Below are positions 1 to 64,000 of a stretch of 64,000 bases of DNA, one piece after another. Location of the stretch: contig JADGAR010000004.1 in the NCBI GenBank assembly GCA_015231915.1, positions 23,753 to 87,752 of the forward strand, written 5' to 3'. Under the pieces are notes generated by a model. It made no database searches, was not told the DNA's origin, and was given only the letters and a program-made list of their open reading frames with translations. Position numbers and translations under genes: made by a program. This DNA comes from Magnetococcales bacterium (lineage in GTDB: Bacteria > Pseudomonadota > Magnetococcia > Magnetococcales > Magnetaquicoccaceae). How positions within the stretch are numbered: the stretch's first letter is position 1; every line of letters starts with the position of its first letter.

Positions 1-1
1 G

Positions 2-604
2 TTGTATCGGGAAATCGGCATGGAGCTGGATCAGGAGGGGATGTGGTTCGGTTCGCGCGCCAATCTGGAGGCGGCCTATCTGGAAAAATTGCTCGAGAGG
101 GATCGCTTGTGTTACATTCCCGAGGATGGGCGGCTGTGGCATGCGTCATCCAGGGAGCGTGCGGCGCGGCGCAATCCTGATTTTTACGAAAGCCTGGTGT
201 TGTTGGACGACGCCGGGGATCTGGATGGGATGCTGGCGCTCGTGCAGCGCTCCGGTCAGGATTTGCGGGAGATGGGGCGTGCCGTGGTCCTGTTGCTGGA
301 AGGGGAGCGTTGGCTGGCTGCCTATCTGGTGGCCATGTTGCTGGCCAACAACGGGATTCTGGAGGTGACCGGGGGGATCGCCCTGTGTGTCGGGGGGGTG
401 GCGTTCGGCAACCCCTACGAGGTGGAGCGCGGGTCCGGCGCGTTGCCGGGGCAAATGGCGGCGTTGTCCGCCGGGGAGCGGGCCGACCTGGCCAGGCGGA
501 TCGTGGCCCCCGCCGTGCGGGTATTGCGGAGCGGACGTTTCGTCCAGGCAGCGCCGGAGCGGGCGAACCCGGTGGTGGCGTTGTTGGAAGCGGCCATATC
601 ATGA
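2..604 (+). CDS. Unrecognised protein, C-terminal part (truncated by window edge)
   Basis: The reading frame is open from the first bases and stops at 602-604, so the true start lies upstream of the window. I do not recognise a family. The visible 200 residues are mostly helical in character, with a Leu/Ala-rich segment around residues 95-135 that could be buried or membrane-associated. It ends 36 bases before rfbF on the same strand, so it may belong to the same surface-polysaccharide operon. Function cannot be assigned from this fragment. Confidence 0.6.
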   Translation: MYREIGMELDQEGMWFGSRANLEAAYLEKLLERDRLCYIPEDGRLWHASSRERAARRNPDFYESLVLLDDAGDLDGMLALVQRSGQDLREMGRAVVLLLEGERWLAAYLVAMLLANNGILEVTGGIALCVGGVAFGNPYEVERGSGALPGQMAALSAGERADLARRIVAPAVRVLRSGRFVQAAPERANPVVALLEAAIS

Positions 605-640
605 ACTTTTTGTGAGTCGGTCCAGTAAGGGAGTTTGTAC

Positions 641-1414
641 ATGAAAGCCGTAATTCTTGCCGGCGGGTACGGGACGCGCATCAGCGAGGAGACCCTGTAC
701 AAACCGAAGCCCATGGTGGAGATCGGCAGGCAGCCGATCCTGTGGCACATCATGAAGATCTACTCGGCCCATGGGATCAACGAATTCGTGATCTGTCTGG
801 GGTATCGGGGGTATGTGATCAAGGAGTATTTCGCCAATTATTTTCTGCATATGTCCGATGTCACCTTCGACATGGAGCACAACCGGATGGAGGTGCATCA
901 ACGTTACGCAGAACCGTGGCGGGTGACCCTGGTGGACACCGGGGAGAGCACCATGACCGGGGGCCGGGTGCGACGCATCCTGCCGTATGTCAAGGACGAG
1001 GAGCATTTCTGCCTGACCTATGGGGATGGTCTGGCGGATGTGGACATCAGCGCGTTGATCCGGTTTCATCGGGAGCAGAATACCATAGGCACGCTGACCG
1101 CAGTGCAGATTCCCGGACGGTTCGGGCGCCTGAAGATCGTGAAGAACAAGGCCAAGGACTTCCTGGAAAAGCCGGTGGGCGAGGGGGGGTGGATCAATGG
1201 GGGGTTCATGGTGTTCTCGCCGAAGATGATCGAGCTGATCGACGGGGATGACACCACCCTGGAGCGCGGCCCGATGGAGCGGTTGGCGCGCGGTGGCCAG
1301 TTGTCGGCCTTTCAGCACGAAGGGTTCTGGCAGCCCATGGACACGGCCCGGGACAAGAGCTATCTGGAGGGGTTGTGGACGAGCGGGCAGGCCCCATGGA
1401 AGGTCTGGACATGA
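641..1414 (+). CDS. rfbF: Glucose-1-phosphate cytidylyltransferase
   Basis: Makes CDP-glucose from CTP and glucose 1-phosphate, the first step towards CDP-linked dideoxy or 6-deoxy sugars for surface polysaccharide. The nucleotidyltransferase signature is at the N-terminus (LAGGYGTR, then KPKPMVEIG), and the 257-residue length is normal for the family. I chose the ATG at 641 over the TTG at 635 because AAGGGAG lies 8 bases upstream of it. The stop overlaps the start of rfbG as ATGA at 1411-1414, so the two are probably translationally coupled. Confidence 0.93.
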   Translation: MKAVILAGGYGTRISEETLYKPKPMVEIGRQPILWHIMKIYSAHGINEFVICLGYRGYVIKEYFANYFLHMSDVTFDMEHNRMEVHQRYAEPWRVTLVDTGESTMTGGRVRRILPYVKDEEHFCLTYGDGLADVDISALIRFHREQNTIGTLTAVQIPGRFGRLKIVKNKAKDFLEKPVGEGGWINGGFMVFSPKMIELIDGDDTTLERGPMERLARGGQLSAFQHEGFWQPMDTARDKSYLEGLWTSGQAPWKVWT

Positions 1415-2505
1415 ATGCCGGTTTCTGGCGGGGCCGGCGTCTGTTTTTGACCGGCCATACGGGTTTCAAGGGGTCGTGGCTGGCGTTGTGGCTGCGCGAG
1501 CTGGGCGCGGAGGTGACCGGGTATGCCCTGGCCCCCCCCACGCAGCCGAGTCTGTTCGAGATGGCGCGGGTGGCCGACGGCATGGCATCATCGGTGATCG
1601 CCGACATCCGGGACGGGGAGGCATTGGCCGCTGCCATGGAGCGGGCGGCCCCCGAGGTGGTGGTGCACATGGCCGCGCAGCCGTTGGTGCGGGCCTCGTA
1701 CCGGATCCCGGTGGAGACCTATGCCACCAACGTGATGGGATCGGTCCATCTGCTGGAGGCGGTGCGGCGCACCCCGTCGGTGCGGGCGGTGATCAACGTG
1801 ACCACGGACAAGTGCTACGAGAACAGGGAGTGGCATTGGGGATACCGGGAGAACGAGCCGCTGGGGGGGTATGATCCCTATTCCAGCAGCAAGGCGTGTG
1901 CGGAACTGGTCACTTCTGCTTACCGGAACTCCTTTTTTCCGGAGGGGGAGTATGCCCGGCATCGGGTGGCGGTGGCCTCGGCGCGGGCCGGCAACGTGAT
2001 CGGCGGCGGCGACTGGGCCGAGGATCGGTTGCTGCCGGATTTCGTGCGGGCGATCCTGCGGGGCGAGCCGGTGGTGATCCGCAATCCCCATGCGACGCGC
2101 CCCTGGCAGCATGTGCTGGAGCCGTTGTCCGGGTATTTGTTGCTGGCGCAACGTCTGGTGGAGGAGGGGCCGCGTTATGCGTCGGCGTGGAATTTCGGTC
2201 CCCTGGACGCGGATGCCCGACCGGTGGGTTGGGTGGCGCAACGGATGTGCGCCTTGTGGGGGGAGGGCGCCGAGTATCGTCAGGAGGGCGGGGAGCATCC
2301 CCACGAGGCCTCTTTCCTGAAGCTGGACATCTCCAAGGCGCGCGCCGGGCTTGGCTGGCAGCCCCGCTGGGATCTGGAGACCGCCCTGGCGTCCATCGTC
2401 ACCTGGACCAAGGCGTACCGGGCCGGGGCGCGCATGGATGCGGTCTGTCTGGAACAGATCGCGGCCTACGCCGCTCATGCGGATCGAGGGTCTCTTGGCG
2501 AATAA
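1411..2505 (+). CDS. rfbG: CDP-glucose 4,6-dehydratase
   Basis: Short-chain dehydrogenase/epimerase-type enzyme that converts CDP-glucose to CDP-4-dehydro-6-deoxyglucose using bound NAD. The N-terminal Rossmann motif is TGHTGFKG, TTDKCYEN follows, and the catalytic Tyr-Lys pair lies in YDPYSSSK. At 364 residues it matches the family. ATG 1411 overlaps the rfbF stop; an in-frame ATG at 1396 is possible but less likely. No gene for the next pathway step (rfbH-like or a reductase) is seen downstream, so it may lie upstream of the window or elsewhere. Confidence 0.93.
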   Translation: MNAGFWRGRRLFLTGHTGFKGSWLALWLRELGAEVTGYALAPPTQPSLFEMARVADGMASSVIADIRDGEALAAAMERAAPEVVVHMAAQPLVRASYRIPVETYATNVMGSVHLLEAVRRTPSVRAVINVTTDKCYENREWHWGYRENEPLGGYDPYSSSKACAELVTSAYRNSFFPEGEYARHRVAVASARAGNVIGGGDWAEDRLLPDFVRAILRGEPVVIRNPHATRPWQHVLEPLSGYLLLAQRLVEEGPRYASAWNFGPLDADARPVGWVAQRMCALWGEGAEYRQEGGEHPHEASFLKLDISKARAGLGWQPRWDLETALASIVTWTKAYRAGARMDAVCLEQIAAYAAHADRGSLGE

Positions 2506-4435
2506 CGTCGATTCGTTCGACGAGGCGTCACGGCGGCTGGTGGACCTGTTTGCCCGGAACTGTTACCGGGAGTTGGAGTCCCTGGCCAGGGAGATGGTGG
2601 CCGATGCGCCGGAGTTCGGTTTCGGCTGGAAGGCCCTGGGCGTGGCGCTGCAACAACAGGGCAGGGATGCCGAGGCCGTGGATGCGCTGGCACGGGCCTG
2701 GGAGTTGCTGCCGGAGGATGGCGAGCTTCAATATAATTTTGGTTATGTTTTGCAGCGGCTGGAGCGGTTTGGCGAGGCGGAGGTGTGTTATCGCCGGGCC
2801 GTGGCGTGGCAACCCGGGGCGGTGAATGCCTGGCTGAATCTGGGATTCGTGTTGTTGCGGAAAGGGCGTCTCGAGGAGGCCGAGGCGGTTTACCGGCAGG
2901 CGCTCGGTCCTTGTCCGGACGTTGCGGATGTGTACCATAATCTTGGGATGGTGTTGCAAGCGGGGCAACGTCCCGACGAGGCGTTGGCGGCGTTTCGTGA
3001 TGCGGTGCGCCTGCAACCGGACCATGCCGAGGCCTGGTGCCAGCTGGGGATGTTGCTGCACCAGCAAAAGCGGATGCCCCAGGCCGAGAGCGCCCTGCGG
3101 GAGGCGATTCGTTGCGGTGTGGGAGGCGGCGCGGCCCACGGCGATCTTGGCGTGTTGTTGTACGAATGCCAGCGGCTGGACGAGGCGGAAGCCGCCTTGC
3201 GGGAGGCGATACGCCGTCAGCCGGACGACATGGCCGCCTTGGCCAATCTGGGGGTTTTGTTGATGGAGCGGCGCGCCCCGGTCGAGGCCGAGTCCCTGTT
3301 GCGGGAGGCGTTGCGTTTGCGGCCCGACGATCCTGATCTTTGTTTCAAGCTGGGCAGTTGTTTGTGGGGACAACTGCGCACGACGGAGGCGGTGGAGGCC
3401 CTGCGGGAGTGCGTGCGTCTCGATCCGGGGCATGCGGAGGCCCATTATCAATTATCTTTATTTTTGTTCTATCTGGGTCGCGTCGAAGAGGCTTATCAGA
3501 GCATAGGGCAGGCGTTGCGTATCCGTCCGGATCTCGATCAGAAATTTTTGATAAATCATGTAAAATATATCGATCACAATGATGCCGCCTGGCAGATGGC
3601 CACTGTGAACGCAGAGATCGAGCGGGCCTTTTGGCATGTGGCGGCCCGGAACCCTGGGGATTCTTTGGAGTTGCATCAAAGCCTTTTGTGTTTGAAACAG
3701 TGTCGGCGTGGCATCATGCTGTATTTTTGCCATGACCGGTTCGTCGGGAGGGCCTTGGGGCGCCACGGTGAATTTTCGGAGGGCGAGGTGGAGTTGTTCT
3801 CTGCGGTGGTGGGCGCCGGACAGACCGTGCTGGAGGTGGGGGCCAACATCGGCGCGCATACGGTATGGTTGGGTCAGTTGGTGGGGGCGACCGGATCGGT
3901 GATCGCCTGCGAGCCGCAACGTTTGGCGCATCGGCTGCTTGAGGCCAACTGTCGTCTCAATCGGCTGGAGTGGTGTCGTCCCTTGCTGCTGGCGTTGGGG
4001 AGCGAGCGGGGGACGATTGCGGTGCCGGAGGTGGATCTGGGCTGCGAGAACAATGCCGGCGGGCTGTCGCTGCTGGATGGCGGCGGCGGGGTGGGGGGAG
4101 GGCATGTGCCGCTGGAAACGATTGACGGGATGGCGTTGCCGGCGTTGCATTTCCTGAAGGTGGATGTGGAGGGGATGGAACTGGAGGTGCTGATGGGCGC
4201 CAGGGAGACCATCCGCCGCTTGCGACCGGTTCTGTACGTGGAAAACGACCGGGTGAGCAGGTCGTCCCGGCTCGTCAGCTTGTTGCGTTCCATGGGGTAT
4301 CTCCTGTACTGGCACAAGCCGCCGTTGATCGATTTGCTGTGTTCGATCAACCTGCTTGCCATACCGGAAGAAATCGGAGTGCCTCTTGGGAGTGAATTGT
4401 CATCTTCTGTACGCTGTTTGACATTGTGCGAATGA
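2477..4435 (+). CDS. TPR protein fused to FkbM-family methyltransferase
   Basis: A 652-residue two-part protein. Residues of about 10-370 are consecutive tetratricopeptide repeats of about 34 residues with the usual W/L/G/Y/A/P pattern. The C-terminal part is an SAM-dependent methyltransferase of the FkbM type: VLEVGANIGAHT near residue 450 is the SAM-binding loop, and LKVDVEGMELEVL near residue 558 is the FkbM hallmark. The ATG at 2477 lies inside the rfbG end (29-base overlap); a TTG at 2495 is an alternative. Position after rfbFG suggests O-methylation of a surface sugar, with the TPR part binding a partner or acceptor. That role is inferred. Confidence 0.82.
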   Translation: MRIEGLLANNVDSFDEASRRLVDLFARNCYRELESLAREMVADAPEFGFGWKALGVALQQQGRDAEAVDALARAWELLPEDGELQYNFGYVLQRLERFGEAEVCYRRAVAWQPGAVNAWLNLGFVLLRKGRLEEAEAVYRQALGPCPDVADVYHNLGMVLQAGQRPDEALAAFRDAVRLQPDHAEAWCQLGMLLHQQKRMPQAESALREAIRCGVGGGAAHGDLGVLLYECQRLDEAEAALREAIRRQPDDMAALANLGVLLMERRAPVEAESLLREALRLRPDDPDLCFKLGSCLWGQLRTTEAVEALRECVRLDPGHAEAHYQLSLFLFYLGRVEEAYQSIGQALRIRPDLDQKFLINHVKYIDHNDAAWQMATVNAEIERAFWHVAARNPGDSLELHQSLLCLKQCRRGIMLYFCHDRFVGRALGRHGEFSEGEVELFSAVVGAGQTVLEVGANIGAHTVWLGQLVGATGSVIACEPQRLAHRLLEANCRLNRLEWCRPLLLALGSERGTIAVPEVDLGCENNAGGLSLLDGGGGVGGGHVPLETIDGMALPALHFLKVDVEGMELEVLMGARETIRRLRPVLYVENDRVSRSSRLVSLLRSMGYLLYWHKPPLIDLLCSINLLAIPEEIGVPLGSELSSSVRCLTLCE

Positions 4436-4544
4436 TCTGCAAAGCCTGGTAAAATATTCTCCTCAAAAGGATTGACAAAATCCTCGCCTTGGCCGATACA
4501 TCCCGCATGGATCTTTATCAACGCTCTTGGGAGGAACGACAACC

Positions 4545-4826
4545 ATGCGCAAAAAAACGACTCTGTTGCTGGCCAGTGCCGCACTGGCGACCGGGCTGAT
4601 GGGTGCTCCGGCCCCGGCCAAGGCCGATCCCACCCTCGCGGTGGCCCTTGGCGGGGCGGCCCTGTTCACGTCGTTGAGCCACTGGATTCTGCAGCCGGGC
4701 CAGTCGTCCTATCAGGTGGTCTCGGCGCAGGTGCCCTATTATCCCCAGCCGGTGGTCTACCAGACCGTCTCGCCGGTGGTGTATCAGCAGCCGCCGATCA
4801 TCATGATGGCGGTGCCCAGGTATTAG
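4545..4826 (+). CDS. Small exported protein, unknown function
   Basis: A 93-residue protein with a clear signal peptide: MRKK, then a hydrophobic stretch, with likely cleavage after AKA (residues of about 26-28). The mature part is short, has one hydrophobic/glycine-rich patch and ends in a Pro/Tyr/Gln/Val-rich tail (repeated VVYQ, YYPQP). I recognise no family. GGGAGG at 4529-4534 supports the ATG at 4545. It stands alone, convergent with the protease gene that ends at 4828. It is probably periplasmic or associated with the outer membrane. Confidence 0.65.
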   Translation: MRKKTTLLLASAALATGLMGAPAPAKADPTLAVALGGAALFTSLSHWILQPGQSSYQVVSAQVPYYPQPVVYQTVSPVVYQQPPIIMMAVPRY

Positions 4827-4827
4827 G

Positions 4828-5730
4828 TCAGGGGGAGACGACGATCTGGCGCAGGATTTCCGCGCGTCCGGATTCCCCCTGATAGACCAGGCCGGGGCAC
4901 TCTTTGTTGTAATCCGCGATCTGTTCCCGCAGGGCGGCGGCTTCCCTGGCCGGGAGGGGGGTGGTCGCCTTGAGGCGCAGGCTGTTTTGTCGTGCGCGGC
5001 AGTTGGCGGTTTGCGAGGCGGTGCGCGCGGCTGCGGATTCCGTCTCCTCGCCGGCAGGGCAGGGGGAGGCGGAGAGATAGGTGACCCCGTTTGGGCGCCA
5101 GCATTGCCGCGTGGGGTTGCGTACCCCCGCCGGGGGGGACTCGCGTGGGGCGAGAGGCAGAAGCAGTTGGCGGGATGGCTGGTCGATGCGCCATGCGCCG
5201 AGCTGTTCCAGAACCGGGGTGCCCAGCAGGGGCAGGCCGTTGGCGGGGATCACCGTCACCGCGATGTTGCGGATCACCTGACGACCGATGCGCAGTGAGT
5301 CCAGCCGCACCAAGGGATAACGGACCCGGGTGCCATCCCCCATGCGGGTGGTGGTCTCGCCCATCCGGTCCTTGTCGGTGATGGAGCCTTGCGCCACCAG
5401 TTGGTCGATGCGGTCCTGGGGGAGCACCACGATATTGGCCCCGGTGTCGATGAGGAACTCGATTTGCAGTTGGTCGTTGGCCAGGGCGGGAATCCAGTAC
5501 TGCCCGCGCATGCCGTGTTCCAGGAGGGGAATCGCCTCGTAACCGGCATCCGGACGGGCATCCCGTTCGCCGGAGCGGCAGGGTTCGCTGCGCACGGTGG
5601 TGCGGTTCTGGTCATCCGTGCAGCGGTAGAGCGTCACCGCGTCGCTGGTCGGAATGGCGACCGCCCAGAACCCGCAGGTCAGCCCCAACCGGAGCCAACG
5701 TCCGCTCGCCGAAAATGCGCACCATGACAT
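4828..5730 (-). CDS. Retropepsin-like (clan AA) aspartic protease with DUF4124-like ends
   Basis: A predicted exported 300-residue protein. A hydrophobic N-terminus is followed by a DUF4124-like segment (LYRCTDDQNRTT...PC, residues of about 34-51). A retropepsin-like domain carries the single catalytic motif FLIDTGAN (Asp95) and a later LLGTPVL flap/strand motif, as in the clan AA families of proteobacteria, which would act as dimers. After the protease domain a second Cys-containing segment resembles the first (QCWRPNGV...SPCP). It starts 3 bases after the HAD phosphatase gene and is last in the minus-strand run. The substrate is unknown. Confidence 0.78.
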   Translation of the reverse strand: MSWCAFSASGRWLRLGLTCGFWAVAIPTSDAVTLYRCTDDQNRTTVRSEPCRSGERDARPDAGYEAIPLLEHGMRGQYWIPALANDQLQIEFLIDTGANIVVLPQDRIDQLVAQGSITDKDRMGETTTRMGDGTRVRYPLVRLDSLRIGRQVIRNIAVTVIPANGLPLLGTPVLEQLGAWRIDQPSRQLLLPLAPRESPPAGVRNPTRQCWRPNGVTYLSASPCPAGEETESAAARTASQTANCRARQNSLRLKATTPLPAREAAALREQIADYNKECPGLVYQGESGRAEILRQIVVSP

Positions 5731-5733
5731 GAT

Positions 5734-6411
5734 TCAACTGTTCCGAAGTTGCGCCCGCACGCCGTCGATGGCGAGGAGTTCGGGCATGGTCTCCAACCAG
5801 TGGTCGGGACGCGCCTCGGTCAACCGGGCGCGGGAGTGGCAGCCGTAGGTGACCGCTGCGGTCCATGTCCCGGCATTGCGTCCCATTTCGATATCATAAA
5901 GTGTATCGCCCACCATGAGGGTTTGGGAAGCGGAAAATCCGGTGGCGCGTAATATATTTTCCACCATGGCGGGATGGGGTTTGCTGGGGGCCTGATCGGC
6001 GGTCATGACGGCGGTGAAGAAGTGTGCGAGGTCGTGTTCCTGGAAGGTGCGTTGCACGCCGCGCAGGGATTTGCCGGTGGCCACGCCCATCACGACCCCG
6101 GCGGCTTCCAGGGTTTCCAGGGTGTCGCGCACGCCGGGAAAGAGCGGGGCGAGCAGTTCGCGGCCATCGGCCATGGCCTGATAGTGGCGTTTGTAGCCCA
6201 GCACCGCGTTGGTGCGAAACTCCGGGTCGGCATCAGGCATCAGCGTCGCCATGGCCTCCTCCAGGGAGAGGCCCACCACCTGGGCGATGTCGTCATGGGA
6301 GAGGTCGCGGTGGTATCCCAGTTCGTCGAGTGCCCGTTGCGCCGCGCGCGCGATTCCGTCCAGGCTGTCCACCAGGGTGCCGTCGCAGTCGAAGATGATC
6401 AGGTCGAACAT
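5734..6411 (-). CDS. HAD-superfamily phosphatase, phosphoglycolate phosphatase-like
   Basis: A 225-residue HAD subfamily IA hydrolase. Motif I is FDCDGTLVDS near the N-terminus, with two catalytic Asp residues. Motif II is the Thr in GVATGKS. Motif III is KPHPAM, and motif IV is MVGDTLYDIEMG. The likely activity is dephosphorylation of a small phosphorylated metabolite, with phosphoglycolate as the usual guess for this type. Two adjacent ATG codons (6414, 6411) follow AAAGGA; I use the second for better spacing. In related bacteria such a gene often follows rluC, so it may mark the original neighbour of rluC at 13063-14052. Confidence 0.85.
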   Translation of the reverse strand: MFDLIIFDCDGTLVDSLDGIARAAQRALDELGYHRDLSHDDIAQVVGLSLEEAMATLMPDADPEFRTNAVLGYKRHYQAMADGRELLAPLFPGVRDTLETLEAAGVVMGVATGKSLRGVQRTFQEHDLAHFFTAVMTADQAPSKPHPAMVENILRATGFSASQTLMVGDTLYDIEMGRNAGTWTAAVTYGCHSRARLTEARPDHWLETMPELLAIDGVRAQLRNS

Positions 6412-6439
6412 CATTTTTTCCTTTGGTTGCGATTCGGGT

Positions 6440-7240
6440 TCAGGGGATGCCGATGCCCGCGAGGTGCAGGGCCTCCAGGGCCAACGTCTTGCGCAGGGGG
6501 GCGGCATCCAGGGCGTTCATCGGGATGCGCACGGCGACCGCCGTCATTTTGCCATGGCTTTCCATCCAGCCCGCATACCACCCGATCCCTGGTGTCACGG
6601 ACGAGGCCCAGCCGGTTTTGCCGTAGAGACGCGCCTCCCCGACCTGCTCCTGGGGGATCAGACGGCGCAGTCCGGCCAGGGTGTGGCTGGAAAAGGGGAG
6701 CGTGCCGGTGGCCAGGCGCGCCATGAAGCGGGCCTGCTCGACAGGCGAGATCGCCAATGGCCCGTCGAGCCAGAACCGATCCACCACCTGACCCGTATCC
6801 CCATTGCCGTAGCCGATTCTGGTCACCCATTCCGCCATGCGCTGTTGGCCGATACGCCGGGCGATTTCCTGAAACACCGGCACCGAGGAGACGGCCATGG
6901 CCTCCCGGAGGGTGAGTTCCTTTTCCCAGGCCTTGAAGGGCATGGGGGAACCGTTCCAGGGGAAGATCTCCTCTTCCCGTACCGCTCCGGTTTCCAGGGC
7001 AATGAGGGCGTTGACCACCTTGAAGGTGGAGGCGGGCAGAAAACGGTGGTGGCCGCAAGTCTCGTCGGAGACCCGTATCCGCTCCGGATCGGTCTCCAGC
7101 AGGACGATACAGCCCGTCACCCCGGCCTTTTGCAGGATTTCGGCCAATCCGGGTTCCTGCCGGGTCTGCGCCTGGCAGAGGGGCAAGGCGCACAACAGGG
7201 CCAGGATCGCACCCAATAGGTTAAATCGTTTGGGCTTCAC
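6440..7240 (-). CDS. Class D (OXA-type) beta-lactamase
   Basis: A 266-residue exported protein with a signal peptide (MKPKRF, hydrophobic core, cleavage near CQA). All class D motifs are visible and in order: STFK (catalytic Ser and the Lys that becomes carboxylated), SSVPVF, YGNGD, FWLDGPL and YGKTGW, then GWYAGW. Class D enzymes hydrolyse penicillins and sometimes oxacillin or carbapenems; the spectrum cannot be read from sequence. Its start lies 20 bases inside the end of the DUF4435 gene, so translation is probably coupled to it. A 28-base gap leads to the HAD gene. It has no cassette attC site or insertion sequence next to it. Confidence 0.88.
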   Translation of the reverse strand: MKPKRFNLLGAILALLCALPLCQAQTRQEPGLAEILQKAGVTGCIVLLETDPERIRVSDETCGHHRFLPASTFKVVNALIALETGAVREEEIFPWNGSPMPFKAWEKELTLREAMAVSSVPVFQEIARRIGQQRMAEWVTRIGYGNGDTGQVVDRFWLDGPLAISPVEQARFMARLATGTLPFSSHTLAGLRRLIPQEQVGEARLYGKTGWASSVTPGIGWYAGWMESHGKMTAVAVRIPMNALDAAPLRKTLALEALHLAGIGIP

Positions 7241-8108
7241 GCTTCAGAGCATCCATGAAATCCGCGATTTCCGGATCAATGATGGCATGAGATTTTATGC
7301 TGCGCGCCAGAGCGAATTTATTGATTGTCACCTTTTGGTCGAAGACCTCCGAAAGGCGTTCCAGGAACATTTTCGGATCGATCAAGCGATTGATCCGATC
7401 CCAGCGTTCTTCCGGATCCGTGGTTGTGGTGCGCAGAAAAGCGATCATGCGATTGTATTTATCGGTCAGCGCGGCATCGGGATTCTCCACGGCTTTTTTT
7501 TGCAAATGTTCGAGAATTTTATTACGCAACTCCTTGCAATCGCGCGGTTCCTTGTCAGAGTGCATACCGAAATGCATGCCCAAGTTGCGGTGATCATGTT
7601 CGAGAAGCACCAGATTGGCCGCAGTCAGGAGAATGGCTTCCTCAGAGCAATCCACCATGCACTTGGCCAGGATGCGAACCGAGATTGGTGTTTTTTGCGG
7701 TGCATGATCCGTCAGATATTCATGTACGGCAAATGGATGCAGCACATAGTTCTCAATTTCGTATCTTTTCAACACTTTAATGTAATTTCCCAAAAATTGT
7801 CTGACGGCGTTGTCGAAAATTGCCGCGTCTGGTTCGAAAAATGTTTCCCGTCTCACCATGACATCCCGGTCCACGATGCCATAGGCGCGGATATCGTTGT
7901 TGCGATCCTTCGTTACCCGATGTCGCACTGCGGCGGATCCACCACCGCCCCCCTCCGGGAGATCCACAGTCGTGAAGATGATCCATTCCCCCCATGTCGG
8001 GAACCAGCGTTCCCGCAGGATCTCCAGGTCGTCCTGTGATTCCAGATAGACCGTGATACGTTGCGGATACCGTTTGGACGGCCTGGTGCTGGCGGTGATC
8101 GATGGCAT
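7221..8108 (-). CDS. DUF4435-type, Toprim-like protein; AriB-like partner of the ATPase upstream
   Basis: A 295-residue protein. A strand with an acidic residue (VYLESQDD, Glu23) and the pair Asp80-Arg-Asp82 in GIVDRDVM are laid out as in DUF4435/Toprim-like nucleases. A later segment reads YEIENYVLHP, typical of this family. DUF4435 proteins commonly pair with an ABC-type ATPase; in the anti-phage PARIS system they are AriB (Toprim) and AriA (ATPase). Here the ATPase gene lies just upstream with an 11-base gap. The family call is from motif pattern and context, so AriB-like function (nuclease unleashed by the ATPase) is an inference. Confidence 0.68.
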   Translation of the reverse strand: MPSITASTRPSKRYPQRITVYLESQDDLEILRERWFPTWGEWIIFTTVDLPEGGGGGSAAVRHRVTKDRNNDIRAYGIVDRDVMVRRETFFEPDAAIFDNAVRQFLGNYIKVLKRYEIENYVLHPFAVHEYLTDHAPQKTPISVRILAKCMVDCSEEAILLTAANLVLLEHDHRNLGMHFGMHSDKEPRDCKELRNKILEHLQKKAVENPDAALTDKYNRMIAFLRTTTTDPEERWDRINRLIDPKMFLERLSEVFDQKVTINKFALARSIKSHAIIDPEIADFMDALKREAQTI

Positions 8109-8119
8109 GGCTGCAACCT

Positions 8120-9274
8120 TTAAATTTCATTTCTCTCAATAAGATATCCACCAAGATGCAAGCCGGGATCCCCGTTTTTGAGGTCAACCTCGAACTGCTC
8201 GATGAGTTCCAAGGAGTGGGTGGTCACGATCAAGGTCAAATTGGGATGGGCCGCGATCAGCCCGCGCAAGGCATGATACAGGCGGTGTTGCAGTTTGACG
8301 TGCAGGTGGGCATCCAACTCGTCGATCAGGATGATCGAATGAGTGGTCAGGTGCAGATGGATGCGCAGCAGCAACTGCACCATACTCTTTTCCCCGCTGG
8401 AAAGCTGATCCAGACGGTGCCGGCTGCCACGGTCGATGACATTCGCCTTCAGTTCGCTGCGCACGATTTGATCCAGCGCCTTGTCGGTTTCGGCAAACAC
8501 CGATTCGTTCAGCAGTTTTTGCACCTGTTCGTAGCGTCCGTCATCCAGCCATGTCAGCCAGACCAGCAGATTGTCCAGGCTGCCACGCCACTGCTCGCCA
8601 TGCGCGCCGAAGTGATGGACCGGCCAATAGGTCCACGCTTCCGGACGGCTGATGGTGAGTCGGCTTCTGTTCATGACCGGGATGTCGCGGTAGGCATCGA
8701 AATAGAGCAGCGAAGGCACGGTCAGGGTATTAGGCCCGAATGCCTGATAAGCGCTTTTGGTTTCCGCCTTCACCAGTCCGAGCAACTCCTCCACCAGGTC
8801 GTCGGCGGATTTTTCCAGTTTCCATCTCCCTCCCGGAGAACGGGTCCAGGCAATGTGCAATTGTTCCCTGGTCTGTGTCCGTTCCCGCTCCCCGGCATCC
8901 CGGTTTCTCAGATTCCAGGGTTGTCCCTCGCCTGCCGCCAGGGTCAGGAGGATTTCCCGCGTTCGACCGCCCAGGCTGACGGCGAGTCGCAGATCCAGTT
9001 GCGCCCGCGCCTTGGGATGAGACCACAGGCGGGAGTGCAGGTTCTTTTCGGAGGGGGTCAGGTCGGGAGCCAGCAGGCGCATCAGGCTGGCCATGGCCTC
9101 CAGCAGGGTGGTCTTGCCGAAACCGTTGCGGGAGATCAGCAGGTAAAAGTTGCTTATTTTGCCGGTTTCATTAATAAAATCCAAGGTGATCGGCTTTTCC
9201 TGGAACGGCCCCATGCCCAATACGGTCAGGGCGAGGGGGCGGCATTCGCGAATCTGGAGCGCGTCGATCATCAT
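8120..9274 (-). CDS. AAA/ABC-type ATPase, OLD- or AriA-like
   Basis: A 384-residue ATPase. Walker A is SRNGFGKTT (residues of about 48-56). The ABC signature is LSSGEKSM near residue 295, Walker B is IILIDELDAH near 318, and the switch His is in VTTHSLEL. The length and lack of a long coiled coil fit AAA_15/AAA_21-type ATPases such as OLD and AriA rather than SMC proteins. It has no Toprim domain of its own; the next gene (DUF4435) could supply it. The start overlaps the stop of the FtsK-like gene as ATGA at 9271-9274. It probably acts as an ATP-driven sensor or scaffold in a defence complex (inferred). Confidence 0.82.
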   Translation of the reverse strand: MMIDALQIRECRPLALTVLGMGPFQEKPITLDFINETGKISNFYLLISRNGFGKTTLLEAMASLMRLLAPDLTPSEKNLHSRLWSHPKARAQLDLRLAVSLGGRTREILLTLAAGEGQPWNLRNRDAGERERTQTREQLHIAWTRSPGGRWKLEKSADDLVEELLGLVKAETKSAYQAFGPNTLTVPSLLYFDAYRDIPVMNRSRLTISRPEAWTYWPVHHFGAHGEQWRGSLDNLLVWLTWLDDGRYEQVQKLLNESVFAETDKALDQIVRSELKANVIDRGSRHRLDQLSSGEKSMVQLLLRIHLHLTTHSIILIDELDAHLHVKLQHRLYHALRGLIAAHPNLTLIVTTHSLELIEQFEVDLKNGDPGLHLGGYLIERNEI

Positions 9275-10776
9275 GCCCCTCCGATGCCGCGCAGGGTGGC
9301 GGCGATGTCATCATCGGTCACGTATACCCCATGGAGGCGCTGCATGGGTTGACCGCTGAGCCGGATCAGCATGTCTCCGGCCCCGGTCAGTCGCTCGGCA
9401 CCGGTTTCGTCGAGGATGATCTTGGATTCCGTGGATTTTTGCACGGTCAGGGAGATGCGGGACGGGATGTTGGAGCGCAACATGCCGTTCACGACGCGGG
9501 CATCCGGACGCTGGGTGGCGATGACCAGATGGATGCCGGTGGCCCGCGCCTTTTGGGCCAGGCGAATCAGGTGTTCCTCGGCCATCGGGACCTGCATGAT
9601 CAGATCGGCCAGTTCCTCGACGAAGACGACGAGGAAGGGCAGGGCCGACACTCCCCGGCGATGCGCCTCGGTCAGGTCGCGCACGCCGGCCTTTTCCAGG
9701 GTCACGGCGCGGCGTTCCATCTCCTCCACCAGTCCTGCCAGCTCCTTGTTGGCATCCTCCACGTCGGTGAGCACCGTGATCCGCTTGGAGGCGGCCTTGG
9801 CATACAGGCCGAATTCCATCTTTTTCGGGTCGATGAGGACCAGTTTCAGGCGTTCTTGCGCCACTCCGATCAGCAGGGAGAGGAGCAGACCATGCAGACA
9901 GACGCTTTTGCCACTGCCGGTGGTCCCGCCGACCAGGAGGTGGGGCTGGGTGGACAGATCGAAGCATACCGGCTGGCCGGTCACGTCCACGCCCGGCCAA
10001 ACCGGCAGGCTGCCATTCGGCTGGGTGTCCTGGCGGATCCAGGCGCGCAGATCCTGGCCGGAGAGGGTTTTCCAGGTCGCGCGCGGGCGGGGGATGTCCA
10101 GGCCGATCATGCGTGGCTGTCCGGTTTCCGCCGGAAAGACGCCGAATTTGTGCAATCCGAGCACGAAGGCGATTTTGTCCAGGCCGCGCCGCACCCGGTC
10201 CAGGTGGTTGGCATCCATCAGGCGCACCAGGCAACGGGTGATGCGTGGTCCGTCGATGGTCTCGGCAACCTCACCGCGCACGCCGATTTCCAGCAGGGCG
10301 GCCACAAGCCGTTCGCCGAGATCGGACGTGTCCGCAGTCGGGTTCTGGTCCTGCCCGGCACACAACTCCTGATAGAGGTACTGGTAGAAATCGTGTCCAT
10401 CCCGCCAACCCCGGCGGAACTCCCGCAGGCCCCGCCGGATGTGACGTTGCAAATGTCTGACGAATGCCTTTTCGTCGGCGAAGAGGTCCTCGCCGGAATG
10501 GATCGACAGCATCCCCCGGAAGGCATCGGTGAAATCCTGCTGCTGCCCGAACGGGCTGCGGCCTTGTCCCTGGCCGGTGACCTGTGTGAGTCCATACTCC
10601 GAGCCGCGTGTGCCGATCTGGTCCAACGCTTCGTCGGGAGGGGTGGGAAGCCGCAGGGAGCGGGCCAAAGCCAGGCGCATCACAGTCCACTTGGGGGCCT
10701 TGCCCATCAGCAATCCCTTGTGCAGGATATCCTCGATGGTCTTTTCGTCGTCGCGGCTGGTGAAGATATCGGCCAT
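9271..10776 (-). CDS. DNA translocase: DndE-like N-terminal domain fused to FtsK/HerA motor
   Basis: A 501-residue protein without membrane segments. The C-terminal half is a clear FtsK-type motor: Walker A GGTTGSGKSV near residue 285, LVLIDPKKMEF, VVFVEELADL (Walker B, with VEE in place of the usual xDE), IATQRPDARV and NIPSRISLTV. There is no C-terminal gamma domain. The first 150 or so residues resemble DndE (DUF1832): VMRLALARSL, then GSEYGL, and a basic helix HLQRHIRRGLREFRR, in the order seen in DndE. That assignment is from remembered family patterns and needs a profile search. GAGGGG precedes the start, 4 bases after the DndD-like gene. It probably moves along or pumps DNA for the complex. 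Confidence 0.8.
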   Translation of the reverse strand: MADIFTSRDDEKTIEDILHKGLLMGKAPKWTVMRLALARSLRLPTPPDEALDQIGTRGSEYGLTQVTGQGQGRSPFGQQQDFTDAFRGMLSIHSGEDLFADEKAFVRHLQRHIRRGLREFRRGWRDGHDFYQYLYQELCAGQDQNPTADTSDLGERLVAALLEIGVRGEVAETIDGPRITRCLVRLMDANHLDRVRRGLDKIAFVLGLHKFGVFPAETGQPRMIGLDIPRPRATWKTLSGQDLRAWIRQDTQPNGSLPVWPGVDVTGQPVCFDLSTQPHLLVGGTTGSGKSVCLHGLLLSLLIGVAQERLKLVLIDPKKMEFGLYAKAASKRITVLTDVEDANKELAGLVEEMERRAVTLEKAGVRDLTEAHRRGVSALPFLVVFVEELADLIMQVPMAEEHLIRLAQKARATGIHLVIATQRPDARVVNGMLRSNIPSRISLTVQKSTESKIILDETGAERLTGAGDMLIRLSGQPMQRLHGVYVTDDDIAATLRGIGGA

Positions 10777-10780
10777 GCCA

Positions 10781-12814
10781 TTACCCCTCGTACATGGTGC
10801 GCTGTTCCACCTGCGTCCGGTCGCCGTGGGGATTGAGCAGCCGGTATTCGCGGTAAACGTGCGGGGCGAGCAGCCGGTATTTTTCCGGATCCAGTTCCGA
10901 GTCCGTGGGCAGCAGAATCACTTGCTCCGCCGCATTGGGAAAATATTCCCGCAACAGGTTTTCCTGGTTTTGCCGATCAATCCGTGCCAGCGGTGTATCG
11001 ATGATGACCGGAACCGTTTTGCCGGAGACCTCCTTCATGGCCCAAAGCAGGGCAATGGCAATGAGTTGTTTCATGCCTGCGGAAAAATTGGCGCCTCCAA
11101 GCAGGTCTCCCTTTTTGTCCAGGAATTGCCGACCGAAATGTTCGTTAATCCTGATATGATGCACCAGATCGTGACCGGTCATGATGGCCTTGAAGTGACG
11201 ATTGATCGCCATTTCCATGGATTCTCTCCGTCTTTTTCTCAGTTCATCCTTGTAACTCTTGAACAACTCGATCAGGCGATCAACCAGTAATGCATAATGA
11301 CGATTCTTTGCAGCATTTGTAATGATTTTTTCCTGCTCGGTCAACTCAATCTGTTTGCGTTGCATTTCGCGCGCCTTGGTCTCGCAATCCATGGTTACGC
11401 CACCAAGCGCCTTGAGAAGCGTCTCCTTTTGTTGCCTGAGTTCCCGCAACTCTTCCTGCATCCGATAATAGCGTGGCCGATCCTCGTCAATGACCGCATG
11501 GATTTCCTCGATCAACTGGCTCAGTTCACCCTCTCGCCTTGCCAGACGGCTTGCTTCCTGCAAACGGCGGGCGTGATCCGGCATGGGATTGTCGTCCACC
11601 AGGCGGGTCATCAAGCGACGCAAGGCCTTTTGGCGGGTCGAATCCAAAGAGTATGTATGCCCCTTGACGCCATCGCTCTCGACAAGCCGCCTCTCTTCCA
11701 AGGCATTTTGCAGCCTCTCCTTGTAGAAAGTCTTCTGATCTTCCCTTAACCGATGCCTGGGTGGCACCGGATGCTCGAAGAGTTCCGACGGCAAATGGTG
11801 TCGCAGATACGCCAGCAGTTCCTTTTTCGGCCCAAGTTCTTGGTCATTCTGTTCCAACCGGTCAAGCACCTCCCGCATCACGGTCGGGTTGACTACCAGT
11901 GGCGCCTCCGGGACGAATCGTTCCATCAGTTCATGGCGAATCCTGGTCAGTTCCTCTTGCACCTGTTTGAGTTCGGCCTTGTGCCTGGCCTCTGCCTCTT
12001 GCGCGCGCATACACTGCAAATTGCGCAATCCGCGTTCCATGTCGGCATATTTTGCTGCCAATTCCTCGATTTCTTTGTCAAGGTTTTTCTTCGACGCATG
12101 CAATTCGGCCAATTGATTGCACAATGCATCCAGTTCACTCTCAAGCTTGTTGAATTTTTTCAGTTCTGCATCAACGGCGCTTTCCCTGGCCCAGTCTCTT
12201 TTGACTTTAACCAGGTAATCTGCCAGTGTATTGACTTGGGCAATGTTCAGGATCCCCTCAATCTCCTTTTCCACGATGCCCTCGTCGGCTTCGGCCAGCA
12301 TCTGAATTTTCTCCCCATCAAAGAAGAAAAAGGGAAGATATGCCGGAGGGAGCCGTTTTTCCAGGAACGCTTGCGCAGCCTTTCCTTCCAAGGATTCACT
12401 CAAGAAATTGGCATGGATCGTCAATCGTCCTTCAGGGTCGAAGGCCCCATCGGGAAACCACTCCCGCTTGACATCAACGGCGCCCGACTGCTCAACCCAC
12501 TGGCAGCGGACATAATAGGCCGCATTCTTGGTTTGATCACGACTGGTTCGGTTGAACACTCCCATCCACGCATCGCCATTTCCGAGCATGTAGGGTTTTG
12601 GTCCCAGGATACGACCAACCATCACACCTCTGCGCAACTCCTCGCGCGGGCCGACAAACAGTAGTTTAATGGAATTGAGAAAGCCGGTTTTTCCAAAACC
12701 GTTTCGTCCACTGATCAATACAATCGAACGATTTTTTTCGTGTCCGGCAATATTGAAAATTACCGACTGATGGTATGAAAACAGATTGCAAATTTCAATC
12801 TGCTGAAAAATCAT
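10781..12814 (-). CDS. DndD-like SMC/Rad50-type ATPase
   Basis: A 677-residue ATPase in head-coiled-coil-head layout. The N-terminal Walker A is SGRNGFGKT (residues 35-43). A phenylalanine-rich FFFFDGEKI near residue 160 is a hallmark of DndD. Long heptad-rich helices run from about 200 to 520. The C-terminal head has FSAGMKQL (signature) and VIIDTPLARID (Walker B/D-loop). DndD supplies ATPase function in Dnd phosphorothioation systems. The partners DndA, DndB and DndC are not in the window, so the role here is probably restriction or sensing rather than sulfur insertion. The coding region looks visibly richer in A/T than its housekeeping neighbours, which suggests transfer. Confidence 0.82.
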   Translation of the reverse strand: MIFQQIEICNLFSYHQSVIFNIAGHEKNRSIVLISGRNGFGKTGFLNSIKLLFVGPREELRRGVMVGRILGPKPYMLGNGDAWMGVFNRTSRDQTKNAAYYVRCQWVEQSGAVDVKREWFPDGAFDPEGRLTIHANFLSESLEGKAAQAFLEKRLPPAYLPFFFFDGEKIQMLAEADEGIVEKEIEGILNIAQVNTLADYLVKVKRDWARESAVDAELKKFNKLESELDALCNQLAELHASKKNLDKEIEELAAKYADMERGLRNLQCMRAQEAEARHKAELKQVQEELTRIRHELMERFVPEAPLVVNPTVMREVLDRLEQNDQELGPKKELLAYLRHHLPSELFEHPVPPRHRLREDQKTFYKERLQNALEERRLVESDGVKGHTYSLDSTRQKALRRLMTRLVDDNPMPDHARRLQEASRLARREGELSQLIEEIHAVIDEDRPRYYRMQEELRELRQQKETLLKALGGVTMDCETKAREMQRKQIELTEQEKIITNAAKNRHYALLVDRLIELFKSYKDELRKRRRESMEMAINRHFKAIMTGHDLVHHIRINEHFGRQFLDKKGDLLGGANFSAGMKQLIAIALLWAMKEVSGKTVPVIIDTPLARIDRQNQENLLREYFPNAAEQVILLPTDSELDPEKYRLLAPHVYREYRLLNPHGDRTQVEQRTMYEG

Positions 12815-12817
12815 AAT

Positions 12818-13066
12818 TTAGTTACTCGATGTATTGGGCATGGCGTGATCGATCCTCCTGCGGATCTCCATTTCATACGCAGTCTTGTTGCCATGTTGAT
12901 CCAGAATCGGGTAGAAATCGTAGGCAAGCCGCAGCAGACCGTACACCAGTTCCGGATTAAGATCACTCCTGGCAAGCAAGTCATCGAGAATATCATCTGG
13001 AACATCCATGAAAATATCGTGTCCTTTCGGTGTGTGGGATGTGGCCATAATCTTCGGGCAGTTCAT
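12818..13066 (-). CDS. Small protein encoded at the head of the DndD-like/FtsK-like island
   Basis: An 82-residue acidic-to-neutral helical protein (PDDILDDLLARSDL, ELVYGLLRLAYDFYPILDQ). I do not recognise it with certainty; small proteins of this size occur next to Dnd-type and other DNA-modification systems. ATG 13066 overlaps the rluC stop as ATGA; internal ATGs at 13048 and 13009 are possible starts. The stop lies 3 bases before the DndD-like gene, so it is likely co-translated with it and may be a structural or regulatory subunit. That role is inferred only from position. Confidence 0.62.
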   Translation of the reverse strand: MNCPKIMATSHTPKGHDIFMDVPDDILDDLLARSDLNPELVYGLLRLAYDFYPILDQHGNKTAYEMEIRRRIDHAMPNTSSN

Positions 13067-14052
13067 CCATTTCGTAGCGCCAATTGTGCCAAAACCCCCG
13101 TCAAAATCCCATCCAGCGGCGCCTCGACCGCTTGATCTTTTCCGCTTTCCGGATGGGGGAAGACGATGTGCCGGGCATGCAGGAACATGCGCGTCAGACC
13201 CAGCTTCCGCAACTGCCGGTTGAGGAGAAAATCGCCATACTTCTCGTCCCCGGCCACCGGGTGGCCGAGCCATTGCAAATGCACCCGGATCTGATGGGTG
13301 CGGCCCGTCTCCGGATGGGCGGAGAGCAAGGCCAGATCCCGGAATCGCTCCAGCACCCGATAGCGGGTGCGGGCGCTTTCGCCGACCGTCTCCCCGGCGA
13401 TCACCATCCGCTCCCCGCCCCGCGCCTCTCCTTTCACCAGTGGCCGGTCGATCACCCCGGCATCGGCGCGGGGAATCCCCTTGACCAATACCAGATACCC
13501 CTTCTCCACCCGGCCCTGACGAAACGCCTCGGTCAAACGCCGCACCGCCATCTTGTCCAGACCGAACAACAGACACCCGGAGGTCTCCTTGTCCAACCGA
13601 TGACACAACTCCGGTGTCGCGTCCCCGCCTTCCCCCCGCATCCAGGCGCGCACCGCGTCCACGCTCCCCCACTCCAGACCGCTCCCCCCATGCACCGGCA
13701 CGCCGTGCGGCTTGTCGAGCACCAGCACCCGTTCGTCGCGCCACAAGATTCGCTTTGCCACCTCACGCACTGCCCACTCCGGAACCTTGTTGCCGGTCTC
13801 GGGCACCGCAGGCTGGTATGGCGGCACCCGTATCTCCTCGCCCTCCGTCAGACGATAGCCGCCCTTCGCCCGCGCCCCGTTCACCCGGGTCTGCCCGGTG
13901 CGCAGCCAACGCTGTATCAACGCCATCGGCGCCCCGGCATTGCGATCGGCCAGAAACCGGTCCAAACGCATCCCGGCCTCCTCCCGGTTTACCCGCGCAT
14001 GCCGCACCGGTAATTTTTCCGCTGCCTTCTCTTCAACTGGCTTTGCTTCCAT
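13063..14052 (-). CDS. rluC: 23S rRNA pseudouridine synthase, RluC/RluA family
   Basis: Converts specific uridines of 23S rRNA to pseudouridine. An N-terminal S4-type RNA-binding domain (residues of about 20-80, MRLDRFLADR...) precedes the synthase domain. The catalytic motif is HRLDKETSG, with the Asp as nucleophile. Later conserved blocks are GRTHQIRVHLQWLGHPV and LHA. At 329 residues it has the normal length. It is the first gene of the minus-strand run and its TGA overlaps the ATG of the small island protein by 4 bases. RluC rather than RluD is chosen from size and the alphaproteobacterial context; substrate positions are not provable here. Confidence 0.87.
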   Translation of the reverse strand: MEAKPVEEKAAEKLPVRHARVNREEAGMRLDRFLADRNAGAPMALIQRWLRTGQTRVNGARAKGGYRLTEGEEIRVPPYQPAVPETGNKVPEWAVREVAKRILWRDERVLVLDKPHGVPVHGGSGLEWGSVDAVRAWMRGEGGDATPELCHRLDKETSGCLLFGLDKMAVRRLTEAFRQGRVEKGYLVLVKGIPRADAGVIDRPLVKGEARGGERMVIAGETVGESARTRYRVLERFRDLALLSAHPETGRTHQIRVHLQWLGHPVAGDEKYGDFLLNRQLRKLGLTRMFLHARHIVFPHPESGKDQAVEAPLDGILTGVLAQLALRNG

Positions 14053-14071
14053 TATGAATTCATCCTATAAT
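14043..14071 (+). promoter_or_regulatory. Candidate sigma70 promoter for rne
   Basis: TTGCTT (14043-14048), a 17-base spacer and a perfect TATAAT (14066-14071). The -35 box lies within the first codons of the divergent rluC. Transcription from here would give a 5' leader of about 245 bases before rne. The rest of the 14072-14322 leader has no gene that I can support. Confidence 0.42.
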
Positions 14072-14322
14072 GGTTTTCGATATCGTATATGGGCGGCCTG
14101 ACCCGACCCGCGCTGGTCCAATTTGACCGCGTTCCGGGTCCCCTTGCAAAGGATTGGCCGCAGCCTGCCTCATTTTTTTTCACTTTGGTCTTGTCCGGAG
14201 GCTCACACTCCCCGGATGCCCGCAAACCTTGCCCGCCGCGCCGGTTGGCCATGGACGCCCTCATCTCGCGTCCCCGATCCGCCAGGCATGGGCATACCCA
14301 TCATAGGAGAAGATTCTCACCC

Positions 14323-16743
14323 ATGACAAAGCGCATGCTGGTGGACGCCACCCACCCGGAAGAGATCCGCGTGGCCATCATCCAGGACAACCGCCTCATC
14401 GACCTGGACATCGAAACTTCCAGTCGAGAACAAATCAAAGGCAACATCTATCTGGGAAAGGTCTCCCGCGTGGAACCCTCCCTGCAGGCCGCCTTCATCG
14501 ACTTCGGGGGGGGACGCCAGGGGTTTCTCTCCGTCAACGACATCCATCCCAAATACTACCCCAATGCCACCCAGTCCGAGACCCGCGGTGAGTTCCTGCC
14601 CATCCCCCTGCCGGAACCCCTCGATGGCGAGGAGGAGGATTTCGAGGAGGAGGACGAGGAGGCAAAGCCGGCCAACGAGTCCAGAAGGACAAAGGCAACC
14701 GCTCCCGCAGATCCCGCGCCGGCCATGCGCGGCGATTCCGCAACCGACCCCGGGGAACAGACCGATGCGGAAACCGACACCGGCGTGGAGATCGATGACG
14801 ACGGCACCCCGGTCATCGACTCCCTCAAGCGGTTTCCCCGGCGGCAGCGTCTCCCCATCCAGAAGATCCTCACCAGGGGCCAGAAACTCCTGGTCCAGGT
14901 GGTCAAGGAACCGCGCGGCAACAAAGGGGCCTCCCTGACCACCAATCTCTCCCTGGCCGGACGCTACGCCGTGCTCCTGCCCGAAAACGAGGGTGGCGGC
15001 GGCATCTCCCGCAAGATCGTCGACTCCGATGAGCGCAAAAAACTCAAGGAAATCCTGGAAACCATCGCCATCCCCGGACAGGTGAGCCTCATCATCCGTA
15101 CCGCCGGCCTTGGCCGCACCAAGCGCGAAATCATCCGCGACCTGAACTACCTGCTGCGCCTCTGGAAAAAAATCCTGGAAAACGCCTCCCAGACCGATAG
15201 CCCCGGCATCCTCCACGAGGAGGGGGATCTCATCATGCGCACCATCCGTGACCTCTACGCCACGGACATGAACGAGATCCTCATCGACGGCCAGGAGGGC
15301 TACCGCCGTGGCAAGGATTTCATGCGTCTGCTGATGCCGCGCTACATGAAGGTGGTCCAGCCCTACAAGGAGCCGCAGCCCATCTTCTCCCGCTTCCAGA
15401 TCGAAAACCAGATCGAATCCATGCACGACCGGATCATCCAGTTGAAGGCCGGCGGGTACATCGTCATCGAGCCGACCGAGTCCATGGTCACCATCGACAT
15501 CAACTCCGGGCGTTCCACCCGGGAGAAGGATGTGGAGACCACGGCCTTCAAGACCAATCTCCAGGCCGCCGAAGAGATCGCCCGCCAGTTGCGCCTGCGG
15601 GACCTGGGCGGGTTGATCGTGATCGACTTCATCGACATGGAGGACAAGAAACACAACCTGGAGATCGAACGGGAACTGCGCGAGGCCCTCAAGCTGGACC
15701 GCGCCAAGATCCAGGTCGGCAAGATCTCCCAGTTCGGCCTGCTGGAACTGTCCCGGCAGCGGATGAAGCCCGCCTTCGCCGAGACCAACCGGCAGGTCTG
15801 CCCCCGTTGCAAGGGGTTGGGCACCATCCGTTCGGTGGAGTCGGCGGCCATTCACCTCTTCCGCCTGCTGGAGGAGGACATCGCCAAGAACCGTTATGCG
15901 CGCATCGTCTACCGCACCTCCCTGGAGATGGCCAACTATCTGCTCAACAACAAGCGCGCCCAGTTGACCGCCCTGGAAGCCGAGCACAATACCGTGCTGT
16001 GGATCCAGGGGGACGAGGCGCTGCAAACCCCGGAGCACCGGGTGGAGCGCACCGAGCGTCCGCGTCAGTCCGGCGTCCAGGAGGACAGGGCCAGGCCCAA
16101 TCACAAGGAAAGCCCGTTCCCCGAACCGGAGGTCGACGAGGCAGCGGACGATGCCGATCTTCCCGAGGAGGAGGAGGAGGATGCCCCACAGGATGCCCAA
16201 CCCCTCGCCGAAGGGAGTGGCGAACGCAAGAAACGCCGCCGTCGCCGCCGGAGATCCCGGCAGGGTGCCGCTGCGCCCCAGAACGGTGATGCCGCTGCGC
16301 CCCAGAACGGTGATGCCGCCGCTGCCGGAGATTCCGACTCGCCTCAAGAGGCGGCTGGAGGCGACGGGGTCGCCATGGAGGCGCCCGGTCTGTTCGTCCT
16401 GACCCCGCCCGCAGGCGATTCCCCCGGCGAGGATGCCGGCGATGCCGCTGGGGAAGATGGCGCTGCGGTCACCGAGGCCGCCCGGCGGCGTCGGCGTCGC
16501 CGCCGGCGTTCCTCCGGCAAGTCCCAGCGCCCGGAAGAGGAGACGGCGACCACACAAACCGATCCCGAACCGGTCTCCGAACCGGCCCCCGAACTCCCTC
16601 CCCCCCCTCCGGATCCGGAACCGTCGGCCCCCGTGCCGGTCAAGCGGACGCGGCAGCGCTCCCGCGCCAAGGCCGCCGCAACCCCCCCCGCCACCGAGCA
16701 GCCCGCCGGGGAGGTGGATTCCTCACCCCCCTGGGAGGAGTGA
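14323..16743 (+). CDS. rne: Ribonuclease E
   Basis: Endoribonuclease of mRNA decay and rRNA/tRNA processing, scaffold of the degradosome at the inner membrane. It has 806 residues. The S1 region begins GNIYLGKVSRVEPSLQAAF and is interrupted by an acidic insertion (about 105-165), as I recall for alphaproteobacterial RNase E. The DNase I-like catalytic region has TIDINSG near 391 and VIDFIDM near 436. The zinc-link CPRC is near 493-496. The C-terminal part (from about 560) is disordered: acidic stretches, two Arg-rich blocks and Pro-rich segments that would bind RNA and partners. GGAGAAG at 14306-14312 fixes the ATG at 14323. The 3' end overlaps the convergent TPR gene by 21 bases. Confidence 0.94.
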   Translation: MTKRMLVDATHPEEIRVAIIQDNRLIDLDIETSSREQIKGNIYLGKVSRVEPSLQAAFIDFGGGRQGFLSVNDIHPKYYPNATQSETRGEFLPIPLPEPLDGEEEDFEEEDEEAKPANESRRTKATAPADPAPAMRGDSATDPGEQTDAETDTGVEIDDDGTPVIDSLKRFPRRQRLPIQKILTRGQKLLVQVVKEPRGNKGASLTTNLSLAGRYAVLLPENEGGGGISRKIVDSDERKKLKEILETIAIPGQVSLIIRTAGLGRTKREIIRDLNYLLRLWKKILENASQTDSPGILHEEGDLIMRTIRDLYATDMNEILIDGQEGYRRGKDFMRLLMPRYMKVVQPYKEPQPIFSRFQIENQIESMHDRIIQLKAGGYIVIEPTESMVTIDINSGRSTREKDVETTAFKTNLQAAEEIARQLRLRDLGGLIVIDFIDMEDKKHNLEIERELREALKLDRAKIQVGKISQFGLLELSRQRMKPAFAETNRQVCPRCKGLGTIRSVESAAIHLFRLLEEDIAKNRYARIVYRTSLEMANYLLNNKRAQLTALEAEHNTVLWIQGDEALQTPEHRVERTERPRQSGVQEDRARPNHKESPFPEPEVDEAADDADLPEEEEEDAPQDAQPLAEGSGERKKRRRRRRRSRQGAAAPQNGDAAAPQNGDAAAAGDSDSPQEAAGGDGVAMEAPGLFVLTPPAGDSPGEDAGDAAGEDGAAVTEAARRRRRRRRRSSGKSQRPEEETATTQTDPEPVSEPAPELPPPPPDPEPSAPVPVKRTRQRSRAKAAATPPATEQPAGEVDSSPPWEE
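16267..16314 (+). repeat. Two tandem 24-base units in the RNase E tail
   Basis: Two identical 24-base units, 16267-16290 and 16291-16314, encode a repeated eight-residue AAAPQNGD-type segment between the first Arg-rich block and the next acidic part. They are in frame and in the disordered tail, so copy number changes would be tolerated. Confidence 0.8.
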
Positions 16744-18729
16744 GGCCGGACTCCAGCCCTCCGGGAGTCGTTCCCGACGGGTGGCGGCTTGCAGGGCCGC
16801 CTCCAGGAAGGTCTCCAACTCCCGCACCGCCCGCTGATCCGCATAGAGTTTATGGGCGTTCTCCCGGCAGGCCCTGCCCAGGGCCTGTCGGCGGGGCGCG
16901 TCCCGGGCCAGGTCCAAAGCCAGGGCCGCATAGGCCTCCCGGCTGGCCGCGACGGGCGGGTCGGCCAGTCCCATCTGTCGATAGCCCCCGGTCGCCACCC
17001 GACCCCGCATGAACCGTCCCGGCCAGGTGACCATCGGAATGCCCAGCCCCATGGCCTCGTAGAAGGTGTTCCCGCCGCCGAAATGGAACGGATCGAGCAT
17101 GAGATCCATGTGCGCGGAAACCTGCAGAAAGCGCGGGGTGGCCATGCGGGGCAGCAGGAGCGTCCGTTCCAGGAGCACGGGGTGGGTGTGTTCCCAGCGT
17201 TTGCGCAACAAAGTGGTCCAGGAGGGTTGCTGTCCCTCCACGAGCACGATGCGTGCCTCCGGGTCGCCCGTGACGATGGCCGCCAAGGCCGCGTCGAAGT
17301 CGGGATGCAGCTTGAACAGGCTCTGGAGGCAGCCGAACAGCGTTCCGTCAGCGGGCAGGCCCAGTTCCTCGCGGGAGGGCAGCGGCCTGGGCGCCTCCTT
17401 GACCGGGGAGTAGCGGCAGGGGAGCACGGAGAGGCGGATCAGGCGTTCGCTGTAGCAGCTGTCGGCTCCTTGCGGCTCGATGAGCGCGCTGGAGAGAAAA
17501 TAGTCCATCTCCGGCAGCCCGGTGGTATCCGGATGGCCCCAGGCCACCACCTGGACCGGCGCCAGGCGGGCATGGGCCAACAGCAGGCTCTCCGGGGCCA
17601 TGCCGATGTCGGGGTAGAACAGGATGTCCGGGGCCAGTTCGGCGACTTGCCGTTGATGGTTGGCCACCCCCCCGGTCAGGGTGATCGACCGGTCGGCCAG
17701 GGCGTCGAGATGGGCGCGCAAGGGATCGGGTTTGTCCGGGTGGAAATGGAGGACCGTCACCTCGAAGCGGCGACGGTCGAGGTGGTGGATGAAGCCGTGG
17801 AAAAGCTTGCCGATGGTGTGCGCCGCCAGGTTGCGGGAGACGAACCCGATGCGCGCGCGGCGTCCGGTCACGCGGGGGGGCTGCCAGAGGGCGAGATGGG
17901 CGGCGGTATGGACCAGCCCGGGGGATTTGCGTCGCAGCATGTCGGCCAGGGACGCCATGATCGCGCGGTCGTCTTCGTCGTGATAGGCCAGATAAAAGGT
18001 GAGCAGGTTGAGTTGGTCGATGTCGTCGAACTCTCCGGGCATGGCGAGCAGGCGGGCGATTCCCTCCCGGTAGTGGGCGCGCCACAGGGCGATCTCCTCG
18101 CGGGAGGCCGGGATGGCCGGCAGCAGCAGTTCGGCCAGCAAAAGCGCCTTGCGCCCTTCGGGGCTGCCTTGGCCGGCCAGCCGGAAACTGGTCTCGGCAT
18201 CTTGCCAGCGGCCCTGCCACATGCAGAGATTGCCAAGGTTCACGGCGGCCCCGAAATGGTGCGGGGCCAGCCGCAGGGCCTGCCGGTAGGCCGCCTCGGC
18301 CCGCTCCGGTTCGCCGATTTCCGTCAGCAGGTTGCCAAGATTGTTCCAGGCGGCGATGTGTGCGGGCCGCAGTGCGGTGGCCTTCTGGCAGCAGGTCGCG
18401 GCTTTGGCGAACTCCTGTTTTTCCCGCAGCAGCGTTGCCAGCCGGAACCACGCCTCGGCGGCTGCCTCGGTTTGGCCGGTCAGTTGCAGCGCCTTGGCAT
18501 GGCTCTCCCGGTATCCGGTGTGTCCGGGATGGATCGCCAGGGCCGCCTGCAGATGGGGCAGGGCGGCTTTGGGGTGGTGGCGCTGCAATTCCAGCACGCC
18601 CAGGTTGTGATGGGCATCCGCCTGGCGCGCATCCTGGGCGAGAATCGCCTCATAGATTCCGGCGGCCTCGGCCAGACGGCCTGCCCGCTGGTGTGCCACC
18701 GCTTCTTTCAGGAGCGCCTCATCCTTCAT
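16723..18729 (-). CDS. TPR protein with O-GlcNAc-transferase-type (SPINDLY/GT41) domain
   Basis: A 668-residue protein. TPR repeats occupy about residues 1-210 (for example AAWNNLGNLLTE, GAAVNLGNLC). The GT41-type catalytic region follows: RIGFVSRNLAAHTIGKLF starts the first lobe, VQVVAWGHPDTTGLPEMDY is the sugar-nucleotide side, and DPFHFGGGNTFYEAMGLG is the conserved second-lobe motif. Such enzymes usually transfer a sugar to protein Ser/Thr; in bacteria flagellin or surface proteins are common targets. ATG 18729 overlaps the previous stop as ATGA, so it is the third gene of the minus-strand glycosylation operon. The acceptor is unknown. Confidence 0.84.
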   Translation of the reverse strand: MKDEALLKEAVAHQRAGRLAEAAGIYEAILAQDARQADAHHNLGVLELQRHHPKAALPHLQAALAIHPGHTGYRESHAKALQLTGQTEAAAEAWFRLATLLREKQEFAKAATCCQKATALRPAHIAAWNNLGNLLTEIGEPERAEAAYRQALRLAPHHFGAAVNLGNLCMWQGRWQDAETSFRLAGQGSPEGRKALLLAELLLPAIPASREEIALWRAHYREGIARLLAMPGEFDDIDQLNLLTFYLAYHDEDDRAIMASLADMLRRKSPGLVHTAAHLALWQPPRVTGRRARIGFVSRNLAAHTIGKLFHGFIHHLDRRRFEVTVLHFHPDKPDPLRAHLDALADRSITLTGGVANHQRQVAELAPDILFYPDIGMAPESLLLAHARLAPVQVVAWGHPDTTGLPEMDYFLSSALIEPQGADSCYSERLIRLSVLPCRYSPVKEAPRPLPSREELGLPADGTLFGCLQSLFKLHPDFDAALAAIVTGDPEARIVLVEGQQPSWTTLLRKRWEHTHPVLLERTLLLPRMATPRFLQVSAHMDLMLDPFHFGGGNTFYEAMGLGIPMVTWPGRFMRGRVATGGYRQMGLADPPVAASREAYAALALDLARDAPRRQALGRACRENAHKLYADQRAVRELETFLEAALQAATRRERLPEGWSPASLLPGG

Positions 18730-20783
18730 TGCCCGCACCAGCGGCGCCACATCTCCCGGTAGGCCGCTTCCACCTTGCCGACAAAACCGGGTTCGTCCAT
18801 CAACGGGCTGTTCTCCATTTCGCCGCGCAGACCGGCGCGCAGCGTCGCCAGTCCGGGCAGGTCCGCAGCGAGTTCCACGGCCAGCGCCACGTATTCGGCT
18901 TCGTTGCGGGCGATCCATTCCTCGCGGCCCAGCACCCGCAGCAGCATGGCCCCCAGACCCCCGCCCACCTCGCGTTCCGCCATGGAGACCGCCGGCAGCC
19001 CCATGTAGAGCATCTCTGCCAGGGTGATGCCGGAATTGAGCGGAAAACAGTCCAGGCCGATGTCGATGGTGCGCAGTTTGTCCCATGGCGAACTGGTGAA
19101 ACCGATCTCCAGGCGCTGCCGTTCGATGCCGTGGGCCGAGAAGCGCGCATAAAGCTCTTCCTGCATGCCGGGATCCTGGTAATTGCCCGAAAAGATCACC
19201 AGGCGCGTACCGGGCGTTTGGCGCAGGATCTCCGACCAGACCCGCACCACCCGGTCGTTCATGCGGATGGAGCGGCCAAAGCTGCCGAAGGTCACATGAC
19301 CTCGTGTCAAGGCCGGTAACGAAGAGACCATGCCCGCCTCCTCCTGGGGGCGATACACCAGGGCCGGGGGTGCGATGCGCCACACCCGCTCCAGGTAGAA
19401 CGCCTCGGCCCCCGGCGGATCGGTGATGGAATCGGTCAGGGCGTAATCGATCGCCGACACCCCGGTGGTGAAGCCGTACAGCCAGGTCACCGCCAGCGGT
19501 GCGGGCTTGCGCGCGAAGACCGGCAGCCGGTTGTTGTTGGTATGACCCGCCAGGTCCACCAGCAGGTCGATCCCGTCCGCCCGGATCCGCTCGGCAAGGG
19601 CGGCGTGGGTCATGCCCCGCGTCGGGATCCAGTGGTCCACGTACCCCTTGTAGCGCAACGATACCGCGTCTTCCCGGGCGAGTTCGGCATAGGCGAACAG
19701 CTCGAACCGGTCGCCATGCCCGGCCAGCAGCGGCTCCACGAACCCCCGGATCGAGTGGTTGCGGAAATCGGGCGACACGTATCCCACCTTCAACCGGCGT
19801 TCGGGATCGCGGGGGTTGGCATGCCCCTGCCACTGGGCGCGCAGGGGCCGGACAAAGCGTTCGTCGTACTCCCGGTAGAGGGCGAAGGTCTCCGCCACGT
19901 CACGCTGGGGATGATAGAGCGCGCCGAACACCAGATTGAACATGGCGGGCGCGCAATCGGGCTGCAGGGCCAGCGCCCGGCGGCACAACGCCTCGGCCTC
20001 TTCATGGCGGCTGCGGACCAGCAGGATGGTGGCCAGATTGCTCATCGTATCGGGCTGGTCCGGACTCAGCCGGAGCGCCTCCCGCAACGCCTGCTCGGCT
20101 TCCAGCGGTCGCTTCAGGTCGGTCAGCAGCACCCCGAGATTGTTGTATGCCAGGGCGTAATCCGGGCGCAGGCGGATCGTCTCCCGGTAGGCGGCCTCGG
20201 CCTCCGGCATGCGTCCGGTGGCGGCCAGCAGCACGCCCAGGTTGTAATGGCCCTCGGCGTATTCCGGCAGGAGGCGCAGCGCCTCACGATAGGCGGCTTC
20301 GGCCTCGGCGACATGGCCCTGCTGGAACAGGGCATACCCCAGCCAGCCGTGCGCCAGGCCCTCGGTCGGTTGCAGGCGGGTCACCTCCTGGAGCAAAGCG
20401 GCGGCGGCGTCGAAACGTTGCCTTTGGATCAGCAGATGGGCCAGATTCCAATGGGTCCGCACGAATCCAGGCGCCAGTGCCAACGCCTTGCGGAAGTGCG
20501 CCTCGGCCTCCTCCCAGCGGTGGAGTCGTTGCAGGGCGACCCCTGCGTTGATCCAGGTCGCCACATCCTCCGGCAGCAACGCCAGCGCCTTTTGCAGGCA
20601 GGTCACCGCCTCGGCCTCCCGGCCCTGTTCCTGCAGCGCGCTTCCCAGCGCCTTCCAGCCGAAGCCATGCTGCGGCTGGCGCGTCACCAGGTCGCGCGCC
20701 CGCTGTTCCAGTTCCGCGAAGCGCCGTTGCTCGAACAGTGTCACCAGTTGTGCGGAGGGGTCGGCAGCGGGTTTTCTTTTCAT
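18726..20783 (-). CDS. TPR protein with O-GlcNAc-transferase-type (GT41) domain
   Basis: A 685-residue protein with about eight TPR units (residues 15-300, repeated EAEAAYREALRL and YNLGVLL blocks). A GT41 catalytic part follows: KVGYVSPDFRNHSIRGFVEP, LVDLAGHTNNNRLPVFARKPAP and TWLYGFTTGVSAIDY, then FGSFGRSIRMND and IDIGLDCFPLNSGITLAEMLYMGLP. The NSG/TLAEMLYMGLP block matches the second lobe of OGT-like enzymes. Its start overlaps the stop of the gene upstream, and its stop overlaps the start of the next, both as ATGA. That indicates fixed stoichiometry among the three products. The protein target is not known. Confidence 0.84.
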   Translation of the reverse strand: MKRKPAADPSAQLVTLFEQRRFAELEQRARDLVTRQPQHGFGWKALGSALQEQGREAEAVTCLQKALALLPEDVATWINAGVALQRLHRWEEAEAHFRKALALAPGFVRTHWNLAHLLIQRQRFDAAAALLQEVTRLQPTEGLAHGWLGYALFQQGHVAEAEAAYREALRLLPEYAEGHYNLGVLLAATGRMPEAEAAYRETIRLRPDYALAYNNLGVLLTDLKRPLEAEQALREALRLSPDQPDTMSNLATILLVRSRHEEAEALCRRALALQPDCAPAMFNLVFGALYHPQRDVAETFALYREYDERFVRPLRAQWQGHANPRDPERRLKVGYVSPDFRNHSIRGFVEPLLAGHGDRFELFAYAELAREDAVSLRYKGYVDHWIPTRGMTHAALAERIRADGIDLLVDLAGHTNNNRLPVFARKPAPLAVTWLYGFTTGVSAIDYALTDSITDPPGAEAFYLERVWRIAPPALVYRPQEEAGMVSSLPALTRGHVTFGSFGRSIRMNDRVVRVWSEILRQTPGTRLVIFSGNYQDPGMQEELYARFSAHGIERQRLEIGFTSSPWDKLRTIDIGLDCFPLNSGITLAEMLYMGLPAVSMAEREVGGGLGAMLLRVLGREEWIARNEAEYVALAVELAADLPGLATLRAGLRGEMENSPLMDEPGFVGKVEAAYREMWRRWCGQ

Positions 20784-23700
20784 GATGGCTCCAGGAAAAT
20801 CGGTTCCACCTTGCCTGCCTGGTGGTTTTGCCACATCCGTTCGTACAGTCGTGCCAGATCCTTGGCAAAGCGCCCGGTGTCGAACAGGGGCCAGGAGAGG
20901 CGATGGACCCGCAACCGTTCGCGCAGGGCGGCCAGGCGGTCCGGGTGACGGGCCAGTTCCACGGCCAGGGCCAGATAGCCCTCCGGGTCGCTGGCGACCA
21001 GTTCCGGCAATCCCACCGCGTGCAACAGGCTGGCCCCCACCCGACCGGCAAAGGCGTTGCCTTGCAGGGTCACCAATGGCACCCCGCTCCACAAGGCGTC
21101 GCAACCCGTGGCATGCGAGTTGTATGGAAAGGTGTCCAGGGCCAGATCCGCCAGGGCGAGGCGTGCCAGATGTCCCTCCAGGGTCGCGGTACGGGGGGCG
21201 AAGTGCAGCCGATCCGGGTCGATCCCCCGTTCCGCTGCCTCGCGGCGCAGGTTGGCCACCGCCTCGGCGGGGGCCTCCCGCAGCCAGAGCAGGCTCTCCG
21301 GGACTGCCTCCAGCAGACGGCACCAGAGCGCGAAACTCTCCGCGTTGAATTTGCAGCTTTGATTGAAACTGCAAAACACCATCCCCTCGGCGGGCAGGCC
21401 CGCTTCCCCACGGGATGGCGGGGGGGGAATGGCGGGGCCTCGTTCATGGGGCAGATAGCAGTGGGGCAGCAACGCCAGACGTTCGGAGAAGTGGTCGGCA
21501 TGCGCCAAGGGGGTGGCGACGGGATCGCCGATCAGGTAATCGGCCACCCGCGCGTCCCCCAGCGTGCCGGGATATCCCAGCCAGTTGACCTGAACCGGGG
21601 CCGGACGGCAGGCGATGATCCCCGGACGGGAATCCCTGGTAAAACCCTGCAACTCCACCAGGATGTGCACGCCGTCCGCCACGATCCGCCGGGCTGCCGC
21701 CGCGTCGGTCAGGCCGTCCAGTTCCACGAAGTGGTCGCAGGCGGCCCGGATCCGCGCCCGCACGGGGTGGCCATCGTCCTGGCCATGGGAGTAGGCGAGG
21801 ATCTCGAAGCGGTTGCGGTCGAATTGGCAAAACACCCCGGCCAGCAGATGGGCCACCGGGTGATCCCGGAAATCCCCGGACAGATAGCCGATGCGGATTC
21901 GCCGCGGATGGGGGGCGAACCGCCAGTCACGACGCATATCTTCGGATCGCGCGCGAATTCCGGCCATGACCGCCTCGGCGCAGGCCCGCGCCTCCAGGGC
22001 GGGAATCGGCAGCGTCAGCAGGGAGAACGGCAGCACCTCCCTGGCCCCGGCGCGGAGCTGTCCCAGCAGCAGGGTGCAATACTCCGGCACCTGGCGCCAG
22101 TCGCAGGCGTTGAGCATCATGTGGAGGAGGTTGGCGCATGCCCCAGGCTGATCCGGGCGCAGGCGGTGGGCGTGCCGGTAGCACTCCCCGGCCTGGTAAA
22201 ACTCCCGTCGCTCCTGATGGACATTCCCCAGATTGGCGTGGGCGTCGGCATACTCCGGCCTCAGGCGGAGCGCCTCCCGGTAACAGGCTGCGGCCTCGTC
22301 CAGGCGGCGCCATGCGTACAGCAGGTTGCCCAGATTGTTGTGGGCCTCGGGGTGGTCCGGGTGGAGGCGGATCGCCTCCCGGAAGGCGGTTTCGGCCTCG
22401 TGGAAGCGTTTCTGCCCGTGCAGCAGATTGGCAAGGTTGTAATGGGTCGGCGCCCAGTCCGGATGGTGCTGAAGCGTCTCCCGGTAGCGGGTTTCGGCCT
22501 CGGCGAACCGCATGCGTTCGTGCAGCAGCACCCCCAGATTGTTGCCGGCCAGGGCATAGGCCGGTTGCAGGCGGAGCGCTTCCCGGTAGGCGGCCTCGGC
22601 CTCCTCGTGGCGCCGGGTTGTCTGCAACACGTTGCCCAGGTTGTAGAAGGCCACCGCGCACCCCGGATCGAGACGGATCACCTCCCGGTAGGCCGCCTCG
22701 GCTTCGTGGAGTCTGCCTTCGGCCAGGAGTCGATTGCCGCGGTTGCCATGGGCCTCGACGAGATCGGGGCAGAGGCGGGCCAGCGCTGCGGTCACCGCCG
22801 CCACCACTTCCTGCCAGTCGTCTGGCCGGGATTGCCGGAAGAGCCGCATCACCCCCGGATACCAGGGGGAGTCGGCCCGTTCCAGCATCCAGCGCCAATC
22901 CGTCTCCATGGCGGGCAGCAGCACCCAGCAGGGCCGCCCCAGGGCGCCGCACAGGTGGACCACGGCGGTATCCACGGCGATCACCAGGTCCAGTTGGGCG
23001 ACGATGGCGGCGCTGTCGGCAAAATCCCGGATCTCCCCTCCCAGATGGAGCAGCGGTTGGTCGTCCGGCGGCTGTTCTCCCTCTTCCTCGCCGTCCCCTT
23101 TTTGCAAGCTGATGAACACGATGCCCGGCACGCGCCACAAGGGGGCCAGCGTCGCCAGGCCGGGGAGGGAACGTTGGGCGTCGTTGCGGTTGCCGGAAAA
23201 GCCGCGCCACACCAGGCCGACCCGGAGGGGGCCTGCCGGCAGGCGCGCGCGCCAATGGGCCTGACGGTGCGGCAGAACCCCCAGATAGGGCAGGGCGGCG
23301 GGAATGGTCTCCGGGCGGGTCCCCAGATAAAGCGGGATGCTCAGCAGCAGGGTCCAGTAGTCGTGGATGGGCAGGCCGGTTCCGTTGGCGGTGACCACGT
23401 CCGGGCCGGCGAGGGTGGAGAGCAGTGCCTCCAGGGGGGGCTTGCACAACAGGGTGATGCGTCCCGCGCCCGCCGCCTTGAGGTGGATCAGGAACCGGCT
23501 GAATTGAATCGTATCCCCAAAGCCCTGTTCGTCGATCACCAGCAGGGAGCGGTCGCCAAGAGTCTCGCCGCGCCAGCGGGGGAACGGCAGATTGACCGGG
23601 ACGGGGACGTGCTCCTTGCGCCCCTGATGATAGCGGAATTCGTACAGCGGCCACCCTTCCGCCCACTCCCCCGCCTGCATGCGCAAAAGCCCCAGGTTCC

Positions 23701-24649
23701 AGGAGGCCTCGGGGTAATCCGGACGCAGCCGCAGCGCCTCCCGGTAGGCCCGTTCGGCATCGATGCGGCGGCGGTGTTTTTGCAGCAGGTGGCCAAGATT
23801 GTAATGACCCTCGGCAAAGCCGGGATCGATGCGCAGGGCCTCCCGGTAGGCCGCTTCGGCCTCCTGGAAGCGGCCCTGTTCGTTGAGCAGGTTGCCGAGA
23901 TTGTTGATGAAGCGCGCATCGGTCGGATCGTGGCGCATCGCCTCGTGAAAGGCCGCTTCTGCCTCGGCGTGGCGCGCGCCCGCGTGCAGCAGATTGGCGA
24001 GATTGTACCAGGCCAGGGCGCATTCCGGCTGGATGCGGATCACCTCCCGGAAGAGCGTCTCGGCTTCTTGCGTCATGCCCCGTTTGTCCATCAGGATGCC
24101 GAGGTTGTTGCGCGCCTCCACGTGTTCGGGCCGGAGGCGCAGCGCCTCCCGATAGGCCGTTTCCGCCTCGCCGGGGGTGTGCAGGGTTTCCAGGGTCACC
24201 CCCAGATTGTACCATGCCTCCGTCTGGCCCGGATCGAGACGGATCACCTCCAGATAGGCGTCCCGCGCCTCTTCGGGACGGCGTTGTCCGGCCAGCAGGA
24301 CGCCCAGCTGAAACCATACTGCCGTCAGATCCGGACGGATGTGCAGCACCTCCCGGAAAACCGCCAGGGCATCCTCTGTCCGTCCCAGTTGCCACAGGAC
24401 GAATCCCAGGCCGTTGAGGCTCTCCACGTCGTCGGGGAGATGATCCACCGCCTTGCGCAAGGCCGTCAGCGCCTCTTCGGCACGCTCCATCCGTTGCAGG
24501 GCCAGGCCCAGCGCCTTCCAGGCGAAACCGTGGTCCGCCCGTCCGGCGAGCAGCACGCGGGCCTCGCGCTCCAGATCGGCGTAACGGCCCCTGCCGAACA
24601 GGGCGATCAGGCGGCTTTCGTCGTGGGAATAGGAAGGAGGCGCGCTCAT
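20780..24649 (-). CDS. Large TPR protein with two glycosyltransferase modules (GT9-like and GT41-like)
   Basis: A 1289-residue, four-part protein. TPR units fill about residues 1-330. A heptosyltransferase/GT9-like module follows (about 345-640), with PFPRWRGE, LLVIDEQGFGDTIQF, DLVIAVDTAVVHLCGALG and DWRWMLER.DSPWYPG. A second TPR block spans about 650-910. The C-terminal GT41/SPINDLY module contains RIGYLSGDFRDHPVAHL, VQVNWLGYPGTLGDARVADY and LALDTFPYNSHATGCDALW. ATG 24649 is chosen for the TPR start; no good ribosome-binding site is visible. A strong promoter lies at 24702-24730. It heads the three-gene operon and probably glycosylates protein or assembles a glycan (inferred). Confidence 0.83.
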   Translation of the reverse strand: MSAPPSYSHDESRLIALFGRGRYADLEREARVLLAGRADHGFAWKALGLALQRMERAEEALTALRKAVDHLPDDVESLNGLGFVLWQLGRTEDALAVFREVLHIRPDLTAVWFQLGVLLAGQRRPEEARDAYLEVIRLDPGQTEAWYNLGVTLETLHTPGEAETAYREALRLRPEHVEARNNLGILMDKRGMTQEAETLFREVIRIQPECALAWYNLANLLHAGARHAEAEAAFHEAMRHDPTDARFINNLGNLLNEQGRFQEAEAAYREALRIDPGFAEGHYNLGHLLQKHRRRIDAERAYREALRLRPDYPEASWNLGLLRMQAGEWAEGWPLYEFRYHQGRKEHVPVPVNLPFPRWRGETLGDRSLLVIDEQGFGDTIQFSRFLIHLKAAGAGRITLLCKPPLEALLSTLAGPDVVTANGTGLPIHDYWTLLLSIPLYLGTRPETIPAALPYLGVLPHRQAHWRARLPAGPLRVGLVWRGFSGNRNDAQRSLPGLATLAPLWRVPGIVFISLQKGDGEEEGEQPPDDQPLLHLGGEIRDFADSAAIVAQLDLVIAVDTAVVHLCGALGRPCWVLLPAMETDWRWMLERADSPWYPGVMRLFRQSRPDDWQEVVAAVTAALARLCPDLVEAHGNRGNRLLAEGRLHEAEAAYREVIRLDPGCAVAFYNLGNVLQTTRRHEEAEAAYREALRLQPAYALAGNNLGVLLHERMRFAEAETRYRETLQHHPDWAPTHYNLANLLHGQKRFHEAETAFREAIRLHPDHPEAHNNLGNLLYAWRRLDEAAACYREALRLRPEYADAHANLGNVHQERREFYQAGECYRHAHRLRPDQPGACANLLHMMLNACDWRQVPEYCTLLLGQLRAGAREVLPFSLLTLPIPALEARACAEAVMAGIRARSEDMRRDWRFAPHPRRIRIGYLSGDFRDHPVAHLLAGVFCQFDRNRFEILAYSHGQDDGHPVRARIRAACDHFVELDGLTDAAAARRIVADGVHILVELQGFTRDSRPGIIACRPAPVQVNWLGYPGTLGDARVADYLIGDPVATPLAHADHFSERLALLPHCYLPHERGPAIPPPPSRGEAGLPAEGMVFCSFNQSCKFNAESFALWCRLLEAVPESLLWLREAPAEAVANLRREAAERGIDPDRLHFAPRTATLEGHLARLALADLALDTFPYNSHATGCDALWSGVPLVTLQGNAFAGRVGASLLHAVGLPELVASDPEGYLALAVELARHPDRLAALRERLRVHRLSWPLFDTGRFAKDLARLYERMWQNHQAGKVEPIFLEPS

Positions 24650-24668
24650 CACGGGTAGGGGAGCGGGA

Positions 24669-24697
24669 TTGACACCGCATCTTGAGAAGTTTAGTTT
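24669..24697 (+). promoter_or_regulatory. Candidate promoter for the 1503-residue TPR protein
   Basis: TTGACA (24669-24674), 17-base spacer, TAGTTT (24692-24697). Transcription would begin near 24704, about 50 bases before ATG 24753. The -10 box is weaker than that of the divergent promoter. Confidence 0.45.
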
Positions 24698-24701
24698 AGC
24701 A

Positions 24702-24730
24702 ATCGTAGCGCGCAATGGCGTGTTTGTCAA
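24702..24730 (-). promoter_or_regulatory. Sigma70-type promoter for the minus-strand glycosyltransferase operon
   Basis: Read on the minus strand: TTGACA (24730-24725), 17-base spacer, TACGAT (24707-24702). This is about 55 bases before ATG 24649. It interleaves with the plus-strand promoter at 24669-24697, so the two RNA polymerase sites overlap. Confidence 0.6.
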
Positions 24731-24752
24731 CCATCTGCAAGGGAGCATCGGC

Positions 24753-27700
24753 ATGGAGCGGGCATTCGCCCTGTATGCGTCGGGCAGGGCGCGGGAGGCG
24801 TTGGCCATTGTCGAGGCGGTGCTCGCCACCGCTGCGCCGGAGCCTGCCTGGTGGAATCTGCTGGCGGCGTGCCATCAGGAGTTGGGGGATCCCGTCCGGG
24901 CCGAGTGGGCTTACCGGCAGGGTCTGGTCCTGGCGCCGGGGGATGCGGATCTTCATTACAATCTTGGTCTGCTGCTGGCCGGACAGCCGGGTCGTGAGGC
25001 GGATGCGGAGGCCGCTCTGGGCCAGGCGACCACCCTTGCCCCGGACCTGGCCGATGCCTGGCTGTTGCTGGGCAACCTGTCGATCCGGTTGAGGAAGGAT
25101 CCGGTGGAGGCCTATCGGCGGGCCATCGATGCGCGGCCCGATGACCGGAATGCCCACAACAATCTGGGGGTGGCGCTGGCCAACGCCGGGCGGCACGACC
25201 AGGCCGAGGCGGTCTATCGCCGGGCGCTGGAGATGCAGCCGGAGCATGTGGAGCTGCGTTGGAATTATTCTTTGCTGCTGTTGGCCGCCGGGCGCTTTGG
25301 CGAGGGTTGGCCCCTGCACGAGGCGCGTTATCATCCGCACAAGTTGCACCCCAACGCCTTTGCCCCGGATGGGGCGTTTCCCATGTGGCGTGGGGAGGAG
25401 GTGGCGGGCCGTTCCCTGCTGGTGCTCCCGGAGCAGGGCTTTGGCGATCAGTTGCAATTCTGTCGTTTTCTGCCCTGCCTGCGCGGGTTGGGGGTCGCGG
25501 AGGTCACTTTGGTCGCCCCTGCGCCGTTGCTGCCCTTGTTCGCCACGCTTGCGGGGGTGGACCGGCTGCTGGCGGACAATCCGCAGCGGCGCTATCCCCG
25601 GCACGATTACTGGGTCTTTTTGAACTCCCTCCCCCTGCGCCTGGGCACCACCCTGGAGACGATTCCGGCGGTCGTGCCCTATTTGCAGCCTCTTCCGGAG
25701 CGGCTGGCGGCCTGGCGGGCGCTTTTGCCCGGCCCGGAGTTCCGGGTGGGATTGGTCTGGCGTGGCAATCCCGCCAACACCAATGATCATTTTCGTTCCC
25801 TGCCGGGGCTGGCGACCCTGGCCCCCTTGTGGGGCGTGCCAGGGGTTTCCTTCATCAGTTTGCAGAAGGGGCATGGGGAGGAAGAGGCGCTGCATCCGCC
25901 GGAGGGGCAACCCTTGCGCGCATTTGCCGACCGGATCGTCGATTTCGCGGATGCCGCTGCCCTGATCGCCCGGCTGGACCTGGTGATCACCGTCGATTCG
26001 GCCCTGGCCCATCTGGCCGGGGCGCTGGCAAAACCGTGCTGGGTGATGCTGACCCGCTACAACACCTCCTGGCGCTGGCTGCAAGGGCGGACGGACTCGC
26101 CGTGGTATCCGCGCGGCATGCGGCTGTTTCGCCAGAGCGAGCCGGGGGACTGGGCGCCGGTGGTGGAGGCGTTGCGGGTGGAACTGGCGCGGATGCGCGC
26201 CATGCACCGCTTTCCCGTCGAGGATGCCCACGCCCTTTACGCGGCCAACCGCCCGGAGGAGGCGCTGGACGCCTTGGCCCCGCTGCTGGAGGCGGGCGGC
26301 GGGGAGGCGGCGTCGCTCAATCTGGCGGCGGCCTGCCATCTGCGCCTGGAACGGCCCGGTCAGGCCGAATCCCTCTGGCGGCAGGCGTTGGGCAGCGATC
26401 CCGGCCATGCCGACATCTGGAACAATCTGGGCGTGCTGCTCAAGCGGCAGCGCCGGTACGCCGAATCCGAGGCCGCCTTGCGGGAGGCGCTGCGTCTTGC
26501 GCCGGATTTTCACGATGCCTGGATCAATCTGCGCAATCTGTTGCACGAAACAGGCCGGGGAGCGGCGTGCGAGGAGGTCTACCGGGCGATCCTGCGTCTG
26601 GCGCCCGGCGATTGCGACAGCCGCTATCGGCTGGCTGTGCTGTTGAAACAAGGGAATCGTCCGGGCGAGGCCGAGGAGGAGTACCGCAAGCTCCTGGCCG
26701 TCTGCCCGGACCATGCCCCGGCATGGAACAATCTGGGCAATCTCCTCAAGGCGAAGCCGTGCCACGCGGAGGCGCTCGCGGCCTACCGGCAGGCCCTGCG
26801 CCTGGATCCCGACCACCCGGAGACCCGCTGGAACGCGAGCCTTTTGCTGTTTCTGCTCGGCGACCTGGCGCCTGCCTGGCCCCTGTACGAGGCCCGTTAT
26901 CACGACGCCAAGATCGACCGGCGCAACAAACCCCTCGCGGCCCCCTTTCCCATGTGGCGCGGCGAGGATCCGGCAGGGAAGTCCCTGTTGATCATCCCCG
27001 AGCAGGGGTATGGGGATCAGATTCAGTTCTGCCGTTACGCGGCGGTGCTCAAGGCCATGGGGGCCGTGCGGCTGACCCTGGTCTGCCTGCCGGCGCTGCG
27101 CGAGCTGTTTCTCTCCTTGCCGGATGTGGACCAGGTGCTGGTGGCCACGCCGCACCAGGAGACCGCCTGGCACGATTTCTGGACCTTTCCTCTTTCCATT
27201 CCCCTGCACGTCGGCACCACGCTGACCAGCATTCCGGCGCGGCTGCCCTATCTGAGCGCCGCGCCGGAGCGGCTGGAGCGCTGGCGGGCGCGGCTGCCGG
27301 CGACCGGCGGGTTGCGGGTGGGACTGCTGTGGCAAGGCTCGCCGCAACACCCCAACGACGCCAACCGCTCCCTGCCCGGCCTGGCGGTGCTGGCTCCCCT
27401 GTGGGAGGTCCCCGGGGTCGGTTTCGTGAGTCTGCAAAAGCGCAGCGGCGAGGAGGAGGCCAGCCATCCCCCGCCCGGACAGCCCCTGTTTCACGCCGGG
27501 GCGTGGATCGAGGATTTCGCCGACACGGCGGCCATCCTCACCCTGCTGGACCTGGTCATCACCATCGATTCTGCCGTGGCCCACCTGGCCGGGGCATTGG
27601 CAAGACCCTGTTGGCTGATGCTGCCTGCCGCAAACAGCGATTGGCGCTGGCTGCTGGAACGGGAGGATTCCCCCTGGTATCCGGGGGTGATGCGGCTGTT

Positions 27701-29264
27701 TCGGCAGGCCGTGCCGGGGGATTGGTCTGCGGTGATGCAACGGATGCGCGGGGAACTGGCCGCCCTGGCCGAGGCGGCGCGCCTGCGCGGGGCGTATGAT
27801 CGGGCCGTGCGGCTCACCGGAGCGGGGGAGTTGGCCGAGGCGGAGGGGATCTATCGGGCCATGCTGCGCGAGCGGCCCGATCTGGCGGATGTGCACAACA
27901 ATCTGGCCTGCCTGCTGCACGGCATGGGGCGGCACGCCGAGGCCGCCGAGGCGGCGCAACAGGCCATCGACCTGCAACCCGGACACATGCACGCCCATTA
28001 TAATCGCGCCCTCGCCCTCCACGAGCAGGGGGAGTCGGCTGCGGCCCTGGAAGCCTACTGCCGGACCCTGGAGATCGCGCCAGGGCATGCCGATGCCTGG
28101 TACAATCTCGCCATGCTCCTGCAGGCAGGGGGGCGGCTCGCGGAGGCGGAAACGGCCTTGCGCCGGGCGCTCGCCCTCCGACCGGATCATCCGGGGGCCG
28201 GCAACAATCTGGGCAATCTGCTCAAGGACCAGAAGCGGTTCGGGGAGGCGGAAGCCGCATTTCGCCAATGGCATGACCGCCATCCCGACTGTGCCAACGC
28301 CCGCTGGAACCTGGCGCTGCTGTTGTTGATGCGCGGCGCGTTCCGGGAAGGCTGGCCCCTGTACGATGCCCGTCTGCATCCCGACAACGCCGAGCTGTCG
28401 GTGCGTCCGCCTGATCTGCCGTTTCCCATGTGGCGCGGCGAGGACCTGGCGGGGGCAAGCCTGTTGATCCTGCCGGAACAGGGGTGGGGGGATCTGATTC
28501 AGTTCTGCCGCTATGCCACCTTGTTGCGCTCCCTGGGGGCGAGCCGGATCACCCTGGTCGCCCATCCCGTGCTGGTGACTTTGCTCGCCTCGCTGGAGGG
28601 GGTGGATCAGGTGGTCGAGGAGCGGGAGGATCAGGCCTGGCCGCCCCACGACTTCTGGGTCTTTCCCCTCTCCATTCCCCAACATGTCCAGGGCTGCATC
28701 CCGGAGCGCATGCCCTATCTGCACGCTCCTCCGGAGCGGGTCCGCGCCTGGGAACCCGTGTTCCGGGAGTCGGGATTCCGGGTGGGTCTGGCCTGGCGGG
28801 GCAATCCCAACCATCGCCAGGACGCCTGGCGCTCCCTGCCGGGTCTGGCCACCCTGGCCCCCCTGTGGAGGGTGTCCGGGGTGCGGTTCGTGTCGTTGCA
28901 AAAGGGTCCGGGCGAAGAGGAGGCACAGAATCCGCCTCCGGAGCAGCCCCTGCTGGACGCGGCCCCCGGCCTGACGGATTTCGCCGCGACCGCTGCGGTG
29001 CTGGCCCATCTGGATCTGGTGATCACCGTCGATTCGGCCCTGGCCCATCTGGCCGGGGCATTGGCGAAACCGTGCTGGGTGATGCTGCCGGATCAGGGCT
29101 GCGACTGGCGCTGGATGCGGGAGCGCAGCGACTCCCCCTGGTATCCGGGCGTGCTGCGGCTGTTTCGGCAGACCCGGCCCGGCGACTGGACGGAGGTGGT
29201 GGAGGTACTGCGCGGGGAACTCGCGTCGGCGGTGGCCGGGAGCGCCTGTCAGCGGCAGAAGTAA
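24753..29264 (+). CDS. Giant TPR protein with three GT9-like glycosyltransferase modules
   Basis: A 1503-residue protein built from three rounds of TPR block plus glycosyltransferase-like module (about residues 187-480, 711-1006 and 1203-1496). Each module repeats the same landmarks: FPMWRGE, then LPEQGxGDQxQFCR, SLPGLATLAPLW, VITVDSALAHLAGALAKPCW, then WRW..R.DSPWYP. The pattern is that of GT9/heptosyltransferase-like domains found with TPRs. AAGGGAG at 24739-24745 supports ATG 24753 over the upstream TTG. It diverges from the three-gene operon and ends overlapping the convergent lipoprotein gene by 16 bases. The three modules may act on different sugars or be partly non-catalytic. Confidence 0.85.
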   Translation: MERAFALYASGRAREALAIVEAVLATAAPEPAWWNLLAACHQELGDPVRAEWAYRQGLVLAPGDADLHYNLGLLLAGQPGREADAEAALGQATTLAPDLADAWLLLGNLSIRLRKDPVEAYRRAIDARPDDRNAHNNLGVALANAGRHDQAEAVYRRALEMQPEHVELRWNYSLLLLAAGRFGEGWPLHEARYHPHKLHPNAFAPDGAFPMWRGEEVAGRSLLVLPEQGFGDQLQFCRFLPCLRGLGVAEVTLVAPAPLLPLFATLAGVDRLLADNPQRRYPRHDYWVFLNSLPLRLGTTLETIPAVVPYLQPLPERLAAWRALLPGPEFRVGLVWRGNPANTNDHFRSLPGLATLAPLWGVPGVSFISLQKGHGEEEALHPPEGQPLRAFADRIVDFADAAALIARLDLVITVDSALAHLAGALAKPCWVMLTRYNTSWRWLQGRTDSPWYPRGMRLFRQSEPGDWAPVVEALRVELARMRAMHRFPVEDAHALYAANRPEEALDALAPLLEAGGGEAASLNLAAACHLRLERPGQAESLWRQALGSDPGHADIWNNLGVLLKRQRRYAESEAALREALRLAPDFHDAWINLRNLLHETGRGAACEEVYRAILRLAPGDCDSRYRLAVLLKQGNRPGEAEEEYRKLLAVCPDHAPAWNNLGNLLKAKPCHAEALAAYRQALRLDPDHPETRWNASLLLFLLGDLAPAWPLYEARYHDAKIDRRNKPLAAPFPMWRGEDPAGKSLLIIPEQGYGDQIQFCRYAAVLKAMGAVRLTLVCLPALRELFLSLPDVDQVLVATPHQETAWHDFWTFPLSIPLHVGTTLTSIPARLPYLSAAPERLERWRARLPATGGLRVGLLWQGSPQHPNDANRSLPGLAVLAPLWEVPGVGFVSLQKRSGEEEASHPPPGQPLFHAGAWIEDFADTAAILTLLDLVITIDSAVAHLAGALARPCWLMLPAANSDWRWLLEREDSPWYPGVMRLFRQAVPGDWSAVMQRMRGELAALAEAARLRGAYDRAVRLTGAGELAEAEGIYRAMLRERPDLADVHNNLACLLHGMGRHAEAAEAAQQAIDLQPGHMHAHYNRALALHEQGESAAALEAYCRTLEIAPGHADAWYNLAMLLQAGGRLAEAETALRRALALRPDHPGAGNNLGNLLKDQKRFGEAEAAFRQWHDRHPDCANARWNLALLLLMRGAFREGWPLYDARLHPDNAELSVRPPDLPFPMWRGEDLAGASLLILPEQGWGDLIQFCRYATLLRSLGASRITLVAHPVLVTLLASLEGVDQVVEEREDQAWPPHDFWVFPLSIPQHVQGCIPERMPYLHAPPERVRAWEPVFRESGFRVGLAWRGNPNHRQDAWRSLPGLATLAPLWRVSGVRFVSLQKGPGEEEAQNPPPEQPLLDAAPGLTDFAATAAVLAHLDLVITVDSALAHLAGALAKPCWVMLPDQGCDWRWMRERSDSPWYPGVLRLFRQTRPGDWTEVVEVLRGELASAVAGSACQRQK

Positions 29265-29590
29265 TCGAAAATGTTTCCTGTTTTTTCATCCAGAACAAAG
29301 GCGTGGACGCAACCTTTCCCGTCCTTTGGGTAGTAGAGATACCCTTCGGCTGGGGGTCTGCCGGCAACAGTGACATCCATGGTCATGTTGGGGGGGCCAT
29401 ATTTGGCGGTCAGTTCCTTGCGGTTGGCGCCGATGAAGCGGCGGGCGCTGACCTCGTCTGCCGGGGGGCTGGCCACCGGCTTTTTGGGTGGGGCGGCCTT
29501 GGGCTGGGCCTCGGTGGCGCGGTCCATGGCGCAGCCTGCCAGCAGCAGGAAGGTGCAAAAGGTCACCGTGATCTTGGAGTGCTTGGTCAT
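29249..29590 (-). CDS. Small lipoprotein of unknown function
   Basis: A 113-residue protein with a type II signal peptide: MTKHSK, hydrophobic core, lipobox LLAGC. A Pro/Ala/Lys-rich linker (about 25-50) is followed by a compact domain with RKELTAKYGPPNMTMDV and GCVHAFVLDEKTGNIFDYFC. The layout GxxxxxLxxxxGxP is reminiscent of SmpA/BamE-type small outer-membrane lipoproteins, but I would not name it. Two Cys residues in the C-terminal part could form a disulfide. It lies 18 bases after the DHH phosphoesterase gene on the same strand. Confidence 0.75.
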   Translation of the reverse strand: MTKHSKITVTFCTFLLLAGCAMDRATEAQPKAAPPKKPVASPPADEVSARRFIGANRKELTAKYGPPNMTMDVTVAGRPPAEGYLYYPKDGKGCVHAFVLDEKTGNIFDYFCR

Positions 29591-29608
29591 GGGGGTCTCT
29601 CGGTAGGG

Positions 29609-30544
29609 TCAGCCATCCGCCAGGATGCGGCTTTCCAGCGTTTTGCGCACGGCCACCGATCTGGTGGTTTCCACCTGGCAGGTCCCTGCGGCGGCATGGC
29701 CGCCGCCGCCGAATTCGAGACAGAGCATCCCGATATTGGTGTTGGAGGTGCGATTGAAGATGGATTTGCCCAGGGCGAAGACGGTTGTTTTTCTGTCCAG
29801 ACCCCACAAAATGTGCATGGAGATGTTGCATTGCGGATAGAGGGCGTAGATCATGAACCGGTTGCCGGGGTAGATGATGTCATCGTAACGCAGATCGATG
29901 ACCGCGAGATTGTTGTGGATTTTGGTGCGGGTTTGAATCTGGGTCTTGAACAGTTCTTCCTGCTCGAAATAGAAATCGACCCGTTCCTTGACATCCGGGA
30001 GTTGCAGGACCTCCTCGGCGGGGTGTCTGCGGCAATAGGTGATCAGTTCCATCATCAGGTTGTAGTTGGAGATGCGGAACTCCTTGAAGCGGCCCAGGCC
30101 GGTGCGCGGATCCATGAGGAAGTTGAGCAGCATCCACCCTTTCGGATAGAGGATGTCGTCCTCCTCGAAGCGACCGGAGTCGGCCTTGTCCACGGCCTGG
30201 AGCAGATCCTCGGGGAAATCGGGGAAGGCCGCCCTGGCGCCGAAGTGGTGATAAACGACATGGGCCGCCGAAGGGGCTTCAGGCCGGTTGACGTAATTGT
30301 CGGGCATGGGGGCGTTGCGTTTGACCTCGCTGGCATGATGATCGATCACCAGATGGGCGCCCTGGACATAAGGCAGATTGGTGATGATGTCCCGCCCGGT
30401 GATGGGGATCAGGCCGTCCTGCATGTCCTTGGGCTGGACGAACAGGATGTCGTCGATCATCCCCAGATCACGCAACAGCATGGCGCTGACCAGGCCGTCG
30501 AAATCGCTGCGGGTGACGAGGCGATAGGTTTGCTTTTGTGTCAT
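29609..30544 (-). CDS. DHH-family phosphoesterase (exopolyphosphatase/nanoRNase-like)
   Basis: A 311-residue metal-dependent phosphoesterase. The first Asp motif is TRSDFDGL near the N-terminus, the DHH signature is LVIDHHASE, and a third metal ligand set lies in VDKADSG. The DHHA1-type C-terminal motif is FGGGGHAAAGT. Related proteins hydrolyse polyphosphate, short RNA or cyclic-dinucleotide products; the substrate here is not determinable. The ATG at 30544 has GGGAG 7 bases upstream. Its terminal Gly-rich motif is intact. The 226 bases between this gene and the divergent DUF2333 gene hold no gene I can support. Confidence 0.85.
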   Translation of the reverse strand: MTQKQTYRLVTRSDFDGLVSAMLLRDLGMIDDILFVQPKDMQDGLIPITGRDIITNLPYVQGAHLVIDHHASEVKRNAPMPDNYVNRPEAPSAAHVVYHHFGARAAFPDFPEDLLQAVDKADSGRFEEDDILYPKGWMLLNFLMDPRTGLGRFKEFRISNYNLMMELITYCRRHPAEEVLQLPDVKERVDFYFEQEELFKTQIQTRTKIHNNLAVIDLRYDDIIYPGNRFMIYALYPQCNISMHILWGLDRKTTVFALGKSIFNRTSNTNIGMLCLEFGGGGHAAAGTCQVETTRSVAVRKTLESRILADG

Positions 30545-30770
30545 GCACTGGCTCCCGGGTAGATGCGCAAGTGGCGCGGCTGGATCGATCCGGATCCCCC
30601 GCCTGCCCCTTCTTTTTGCCAACCAATCATAGAGGATTTTTTTTTGCGGATCCATTGCTAAAATGACCATTCGCTCCTTTCTTTTCATTAATGGATCGGC
30701 ATAGAATGGCCAACAGGCTATCGAACCCGCGCGCCAGGGGCGCCCCACTCCGGAAAAAGAGAAGAAAGCC

Positions 30771-31844
30771 ATGAACATCCCGGTTTCGCATTGGCGAGGA
30801 GAGGGGCGGATCGCCAACGGCACGCTCGCCTCCCTGCCGGGTCTTTTCTGGCGTCGGTTCGCCGGGCGTTTCGGGGTGGGCGGCGGGGTGGTGGTGATCC
30901 TGCTGGTGGCCCTGTGGGGGGTGGCCGTGGTCTGGAGTCGCGAGCCGGATCCCTTCGACACGCGGGCCGCCACCCTGGAACGGTTCGCCGGCGACCAGAC
31001 CCGACTGGTGACCGGCGCGGTGGTCACCCATACCCTGATCCGGGTGGCCCGCACCCTGCTGGAGAAACCCGGCGGCTACATCACCAACGACAAGACCCCG
31101 CCCGGGGTGTTCATGGACAACATGCCCGCCTGGGAGTTCGGGGTGCTGACCCAGGTGCGGGTGCTGGCCCAGTCCATGCGCAACGACTTTTCCCGCTCCC
31201 AGTCCCAGTCGGTGGAGGACCCGGACCTGGCCAGGGGCGAGCCGCAATTCAACTTCAACAACAACTCCTGGATCATGCCCGCCACCGAGGAGGAGTACCG
31301 CGCCGGCCTGCGTTACCTGGACAACTATCTGGTCCGTCTGGCCGACCCGAAACAGACCACGGCCCAGTTCTTCTCCCGCGCCGACAACCTGGCGGCCTGG
31401 ATCGACGTGGTGAGCAAGCGCCTGGGCGCCCTGTCGCAGAAATTGCGTTCCAGCGTGGGCCAGCAGCGCCTGAACACCGACCTGGGCGGCGACCCCGACT
31501 CCCGTCAATCCACGCCGGTGGCGGAACAGGAGTTCGTCAAGACCCCCTGGCTGCTGATCGATGATGTCTTTTACGAAGCACGGGGGAGTTGCTGGGCGCT
31601 GCTGCATTTCCTGCGCGCCATGGAGGTCGATTTCCAGGAGATCCTGCGCAAGAAGAATGCCCTGGTGAGCCTGCGTCAGATCATCCGCGAACTGGAACCC
31701 ACCCTGGAGACGGTCTGGAGTCCCATGATCCTCAACGGCGGCGGTTTCGGGTTGCTGGCCAACCACTCGATGGTCATGGGGGCGTATGTCTCGCGCGCCA
31801 ACGCCGCCCTGATCGACTTGAAGAATCTCTTGCAGCGCGGATAA
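30771..31844 (+). CDS. DUF2333 family membrane-anchored protein
   Basis: A 357-residue protein with one transmembrane helix (about residues 35-55, VVVILLVALWGVAVVW) and a large extracytoplasmic part. The sequence following the helix, and the blocks PGGYITNDKTPPG and NMPAWEFGVL, match my memory of DUF2333, a proteobacterial family with no established function. Start ATG 30771 follows an AGAGAAGAAAG purine tract. It ends 16 bases before metZ, so the two are probably co-transcribed. Confidence 0.8.
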   Translation: MNIPVSHWRGEGRIANGTLASLPGLFWRRFAGRFGVGGGVVVILLVALWGVAVVWSREPDPFDTRAATLERFAGDQTRLVTGAVVTHTLIRVARTLLEKPGGYITNDKTPPGVFMDNMPAWEFGVLTQVRVLAQSMRNDFSRSQSQSVEDPDLARGEPQFNFNNNSWIMPATEEEYRAGLRYLDNYLVRLADPKQTTAQFFSRADNLAAWIDVVSKRLGALSQKLRSSVGQQRLNTDLGGDPDSRQSTPVAEQEFVKTPWLLIDDVFYEARGSCWALLHFLRAMEVDFQEILRKKNALVSLRQIIRELEPTLETVWSPMILNGGGFGLLANHSMVMGAYVSRANAALIDLKNLLQRG

Positions 31845-31860
31845 GAAAAGGAGCTTGCGC

Positions 31861-33045
31861 ATGGACAAGACGCGGCGATACGGTCCCGCCACCACGGCCC
31901 TGCATGTGGAGCGCGGGACCACCCACGAGCGGGAGAACAGCCCGCCTTTGTTCCTGACCTCCAGCTTTCGCTTCGCCAACGCCGCCCAGGCCCAGGCGGT
32001 CTTCGCCGGCGAGGAGGCGGGCAATCTCTACAGCCGCTTCACCAATCCCACGGTCGATCTCTTCGCCGCGCGGGTCGCGGCCATGGAAAACGCGGAATAC
32101 GCCCTGGCCACCGCCACCGGCATGGCGGCGGTCACCACGGTCATGCTCTCCTTTCTGTCTGCCGGCGAGCACCTGGTCCTGAGCCGCTCGGTGTTCGGTT
32201 CCACGGTCAACATCGCCAATACTTTGCTGGCCCGCATGAACATCGGCGTGACCCGCGTCCCCTTGTCGGATCTTTCGGCCTGGGAACGGGCCATCACCCC
32301 GGCCACCCGCATGTTCCTGCTGGAAACCCCGGCCAACCCCACCCTGGAGATGGTGGATCTGGCCGCCCTGGCCGCCATCGCCAGGCGACACGGCATCCTC
32401 ATGGTGGTGGACAACGTTTTCTGCACCCCCTGTCTGCAGCGCCCCCTGGAGCTGGGCGCGGACCTGGTGATCCACTCGGCCACCAAGTACATGGACGGCC
32501 AGGGCCGGGTCCTGGGCGGGGTGATCGCCGGCGACCGGCAACGCCTGACCGAACATGTCTATCCGTTCCTGCGCAACACCGGCGCCTCGCTTTCGCCCTT
32601 CAACGCCTGGGTGCTCCTCAAGGGGCTGGAGACCCTGGCCCTGCGCATGGAACGCCACTGCGCCAGCGCCGCACGGGTCGCCGCCCATCTGGCCGCCCGT
32701 CCCGAACTGGCGGGAGCGGTGCATTATCCCGGCCTCCCCGACCACCCCCAGCGGGAGTTGGCCGCGCGGCAGATGTCCGCTTTCGGCGGGATCCTCTGCC
32801 TGGACCTGGGCAGCCGCGAGCGGGCGCACCGCTTCATGGACGCCCTGCAACTGGTGATCATCACCGCCAATCTGGGGGATTCCCGCACCCTCACCACCCA
32901 CCCCGCCACCACCACCCACGCCAAGCTCACCCCGGCGGACCGCCTGGAGGCCGGCATCACCGACGGACTGGTACGTCTCTCCATCGGATTGGAGGATGTG
33001 GAAGACATCCTGGAGGATCTCGATTGCGCATTGACGCAGCTTTGA
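31861..33045 (+). CDS. metZ: O-succinylhomoserine sulfhydrylase
   Basis: PLP-dependent Cys/Met metabolism enzyme, 394 residues, which makes homocysteine directly from O-succinylhomoserine and sulfide. Landmarks are YSRFTNPT, ATGMAAV, ETPANP, VVDNVF and the PLP-binding Lys in SATKYMDG (near 209), followed by GQGRVLGG. The last motif and HPATTTH near the C-terminus favour MetZ over cystathionine gamma-synthase or MetC, though the relatives are hard to separate. AAAAGGAG at 31846-31853 fixes ATG 31861 rather than the TTG at 31855. Confidence 0.88.
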   Translation: MDKTRRYGPATTALHVERGTTHERENSPPLFLTSSFRFANAAQAQAVFAGEEAGNLYSRFTNPTVDLFAARVAAMENAEYALATATGMAAVTTVMLSFLSAGEHLVLSRSVFGSTVNIANTLLARMNIGVTRVPLSDLSAWERAITPATRMFLLETPANPTLEMVDLAALAAIARRHGILMVVDNVFCTPCLQRPLELGADLVIHSATKYMDGQGRVLGGVIAGDRQRLTEHVYPFLRNTGASLSPFNAWVLLKGLETLALRMERHCASAARVAAHLAARPELAGAVHYPGLPDHPQRELAARQMSAFGGILCLDLGSRERAHRFMDALQLVIITANLGDSRTLTTHPATTTHAKLTPADRLEAGITDGLVRLSIGLEDVEDILEDLDCALTQL

Positions 33046-33144
33046 TAAAGGGTTGCGCATGGTCGCGCCTTGCGTCATCTTAGGCGCCAGGGGAGGATCC
33101 TGGATCGATCCGTTACCATTCCATTTCACGGCAGGAGAAGAACA

Positions 33145-34122
33145 ATGGCAGATCCGATTCGTGTGGCAGTGACCGGGGCAGCCGGTCAGATCGCGTACAG
33201 CGTGATTTTTCGTCTGGCATCCGGTGCGGTGTTTGGCCGGGAGCAGCCGGTTCATCTGAGTTTTCTGGAAATCCCGCCCGCCATGAAGGTGCTGGAGGCG
33301 GTCATGATGGAACTGGAAGACTGCGCCTTTCCCACCCTGAGCGGCATGAGCGCCAGCGATCAGCCGGAGAACGCCTTCGACGGCGTCAACGTGGCCATGC
33401 TCATCGGCTCCCGGCCACGGGGCGCGGGCATGGAACGGGCGGAACTGATCCGGGTCAACGGCCCGATCTTCGTGGGCCAGGGCAAGGCGCTCAACCGGGC
33501 TGCCGCCGACGTGCGGGTGTTGGTGGTGGGCAATCCCTGCAACACCAACTGCCTGATCGCCCAGCGCAACAGCGATGTCCCCAACGAACGCTTTTCCGCC
33601 ATGATGCGCCTGGATCAAAACCGCACCAAGGGGATGCTCGCCATCAAGGCCGGCGTGCCGGTCTCTGCCGTGACCAATGTCGCGGTCTGGGGCAACCACT
33701 CCAACAATCAATACCCGGACTTCGAAAACGCCCGCATCGCCGGACGGCCCGTGACGGAGGTGATCGGCGATGAGGCCTGGTTGCGCGACAGGCTGGTGCC
33801 GGACGTGCAGAACCGGGGTGCTGCCGTCATCAAGGCGCGCGGCTCCTCCAGCGCCGCCTCGGCGGCGAGCGCCGCCCTGGACCACGTCCTCTCCTTCCGG
33901 CAACCCACCCCGGACGGGGAGTGGATCGCTGCGGCGGTGACCTCCGCCGGGCAGTACGGCGTGGACCCCGGCCTGGTCTTCGGTTTTCCCGTGCGGGTCA
34001 AGGCGGACGGCAGCTGGGAGGTGGTGGAGGGACTCTCCCTCTCCCCCTGGGCGCGCGGCAAGTTCGACAAGGTGTTGGAGGAACTCCGCCAGGAACGCGA
34101 TGTGGTCACCGATCTCTTGTAA
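33145..34122 (+). CDS. mdh: Malate dehydrogenase (type with long N-terminal Rossmann motif)
   Basis: NAD-dependent oxidation of malate to oxaloacetate in the TCA cycle. 325 residues. The NAD-binding loop is VTGAAGQIAYSV, the substrate Arg lies in GSRPRGAGM.R, VVGNPCNTN is conserved, and the catalytic His is in VWGNHSNNQYPD. This is the cytosolic/Xanthomonas-like malate dehydrogenase branch, distinct from the LDH-like MDH usual in many alphaproteobacteria. GGAGAAG precedes ATG 33145. It lies between metZ and apgM with short gaps, so a metabolic transcription unit is likely. Confidence 0.92.
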   Translation: MADPIRVAVTGAAGQIAYSVIFRLASGAVFGREQPVHLSFLEIPPAMKVLEAVMMELEDCAFPTLSGMSASDQPENAFDGVNVAMLIGSRPRGAGMERAELIRVNGPIFVGQGKALNRAAADVRVLVVGNPCNTNCLIAQRNSDVPNERFSAMMRLDQNRTKGMLAIKAGVPVSAVTNVAVWGNHSNNQYPDFENARIAGRPVTEVIGDEAWLRDRLVPDVQNRGAAVIKARGSSSAASAASAALDHVLSFRQPTPDGEWIAAAVTSAGQYGVDPGLVFGFPVRVKADGSWEVVEGLSLSPWARGKFDKVLEELRQERDVVTDLL

Positions 34123-34134
34123 ACGGAGCATGGC

Positions 34135-35325
34135 ATGAAGTTCGTGGTATTACTGGGGGATGGCATGAGCGACCGTCCCATGGAAGCCCTGGGTGGCCTC
34201 ACGCCATTGATGGCCGCCCACACCCCCAATCTCGACCGCATGGTCCGGGAAGGGATCGGCGGGTGGACCCTCAACACCCCGGCGGGGCACTACCCTGGCA
34301 GCGATATCGCCAATCTGGGGGTCCTGGGCTATGACGTGACCAAAAGTTATACCGGTCGCAGCCCCCTGGAGGCCGCCGCCATGGGGGTGGAACTGGGGGA
34401 AAACGACGTGGCCTTCCGCTGCAATCTGGTCACCCTGGCGGAAGGGTTCACCGTCATGTCCGACTTTTCCGCCGAGCACATCTCCACCGCCGAGGCGGGC
34501 CGGATCGTCGCCACCCTCAACGAGCGCCTCGGCTCGGAGCAGTTCCGGTTTTACACCGGGGTGAGTTACCGTCATCTTCTGGTGTGGCGGGGAGGTGGCG
34601 ACCGGATCACCGCCAAGCCCCCCCACGACATCTCGGATCGTCCCATTGCCGGCGCGCTCCCCTCGGGGCCGGACGCCGGGCCGATCCTGGACCTGATGCG
34701 CGCCTCGTGGAACTTTCTGGCGGATCATCCGGTCAATCAGGAGAGGGTGGCCGCCGGGAAGAAACCGGCCAACGCCATCTGGCTGTGGGGGCATGGCCGC
34801 AAACCGAGCCTGCTGCCCTTCCGGGACCGGTTCGGCAGGCGTGGTGGCATGATCTCCGCAGTGGATCTCATGCGGGGCATTGCGTCCCACATCGGCTTCG
34901 ACGTGATTCACGTTCCGGGCGCCACCGGCTGGATCGACACCGATTACGAGGGCAAGGCCAGGGGCTGCCTGGAGGGGCTGCGCGAACGGGACCTGATGTT
35001 CGTGCACGTGGAGTCGCCGGACGAGGCCGGACACGCGGGTCGGCTCGACTACAAGCTGAAGGCCATCGAGGATTTCGATGCCCGTCTGGTGGGACCGGTT
35101 CTGGACGCCCTGGCGCGGCAGGGACCCTTTCGCGCCCTCGCGTTGCCGGATCATCCCACGCCGCTGGTCACCAAGACCCACGATCCGGGGCCGGTGCCGT
35201 TCGCCATGTGTGGGGAGGGGATTGTTCCGGACGCCAATGAGCGCTACGACGAACGTCTGCTGCAAACCGCATCTGTGACTTTCGATCCTGGCACGCTTCT
35301 GATGCCGCACTTTCTGGGAATTTGA
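34135..35325 (+). CDS. apgM: Cofactor-independent phosphoglycerate mutase, archaeal-type
   Basis: Interconverts 3- and 2-phosphoglycerate in glycolysis without bisphosphoglycerate. The 396-residue alkaline-phosphatase-superfamily protein has LLGDGMSDRP at the N-terminus (metal-binding Asp), LNTPAGHYPGSDIANL, HVESPDEAGHAG and KTHDPGPVPF. Its length and motifs fit ApgM rather than the 510-residue GpmI. It starts 12 bases after mdh and ends in a convergent hairpin shared with rpmB. Confidence 0.9.
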   Translation: MKFVVLLGDGMSDRPMEALGGLTPLMAAHTPNLDRMVREGIGGWTLNTPAGHYPGSDIANLGVLGYDVTKSYTGRSPLEAAAMGVELGENDVAFRCNLVTLAEGFTVMSDFSAEHISTAEAGRIVATLNERLGSEQFRFYTGVSYRHLLVWRGGGDRITAKPPHDISDRPIAGALPSGPDAGPILDLMRASWNFLADHPVNQERVAAGKKPANAIWLWGHGRKPSLLPFRDRFGRRGGMISAVDLMRGIASHIGFDVIHVPGATGWIDTDYEGKARGCLEGLRERDLMFVHVESPDEAGHAGRLDYKLKAIEDFDARLVGPVLDALARQGPFRALALPDHPTPLVTKTHDPGPVPFAMCGEGIVPDANERYDERLLQTASVTFDPGTLLMPHFLGI

Positions 35326-35330
35326 ACGCT

Positions 35331-35369
35331 CCCGCCGCCGGATCCTGTCTCCAAGGATGCGGCGGCGGG
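35331..35369. terminator. GC-rich hairpin between convergent apgM and rpmB
   Basis: A 15-base inverted repeat with one mismatch: left arm 35331-35345, right arm 35355-35369, with a nine-base loop. The arms begin CCCGCCGCC and end GGCGGCGGG. No U-run follows on either strand, so it may act as a weak or Rho-aided bidirectional terminator, or as an RNA 3' end stabiliser. Confidence 0.55.
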
Positions 35370-35385
35370 GGGCATGTGGCCGGGT

Positions 35386-35679
35386 TCAGCCTGCGCTTGC
35401 CTTGCCGCGTGTGCGGATCAGGGTTTGCAGGCGGCGCATGGGGCCGTTCAGGGTGGTGGGATCCGCCGCGAGGAGATAGTTGTCCAGTCCGCCATGTTTG
35501 TCCACGGTGCGGATGGCGGCGGCGGGCAGGGTCATGCGCAGGCTTCTGCCCAGGACCATGCTGTAGAGGGACCGCTGTTGAATGTTCGGCAAAAAGGCAT
35601 GTTTGGTCTTCCGGTTGGAGTGGGAGACCCGGTTGCCGATGAGTGGGGCTTTCCCCCCCAGAGTCAATTTTCTGGTCAC
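35386..35679 (-). CDS. rpmB: 50S ribosomal protein L28
   Basis: A 97-residue basic protein of the large ribosomal subunit. The L28 landmarks are GKAPLIGNRVSHSNRKTK, FLPNIQ and AAAIRTVDKHGGLDNYL. The length and tail match alphaproteobacterial L28 rather than the shorter gammaproteobacterial form. The start is GTG 35679, with CAGGAG seven bases upstream and no in-frame ATG that keeps the conserved N-terminus. It is transcribed alone from a promoter at 35735-35763. Confidence 0.93.
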   Translation of the reverse strand: MTRKLTLGGKAPLIGNRVSHSNRKTKHAFLPNIQQRSLYSMVLGRSLRMTLPAAAIRTVDKHGGLDNYLLAADPTTLNGPMRRLQTLIRTRGKASAG

Positions 35680-35734
35680 GGATGCTCTCCTGAGGAGTCG
35701 GTGAGTGAAAGTTGGATGTTCAAGGTAAATTTTA

Positions 35735-35763
35735 ATCTTAGCATGGCCATTATGGCGGCGCAA
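35735..35763 (-). promoter_or_regulatory. Promoter for rpmB
   Basis: Minus-strand TTGCGC (35763-35758), 17-base spacer, TAAGAT (35740-35735) with TGC just upstream of the -10 box. It is about 60 bases from the GTG start of rpmB. Confidence 0.5.
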
Positions 35764-35816
35764 GGCGTTTGGCGCGGATTTTTTTTTGCGGTTGCGAAAT
35801 GGGAGGCGGCGAGAGG

Positions 35817-36026
35817 ATGGACAACAAGGATATCGACAAGACCATGGCCCAACTGATGCGGCTTTATCCCGGTCTGGCGGATTTCCTGGCAGGCAAGGGG
35901 ATCGATTGCGGGGAGTGCCTGGCCTCCGAGGTGGATACCCTGGAGGACGTGATCCGCATGTACGACCTGGACCTGGAGGCGTTGCTTCTGGAATTCCGGG
36001 AGATCTCCGCACTGGGAAGAGCGTGA
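35817..36026 (+). CDS. DUF1858/ScdA-N-like small CxxC protein
   Basis: A 69-residue protein of the DUF1858-type family that often accompanies hybrid-cluster or Fe-S proteins. The redox-type motif is DCGEC (about residue 31) in GIDCGECLASEVDTLEDVI, followed by a helix MYDLDLEALLLEF. The size is full length for the family. GGGAGG and GAGAGG lie before ATG 35817. No hybrid cluster protein gene is nearby, so its partner is not visible here. Confidence 0.78.
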   Translation: MDNKDIDKTMAQLMRLYPGLADFLAGKGIDCGECLASEVDTLEDVIRMYDLDLEALLLEFREISALGRA

Positions 36027-36131
36027 AAAATTCGGATCGATTCCTCTGGCGTTGTGATTGGGTATGTGGTATTTTTGCCCGGCTGGTGTGATATTTTTCT
36101 GACAATGAATGCAAAAGAGACAGGCTGGCGA

Positions 36132-37913
36132 ATGGGTACCATGGGCAGATCGGGACTGAGATTATTGTCGCCGTTGTTTGCGCTGTTGTTGGCCGGTTGC
36201 ATGACGGTCACACCCGGGGTGACGGCAGACCCGGTCGCGGAGGACTCCGCCAAGGCGCAAGCCCCCGCCGCGAGCAAGCCGCCGGAAATCCCCCAGGCAA
36301 AACCCGGGCCGGACGGGGTCTATTATTATTATGTCCTCGGCCACATGATGCTCTCCGACCGGCGCTGGGAGGAGGCGGAAAAGGCCTTCATCAAGGTGGC
36401 GGAAGGGGATGCGAAATCGGTGGAGGCCCGCATGCTGGTCTCCCACCTCGCCACCCAGCGTGGCGACCTCTCCCTGGCGGTGCGTTACGCCAAAGAGGTG
36501 GTGGACCTGGACGGGGAGAACGTCAAGTCCCGCATGCTGCTCGCCGGTCTGCTGAACGCCCTGGGGCAGTACGCCGAGTCGGCGGAACAGTACGAAATCC
36601 TGCTCAAGAAGCGCAAGGATCACGTTGCGGCCCGTCTGCTGCTGGCCCAGATCTACGGCAATCTCAAGGATCCCGTGCGGGCGCGTACCGCGCTGGTGCC
36701 GCTCCTCGTCAAGCCGGAGGTGGCCTGGAAGGCCAATCTGGCCCTGGGGCGGGCCTATGTGCAGGTGCCGGATCTCAAAAAGGCCCTCGATTACTTCCGC
36801 AAGGCGCGCAAACAGGCCCCGGAACAACTGGAACCGGTGCTGGCGCTGGGAGCCGCCCTCCAGGAACTGGACCGCCCCAAGGAGGCGGAAACGATGTACC
36901 GGGAGTTCCTGGCCCGGGATCCGGAAAACGAAACCATCCATACCCGTCTGGGAAGACTGCTGCTGACCCAGGAGGACCGGGACGCGGCCCTGGAGGAGTT
37001 TCGCACCATCACCCGTCTCTCCCCCGGCAGCATGCAGGCGCGCCTGACCTCCGCCCTCATCCTGATGAGCCAGCGCAACTACGAAGAGGCATTGCAGGAA
37101 CTGCGTCTGGCCGACGCCGCGCGTCCCGGCAACAGCGGCGTGACCTACTACATCGGTCAGGCCCTGGAAGCCCTGGATCGGAATCAGGATGCCCGCAAGG
37201 CCTACGAGCCGATCCAGCCGGACGACCCGTTCTACCTGGAGGCGCAGGTGCGCCTCTCCTACCTGGACGTGGTGGAAAAACAGGGCAAGGCGGCCATCGT
37301 CCGACTCCAGGAACTGGCCAAGCGCTTTCCGGATCGCATCGAGGTCCTTTTGGCGCTCACCATCATCCTGTTGCAGGAGGAGGAGTACGGGCAGGCGGTG
37401 GACATGGCCTCCAAGGGGTTGAACATGGCCCCGGATCAGAGTCGTTTCCTCTTCAATCGCGCCATGGCGTTGGACAAGCTGAAGCGCTGGCCGGAGGCGG
37501 AAAAGGATCTGCAACTCTATATTGGCAAAAATCCCGACGACGCCCTGGCGCTCAATTATCTGGGGTACACCTGGGCGGATCGCAACGAAAAGCTGGATGA
37601 GTCCTACAAGCTGATCTCCAAGGCCGCAGAACTGGCGCCTGGGGACGGGTTCATCACCGACAGCCTGGGCTGGGTGCTGTTCCGGATGAACCGCCTCGAG
37701 GAGGCCCTGGCGAAAATGCGCGAGGCGGTGCGCATCGAGCCGAAGGATCCCACCATCCGCGAGCATCTGGGGGATGTGCTGGAGGCGATGGGCAAGCCGG
37801 ATGAGGCCCTGACGGTCTGGAAGCAGGCCCAGGAACTCGACCCCGCCAACGAAAGCCTGCGCGACAAGATCCGTCGTCTCACCAATCGTCAACCCGAAGG
37901 CGCTGCCCGTTGA
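36132..37913 (+). CDS. TPR lipoprotein
   Basis: A 593-residue exported lipoprotein with a signal peptide ending in the lipobox LLAGC. A Pro/Ala linker then leads into about twelve TPR units up to the C-terminus (KAKKAF-like and EEALAKMREAVRIEP blocks). It sits directly before lolB and ispE. The same order, TPR protein-lolB-ispE-tRNA-Gln, is known in gammaproteobacteria such as Pseudomonas. I use ATG 36132; ATG 36105 would give a longer signal sequence and ATG 36141 a shorter one, and none has a strong ribosome-binding site. Its exact role is unknown, possibly linked to outer-membrane biogenesis. Confidence 0.82.
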   Translation: MGTMGRSGLRLLSPLFALLLAGCMTVTPGVTADPVAEDSAKAQAPAASKPPEIPQAKPGPDGVYYYYVLGHMMLSDRRWEEAEKAFIKVAEGDAKSVEARMLVSHLATQRGDLSLAVRYAKEVVDLDGENVKSRMLLAGLLNALGQYAESAEQYEILLKKRKDHVAARLLLAQIYGNLKDPVRARTALVPLLVKPEVAWKANLALGRAYVQVPDLKKALDYFRKARKQAPEQLEPVLALGAALQELDRPKEAETMYREFLARDPENETIHTRLGRLLLTQEDRDAALEEFRTITRLSPGSMQARLTSALILMSQRNYEEALQELRLADAARPGNSGVTYYIGQALEALDRNQDARKAYEPIQPDDPFYLEAQVRLSYLDVVEKQGKAAIVRLQELAKRFPDRIEVLLALTIILLQEEEYGQAVDMASKGLNMAPDQSRFLFNRAMALDKLKRWPEAEKDLQLYIGKNPDDALALNYLGYTWADRNEKLDESYKLISKAAELAPGDGFITDSLGWVLFRMNRLEEALAKMREAVRIEPKDPTIREHLGDVLEAMGKPDEALTVWKQAQELDPANESLRDKIRRLTNRQPEGAAR

Positions 37914-38704
37914 GGAGATGGTTGCCGGCGTGCGCCGGATTGCTGCTGTTGACCTCGTGTGCCTGGACCCCTCCCTGGCGAACGGAGCCGCTCGTGCAGG
38001 TGAGCGGTGTGCAATTGGCCGAGCGCTACCGGCTGGAGCAGGAACGGCGGCGTCAGGGTCCGTCCCATTGGGGGATGGAGGGGATCCTGGACCTGGAAAC
38101 TCCGGACCAGGCGCGGCGCAACCGCATCGACATGGTGGGTTCCGGCCCGTCGCGGATCCGCATGCGTGCCTTTGGCCCGTTTCATCAAATCGCGCTGGAA
38201 CTCCTGGTGGGTGCGGAGTGGATCCGGCTGGTGGATCCGGGGCGCAAGACCATCACCCAGGTCCCGGCGGACGCCGCCGGCATGGAGCATCTGATCGGTC
38301 TGCCGTTGCCCCCCGATCGCCTGCACCGGTTGTTGCTGGGGTGGGCCGGGGAGATGCGGCAACCGCAGGGCGCGATGCTCACCGGCAGCGCTGCTGCGGG
38401 CATCGAGGTGGAGGCCGGCGACGGCGAGCGGTTGCGGCTGGAGCCGGCTTCGGGGCGGATCCTGGAGCGCTCCGGCGAGGTGGGGGACGGTCGGCGTTAT
38501 CAGGCGACCTATGTCTGGCCGGAGGGGGGTGGCGGAACGATGCCGGAGCGGATCCTGGTCACGCTGGATCGGCCCGCAGCCCGCATGGAGGTGATCCGCA
38601 AGCGCTGGTTCCACCCCAAGACCGGTCCCGATCCGCGCTGGTTCGAGGAGGAGCCGCCGGCGGGATTCGAGTTGCGGCGCCCCCTGGACGGAGGCGAGCC
38701 GTGA
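37910..38704 (+). CDS. lolB: LolB-like outer-membrane lipoprotein
   Basis: A 264-residue lipoprotein; signal peptide WLPACAGLLLLTSC with Cys at the cleavage site. LolB receives lipoproteins from LolA and inserts them into the outer membrane. The beta-rich body has alternating hydrophobic strands (RIRMRAFGPFHQIALELLVG, EWIRLVDPG) as in LolA/LolB/DUF4292 folds. Sequence evidence alone is modest; the call leans on the position between the TPR lipoprotein and ispE. The start is TTG 37910, overlapping the previous stop. Confidence 0.68.
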   Translation: MRRWLPACAGLLLLTSCAWTPPWRTEPLVQVSGVQLAERYRLEQERRRQGPSHWGMEGILDLETPDQARRNRIDMVGSGPSRIRMRAFGPFHQIALELLVGAEWIRLVDPGRKTITQVPADAAGMEHLIGLPLPPDRLHRLLLGWAGEMRQPQGAMLTGSAAAGIEVEAGDGERLRLEPASGRILERSGEVGDGRRYQATYVWPEGGGGTMPERILVTLDRPAARMEVIRKRWFHPKTGPDPRWFEEEPPAGFELRRPLDGGEP

Positions 38705-39579
38705 GCGCGACGCGCCGTTTCCTGGCCCCGGCCAAGCTCAATCTGGCCTTGCGGGTGGTGGGAAAGCGGGCCGACGGCTATCATCTCCTGCAATCGGTGA
38801 TGGTTTTTTTTCCCTGGTACGACGAGCTGGAGATCACCACGCAACCCCAGGGGCTGGAATTCGTCTGCGAGCCTGAGGTGACCGTTGCCCCGGAGGAGAA
38901 CCTGGTCCTGCGCGCTGCGGCATCCTTGCAGAAACTGGCGAACCGGGAGGTGGGGGCCAGGCTGCATCTGCGCAAGCGGATCCCGGCGGGGGCCGGGTTG
39001 GGGGGGGGATCCTCGGACGCCGCCACGACCCTTTTGGCCCTGGATCGGATGTGGGGGTTGCATTCGAGCCGGGAGCGGCTGATGGCGCTGGGGTTGGCGT
39101 TGGGCGCGGACGTGCCGTTTTTTCTGGGGGGCGTGAGCGCCCTGGCCGGCGGGGTGGGGGAGGAGTTGACCCCGTTGCCCGGTTTTCCGGAGGCGGAACT
39201 GGTGGTGGTGTTTCCCGGCGTCTCCCTGGCCACGAGCCGGGTGTTTCGCGCCCTGAACGGACGGTTTGCGCAGCATGTTGCCCCGCTGGCACTGCCGGCG
39301 ACCGTGGAGGGACTGCCCGACCTGCTGGAAAACGACCTGCAACCCCCGGCCATGGCCCTGGAGCCTGCCATCGGCCAGGCCGCCGCCGCCCTGGAGCAGG
39401 CAGGGGCATTGCGGACCCTGATGTCCGGCAGCGGTTCGTCGGTCTTCGGCATTTTTGCGGATGCCGGCCATGCCGCAGCGGCAACGCAACGTCTGCGTGC
39501 CGACCATGCCCGGTGGCGCATCGCCGCCGGTCGCATCTTTCACCACCATCCCTTTGCAAGGGAGTGGCAATTGGTGTAG
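38701..39579 (+). CDS. ispE: 4-diphosphocytidyl-2-C-methyl-D-erythritol kinase
   Basis: GHMP kinase of the MEP isoprenoid pathway, which phosphorylates CDP-methylerythritol. 292 residues: APAKLNLALRVVGKRADGYH at the N-terminus, the ATP loop GAGLGGGSSDAA, and MSGSGSSVFG near the end. The GTG start at 38701 overlaps the lolB stop as GTGA, with GGAGG at 38690-38694. It precedes tRNA-Gln, whose promoter lies inside the last codons. Confidence 0.94.
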   Translation: MSATRRFLAPAKLNLALRVVGKRADGYHLLQSVMVFFPWYDELEITTQPQGLEFVCEPEVTVAPEENLVLRAAASLQKLANREVGARLHLRKRIPAGAGLGGGSSDAATTLLALDRMWGLHSSRERLMALGLALGADVPFFLGGVSALAGGVGEELTPLPGFPEAELVVVFPGVSLATSRVFRALNGRFAQHVAPLALPATVEGLPDLLENDLQPPAMALEPAIGQAAAALEQAGALRTLMSGSGSSVFGIFADAGHAAAATQRLRADHARWRIAAGRIFHHHPFAREWQLV

Positions 39580-39582
39580 GAT
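39554..39582 (+). promoter_or_regulatory. Promoter for tRNA-Gln
   Basis: TTGCAA (39554-39559), 17-base spacer, TAGGAT (39577-39582), 10 bases before the tRNA 5' end. It lies within the 3' end of ispE. Confidence 0.55.
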
Positions 39583-39592
39583 CTGTTTTCGT

Positions 39593-39667
39593 TGGGCCGT
39601 CGCCAAGCGGTAAGGCCCCGGATTTTGATTCCGGTATCCCCAGGTTCGAATCCTGGCGGCCCAGCCA
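39593..39667 (+). tRNA. tRNA-Gln (anticodon TTG)
   Basis: 75 bases including encoded CCA. The acceptor stem TGGGCCG pairs with CGGCCCA, the anticodon loop reads TTTTGAT, and the T-loop is GGTTCGAATCC. A run of T residues follows directly at 39668-39674. The position after ispE is a conserved arrangement in several proteobacteria. Confidence 0.96.
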
Positions 39668-39682
39668 TTTTTTTCCATCCGG

Positions 39683-39964
39683 TCAGGCGGATTTCGCCAT
39701 GGGTGGCAATTGCCAGGCGGGCGTTTTTCCCGTTGCCAACCGATAGGCATATTCCGGGGCCAGGTCAAAGCCACAAGGCCACGCCAGAGTCGGCCATTCA
39801 TCGAGAAAGACACGGCGGAACTCATCCTGGTCACGCAGAGGCGTGGCTCTTGGGGTGGTACGCACCAGTTCCGCCAAGTCCGCCACGCCGCTTTCACCCG
39901 AATCGAATGTCAGCCGCAAACGAAAATCCTCCAGGTACTCCACGGCTCGCACGGTGATGGGCAT
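39683..39964 (-). CDS. DUF2442 family protein
   Basis: A 93-residue protein of the DUF2442 type: VRAVEYLEDFRLRLTFDSGE, then DLAELV, and a C-terminal WPCGFDLAPEYAYRLA. These small proteins often occur beside DUF4160 partners in toxin-antitoxin-like pairs. No DUF4160 gene is adjacent, so it may be an orphan. It begins 18 bases after purB on the same strand. Confidence 0.78.
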   Translation of the reverse strand: MPITVRAVEYLEDFRLRLTFDSGESGVADLAELVRTTPRATPLRDQDEFRRVFLDEWPTLAWPCGFDLAPEYAYRLATGKTPAWQLPPMAKSA

Positions 39965-39982
39965 GGAACATCTCCTCGTCTG

Positions 39983-41395
<1,413 letters not shown>

Positions 41396-41463
41396 TTAAC
41401 CGCGATCGGTCGATAAAAACAATTACCCGCGCGCAAAAAACCGCAACGCCTTGCGCCGGGGAC

Positions 41464-41492
41464 TTGAATTGGGGTGAAAAATAGGATATTGT
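41464..41492 (+). promoter_or_regulatory. Candidate promoter for pyc
   Basis: TTGAAT (41464-41469), 17-base spacer, TATTGT (41487-41492), about 44 bases before ATG 41536. The whole 176-base gap between purB and pyc is otherwise free of genes. Confidence 0.38.
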
Positions 41493-41535
41493 TGAAGTTT
41501 ATCTCTTTTCAGCGTGCGGATACAGGAACGACGCC

Positions 41536-44500
41536 ATGACGCAAAACCCGCCATTTCAACGCCTTCTGGTCGCCAATCGCGGCGAAATCGCCATCCGCGT
41601 GATCCGCGCCGCTTCCGAAATGAAGATCGCCACCGTGGCCATCTTCTCCCAGGAGGACCGCTTCTCCCTGCACCGCTACAAGGCGGACGAAAGCTACCTG
41701 GTCGGCGCCGGCAAACGTCCCATCGCCGCCTATCTGGATATACAGGATATCTTGCGAATCGCCCAGGAAACCGAATCCAACGCCATCCATCCCGGCTACG
41801 GCTTCCTGGCGGAAAACCCGGATTTCGCCCAGGCCTGCATCGACGCGGGCATCACCTTCATCGGCCCCACCCCCGAGGCCATGCGCCTGCTGGGCAACAA
41901 GGTCGAGGCGCGCCGCATCGCGGTGGAAGCCGGCGTCCCGGTCATGCCCGCCTCGCCGATCCTCCCGGAAGATCCCGATACCCTGCACGCCCTGGCCGGG
42001 GAGATCGGCTATCCCGTGATGCTCAAGGCCAGCTGGGGCGGCGGCGGACGCGGCATGCGGGTGATCGAAGGGCCGGACCAGCTCCTCGAACAGGTCGCCA
42101 CCGGACGCCGCGAGGCCACCATGGCCTTCGGCAACGGCGAGGTCTATCTGGAAAAACTGGTGCGTCGCGCCCGCCACGTCGAGGTCCAGATCCTGGGAGA
42201 CGCGGCAGGCAACCTCGTGCACCTTTTCGAACGGGACTGCACCGTGCAACGGCGCAACCAGAAGGTCGTGGAACGCGCCCCCGCCCTCTACCTGAACGAC
42301 GCCCAGCGCCAGGAGCTGGCCGCCTATGCCCTGCGTATCGGCAACGCCGTGGGCTACCGCAACGCCGGCACCGTGGAATTCCTGCAGGACGTGGATACCG
42401 ACCGCTTCTATTTCATCGAAGTCAATCCCCGGATTCAGGTCGAGCACACCGTCACCGAGGAGGTGACCGGCATCGACCTGGTGCAGGCGCAAATCCGCGT
42501 GGCCTCCGGCGCGTCGATCGGCTCCCTCGGTCTGCCGCGTCAGGAGGATATCCATCTCAACGGCTACGCCCTGCAGTGCCGCATCACCACCGAAGACCCG
42601 GAAAACAACTTCACCCCGGATTATGGTCGCCTCTCCGCCTACCGCAGCGCCGCCGGCTTCGGCATCCGCCTGGACGCGGGCACGGCCTACGGCGGGGCCA
42701 GGATCACCCCCTTCTACGACTCCCTGCTGGTCAAGGTCACTGCCCGGGCGCCCACCCCGCAAGCCGCCATCAACCGCATGGAGCGCTCCCTGCGGGAGTT
42801 CCGCATCTGCGGGGTCAAGACCAACCTCGGTTTCTTGAGCAAGGTGATCAATCACGAACGGTTCCGTCACGGCGATTACGTCACCACCTTCATCGATACC
42901 ACCCCGGAACTCTTCGAATACGACTCGCGCCAGGAGAGCAGTTCCCATCTGCTCGCCTTCATCGCCGAGGTGGTGGTCAACGGCAACCGCGAAACCGCAG
43001 GCCTGCCGAAACCGGAAATCTTCACCCGTCCGGCCCGGCCCCATTTCGATCTCAGGCAACCCCCGCCCGCCGGGACCAAACAACTCCTGAACGAACTCGG
43101 ACCGCAAAAATTCGCCCGCTGGATGCTGGAACAAAAACGGGTCCTGATCACCGATACCACCATGCGCGATGCCCACCAGTCGCTGCTGGCCACCCGCATG
43201 CGCAGCCACGATCTTTTCGCCATCGCCCCTGCCTATGCCCGCCTGCTGCCGCAGATGTTCTCCATGGAGTGCTGGGGCGGGGCCACCTTCGACGTGAGCA
43301 TGCGCTTCCTCAAGGAGTGCCCCTGGGAACGGCTGCGTCTCCTGCGCGAACGGATGCCCAATCTGCTGCTCCAGATGCTGCTGCGCTCTGCCAACGGGGT
43401 GGGGTACGCCAACTACCCGGACAACGTGGTGCGCTTTTTCATCAAGCAGGCGGCAGCCAACGGGCTGGACCTCTTCCGGATCTTCGACTCCCTCAACTGG
43501 GTGGAAAACATGCGCATGGCCATGGACGCCGTCTGCGAGGAGAACATGCTGTGCGAGGCCGCCATCTGTTACACCGGTGACATCCTGGATCCCAACCGCG
43601 ATAAATATTCCTTGAAATATTATGTCGATATGGCCAGGGAGCTGGAAAAGGCCGGCGCGCACATCCTGGGCATCAAGGACATGGCCGGACTGCTCAAGCC
43701 CCAGGCCGCACGGGTCCTGGTGAAGGCGCTCAAGGAGGAGATCGGCCTGCCGATCCACTTCCATACCCACGACACCAGCGGCATATCCGCAGCCAGCGTC
43801 CTGGCGGCCATCGACGCCGGGGTGGACGCCGTGGATGCGGCCATGGACGCCATGAGCAGCGCCACCTCGCAGCCCAGCCTCGGCTCCATCGTCGAGGCCC
43901 TGCGCAACACCCCCCACGACTCCACCCTGGACATCGGGGCGATCCGGGCCTTTTCCACCTACTGGGAGCAGACGCGCCTCAACTACGCCGCCTTCGAGAC
44001 CCGTCAGTACGCCGGTGCCTCCGAGGTCTATCTGCACGAAATGCCCGGCGGCCAGTTCACCAATCTGCGCCAGCAGGCCCGATCCCTGGGGATCGAGGCC
44101 CACTGGGATCAGGTCGCCCAGGCCTATGCCCAGGTCAACCGGATGTTCGGCGACATCCCCAAGGTGACCCCCAGTTCCAAGGTGGTGGGCGACATGGCCC
44201 TGATGATGGTCACCAGCCAGTTGACCCCGGAGGATGTCCTCAACCCGGCCAGGGAGATCGCCTTTCCGGAATCGGTGGTGCAATACTTCCGCGGCGATCT
44301 CGGCCAGCCCCCCGGAGGCTTCCCGGAGGCGCTGCAACGCAAGGTTTTGAAGAATCAAACCCCGTTGACCGTCAGGCCCGGTTCGATCCTCCCGGATACC
44401 GATCTGGATGCGGTGCGGGCGAACGTTGCGGTGCTCACCGGAGGCGCGGTGGGAGACGACCTGCTCGCCTCCCATCTCATGTATCCCCAGGTCACTGGCG

Positions 44501-44985
44501 AGTTCATCAAGCATCAACAGAAGTACGGCAAGGTCTCCCTGCTGCCCACGCCGGTTTTTTTCTACGGCATGGAATCGGGGCAGGAGATCTCGGTGGAGAT
44601 GGAAAAGGGCAAGACCGTCATCATCCACTTCGTGACCAAATCCGAACCGGATGGGGAAGGGATGGTCACGGTATTTTTCGAGGTCAACGGACAACCCCGT
44701 TCGGTGATGGTTCAGGATAGCACGCAGGTGACCCGGAAAACCGCGATGCCCAAGGCGCGGGACGGGGATCCGGGCCAGATCGGCGCGCCGATTCCGGGGG
44801 CAGTGGGGGCCATCGCCGTGGTCAAGGGACAGAAGGTGGCGCGGGGGGATCTGCTGTTGACCCTGGAGGCCATGAAAATGGAAACCGCCATCTGTGCCAA
44901 CCGGGAAGGGGTGGTCGCGGAGATCCATGTCCATGCCGGCGCGCAGGTGGAAACCAAGGATCTTCTGATCACCATCGCCGCTTGA
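41536..44985 (+). CDS. pyc: Pyruvate carboxylase
   Basis: Biotin enzyme that makes oxaloacetate from pyruvate, bicarbonate and ATP (anaplerosis). At 1149 residues it is a complete single-chain enzyme. The biotin carboxylase part (about 1-460) has [24 protein letters not shown] and [15 protein letters not shown]. The carboxyltransferase part (about 530-830) has [28 protein letters not shown] and HFHTHDTSG. The C-terminal biotinyl domain has LEAMKMETA with the modified Lys at about 1114. AGGAACG precedes ATG 41536. No adjacent regulator is seen. Confidence 0.96.
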
Positions 44986-44994
44986 TCGACCTGG

Positions 44995-45023
44995 TTGCGG
45001 TAATGCCCGGCATGTGGTAAAGT
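44995..45023 (+). promoter_or_regulatory. Extended -10 promoter for gyrA
   Basis: TTGCGG (44995-45000), 17-base spacer, TAAAGT (45018-45023) with TG at 45015-45016 forming an extended -10 element. It is 45 bases before ATG 45068. Confidence 0.48.
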
Positions 45024-45067
45024 CAGTCGGTTTTGGCAATTTTTTCTACGAGTCGGGCCGGGGTAGC

Positions 45068-47803
45068 ATGGAGAACGAAAAATCGCTGTCGGATCCGCAC
45101 GGATCCAGAAAAATTCCCGTCAACCTGGAAGACGAGATGCGGCGCTCCTATCTCGATTACGCCATGAGCGTGATCGTGGGACGCGCCCTGCCCGACGTGC
45201 GGGACGGCCTCAAGCCGGTCCACCGCCGCGTGCTCTACGCCATGAGCGAACTGGGCAACGAATGGAACCGGGCCTACAAGAAATCGGCACGCGTGGTCGG
45301 GGACGTGATCGGCAAATACCATCCCCACGGGGATGTCGCGGTCTACGACACCATCGTGCGCATGGCCCAGGATTTCAGCATGCGTCACCCCCTGGTGGAC
45401 GGTCAGGGCAACTTCGGCTCCGTGGACGGGGACGCGCCGGCGGCCATGCGCTACACCGAGGTGCGCATGACCCGGCTGGCCTCCGAGTTGCTGGCCGACA
45501 TCGACAAGGAGACGGTCGATTTCGGTCCCAACTACGACGGCTCGTTGCAGGAACCCGCCATTCTTCCCTGCAAATTCCCCAATCTGCTGGTCAGCGGCTC
45601 CTCCGGGATCGCCGTCGGCATGGCCACCAACATCCCGCCCCACAACCTGGGGGAAGTGGTGGAAGCCACCTGCGCCCTGATCGACAACCCGCAAATGACG
45701 GTGCGCGAGTTGATGCGTCACCTGCCCGGTCCCGACTTTCCCACCGGGGCCACCATCCGGGGCCGCGCGGGAATCCTGGCCGCCTACGAGACCGGTCGGG
45801 GCATCATCGTGGTGCGGGCCAAGACCCGCATCGAGGTCAAGAAGGATGGCCGCGAGGCGATCATCATCGACGAACTCCCGTTCCAGGTGAACAAGGCCAA
45901 GCTGGTGGAGGCGATCGCCGATCTGGTGCGGGACAAGAAGATCGTCGGCATCTCCGACCTGCGGGATGAATCGGATCGCCAGGGTATGCGTGTCGTTATC
46001 GAAACGAAACGCGATGCAAACGCTGAAGTATTACTGAATCAACTGTACAAACACACCTCCATGCAGACCACCTTTGGCGTGAACGCGGTGGCGCTGGTGC
46101 AGGGTCAACCCCAGACGCTGAACCTGAAGCGGATCCTGGAGGAGTTCGTCAACCACCGCCGTCAGGTGGTGACGCGGCGGACCCTCTTCGAGTTGCGCAA
46201 GGCGCAGGCGCGCGGGCACATTCTGGAAGGGCTTTCCGTGGCCCTGGCCAACATCGACCGGATCATCGAGCTGATCCGTCGGGCGCCCACGCCGCAGTCG
46301 GCCAAGGAGCAGATGATGGCCGAACTGTGGGAGCGCGGCCCGGTGGAGGCGATGCTGGCGCGCGCCATGGTCGAGGGTCAGGTGGCCTCGCCCCAGTTCA
46401 TGGAGGGGGGGTACCGGCTCTCCGCCGATCAGGCCCAGGCGATCCTGGACATGCGGTTGCACCGTCTGACCGGTCTGGAACAGGACAAGATTCACCAGGA
46501 GTTCGAGGAGACCCTGACGGAAATCGCGCGGCTGAACGTGATTCTGGCCTCGGACGGGGCGTTGTTGAACGTCATCAAGGAGGAGTTGATCCGCATCAAG
46601 GAGATGTTCGCCAATGCGCGGCGCACGGAGATTGTCGAGGAGATGGGGGAGTTTTCCGCCGAAGACCTGATCCCGGTGGAGGAGATGGTGGTGACGGTGA
46701 GTCACGCCGGGTATGTCAAGCGGCAACCGACGGTGGACTACCGCAGTCAGCGGCGTGGCGGCAAGGGCAAGAGCGCCACCGGGATGAAGGTGGAGGATTT
46801 CATCGCGCAGATGTTCGTGGCGTCCACCCACGACCTGATCCTCTGTTTCACCGACCAGGGGCGGGTGTTCCGGCTCAAGGTGCACGAGATCCCGCAGGCC
46901 AGTCGGGCGGCGCGGGGGCGACCGATCATCAACCTGCTGCCGGGTCTGGAGCCGGGGGAGAAGGTGGCGCAGATTCTGCCGGCTCCGGTGGCCAGCGATA
47001 CGTGGGACAACTGGCATCTGTTGTTTGCCACCAGCCGGGGATTGATCAAGAAGACCGCCTTGTCGGCTTACGGCAACATTCGCTCAGCCGGCATTCGCGC
47101 GGTGGATTTGCAGGAGGGGGACGACCTGATCGGGGTGGCGTTGCTGCCGGTGTTGCCGGAGGACCTGGAGGCCGAGGCCGCCGGAGAAGAGGAGGTCGGG
47201 GGCGAGGAGGAGCTTCTGCCCGCCGACGGGGAGGAGGAGGGGGAGGAGGGGAGCGAGAAGGAGACGCGTCCGGGTCGGATTCTGCTTTATGCCAGTTCCG
47301 GCAAGGCGGTACGTTTCCGCACCAGCCAGGTGCGGCTGATGGGCCGGGTGGCGCGCGGGGTGCGGGGCATGCGGTTGAAGGGGGAGGACCGGGTGATCGC
47401 CTTGAATGTCCTGACCCAGGAAGACGATTGTCAGATTCTGGTGTTGACCGAGAAGGGATTCGGCAAGCGCACCGGTGCGGCGCTGTTTCCCACCAAGGGG
47501 CGCGGGACCCAGGGGGTGATCGGCATGGGGGTCAATCCGCGCAATGGTCCGGTGGTGGCGAGTCTGGTGGTGGTGCCTGGGGATCAGATCATGCTGATCA
47601 CGGATCAGGGGACGGTGCTGCGCACGCCGGTGGACACCATCCGACTGACGGGCCGGAACGCCATGGGGGTGAAGGTGCTGGATGTGGCCAGGGAGGAGCG
47701 GCTGGTCTCCGTGGCGCGGATCGCCGAGTCCGAGGAGGAGGGGGGGAACGGTTTGGCAGGCGAGGAGGAAGCGGAAGATGTTGGATCCGAAGCAGATTCG
47801 TGA
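45068..47803 (+). CDS. gyrA: DNA gyrase subunit A
   Basis: Breaks and rejoins DNA in gyrase and introduces negative supercoils with GyrB. 911 residues. The catalytic Tyr is in AAMRYTE (Tyr129). The C-terminal wrapping domain carries the GyrA box QRRGGKG, which separates it from ParC. An acidic Glu-rich insertion lies around residues 705-740. In the quinolone-determining region the sequence is [10 protein letters not shown], so Val90 stands where E. coli has Ser83, while the Asp87 equivalent is kept. Start ATG 45068 follows GGGG. Confidence 0.96.
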
Positions 47804-49073
47804 GCGCCCGCAATGGGTGGAGGAGCGGCTTGCCAGTCGTGGTGGGCGGTATGACCTGAAAGAGTTTCATGCCCTGGAGGCGCTGAAGCGCAAGGCGCAG
47901 GCGGAGACCGAGGCGTTGCAGGCGCGGCGCAACGAGATTTCGCGCGAGGTGGGGCGATTGAAGGCCAACCGGGGCGATGCCTCCGGATTGCTGGCGGAGA
48001 TGGGGGAGTTGGGACCGCGCCTCAAGGAGGCGGAGGGGGCGTTGCGTTTGCAGGAAGAGGCGCTGCTGGAGGTTCTCACGCGGCTGCCCAATCTTCCTGC
48101 CGGGGATGTGCCGGTGGGGCCGGACGAGAGTGCCAACGTGGTGATGCACTCCTGGCCGGCGGGGTTTTCCGGTGTGCCGCCTGAGGGTTTTTTGCCTCTG
48201 AATCATTGGGATGTGGGGGAGCGGCTGGGGGTTTTGGATTTCAATCTGGCGGCGGAGACGGTGGGGGCGCGTTTCACCTTTTTTCGCGGGGCCGGGGCGC
48301 GTCTGATTCGGGCGTTGACCTCCTTCATGCTGGATCTGCACACCACGGAACACGGTTACGAGGAGATTCTGCCGCCGTTTCTGGCCAACCGGGAGAGTCT
48401 GTTCGGGACCGGGCAGTTGCCCAAATTCGAGGAAGATCTGTTTTGTCTGCGCGATGACCCGTATTATCTGATTCCGACGGCGGAGGTGCCGTTGACCAAT
48501 CTGGTGCGCGGTCGGATCGTGGAGGAGGCGGAGTTGCCGTTGAAGTGGACGGCCTGGACCGCCTGTTTCCGGCGCGAGGCGGGCGCGGCGGGCAAGGACA
48601 CGCGGGGATTGATCCGTCAGCATCAATTCGATAAAGTGGAGTTGGTGTGGATCACGCGGCCTGAGGAGAGCATGGCGGCCCTGGAGAGTTTGACCCTGCA
48701 TGCCGAGGAGGTCTTGAAGCGGCTGGAGTTGCCGTTCCGGCGGGTGGCGTTGTGTACCGGGGATTTGGGTTTTTCTGCGGCCAAGACTTATGATCTGGAG
48801 GTATGGTTGCCGGGTCAGGGGCGTTATCGTGAGATCTCCTCGTGTTCCAACACTTTGGATTTTCAGGCGCGGCGGATGAAGGCGCGGCTGCGGCGGGCGG
48901 GGACGAAGGCAGTGGAGCCGGTGCATACCTTGAACGGTTCCGGTGTGGCGGTGGGTCGCGCTTTGGTGGCGTTGCTGGAGAATTTTCAGCAGCCCGACGG
49001 CAGCCTGGTGATTCCGGATGTCTTGCGTCCCTATTTGGGGGGTCTCTCCCGGTTGCTGCCGGCATCCGGTTGA
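47778..49073 (+). CDS. serS: Seryl-tRNA synthetase
   Basis: Charges tRNA-Ser. 431 residues, class II. The N-terminal coiled-coil arm (about 28-100) binds the long variable arm of tRNA-Ser. Motif 2 is [24 protein letters not shown], split around FRREAG, and motif 3 contains [15 protein letters not shown] 47778 lies 26 bases inside the gyrA end in another frame. tRNA-Ser follows 15 bases after the stop. Confidence 0.95.
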
Positions 49074-49088
49074 TTCCGCCCCTGGTGC

Positions 49089-49176
49089 GGAAGGGTGGCA
49101 GAGCGGTTGAATGCAACGGTCTTGAAAATCGTCGAGCTGTGAGGCTCCGTGGGTTCGAATCCCACCCCTTCCGCCA
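49089..49176 (+). tRNA. tRNA-Ser (anticodon TGA)
   Basis: 88 bases including encoded CCA. The acceptor GGAAGGG pairs with CCCTTCC, the anticodon loop reads CTTGAAA, a long variable arm is present and the T-loop is GGTTCGAATCC. Its last 17 bases are repeated exactly at 52657-52673, so the 3' end serves as an integration site. Confidence 0.96.
49160..49176 (+). repeat. Left attachment core (attL) in tRNA-Ser
   Basis: Core TCCCACCCCTTCCGCCA, identical to 52657-52673. Beyond it, an imperfect match continues for about 14 bases (TG.CGTT..ATG). Confidence 0.7.
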
Positions 49177-49240
49177 GTGCCGTTTTATGGGTTTGATAAG
49201 TTTGCAAATGCATGTAATAAAAGAAGAAAAAATCCAAAAC

Positions 49241-49262
49241 TGTTACCCCTTACTGTTACCCC
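49241..49262 (+). repeat. Two TGTTACCCC repeats inside the left end
   Basis: Copies at 49241-49249 and 49254-49262, same orientation, 65 bases inside attL. They match three copies near the right end. Possible arm-type binding sites for the integrase. Confidence 0.6.
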
Positions 49263-49334
49263 TTCCCCTTGAACCCAAGCCTGAACAGCCCCCTTTTTTC
49301 GCCCTCCGCGAGGAGCAGGAACGCTGAATCCAGC

Positions 49335-49784
49335 ATGATGATCTACGTGGATGCCGATGCCTGCCCGGTAAAGTCCGAGGTGTTGCGGGTCGCGGAACGC
49401 CATGGTCTGGCCGTCCACATGGTCAGCAATCAATGGATGCGACTGCCCGCCCATCCCCTGCTGAAACTCCAGGTGGTCACGGGAGGTCTGGATAAGGCCG
49501 ATGACTGGATCGCGGAGCGCATCGAGCGGAATGATATTGCCATTACGGCGGACATTCCCCTGGCCGCCCGCTGTCTGGCCAAGGGTGCGCGGGTCATCGG
49601 TCCCACAGGCAAGCCCTTCGATGACGACGGCATCGGCATGGCCCTGGCCATGCGCGATCTCAATGCCCAACTGCGCGACTCTGGTGAAATTCGGGGAGGA
49701 GGCCCGCCCTTCGGCAACAAGGACCGGTCGCGTTTCTTGCAAGCTCTGGAAGAGGCGATCCAGACAATCAAACGCGGGAAATGA
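49335..49784 (+). CDS. DUF188 (YaiI/YqxD) family protein
   Basis: A 149-residue protein of the UPF0178/DUF188 family, which has a PIN-like fold: MIYVDADACPVKSEV at the N-terminus, VTGGLDKADDWIAERI, NDIAITADIPLAARCL and RFLQALE near the end. Conserved Asp residues fit metal binding, but the family's role is not established. Two ATGs (49335, 49338) are possible. Although usually chromosomal, it lies inside the element bounded by the tRNA-Ser repeats. Confidence 0.87.
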   Translation: MMIYVDADACPVKSEVLRVAERHGLAVHMVSNQWMRLPAHPLLKLQVVTGGLDKADDWIAERIERNDIAITADIPLAARCLAKGARVIGPTGKPFDDDGIGMALAMRDLNAQLRDSGEIRGGGPPFGNKDRSRFLQALEEAIQTIKRGK

Positions 49785-50188
49785 GCGGTCTTCGGATCTT
49801 TCGACGGAAAAACCCAAGCAAGTCATTCCGCTTGGAAGCCATGCCCAGTGACCGCCACCCAACGGCCCCTGTGGCGGCGTTCGTCTCTCTTGGCTGAAGC
49901 TCCCATGGCAGCAGAAAAACGCGCCCACGACGCACACGGGGGGGCGGCCCCTGGCGAACCTGCCGTGGCCGGTCATGTTCGAGAACCAAGCCCTCCCCCC
50001 AGGCGATGTTCTCTTTCGTCCTCCACAAGACGTTGTACGAAAGCATTAATTGCACTGGCTGTGAGAGTACAGGCTCGCGCCCATCCACCGCATTCCCTTC
50101 CGTATTGCGCCTTGGACTGGTTGGGGAATTGTGGTAGAGTGCATGGAAACTCTTGTATCCCAATGCCTTACCCCATGGAATCGAATCC
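49785..50188 (+). other. Intergenic stretch with integrase promoter
   Basis: I see no gene in these 404 bases; open frames on both strands lack recognisable features. A promoter candidate for the integrase is TTGGAC (50112-50117), 17-base spacer, TAGAGT (50135-50140), about 50 bases before the ATG at 50189. Confidence 0.45.
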
Positions 50189-51196
50189 ATGCCGATACAG
50201 ACGCACCTTGTCAAGCGAGGGCAGCGTTATGGTTTGCGCCGCAAGATTCCGCGCACCATTGCCCACCTCGTGCATCAGAACCTCGCTCTTTGGCGGGCAT
50301 TGACCGCGCCTGGAGGTATCCGCAGGGGGGATTGGGATATTCTGATCGGTGAGCAGGGCCAGCTCAAAACCCTCATCTGGGTCTCCCTCATGACCTCCAA
50401 CCATTCGGAGGCCGCAGAGGCGGCGCGAGCCAAAGACGCGATGATCGATGCCCTGTGTTCGGAAGTGCGTCGAACTTTCGAGGCGGCCCGGACTCAACCC
50501 AAACGTGTTTTGAGCAATCAGGATGTGACCCAGATCGCTATGCTGTGGTTGCACCGTCGAGAAGCGCATCTGCCAGAATCAGAATTGTGCGGGGTTCCAG
50601 ACGGCGTGGACGATTACCTGGAAGTCGTGAGGGATGATCTGGGAGCGATTTTGAACTTTAAGGAGGACCCCAGCGTTATGGGGTGGGCTTTCAAAGAGGC
50701 CCAGAGATTGGTAACGGAGTTGGGTTTCGATGGGGAACCCGGCGCAGCTCCATTCAATCAACTCGCCCACTACATCGCCAGAGGTGAGGTGGAGCGGTTG
50801 AAACGCCGCGAGGCCAGACTGCAAGGGGGCTACGAACACAAGAGCTTCGACCAGGTGTTTGATTCCGTGGACGGGGTGCGGGAACCGGAAGTCGCAGCTC
50901 CCCCAACGGCCATGATCCTGACCGACCTGATCAAGCACTATCTGGATGATCTGGAGCGTCGGGGAGTCGGAGAGAAGACCAAGATCGGATACCGGGTGAT
51001 CTTCGATGTCCTGAAGGAACTGCTGGGGCCAGACAAGCCTGTCAAAAAGATCAACCGTGAGGATTGCCGGAAGGTCAGAGAGTCCCTGGTCGCACTGCCT
51101 CCAAATGCCTCAAAGCGGTTCAAGGGAATGAGGCTGGCAGAGGTGCATCGCAAAGGCCAAGGTCGAGGGCAACCGTGCTGCGTCCCAGTGCGGTAA
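50189..51196 (+). pseudogene. Truncated tyrosine-type site-specific integrase
   Basis: The N-terminus MPIQTHLVKRGQRYGLRRKIP matches the DUF6538-type start of phage-like integrases. A core-binding SAM-like region is present near residues 240-315 (LTDLIKHYLDDLERRG..KTKIGYRVIFDVLKELLG, then INREDCRKVRESLVALP). After about residue 315 the sequence departs and stops after some 20 more residues. The catalytic domain with Arg, HxxR and Tyr is missing. So it is a remnant of about 335 residues. The break near 51145-51180 runs into a DUF3489 remnant on the other strand. Confidence 0.75.
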
Positions 51197-51370
51197 TGCG
51201 GTCAGAATCGTCGATCAGGACCTTGGCCCTCAGAACCTCGATCACCTTCTTGGCGGCTCCTCCCTTAAGGTAATCCGGTATGGGGTGGATAGAGCCTCCG
51301 TGCGACTGGCGGCGGCTTCAAGAATGGTCTGTTGTGCAGGGGTCAGTGCGTTCCGGGTGGGGTTGGTCAT
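51181..51370 (-). pseudogene. DUF3489-type gene remnant with a frameshift
   Basis: Starting at ATG 51370 (AGGAG nine bases upstream), the minus strand reads MTNPTRNALTPAQQTILEAAA, then loses frame after SRTE. One base lost there restores GSIHPIPDYLKGGAAKKVI and continues RAKVLIDDSDRITALG. That order matches small DUF3489 proteins found in integrative elements. The end near 51181 merges into the integrase remnant. I infer one single-base deletion plus a larger 3' loss. Confidence 0.5.
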
Positions 51371-51510
51371 GTGCGTTGCTCCTGTTTGGGTTGTTTGCGA
51401 TGACCACTTACAGCCATTGCTCTAAAAGGGTATCAAGCACAATATCATATTAATGATGATTTTTTTATTGTAATCCATTCTTGGTCTGAGCAGCTTTGCG
51501 GATAACCGAA

Positions 51511-51538
51511 TTTAGATGTCTTTCGTTGTTAGTATAAT
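51511..51538 (+). promoter_or_regulatory. Promoter of the UPF0175/PIN toxin-antitoxin pair
   Basis: A perfect TATAAT (51533-51538) with a weak TTTAGA (51511-51516) 16 bases upstream. It lies 25 bases before GTG 51563. The surrounding 51371-51562 segment is A/T-rich and has no other gene. Confidence 0.42.
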
Positions 51539-51562
51539 ATCGTGGTTGATAAGGAGGGTGTG

Positions 51563-51811
51563 GTGAGCGCATTAACGATTGAACTGCCCCTGGAAGGATT
51601 GCCTCTGTCTGCTGAATTGCCAGATAATTTTTCCGACGAGGTGCGTTTTTTGCTGGCTCTCAAACTTTTTGAGCAGGGCCGTATCACTTCAGGCAAGGCT
51701 GGTCGGCTATCTGGCATGGGGAGGGTAGAGTTCCTGTTGGCTGCAAGCCGTTCCGGTGTGCCTGTGGTGGACTTGAGCCAGAACGAAATGGATGAAGAGT
51801 TTGCCCAATGA
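51563..51811 (+). CDS. UPF0175 family antitoxin
   Basis: An 82-residue protein with a short N-terminal strand, then VRFLLALKLFEQGRITSGKAGRLSGMGRVEFLLAASRSGVPVV, the helix-turn-helix-like signature of UPF0175 antitoxins. It is paired with the DUF3368/PIN toxin gene, overlapping it by 4 bases. GTG 51563 is favoured because AAGGAGG lies five bases upstream; an earlier GTG at 51542 is possible. Confidence 0.82.
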   Translation: MSALTIELPLEGLPLSAELPDNFSDEVRFLLALKLFEQGRITSGKAGRLSGMGRVEFLLAASRSGVPVVDLSQNEMDEEFAQ

Positions 51812-52302
51812 TGTTGGACCGCGCTGTCATCAATACAGGCCCGTTGGTGGCCTTGTCCCTGGTCGGAAAGCTTGACCTCCTGCCCGTGCTGTTCCGTGAA
51901 TTCTGGATTCCCGACGCGGTGTATCGGGAGGTGACCGTCGCTGGTCTTGGACGATCCGGTGCAGACACGCTCGCTGATATGCGATGGACGAATCATGTCT
52001 GCACCGCGCCAGCACCCGATCCCCTGCTGATCGCGGAATTGGATCTTGGCGAAGCGACAGTGATCAGCTTGGCGCGCATCCATTTGCCGTGCCTGACGAT
52101 CATTGATGAAAAGCGAGGTCGCCGGATTGCCCGGCATGTGTATGGGCTGCCAGTCAAGGGAACTGCTGGTCTGTTGGTGGAAGCCAAGCGCCGAGGTATG
52201 TTGGATAATTTGCGCACTACCCTGATGGATCTACAAAGGGCGGGCTACTATTTGTCGGACGCTGTCATTGCTGCGGCCTGCAAGGCTGATGAAGGCGGAT
52301 GA
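51808..52302 (+). CDS. DUF3368 PIN-domain toxin
   Basis: A 164-residue PIN-type RNase. The first acidic residue is in MLDRAVINTGPLVALSLVGKL, where Asn stands at the usual Asp/Asn position of DUF3368. Another acidic set is GEATVISLA, and a third lies near YLSDAVIAAA. As the downstream partner of a UPF0175 gene it is likely a toxin that cleaves RNA. ATG 51808 overlaps the antitoxin stop; ATG 51811 is an alternative. Confidence 0.82.
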   Translation: MMLDRAVINTGPLVALSLVGKLDLLPVLFREFWIPDAVYREVTVAGLGRSGADTLADMRWTNHVCTAPAPDPLLIAELDLGEATVISLARIHLPCLTIIDEKRGRRIARHVYGLPVKGTAGLLVEAKRRGMLDNLRTTLMDLQRAGYYLSDAVIAAACKADEGG

Positions 52303-52559
52303 GTTTGGGAGGAGAGTGTTGTCGTCGAGAGTGGGAATATCTGCCAAGAATGCGCAAACGCACCACGGCCCACACAGGGAGGTTATTGGCGGATATGTCT
52401 CGGTGACAGTCTCCCATTTTGGCATGCATCTTAAAGGACGATTTCTCGCACTCGATGGTTTGGGCGAATTTGGCCGTGAAATTTGCCGAGAATCCGACTA
52501 TAATCAGTCCGTGAGTTCGACTCCCATTCTCGGATTTGAACTGGGATTTTGGACAGAGG

Positions 52560-52593
52560 TGTTACCCCAGTGTTACCCCTCAACTGTTACCCC
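52560..52593 (+). repeat. Three TGTTACCCC repeats inside the right end
   Basis: Copies at 52560-52568, 52571-52579 and 52585-52593, same orientation as the left pair, ending 64 bases before attR. Likely integrase or excisionase arm sites. Confidence 0.6.
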
Positions 52594-52656
52594 TATTTTT
52601 GATGGATATGTGGAATTTTCTTTAAAATTCAAATGTTAAAATCGGAGTGCCGATGG

Positions 52657-52673
52657 TCCCACCCCTTCCGCCA
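52657..52673 (+). repeat. Right attachment core (attR)
   Basis: Second copy of the 17-base tRNA-Ser 3' end, with no tRNA upstream of it. It marks the right boundary of the element. Confidence 0.7.
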
Positions 52674-52820
52674 ATGTCGTTCCATGAGGTATTCATCCGT
52701 GTGTTCAAATTCCGATGGCGCTTGGAAATCAGTAACATGGTTTTGCACATAGCGTTGTGCGTTGGCACTTGACTGCGTCTGCTGGTTGCACATCGGATCC
52801 ACTGTTGCCAGAGAAAAATC

Positions 52821-53135
52821 ATGACGATTGATGCGGAACGGTTCCCTATGCCATCCATCAGGGCCTTTTGCGAACGCTGGAAGATTACGGAATTTTCCCT
52901 GTTCGGTTCCGTGCTTCGGAAAGAATTTTCATCCAACAGTGACGTGGATGTCCTGGTCTCCTTTGCGGACGACGCCCATTGGACCCTCCTCGACTTTGCC
53001 AACATGCAGGATGAGTTGCAGGGGGTGTTCGGGCGGAAGGTGGATCTGGTCAGCCGCAGAGGGATTGAATCCAGTCGGAATGTACATCGCCGTCAAGCCA
53101 TCCTGGAGTCTGCGGAGCGCGTCTATGGAGCGTGA
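52821..53135 (+). CDS. MNT-family nucleotidyltransferase (antitoxin of a HepT/MntA pair)
   Basis: A 104-residue minimal nucleotidyltransferase: SLFGSVLRKEFSSNSDVDVLV carries the Gly-Ser and Asp-x-Asp catalytic set. In HepT/MntA toxin-antitoxin systems this protein AMPylates and silences the HEPN toxin. The downstream HepT gene overlaps by 11 bases but is broken, so this antitoxin may be an orphan. Confidence 0.85.
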   Translation: MTIDAERFPMPSIRAFCERWKITEFSLFGSVLRKEFSSNSDVDVLVSFADDAHWTLLDFANMQDELQGVFGRKVDLVSRRGIESSRNVHRRQAILESAERVYGA

Positions 53136-53394
53136 TACCGGCTATCTGATGGACATGCTGGTCTCTGCCAAGCTGGCCGTTGAATATTTGGAGGGAACTG
53201 ACAAGGCGGGTTTCGTCACGGACGTGCGCACGCAGGATGCTGTGGTGCGGCGACTGGAGATTATCGGGGAGGCTTCCAGGCGGTTTGTTCGGTGTCAGTC
53301 AGGGTGCGGCTTATGGAAAGTCAAAGGAGGCATGGGACGCCCTTGGTTTGATGCAGATGGATCCCCGCTGGTCCCTGCCGGAACGTGCGGATAA
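53125..53394 (+). pseudogene. Truncated HepT-like (DUF86) toxin
   Basis: The first 55 or so residues (MERDTGYLMDMLVSAKLAVEYL, TQDAVVRRLEIIGEASRRF) match the DUF86/HepT start. The family then needs an Arg-x(4-6)-His-x-Tyr RNase motif and a long helix, which are absent. Instead the frame runs on about 35 residues of unrelated sequence to the stop. A deletion appears to have joined this start, near 53285, to a different gene in another frame. Confidence 0.7.
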
Positions 53395-54202
53395 AAATCC
53401 GTTGATTTGGATGGTGTTCCTTAAAAAGCAGGTCGTTGACATCCGCAGCTATCATCGTGAAACACAGGAAGTCGCTTTTGAACAAGGTTTGATTCCATTT
53501 ATCCATTCGCCCGAGGGGCGGGACGATGATGCGGCACGTGAGAAAGGGCTTTTGCCTGAGCCGACTTTGGAAACAATGCTTGCAGGTGATGCGAATGCAC
53601 CGGTGGTTCGTCTGGTGTCTTTTGAGATCACCTATGACGAGTTGGAAGATCCCTTCAACAGACGCCTTGCCCAGGTACCTGTCGATCAACAGAAGCTTTA
53701 TGATTCCATTTATGAGGATCCGCCAAGGGCGATTGCGAGTCTGAAGAAATTGATCAGCCAATACCCTGATATTCCGATGTTTTACAATTGGCTCTGCATC
53801 GCCTGTTCCAGAGTCGGGGATCGCCAGGCGGCCAGAACGGCGGCTGAAACCAATTTCAGAAGCCATCCCGGATATTTGTTCGGACGGCTGAACTATGCGG
53901 AGATACTGCTCAATGAAGGCAAGTTCCGGGAGGCGTTTGATGTTTTTGGCAAAACTTTCATTCTGACCGAGTTGGAGCCGAATCGGGAAAAATTCCACGT
54001 TTCCGAAGTGCTCAGTTTTTACGGGTTGGTGGGTCGCTATGTTCTGCGCCTGGGCAAACTCAAAAGTGCCATGCGTTTTCTTGACTTGCTCAAACAGGTT
54101 GAGCCGAACCATCACATCACCCAGTGGTTGGAGGAACGAATCTCCCTATCCACCCCGCGACCGATCCCTCCAGATGCAAAGAGATTCCTTTCCTTCAGGT
54201 GA
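53351..54202 (+). CDS. TPR-like protein, probably missing its N-terminus
   Basis: A 283-residue frame beginning at ATG 53351. In the same frame the sequence upstream (AAYGKSKEAWDALGLMQ) already looks protein-like, so the original gene likely began earlier and was cut by the event that broke HepT. The C-terminal half has TPR-like helices (LCIACSRVGDRQAARTAAETNF, EILLNEGKFREAFDVFGKTF). I cannot name the family. Start and completeness are uncertain. Confidence 0.55.
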   Translation: MQMDPRWSLPERADKNPLIWMVFLKKQVVDIRSYHRETQEVAFEQGLIPFIHSPEGRDDDAAREKGLLPEPTLETMLAGDANAPVVRLVSFEITYDELEDPFNRRLAQVPVDQQKLYDSIYEDPPRAIASLKKLISQYPDIPMFYNWLCIACSRVGDRQAARTAAETNFRSHPGYLFGRLNYAEILLNEGKFREAFDVFGKTFILTELEPNREKFHVSEVLSFYGLVGRYVLRLGKLKSAMRFLDLLKQVEPNHHITQWLEERISLSTPRPIPPDAKRFLSFR

Positions 54203-54277
54203 ATGCATGGCACCGGGATCCGGCTCTCGCTGACCGCCCTTGCCCAATGCTGGCAAACGGAATGTTTGACCAGGAAC

Positions 54278-54304
54278 AAAAACAGCCACCTTGCGAGTGG
54301 CTGT
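54278..54304 (-). terminator. Rho-independent terminator after tRNA-Pro
   Basis: On the minus strand, an eight-base stem (54304-54297 with 54289-54282) and a seven-base loop are followed by a run of U (54282-54278). It ends the tRNA-Pro transcript and perhaps read-through from ispB. Confidence 0.75.
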
Positions 54305-54321
54305 AAGTGTCTTGATTATAA

Positions 54322-54398
54322 TGGTCGGGGTGGCGAGATTCGAACTCACGACCCCAGCGACCCGAACGCTGTGCTCTACCAGACTGAGCCACACCCCG
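54322..54398 (-). tRNA. tRNA-Pro (anticodon CGG)
   Basis: 77 bases including encoded CCA. On the minus strand the acceptor CGGGGTG pairs with CACCCCG, the anticodon loop reads TTCGGGT, and the T-loop is AGTTCGAATCT. The D-arm GGCTCAGTCTGGTAGAGC is canonical. Confidence 0.95.
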
Positions 54399-54417
54399 AC
54401 AAATCAATTTCCACAGA

Positions 54418-54444
54418 ATAATACACAACCCGCATCCGGGTCAA
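54418..54444 (-). promoter_or_regulatory. Candidate promoter of tRNA-Pro
   Basis: Minus-strand TTGACC (54444-54439), a short 15-base spacer and TATTAT (54423-54418), 20 bases before the tRNA. The spacing is poor, so confidence is low. Confidence 0.32.
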
Positions 54445-55451
54445 TAGTCTCTCTCAACGGAAAAATCGGCCAACATGGCCATGGCCTCCCGTTCCGGTGT
54501 ATCCGGGAGCACGGCCAGTCGCTCCTTGGCCTCCCGCACGAAGACCCTGGCACGCTGCATGGCATACTCCAGGGAACCACGCTCCCGCACCAGATGGATG
54601 GCCCGTTGCAATCCGTCCGGGGGAATCTCGCGGCGCTCCAGGCAGGCGACCCAGAAGGCGCGCTCCTCCTCGCTGCCGTGACGATAGGCGTGAATCACCG
54701 GCAGGGTGATCTTTCCCTCCTGGAAATCGTCCCCCACGGTCTTGCCCAACACCTCGTTGGTGGCCGAATAGTCCAGGCTGTCGTCCACCACCTGATAGGC
54801 ATTGCCCAGCAACAGGCCGTAACTGGCCAGGGCCTCCTCCTCGGCGGCGGAACGACCGGTCAGAATCGCTCCCAGGCGGGCGGCGGCGGCAAACAGCGTC
54901 GAGGTCTTGCGTTGCACCACTTCCAGATAATGCTCCTCGGTGGTCGAGAGATGATTGGTGGCCACCAGTTGCATCACCTCGCCCTCGGAAATGACCGCGC
55001 AGGCATCGGCGATCACCCGCAATACCGCCAGACTGCCATGCGCCACCAGAATCTGAAAGGCCCTGGAAAAAAGAAAGTCCCCCACCAGAACCGGCGCCTT
55101 GATCCCCCAGACCGAATTGGCCGTCGCCCTGCCTCGCCGGGTGTCCGAACGGTCCACCACGTCGTCGTGCAACAGCGTGGCGGTGTGAATGAACTCCACC
55201 ACCGCAGCCAGCAAGGCGTCATCGTTGCCGCGATAACCGAACATCCGTGCGGAAAGCAAGGTCAATACCGGTCGCAGCCGCTTGCCGCCGCTGGAGATGA
55301 TGTGCCCTCCCAAAGTCGGAATCAACGCGATCTGCGAATCCAATTGTTCCAGAATGATCGCGTTGGTCCGTTCCAGGTCCGGACCAATGAGGTCCTTGAG
55401 ACGCTGCAAGACCGGAGGCAGATTGTGGGAGGCTGGAGAAGGTGCGGTCAT
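54441..55451 (-). CDS. ispB: Polyprenyl (octaprenyl-type) diphosphate synthase
   Basis: Builds the long isoprenoid tail of quinones from IPP and a short prenyl diphosphate. 336 residues. First Asp-rich motif LLHDDVVDRSDTRRGR, second VVDDSLDY, with GGKRLRP upstream. Small residues precede the first Asp motif, as in long-chain enzymes, but product length cannot be fixed. ATG 55451 is chosen over an upstream in-frame ATG because the family begins near here. Confidence 0.9.
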   Translation of the reverse strand: MTAPSPASHNLPPVLQRLKDLIGPDLERTNAIILEQLDSQIALIPTLGGHIISSGGKRLRPVLTLLSARMFGYRGNDDALLAAVVEFIHTATLLHDDVVDRSDTRRGRATANSVWGIKAPVLVGDFLFSRAFQILVAHGSLAVLRVIADACAVISEGEVMQLVATNHLSTTEEHYLEVVQRKTSTLFAAAARLGAILTGRSAAEEEALASYGLLLGNAYQVVDDSLDYSATNEVLGKTVGDDFQEGKITLPVIHAYRHGSEEERAFWVACLERREIPPDGLQRAIHLVRERGSLEYAMQRARVFVREAKERLAVLPDTPEREAMAMLADFSVERDY

Positions 55452-55562
55452 GGTGAACTGGAACGATATGCAAATATGATGATATAGTGATACAAGGTGA
55501 ACAGACAATAGGGCGATGCCCCCCAAACCGTCAAGTGTTCATGACCATCCGGGAGACTCTTT

Positions 55563-56207
55563 TTGCAAAAAACACCAGAACACCCCCAAAAACAGGATGA
55601 TTTCCGCTCACTCTGGCGTCCGTCCGGGGTGCGGTTGCGGCTGGCCTCGGCCTCGGAACGGCGACGGACACTGCTGGAACAGGTGGGCCTGCGCCCGGAA
55701 GTGCATCCCACCCACCTGGACGAAACCCGCCTGCCCGGCGAGGAGGCAGAGGCCTACGTGGAACGCCTCTCCCTGCTCAAGGCCGCCGCAGGCCGCGATC
55801 CCAACGTGGACCTGGTGCTGGGGGCCGATACCGCCGTGGTCCTGGACGGGGAGATCCTGGGCAAGCCCGCAGACCAACAGGAGGCAGAGGCCATGTTGTC
55901 CCGCCTCTCCGGTCGGCCCCACCGGGTGCTGACCGGGGTGACGCTCCTGGGCAGCCCGTATCCGCAAGGTCGCTCCCTGGTGGTGGAGTCTGGGGTGTGG
56001 ATCAAAAAACTCAGCCAGGCGGAAATCCGCGCCTACGTGGCCAGCGGCGAACCCATGGACAAGGCCGGGGCCTACGGGATCCAGGGCCTGGGGGCCTTCC
56101 TGGTCGCACGGGTGGAAGGGTCCTGGTCCGGGGTGGCCGGATTGCCCTTGTACGAAACTTTGGGGTTGCTTGCGAGTTTTGGGTTGACATTTGCACCGGA
56201 GGAGTGA
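55563..56207 (+). CDS. maf: Maf-like nucleotide pyrophosphatase
   Basis: Hydrolyses non-canonical or selected nucleoside triphosphates (dTTP/UTP or m7GTP type), and is linked to septum control in some bacteria. Landmarks are RLRLASASERRRTLLEQVG, VLGADTAVVLDG, RPHRVLTGV and KAGAYGIQGLGAFLV. The TTG start at 55563 has GGGAG seven bases upstream. It gives about 22 residues before the usual family start; GTG 55629 would remove that extension but has no clear ribosome-binding site. Confidence 0.87.
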   Translation: MQKTPEHPQKQDDFRSLWRPSGVRLRLASASERRRTLLEQVGLRPEVHPTHLDETRLPGEEAEAYVERLSLLKAAAGRDPNVDLVLGADTAVVLDGEILGKPADQQEAEAMLSRLSGRPHRVLTGVTLLGSPYPQGRSLVVESGVWIKKLSQAEIRAYVASGEPMDKAGAYGIQGLGAFLVARVEGSWSGVAGLPLYETLGLLASFGLTFAPEE

Positions 56208-56211
56208 TAAT
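56184..56211 (+). promoter_or_regulatory. Sigma70 promoter for rplU-rpmA
   Basis: TTGACA (56184-56189), 16-base spacer, GATAAT (56206-56211), inside the last codons of maf and about 50 bases before rplU. Confidence 0.6.
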
Positions 56212-56263
56212 AGCCCCTTTTACGCAGTATCCCCCGCACGGTTTGAAAGAAGGAGTGGTTGAC

Positions 56264-56572
56264 ATGTATGCAGTCGTCCGCACAGGCGGAAAACAATACA
56301 AAATGGCAGTCAATGATGTCGTGCGCGTCGAGAAATTACCGGGCGCCGAGGGCGAAGAAGTCCATTTCGACGACGTGCTGCTCGTCTCCGCCGACGAGGG
56401 CGTCAAGGTCGGCAGCAAGGCCGAAACGAGCCGCGTGACCGGCACCATCCTGCGGCAGTTCCGCGACAAAAAGGTGCTGGTCTTCAAAAAGCAGCGGCGC
56501 AAAAACTACCGGCGCACCCACGGACACCGGCAATACCTGACCGAATTGCGGGTCACGGCGATCACCCCCTGA
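56264..56572 (+). CDS. rplU: 50S ribosomal protein L21
   Basis: A 102-residue large-subunit protein: MYAVVRTGGKQYKMAVNDVV at the N-terminus and the C-terminal signature KKQRRKNYRRTHGHRQ. ATG 56264 follows AAGGAG. It begins the ribosomal-protein/obgE/proBA block from its own promoter. Confidence 0.97.
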   Translation: MYAVVRTGGKQYKMAVNDVVRVEKLPGAEGEEVHFDDVLLVSADEGVKVGSKAETSRVTGTILRQFRDKKVLVFKKQRRKNYRRTHGHRQYLTELRVTAITP

Positions 56573-56605
56573 CTTTCTGTTGCTCATTGACTTGGGAGAA
56601 AACAA

Positions 56606-56857
56606 ATGGCTCATAAAAAAGCAGGCGGCAGTACGCGCAACGGACGCGACTCCGCCGGTCGCCGGCTCGGCGTCAAACGGTACGGCGGACAGGTCGTCAT
56701 CCCCGGCAACATCCTGATCCGGCAGCGCGGCTCCGAAGTCTACCCCGGCGATGGGGTGGGCATGGGCCGGGATTTCACCCTCTATGCCCTGGTGGCGGGC
56801 ACCGTGCAATTCGGTGAGCGCAACAATCGCCGCTTCGTGCGTGTGGTTGCCTCCTGA
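56606..56857 (+). CDS. rpmA: 50S ribosomal protein L27
   Basis: An 83-residue protein near the peptidyl-transferase centre. It begins [16 protein letters not shown] and has [18 protein letters not shown]. It starts directly with AHKKAGG, so there is no cleavable Firmicutes-type N-terminal extension. It follows rplU by 33 bases. Confidence 0.97.
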
Positions 56858-58045
<1,188 letters not shown>

Positions 58046-58064
58046 ACCTTCTTCCCGGGTTTTA

Positions 58065-59204
58065 TTGACGGAGTGGCGCAAGGTCACCCAGGCGCGGCGG
58101 ATCGTGATCAAGATCGGTTCCAATCTGCTGACCGGGGGGGGCGAGCGGGTGCGACCGGAGTGGATCGCCGGGCGGGCCGAGGAGATCGTGGCACTGCTGC
58201 AAGAGGGGCGTCGGGTGGTGGTGGTGACCTCCGGGGCGGTGGCCGCCGGGCGCTCCCGCCTGGGGGTGTCGCGGCCCCTGGCGTCGTTGCAGGAGAAGCA
58301 GGCCGCCGCCGCTGCGGGGCAGGGGGTGCTGATGCGTTATTACGAGGAGGCGTTCGCCGCGCGGGGAAAGTACGTGGCGCAGGCCCTGCTCACCCGCGAC
58401 GACGTGGAGAACCGGCGGCGCTATCTCAATGCCCGTGACACCCTCAAGACCCTGCTGGATTTCGGGCTGGTGCCGGTGGTCAACGAAAACGACACGGTGA
58501 TGACCGAGGAGTTGAAATTCGGCGACAACGACACGTTGTCGGCCAACGTGGCCGATCTGGTGGACGCGGATCTGCTGATTCTGCTCTCGGACATCGACGG
58601 CCTTTACGACCGCAACCCCCGCGACCATCCGGACGCCAGATTCATTCCACTGGTGGAGCGGGTGACCCCGGCGGTGGAGGCGATGGCCGGAGGGAGCGGC
58701 TCGCAGGTGGGCAAGGGGGGGATGATCACCAAGATCAGGGCGGCTCGCATGGCGGCGCGCAGCGGTTGCCGGATGGTGTTGACCAACGGCTTCCGGGAGC
58801 ATCCCATCGCCGAGGTGTTTGGCGAAAAACCGGTGGGCACCCTGTTTCTGGGCTACGACGCGCCGTTGCCTGCGCGCAAGCGCTGGATCGTGAACGCGCG
58901 GGTGGGACGCGGCGAACTGCTGATGAACCCCGGTGCGTCGGCAGCGTTGCTGGCGGGCAAAAGCCTGCTGGCCACGGGCATCACGGAGGTGCGCGGGGAA
59001 TTTCCGCGCGGGGCGGTGGTGTACTGCCTGGGGGCCGGTGGGGAACGACTGGCGAAAGGTATCGTGAATTACAACAGCAGCGACCTGCATTGCATCGCCG
59101 GGCGGCACAGCCGGCAGTTCGAGGGGCTGTTGGGTTATCTGGGCGCCGAAGAGGTGATGCACAGGGACAATCTGGTCGTGATCGGGGAGATGCCACATGA
59201 GTGA
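58065..59204 (+). CDS. proB: Glutamate 5-kinase
   Basis: First step of proline synthesis, phosphorylating glutamate. 379 residues. The amino-acid kinase domain has [68 protein letters not shown] and [12 protein letters not shown]-terminal PUA domain (about 275-370, [21 protein letters not shown]) is present. I chose the TTG at 58065 because no ATG or GTG in frame keeps the kinase N-terminus. It overlaps proA by 8 bases. Confidence 0.9.
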
Positions 59205-60465
59205 CGCGAACGCGATGATGGAGAGAATCGGGCAGCAGGCGCGCCAGGCCGCGCGGTTGATGGCGGCGGCGGACGGCGCCGCGCGCAACCGTGCCCTGGA
59301 GGCCATGGCAAAGGGGCTTTTGGAGTCCGCCGCCGCCATGCAGGCCGCCAATGCCCTGGATCTGGCCGCAGCCGAAAGCAACGGCCTGACCCCCGCGATG
59401 ATCGACCGGCTGCGTTTGACCGACAAGGTGATCCACGCCATGGCCGACGGGGTGCGGGAAGTGGCGGCCCTGCCCGATCCGGTGGGGGAGATCACGGAGT
59501 TGAAACCGCGTCCCAACGGCATGCTGGTGGGACGCATGCGGGTGCCTTTGGGGGTGATCGGGATCATTTACGAGTCGCGGCCCAACGTGACCGCCGATGC
59601 CGCCGCCTTGTGCGTCAAGTCGGGAAACGCGGTGATTCTGCGGGGCGGTTCCGAGGCGTTGCACTCCAACCGGGCGATTGCCGGCTGTCTGGCGCAGGCG
59701 TTGGCCGGCGCGGGTCTGCCGGCAGGGGCGGTGCAGTTCATCGACACGCCGGATCGGGCGGCGGTGGGGGCGTTGCTCAAGAGCGACCGGTACGTGGATG
59801 TGATCATCCCGCGCGGCGGCAAGGGGCTGATCCAGCGGGTGATCGAGGAGTCCCATATTCCGGTGATCAAGCATCTGGACGGCATCTGCCACACCTACGT
59901 GGACCGTGATGCCGATCTGGCCATGGCCGATGCGCTGACCTTCAACGGCAAGATGCAGCGCACCGGGGTGTGCAATGCCACGGAAACCTTGCTGGTGCAC
60001 GAGGCGGTGGCTGGCGAATTCCTTCCTGTGGCGGCGCGACGGCTGCACGAGGCCGGTTGCGAGTTGCGCGGCTGTCCCAGGACCAGGGAATTGTTGCAAA
60101 ATCTGGTGCCGGTGGTCCCGGCCACCCCGGAGGATTGGGATACCGAGCATCTGGACGCCATTCTGGGAGTGCGGGTGGTGGCCTCCCTGGAGGAGGCCCT
60201 GAATCACATCGAGGCGCATTCGTCCAGGCACACCGAGACCATCGTCACCCGGGATCATCGGCGGGCCATGCGCTTTGTGCGGGAGGTGGACTCGTCCGCC
60301 GTGATGGTGAACGCCTCGACCCGTTTCAACGACGGCTTTCAGTTCGGCCTGGGCGCGGAGATGGGGATTTCCACGGACAAACTGCATGTTCGGGGTCCCG
60401 TGGGTCTGGAAGGGTTGACATCATTAAAATACATCGTGCTGGGCGACGGCCAGTTGCGGCAGTGA
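59197..60465 (+). CDS. proA: Gamma-glutamyl phosphate reductase
   Basis: Second step of proline synthesis; makes glutamate-5-semialdehyde with NADPH. 422 residues, aldehyde dehydrogenase fold. Landmarks are [28 protein letters not shown], the catalytic Cys in [11 protein letters not shown], and [28 protein letters not shown]. Overlap with proB suggests coupling of the two enzymes, which are thought to channel the labile intermediate. Confidence 0.96.
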
Positions 60466-61094
60466 TGCCCAGGCGCACGGGTCTGTTGGGGGGGATGTTC
60501 GATCCCCTGCATTATGGCCATCTGCGGCCTGCCCGCGAGGCGATGTTTTTGTTACACCTGGATCAAGTGGTTTTGATCCCGTCCGGGGTGCATCCGTTCA
60601 AGGGCGCCGGGAAACGGTTTTCCGCCGCAGACCGGTTGCAGCAGATCGCAACGATTCTGACCGACTGGCCGGGTTTTTCGGTCTGGGACCACGAGGTGCG
60701 CAAGGAGGGGTTGTCCTATACCATAGACACGTTGACCGCCAGGCGGGCAGGGTTTCCGGACGAGGAGCACGTGTTGTTGATGGGGGCGGACCTGTTGCGG
60801 GAGTTGCATTTGTGGCGGGAGTGGGAGCGGATCATCGACCTGGCCCACATCGCCGTCATGCCGCGTCCCGGCTTCGCCGTTCGGGAGGAGGATGCCCCGG
60901 CCTTGGCGGTATTGAATGCAAAAAGAGTCGGCGGGCCGGAGGAGATCGTTTTTGCCAGCCTTGGCCGTTATGGATTTTGCCTGTTGCCGATCGGGGAGTT
61001 GCAGGAGATCTCCTCCTCGGAGCTGCGCACTGGTGAGAAAGATCCACAGGAGTGGTGCCCATCCGGCATCGCCGCACAGATGAGGAGCAAATGA
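60465..61094 (+). CDS. nadD: Nicotinate-nucleotide adenylyltransferase
   Basis: Adenylates nicotinate mononucleotide in NAD synthesis. 209 residues. The nucleotidyltransferase motif is GGMFDPLHYGHLRPA, and the second ATP motif is ISSSELR, a variant of ISSTxIR. TGATG overlap with proA at 60463-60467, and ATGA overlap with rsfS downstream. Confidence 0.91.
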   Translation: MPRRTGLLGGMFDPLHYGHLRPAREAMFLLHLDQVVLIPSGVHPFKGAGKRFSAADRLQQIATILTDWPGFSVWDHEVRKEGLSYTIDTLTARRAGFPDEEHVLLMGADLLRELHLWREWERIIDLAHIAVMPRPGFAVREEDAPALAVLNAKRVGGPEEIVFASLGRYGFCLLPIGELQEISSSELRTGEKDPQEWCPSGIAAQMRSK

Positions 61095-61456
61095 AATTGG
61101 TGAAAAGCAATCCGGAAAGCCAGGCCCTGGTCAATGACCTGGTGCAGCGTCTGAATGACAAGAAGGGGTTGGACGTGGTGGTGGTGGATCTGGCCGGGCG
61201 GGCGACGTTTACGGATTTTTTCGTGATCGCCACCGGGACCTCGACCACCCACGTGGCGGCCCTGGCCAGCGAGGTGGATCTGTTTGCCCATGAGCGCAAG
61301 ATCCGGGTGCGGGGGGTGGAGGGTTTGCCGGAGTGTTTCTGGGTGTTGCTGGATCTGGGGGATGTTCTTGTGCATATCTTTTTGCAGGAGACGCGCGAGT
61401 TTTACAATTTGGAAAAATTGTGGAGTCCCAAGGTACGTCAGGCCGTTGAGGCATGA
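61091..61456 (+). CDS. rsfS: Ribosome silencing factor
   Basis: A 121-residue protein of the RsfS/Iojap family. It binds L14 and blocks subunit joining when nutrients are short. Family blocks are DVVVVDLAGRATFTDFFVIATG and LLDLGDVLVHIFLQETREFYNLEKLW. GAGGAG just before ATG 61091 and ATGA overlaps on both sides show coupling with nadD and rlmH. Confidence 0.95.
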   Translation: MKLVKSNPESQALVNDLVQRLNDKKGLDVVVVDLAGRATFTDFFVIATGTSTTHVAALASEVDLFAHERKIRVRGVEGLPECFWVLLDLGDVLVHIFLQETREFYNLEKLWSPKVRQAVEA

Positions 61457-61923
61457 AGTGGACGGTGCTGGCGGTGGGCCGGAGCATGCCGCCTGCGATC
61501 GGTGACGTGGTGAAGGAATACCGATCCCGTCTGCAACCTTTTGGCGGGGTAGGTCTGGAGGTGGTGGCCGAGGAGCGGCGCGACAAGGGAATCACCGCCC
61601 TGCTGGCCATGGAGCGTGAAGGCGAACGCCTGAGCGCGCGTCTGCCCCGAGGCGCCATGAGCGTGGCCCTGGATTCCGGGGGGAGGATGTACTCGTCCGA
61701 GGCCTTTGCCCGTCAACTCGACCTTTGGCGCCAGGATGCCCCCTCGGAGATTATTTTTATCATCGGTGGCCCGGACGGTCTGGCCCCTGCGCTCAAGTCC
61801 GCCGCCTCCCACACCCTTTCACTGGGTCCGATGACATTTCCCCACATGCTGGTCAGGGTGTTGTTGTTCGAGCAACTCTATCGCGCCATGACCCTGTGGC
61901 ATGGTCTGCCGTATCATCGATAG
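61453..61923 (+). CDS. rlmH: 23S rRNA pseudouridine-1915 N3-methyltransferase
   Basis: A 156-residue SPOUT methyltransferase acting on the assembled ribosome. The knotted C-terminal region has EIIFIIGGPDGL, SLGPMTFPHMLVRVLLFEQLYRA and WHGLPYHR, diagnostic of RlmH. Its end overlaps the convergent HEPN gene by 10 bases. Confidence 0.95.
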   Translation: MKWTVLAVGRSMPPAIGDVVKEYRSRLQPFGGVGLEVVAEERRDKGITALLAMEREGERLSARLPRGAMSVALDSGGRMYSSEAFARQLDLWRQDAPSEIIFIIGGPDGLAPALKSAASHTLSLGPMTFPHMLVRVLLFEQLYRAMTLWHGLPYHR

Positions 61924-62330
61924 ACCGGGGCGCGTGATATGCCGCAATACTGCGTGATGCGGGCCACAACCTGTTCGGCGACCTCCAAGGCATCCATGGC
62001 GTCGATCCGATCCGGTTCGCAGGCATCACCAGGATAACGGGCCTCCACGGCATAATCGTTCATGGCCGCGAAGCTTGCCTCAAAACGGGCCAGGTCGGGC
62101 AAAAACTCGGCCACCTGATCGAACAATGCCAACAGATCATGCGTTTTGCCGAACGCGATGCCATGCCAAGTCAGCACCCCCTTCAGAGCCTTTTCCACCG
62201 CCTGCTGGGCATGAAAGCTCGGGGTATCCGTCGGACCATCCGTCAAGGCCAGGACGGTACGGGCGGTAATCAGGTCGTGTTCCGCCTTTTTGAGCCACTC
62301 CAGGGCATAGTTCTGTTCAGGCTTTTTCAT
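61914..62330 (-). CDS. HEPN-domain protein
   Basis: A 138-residue helical protein: FHAQQAVEKALKGVLTWHGIAFGKTHDLLALF is the HEPN signature, with AVEARYPGDA near the C-terminus. It follows an MNT nucleotidyltransferase gene with a 14-base overlap, so they form an HEPN/MNT pair, likely a toxin-antitoxin or defence module. Unlike HepT proteins, the sequence does not show an Arg-x(4-6)-His-x-Tyr RNase motif that I can recognise. Confidence 0.85.
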   Translation of the reverse strand: MKKPEQNYALEWLKKAEHDLITARTVLALTDGPTDTPSFHAQQAVEKALKGVLTWHGIAFGKTHDLLALFDQVAEFLPDLARFEASFAAMNDYAVEARYPGDACEPDRIDAMDALEVAEQVVARITQYCGISRAPVYR

Positions 62331-62670
62331 ACAAGACCCGGCCCGTTTGCATGGCGATGGTGATGATGTGGTTGACCATTCCACCCCACGCGTTCACCTC
62401 TTCCGGGGTATAGACCAGAATGTCCATGGGACAGGGCGAGGGACGGAAGAGCAAACGTATGGGTGCGGCCCGCTTGTGGCGCGGCAAGGAAGAAGGCATC
62501 ACCACCAGCAGATCCAGATCGCTCTCTGGCCCGGAAATACCCTGGGCATGGGAGCCGAACAGCACGACCCGCTCCGGGTTGCAAGACGCGACGATGGTTT
62601 CGACGATCTCTCGGATCTTGCCGGTTGACAGCCCCTCGTAACGGTTTGTTTCTGTTTGCAGATGATCCAT
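62317..62670 (-). CDS. MNT-family nucleotidyltransferase
   Basis: A 117-residue protein with VVLFGSHAQGISGPESDLDLLV, the Gly-Ser and Asp-x-Asp motif of minimal nucleotidyltransferases, and VYTPEEVNAW downstream. The ATG at 62670 is used. It is the antitoxin-like partner of the HEPN gene and is divergent from the nuclease-like gene at 62837. Confidence 0.86.
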   Translation of the reverse strand: MDHLQTETNRYEGLSTGKIREIVETIVASCNPERVVLFGSHAQGISGPESDLDLLVVMPSSLPRHKRAAPIRLLFRPSPCPMDILVYTPEEVNAWGGMVNHIITIAMQTGRVLYEKA

Positions 62671-62836
62671 GTCCGTCCCTTACGCAACATGACGGAAGCA
62701 CTTGCGCAATCCGTACCCAGAGTACCAGGAGATCCGGCGGAAATCCACGGGGAATTGGCCTTATGGCTGGCATCTTCCAGGAATTTCCGTTATTCTGTAC
62801 ACAGGCGCGACACCGCTGCAACCTTTGGAGGAGACC

Positions 62837-63478
62837 ATGTCCGACACGACAACCGCTGCGGCACCTGCAACTCTGGACGATGTATGGAAGGCATTTCTGG
62901 AGACGGATCGCAGGATGCGAGAACAGAGTGCGGAGACGGATCGCAGGATGCAGGAGACGGATCGCAAGTTGCGTGAGATGATCGCGGAGACCGACCGTCT
63001 GCTCCGGGAGTCGGACGCGCGCACCGAGAAAAAGCTCAAGGAAGTGAGTACTCTGGTCGGCAATCTGGGCGGACGGCTGGGAGAGTTTGTCGAGGGGTTG
63101 GTGCGGCCTGCCTGCCTTGCCCTATTTCAGGAACGCGGCCTGCCGGTGGACGAGGTGTTTTCCCGGCTCACCAAAGTGGTGAATGGCCAAAAGATGGAGA
63201 TCGATCTCCTGGTGGCCGACACGGTCGTTGCCATTCCCGTGGAGGTCAAAAGCCACCTGACTGTGGAGGATGTGCGTAATCATCTGGACCGGTTGGGGAA
63301 ATTCAAACAGTTTTTTCCACGTTTCGCTGCCTGCCGTATCCACGGTGCCGTGGCCGGCATGGTGATCAGTGCCGAGGCGGATCGGTTTGCCATGAATCAA
63401 GGTCTGTTCGTGATCATCCAGGCCGGGGATACCGTCCGGCTTGCCAACGGCCCGGAGTTCCAGCCCAAGGCCTGGTGA
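62837..63478 (+). CDS. Coiled-coil protein with PD-(D/E)XK-like nuclease core
   Basis: A 213-residue protein. The first third is a charged helix with repeated TDRRM/TDRKL units (about 21-66) that likely forms a coiled coil. The C-terminal part has EIDLLVADTVVAIPVEVKSHL, where Asp and Glu-x-Lys are spaced as in PD-(D/E)XK nucleases. Similar coiled-coil proteins with DUF3782-type ends occur in cyanobacteria and proteobacteria without a known role. GGAGGAG precedes ATG 62837. Confidence 0.72.
   Translation: MSDTTTAAAPATLDDVWKAFLETDRRMREQSAETDRRMQETDRKLREMIAETDRLLRESDARTEKKLKEVSTLVGNLGGRLGEFVEGLVRPACLALFQERGLPVDEVFSRLTKVVNGQKMEIDLLVADTVVAIPVEVKSHLTVEDVRNHLDRLGKFKQFFPRFAACRIHGAVAGMVISAEADRFAMNQGLFVIIQAGDTVRLANGPEFQPKAW
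62899..62966 (+). repeat. Three near-identical coding repeats
   Basis: The 20-base unit GGAGACGGATCGCAGGATGC occurs at 62899 and 62932, and its first 14 bases recur at 62953. They encode the repeated ETDRRM-type helix. Confidence 0.75.
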
Positions 63479-63540
63479 AGATCGTCCATCCCGCATGCCC
63501 GGCCAGGTCGCAAGCCACAAAACCGTGGCGGCTCCCGAGA

Positions 63541-64000
63541 TCAATCGCCTTTCGGAATTTTTGCCATTATTTTCACCACTCCTTGTTCATGATCATGACG
63601 TTGCAACTTTGCAAACGCCTTGCGCGCCTCTTCCAGCACCCGCCGCGCCTCCGCGTGTTGTCCGGTTTGCGCCAGCAGGTTGCCGTAAGTCATGCCGATG
63701 AAGCCGATAAAATCCGCCCGGCCCAACCGGTACGCGAGTTCCCATGCCTTGCTCAATTCAGCCATCACCCCCTGCTGTGTCTCCAGGCTGTCGATGCCTT
63801 TTTGCAATTTGATTAGCGCCATGGAAAACAAAATATGAGCCATTGACTCGATATCGCCCATCTGCTCGGCCACGGGCAGCCGCTCCTGCTGCAGATGCAG
63901 CGCCCCGTCCAGATCGCCACGGGCTTGCAGAATGTCGGCGATTTGTCCCATGGTCACCGCACGGGAGCGGATGTCGCCCAGGCGCTCGTAGACGGGCAGC
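63541..64000 (-). CDS. TPR protein, C-terminal part (truncated by window edge)
   Basis: The frame is open to the right edge, so the start lies beyond it. The visible 153 residues are TPR-like helices of the Fis1/NB-ARC-TPR type (TMGQIADILQARGDLDGALHL, GNLLAQTGQHAEARRVLEEARKAF). The upstream codons VYERLGDIRSRAV repeat the pattern QMGDIESMAH. Such C-terminal TPR arrays often follow a signalling or NTPase domain, but nothing of that is visible here. Confidence 0.75.
   Translation of the reverse strand, partial: LPVYERLGDIRSRAVTMGQIADILQARGDLDGALHLQQERLPVAEQMGDIESMAHILFSMALIKLQKGIDSLETQQGVMAELSKAWELAYRLGRADFIGFIGMTYGNLLAQTGQHAEARRVLEEARKAFAKLQRHDHEQGVVKIMAKIPKGD

Follow-up and report, generated by a model that had tools for sequence, protein, structure and literature searches.

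What can a Dnd-type gene cluster do when the sulfur-insertion enzyme DndC is missing? The question is raised by five ORFs on the minus strand of a 4.02 Mb Magnetococcales genome, which run from position 13066 to position 7221 of the window, that is, the whole 64,000-nucleotide stretch of DNA analysed here. A sequence-only reading had listed these ORFs with junctions of 3, 4, -4 and 11 bases, and all of them are present as quoted. The genes of the locus, with the evidence for each, are as follows.

13063..14052, minus strand: rluC (23S rRNA pseudouridine synthase type), upstream host gene; stop codon overlapping the ATG that opens the Sp frame
12818..13066, minus strand: Sp (Sp-DndD-type tail of DndC); aligns solely with the C-terminal ~60 aa of DndC
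10781..12814, minus strand: DndD ABC-type ATPase, 677 aa; TIGR03185 above the curated cutoff, motifs
9271..10776, minus strand: DndE-FtsK fusion translocase, 501 aa; FtsK_SpoIIIE, with DndE and FtsK_alpha below cutoff
8120..9274, minus strand: OLD/PtuA/AriA-type ABC ATPase, 384 aa; AAA_21/AAA_15, AriA and PtuA models
7221..8108, minus strand: predicted DUF4435 Toprim nuclease, AriB-like, 295 aa; DUF4435 below cutoff, AriB weakly, predicted fold

The earlier reading took the set for a distinct, phosphorothioate (PT)-free kind of island. It is instead a truncated, dndC-less copy of a conserved dndC(+Sp)-dndD-dndE/ftsK-OLD-DUF4435 operon, in which dndC usually lies directly upstream.

Protein families encoded by the island

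The Dnd origin proposed for the island is borne out by profile searches. The window DndD (12814-10781) scores 260.2 bits with TIGR03185 against a curated cutoff of 245.85. A pattern search found FFFFDGE, part of the FFFFDGEKI string from which a DndD-like ATPase had been recognised, together with a Walker A motif, a signature-like FSAG and a Walker B-like VIIDTPL. Walker A motifs occur in all three ATPases of the window along with Walker B-like motifs, and signature-like motifs occur in DndD and the OLD ATPase; these motif names, like that of the Toprim-type acidic residues below, follow general patterns that we take to apply to the window proteins. A CxxC zinc hook was found neither in the window DndD nor, within residues 151-520, in any of the 51 clustered DndD proteins with lengths of 651-699 aa, and PbeC, the best PADLOC model for the window DndD, was ruled out for lack of CxxC. 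A PDB sequence search returned nothing for this protein.

The translocase (10776-9271) matches FtsK_SpoIIIE at 6.4e-40 and has the DndE-like start that had been suggested for it: residues 24-119 match DndE (PF08870) at 22.4 bits and 1.6e-4, below the Pfam cutoff of 25, and the precomputed annotation of several close homologues includes a DndE domain. Of 6781 database matches, the best 120 have lengths of 472-514 aa. DndE domains unfused to FtsK were seen in two Thiomargarita loci, as a stand-alone domain in L084 (4643-5083) and followed by a further C-terminal part in L083 (377-2614); DndC is located elsewhere in both genomes.

The last two proteins had been linked to a PARIS-like ATPase/DUF4435 pair, and both sequence models and predicted fold support the link. 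The ATPase (9274-8120) matches AAA_21/AAA_15, AriA and PtuA models and resembles PtuA more closely than AriA in structure. Its partner (8108-7221) matches the DUF4435 model below cutoff and AriB weakly and contains Toprim-type acidic residues. Its predicted fold matches chains of the AriA-AriB complex and corresponds to that of the PARIS nuclease AriB. A sequence search of the PDB produced no useful match for the DUF4435 protein. One search returned the AriB-like protein alone, yet BLAST among the related loci matched 51 members of one cluster, and the idea of an orphan was dropped. A DUF4435 profile search found the protein in further genomes as well, with 10 strong matches and one weak match in a phylum-wide sample of 398 genomes; nine of the 10 strong matches lie inside the operon.

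A class D beta-lactamase-like gene (6440-7240; 249.5 bits with NF012161, cutoff 250) overlaps the DUF4435 gene by 20 nt. It was not found at seven loci from the same genus (L099-L105) that carry the neighbouring HAD gene.

A conserved operon across related loci

Genome contigs scanned with a DndE-FtsK alignment provided 62 related loci, which were picked by two peptide patterns and are therefore biased to near relatives. Duplicate records (L016, L017, L024, L026, L027 and L082) were dropped before counting, and L023 and L085 are one genome. Because automatic gene calling picked antisense ORFs in the GC-rich window and in some Magnetococcales loci, counts were obtained from six-frame profile searches, in a tally of 64 loci.

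Clustering gave a recurrent order that opens with a ~440-aa protein and continues with DndD, DndE-FtsK, the OLD ATPase and the DUF4435 protein. This first protein is DndC: a representative scores 347 bits with TIGR03183 (cutoff 290.4), and its residues 379-426 match Pfam Sp-DndD just below cutoff. OLD and DUF4435 occur together in 52 of the 55 loci whose sequence extends for 2400 nt or more downstream of DndE-FtsK, so the gene order read from the window is not a product of chance. The two were not both found in L051, L054 and L083, the last of which is tallied as lacking OLD though its contig begins inside DUF4435. Where 3900 nt or more of upstream sequence is available, DndD and Sp each occur in 47/47 loci and the DndC body in 44/47, a count that takes in split, frameshifted and relocated copies. 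The exceptions are the window, L050 and L084, whose contig begins ~320 nt before Sp and whose DndC lies elsewhere in the genome, as noted above. In Rhizobium-type loci, dndC belongs to a distinct dnd cluster further upstream. Across 52 loci, the four proteins show correlated pairwise distances, with r values of 0.87-0.92 compared with a largest label-shuffle value of 0.18. P-values throughout treat related sequences as independent.

Two neighbourhood features were also seen. In L034, L055 and L081, an adenosylhomocysteinase-cluster gene immediately precedes the operon and a methylenetetrahydrofolate-reductase-cluster gene follows it at a short distance (each cluster has one annotated member); these flanks are possibly a preferred insertion site. 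A TIGR04096-type 'DNA phosphorothioation-associated putative methyltransferase' cluster, two members of which are annotated, is found in nine loci (L032, L047, L056, L071, L073-L075, L077 and L080).

Loss of DndC and retention of Sp

The first small ORF, which the sequence-only reading had left unnamed, is by alignment the C-terminal Sp part of DndC. Its frame is open from ATG 13066, which overlaps the rluC stop as ATGA, and the start homologous to that of relatives is ATG 13009, giving 63 aa. The window Sp is 59% identical to residues 427-485 of the L025 DndC and covers profile positions 377-435 of 442. It has no Pfam match (max E 10), and PF20306 Sp-DndD gives below-cutoff matches to the tails of some relatives.

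In line with the absence of the sulfur-insertion enzyme already asserted for the island, no DndC was detected elsewhere in the genome. TIGR03183 (DndC) has 0 matches in the window's own genome, where a DndC query finds the tail piece alone; supply of DndC in trans was rejected, as none was found there. G016 and others of the family or order are recorded as Magnetococcales. Among the Magnetococcales, DndC is intact in G016, G023 and G035, damaged in G011 (stop or frameshift) and G036 (internal deletion, with OLD also split) and reduced to Sp in the window and G017; the G012 contig ends inside DndD. The DndC body is missing from both G017 and L050/G061, which keep Sp, DndD, DndE-FtsK, OLD and DUF4435, and L050, a locus outside the Magnetococcales, has Sp and no DndC match in its genome. 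The genomes with DndC loss are drafts, G017 being rated 96% complete. Frameshifts in MAGs can be assembly errors, but the absence of the whole body with a host gene abutting Sp is not explained in this way.

A candidate internal start in dndC

Sp is a separate gene in several lineages, and in L028 and L029 one in-frame stop lies between the body and Sp. Where dndC is fused, the body/Sp border has an ATG or GTG accompanied by a Shine-Dalgarno (SD) sequence. In the best 15-column interval, such a start with an SD energy at or below -5 kcal/mol is found in 24 of 34 fused genes (21 at -7), the top count among 471 intervals (median 2, 95th percentile 12). No start codon is present at the border in four of the 34. 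For the 30 genes with a start, the mean SD energy is -8.28, versus -4.85 after synonymous-codon shuffling with the protein fixed; the energy falls below the shuffle in 25/30 and does so individually at p < 0.05 in 12/30, and it is no better than the shuffle in L018, L033, L054, L063 and L079. At 362 other in-frame starts in the body, the values are -3.19 and -3.31 for the shuffle, a small shift in the opposite direction. At the Sp start of the window (13009), the only SD is AAAGGA, which is weak and distant.

The SD-bearing start at the body/Sp border leads us to predict Sp as an independent subunit, which is probably also made separately from within dndC. Internal translation within a defence gene has a known precedent in McrBS (PMC12707154, PMC12602166). 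Internal translation in McrBL/McrBS yields a second, shorter protein, as predicted for Sp; the product there is an AAA+ domain, whereas that of the window-type operon would be an Sp subunit of ~63-78 aa.

Phylogeny, constraint and probable gain of the island

In a tree of 63 loci (1818 columns), G017 groups with the DndC-intact G016 (support 0.999), and the window falls outside a group of the other seven Magnetococcales (support 0.984). The DndC losses in the two are thus separate if the dndC form is ancestral. A loss shared by the window and G017 was rejected because of this grouping and because the flanks differ: the window copy adjoins rluC, and the G017 copy a gene judged cation-transporter-like by visual inspection of its sequence. 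The dates of the losses cannot be fixed.

Deviations at near-invariant columns number 0/183 in G017 and 1/187 in L050, which gives no sign of relaxed constraint in these dndC-less loci. The branch of G017 measures 0.218, versus 0.297 for its DndC-bearing sister G016. The window deviates at 6/186 columns, the fifth highest value of 57 loci compared; three of these six deviations fall on the 20 columns of its DUF4435 protein, more than at any other locus shown.

The DUF4435 family of the operon has no match in ten other same-genus genomes (57-98% complete), and at seven same-genus loci (L087-L093) rluC lies next to rne without an Sp tail beside it; we infer from both that the island was gained in the window's lineage. 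The distance between rluC and the HAD gene is ~20-26 kb in G002, G005 and G010 and ~6.6 kb in the window (5734-14052), where the island lies between them, so the site has been rearranged.

Discussion

How might the island act without DndC? Starting from the observed gene set and its conservation, the absence of a detectable DndC, the intact ATPase and Toprim residues and the AriB-like predicted fold, we predict that the window island is a phosphorothioate-independent abortive-infection system, a tentative reading to which we assign a probability of about 0.45. In this working model, DndD, DndE-FtsK and Sp would form a DNA-scanning, translocating complex. The OLD ATPase would sense disturbance or stalling of the scanner on invader DNA and release the Toprim nuclease, as in PARIS, and the released nuclease would cut tRNA, as AriB does, or DNA, and growth would stop. 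Sp would be a separate subunit that normally arises from an internal start inside dndC, and such a subunit would survive the loss of the dndC body. Full operons would also mark DNA with sulfur, which is not expected of the window copy. The island would serve to detect foreign DNA and shut down the cell rather than to modify its own DNA, along the lines of what the sequence-only reading had considered.

The alternative that survives best is a silent remnant: the effector pair would need phosphorothioate or DndC, and the window copy would be inactive and decaying. In the archaeal DndCDEA-PbeABCD system, PbeABCD was neither toxic nor protective once single dnd genes had been removed (PMC6459918), so a copy that tolerates the loss of dndC is not necessarily active. 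The damaged dndC genes of G011 and G036, the split OLD of G036 and the deviations of the window, including those in DUF4435, fit such decay. Against it, all four large ORFs of the window are open with catalytic motifs intact, the dndC-less G017 and L050 are without relaxed constraint, and the branch of G017 is not longer than that of G016. Given the Pbe precedent and the 6/186 deviations of the window, we keep the working model at the level stated above and regard the remnant as doubtful, though it carries real weight.

Could the transcript instead combine two independent systems, one a Dnd module in decay and the other a PARIS-like pair that functions by itself? The remaining strong DUF4435 match, in G028 (L122 7102-9261), is an OLD-DUF4435 pair without Dnd genes within the 17 kb examined, and L051 and L054 have the Dnd genes without the pair. 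However, the order conserved in 52/55 loci, the 4-base overlap or close spacing in the window and the correlated distances indicate one unit, and we consider two systems improbable. Classical restriction-modification, in which self DNA would carry the DndC mark and OLD-DUF4435 would cut DNA that lacks it, would suit the presence of the dndC body in nearly all loci and the protection of virus DNA by PT in the Pbe system (PMC6459918), but it is the least probable reading, since genomes without detectable DndC keep the effector active-site residues, which a self-attacking cutter should not allow, and since the effector fold is nearest to AriB, described as a tRNA nuclease. The loss of DndC with retention of the effector active-site residues argues against simple cutting of unmarked DNA, though it is no proof that the effector is active.

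The phosphorothioate-independent reading can also be put more broadly. In a Dnd-PARIS hybrid with a core of Sp-DndD-DndE/FtsK-OLD-Toprim, the sulfur mark would be dispensable and the Sp gene would sit within dndC, an add-on dropped repeatedly to leave a PT-free DNA-scanning abortive-infection machine. We offer this wider version as a conjecture that is rather unlikely to hold in full.

How does the operon compare with known systems? Like PARIS (AriA-AriB), the window pairs an OLD-type ATPase with a downstream DUF4435/Toprim protein whose predicted fold is AriB-like. However, PARIS is a stand-alone pair of genes, whereas the window pair follows DndD and DndE-FtsK inside a Dnd operon, and the window ATPase is structurally nearer to PtuA. 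PARIS is further marked by its triggering through phage anti-restriction proteins and by tRNA cleavage. In Septu and retron PtuA systems, the partner is PtuB, an HNH protein, and not a Toprim protein as in the window. With the DndABCDE operon, the window shares DndD above the curated cutoff and a DndE-domain match below the Pfam cutoff; it differs in that DndE is fused to FtsK and that its genome has no DndC found, whereas relatives carry DndC (one tested above the curated cutoff). PT modification by Dnd calls for a DndC sulfurtransferase with a PP-loop and cysteines, and for DndA or another cysteine desulfurase in its place. DndF, DndG and the multidomain DndH were not among the matches listed for seven proteins scanned, and the SspH model matches solely the FtsK half of the translocase in this set. 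DndCDEA-PbeABCD (Xiong 2019) follows a likewise two-module logic of Dnd modification plus a second defence module. In the window-type operon, the second module is OLD-Toprim, and its DndD lacks the CxxC of the PbeC/CxC clade; PbeA (HKD nuclease-SF2 helicase) was not among the matches listed for the seven proteins, the best 25 in the case of two of them.

Part of this arrangement is already in print. Rakesh, Aravind and Krishnan (2024; PMC10853773) describe DndE-FtsK fusions ('clade-3 HerA/FtsK') beside DndD-type ATPases and also list DndDE dyads without PT genes. The window has the same DndE-FtsK beside a DndD-type ATPase as these HerA/FtsK-capture systems, with its DndE part below the Pfam cutoff. 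In the main text of that paper, DUF4435 and PARIS are absent, and OLD occurs once and Toprim twice. PARIS-like pairs have been recruited to BREX, according to a BREX survey (PMC12839542). Within the main texts searched, no named system with the exact five-gene set was found, in keeping with the earlier reading. Searches on DUF4435, AriB or Toprim with Dnd turned up no description of the joined operon, and those on DndC with internal translation none of the internal start.

If the working model is true, a Dnd operon can come with a PARIS-type effector of its own, and annotation tools would split one system into two. With the internal dndC start, fused operons of this kind would gain a subunit that has been overlooked. 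Natural dndC-minus copies such as that of the window would allow a direct test of Dnd defence without phosphorothioation, the question raised by DndDE loci without PT genes.
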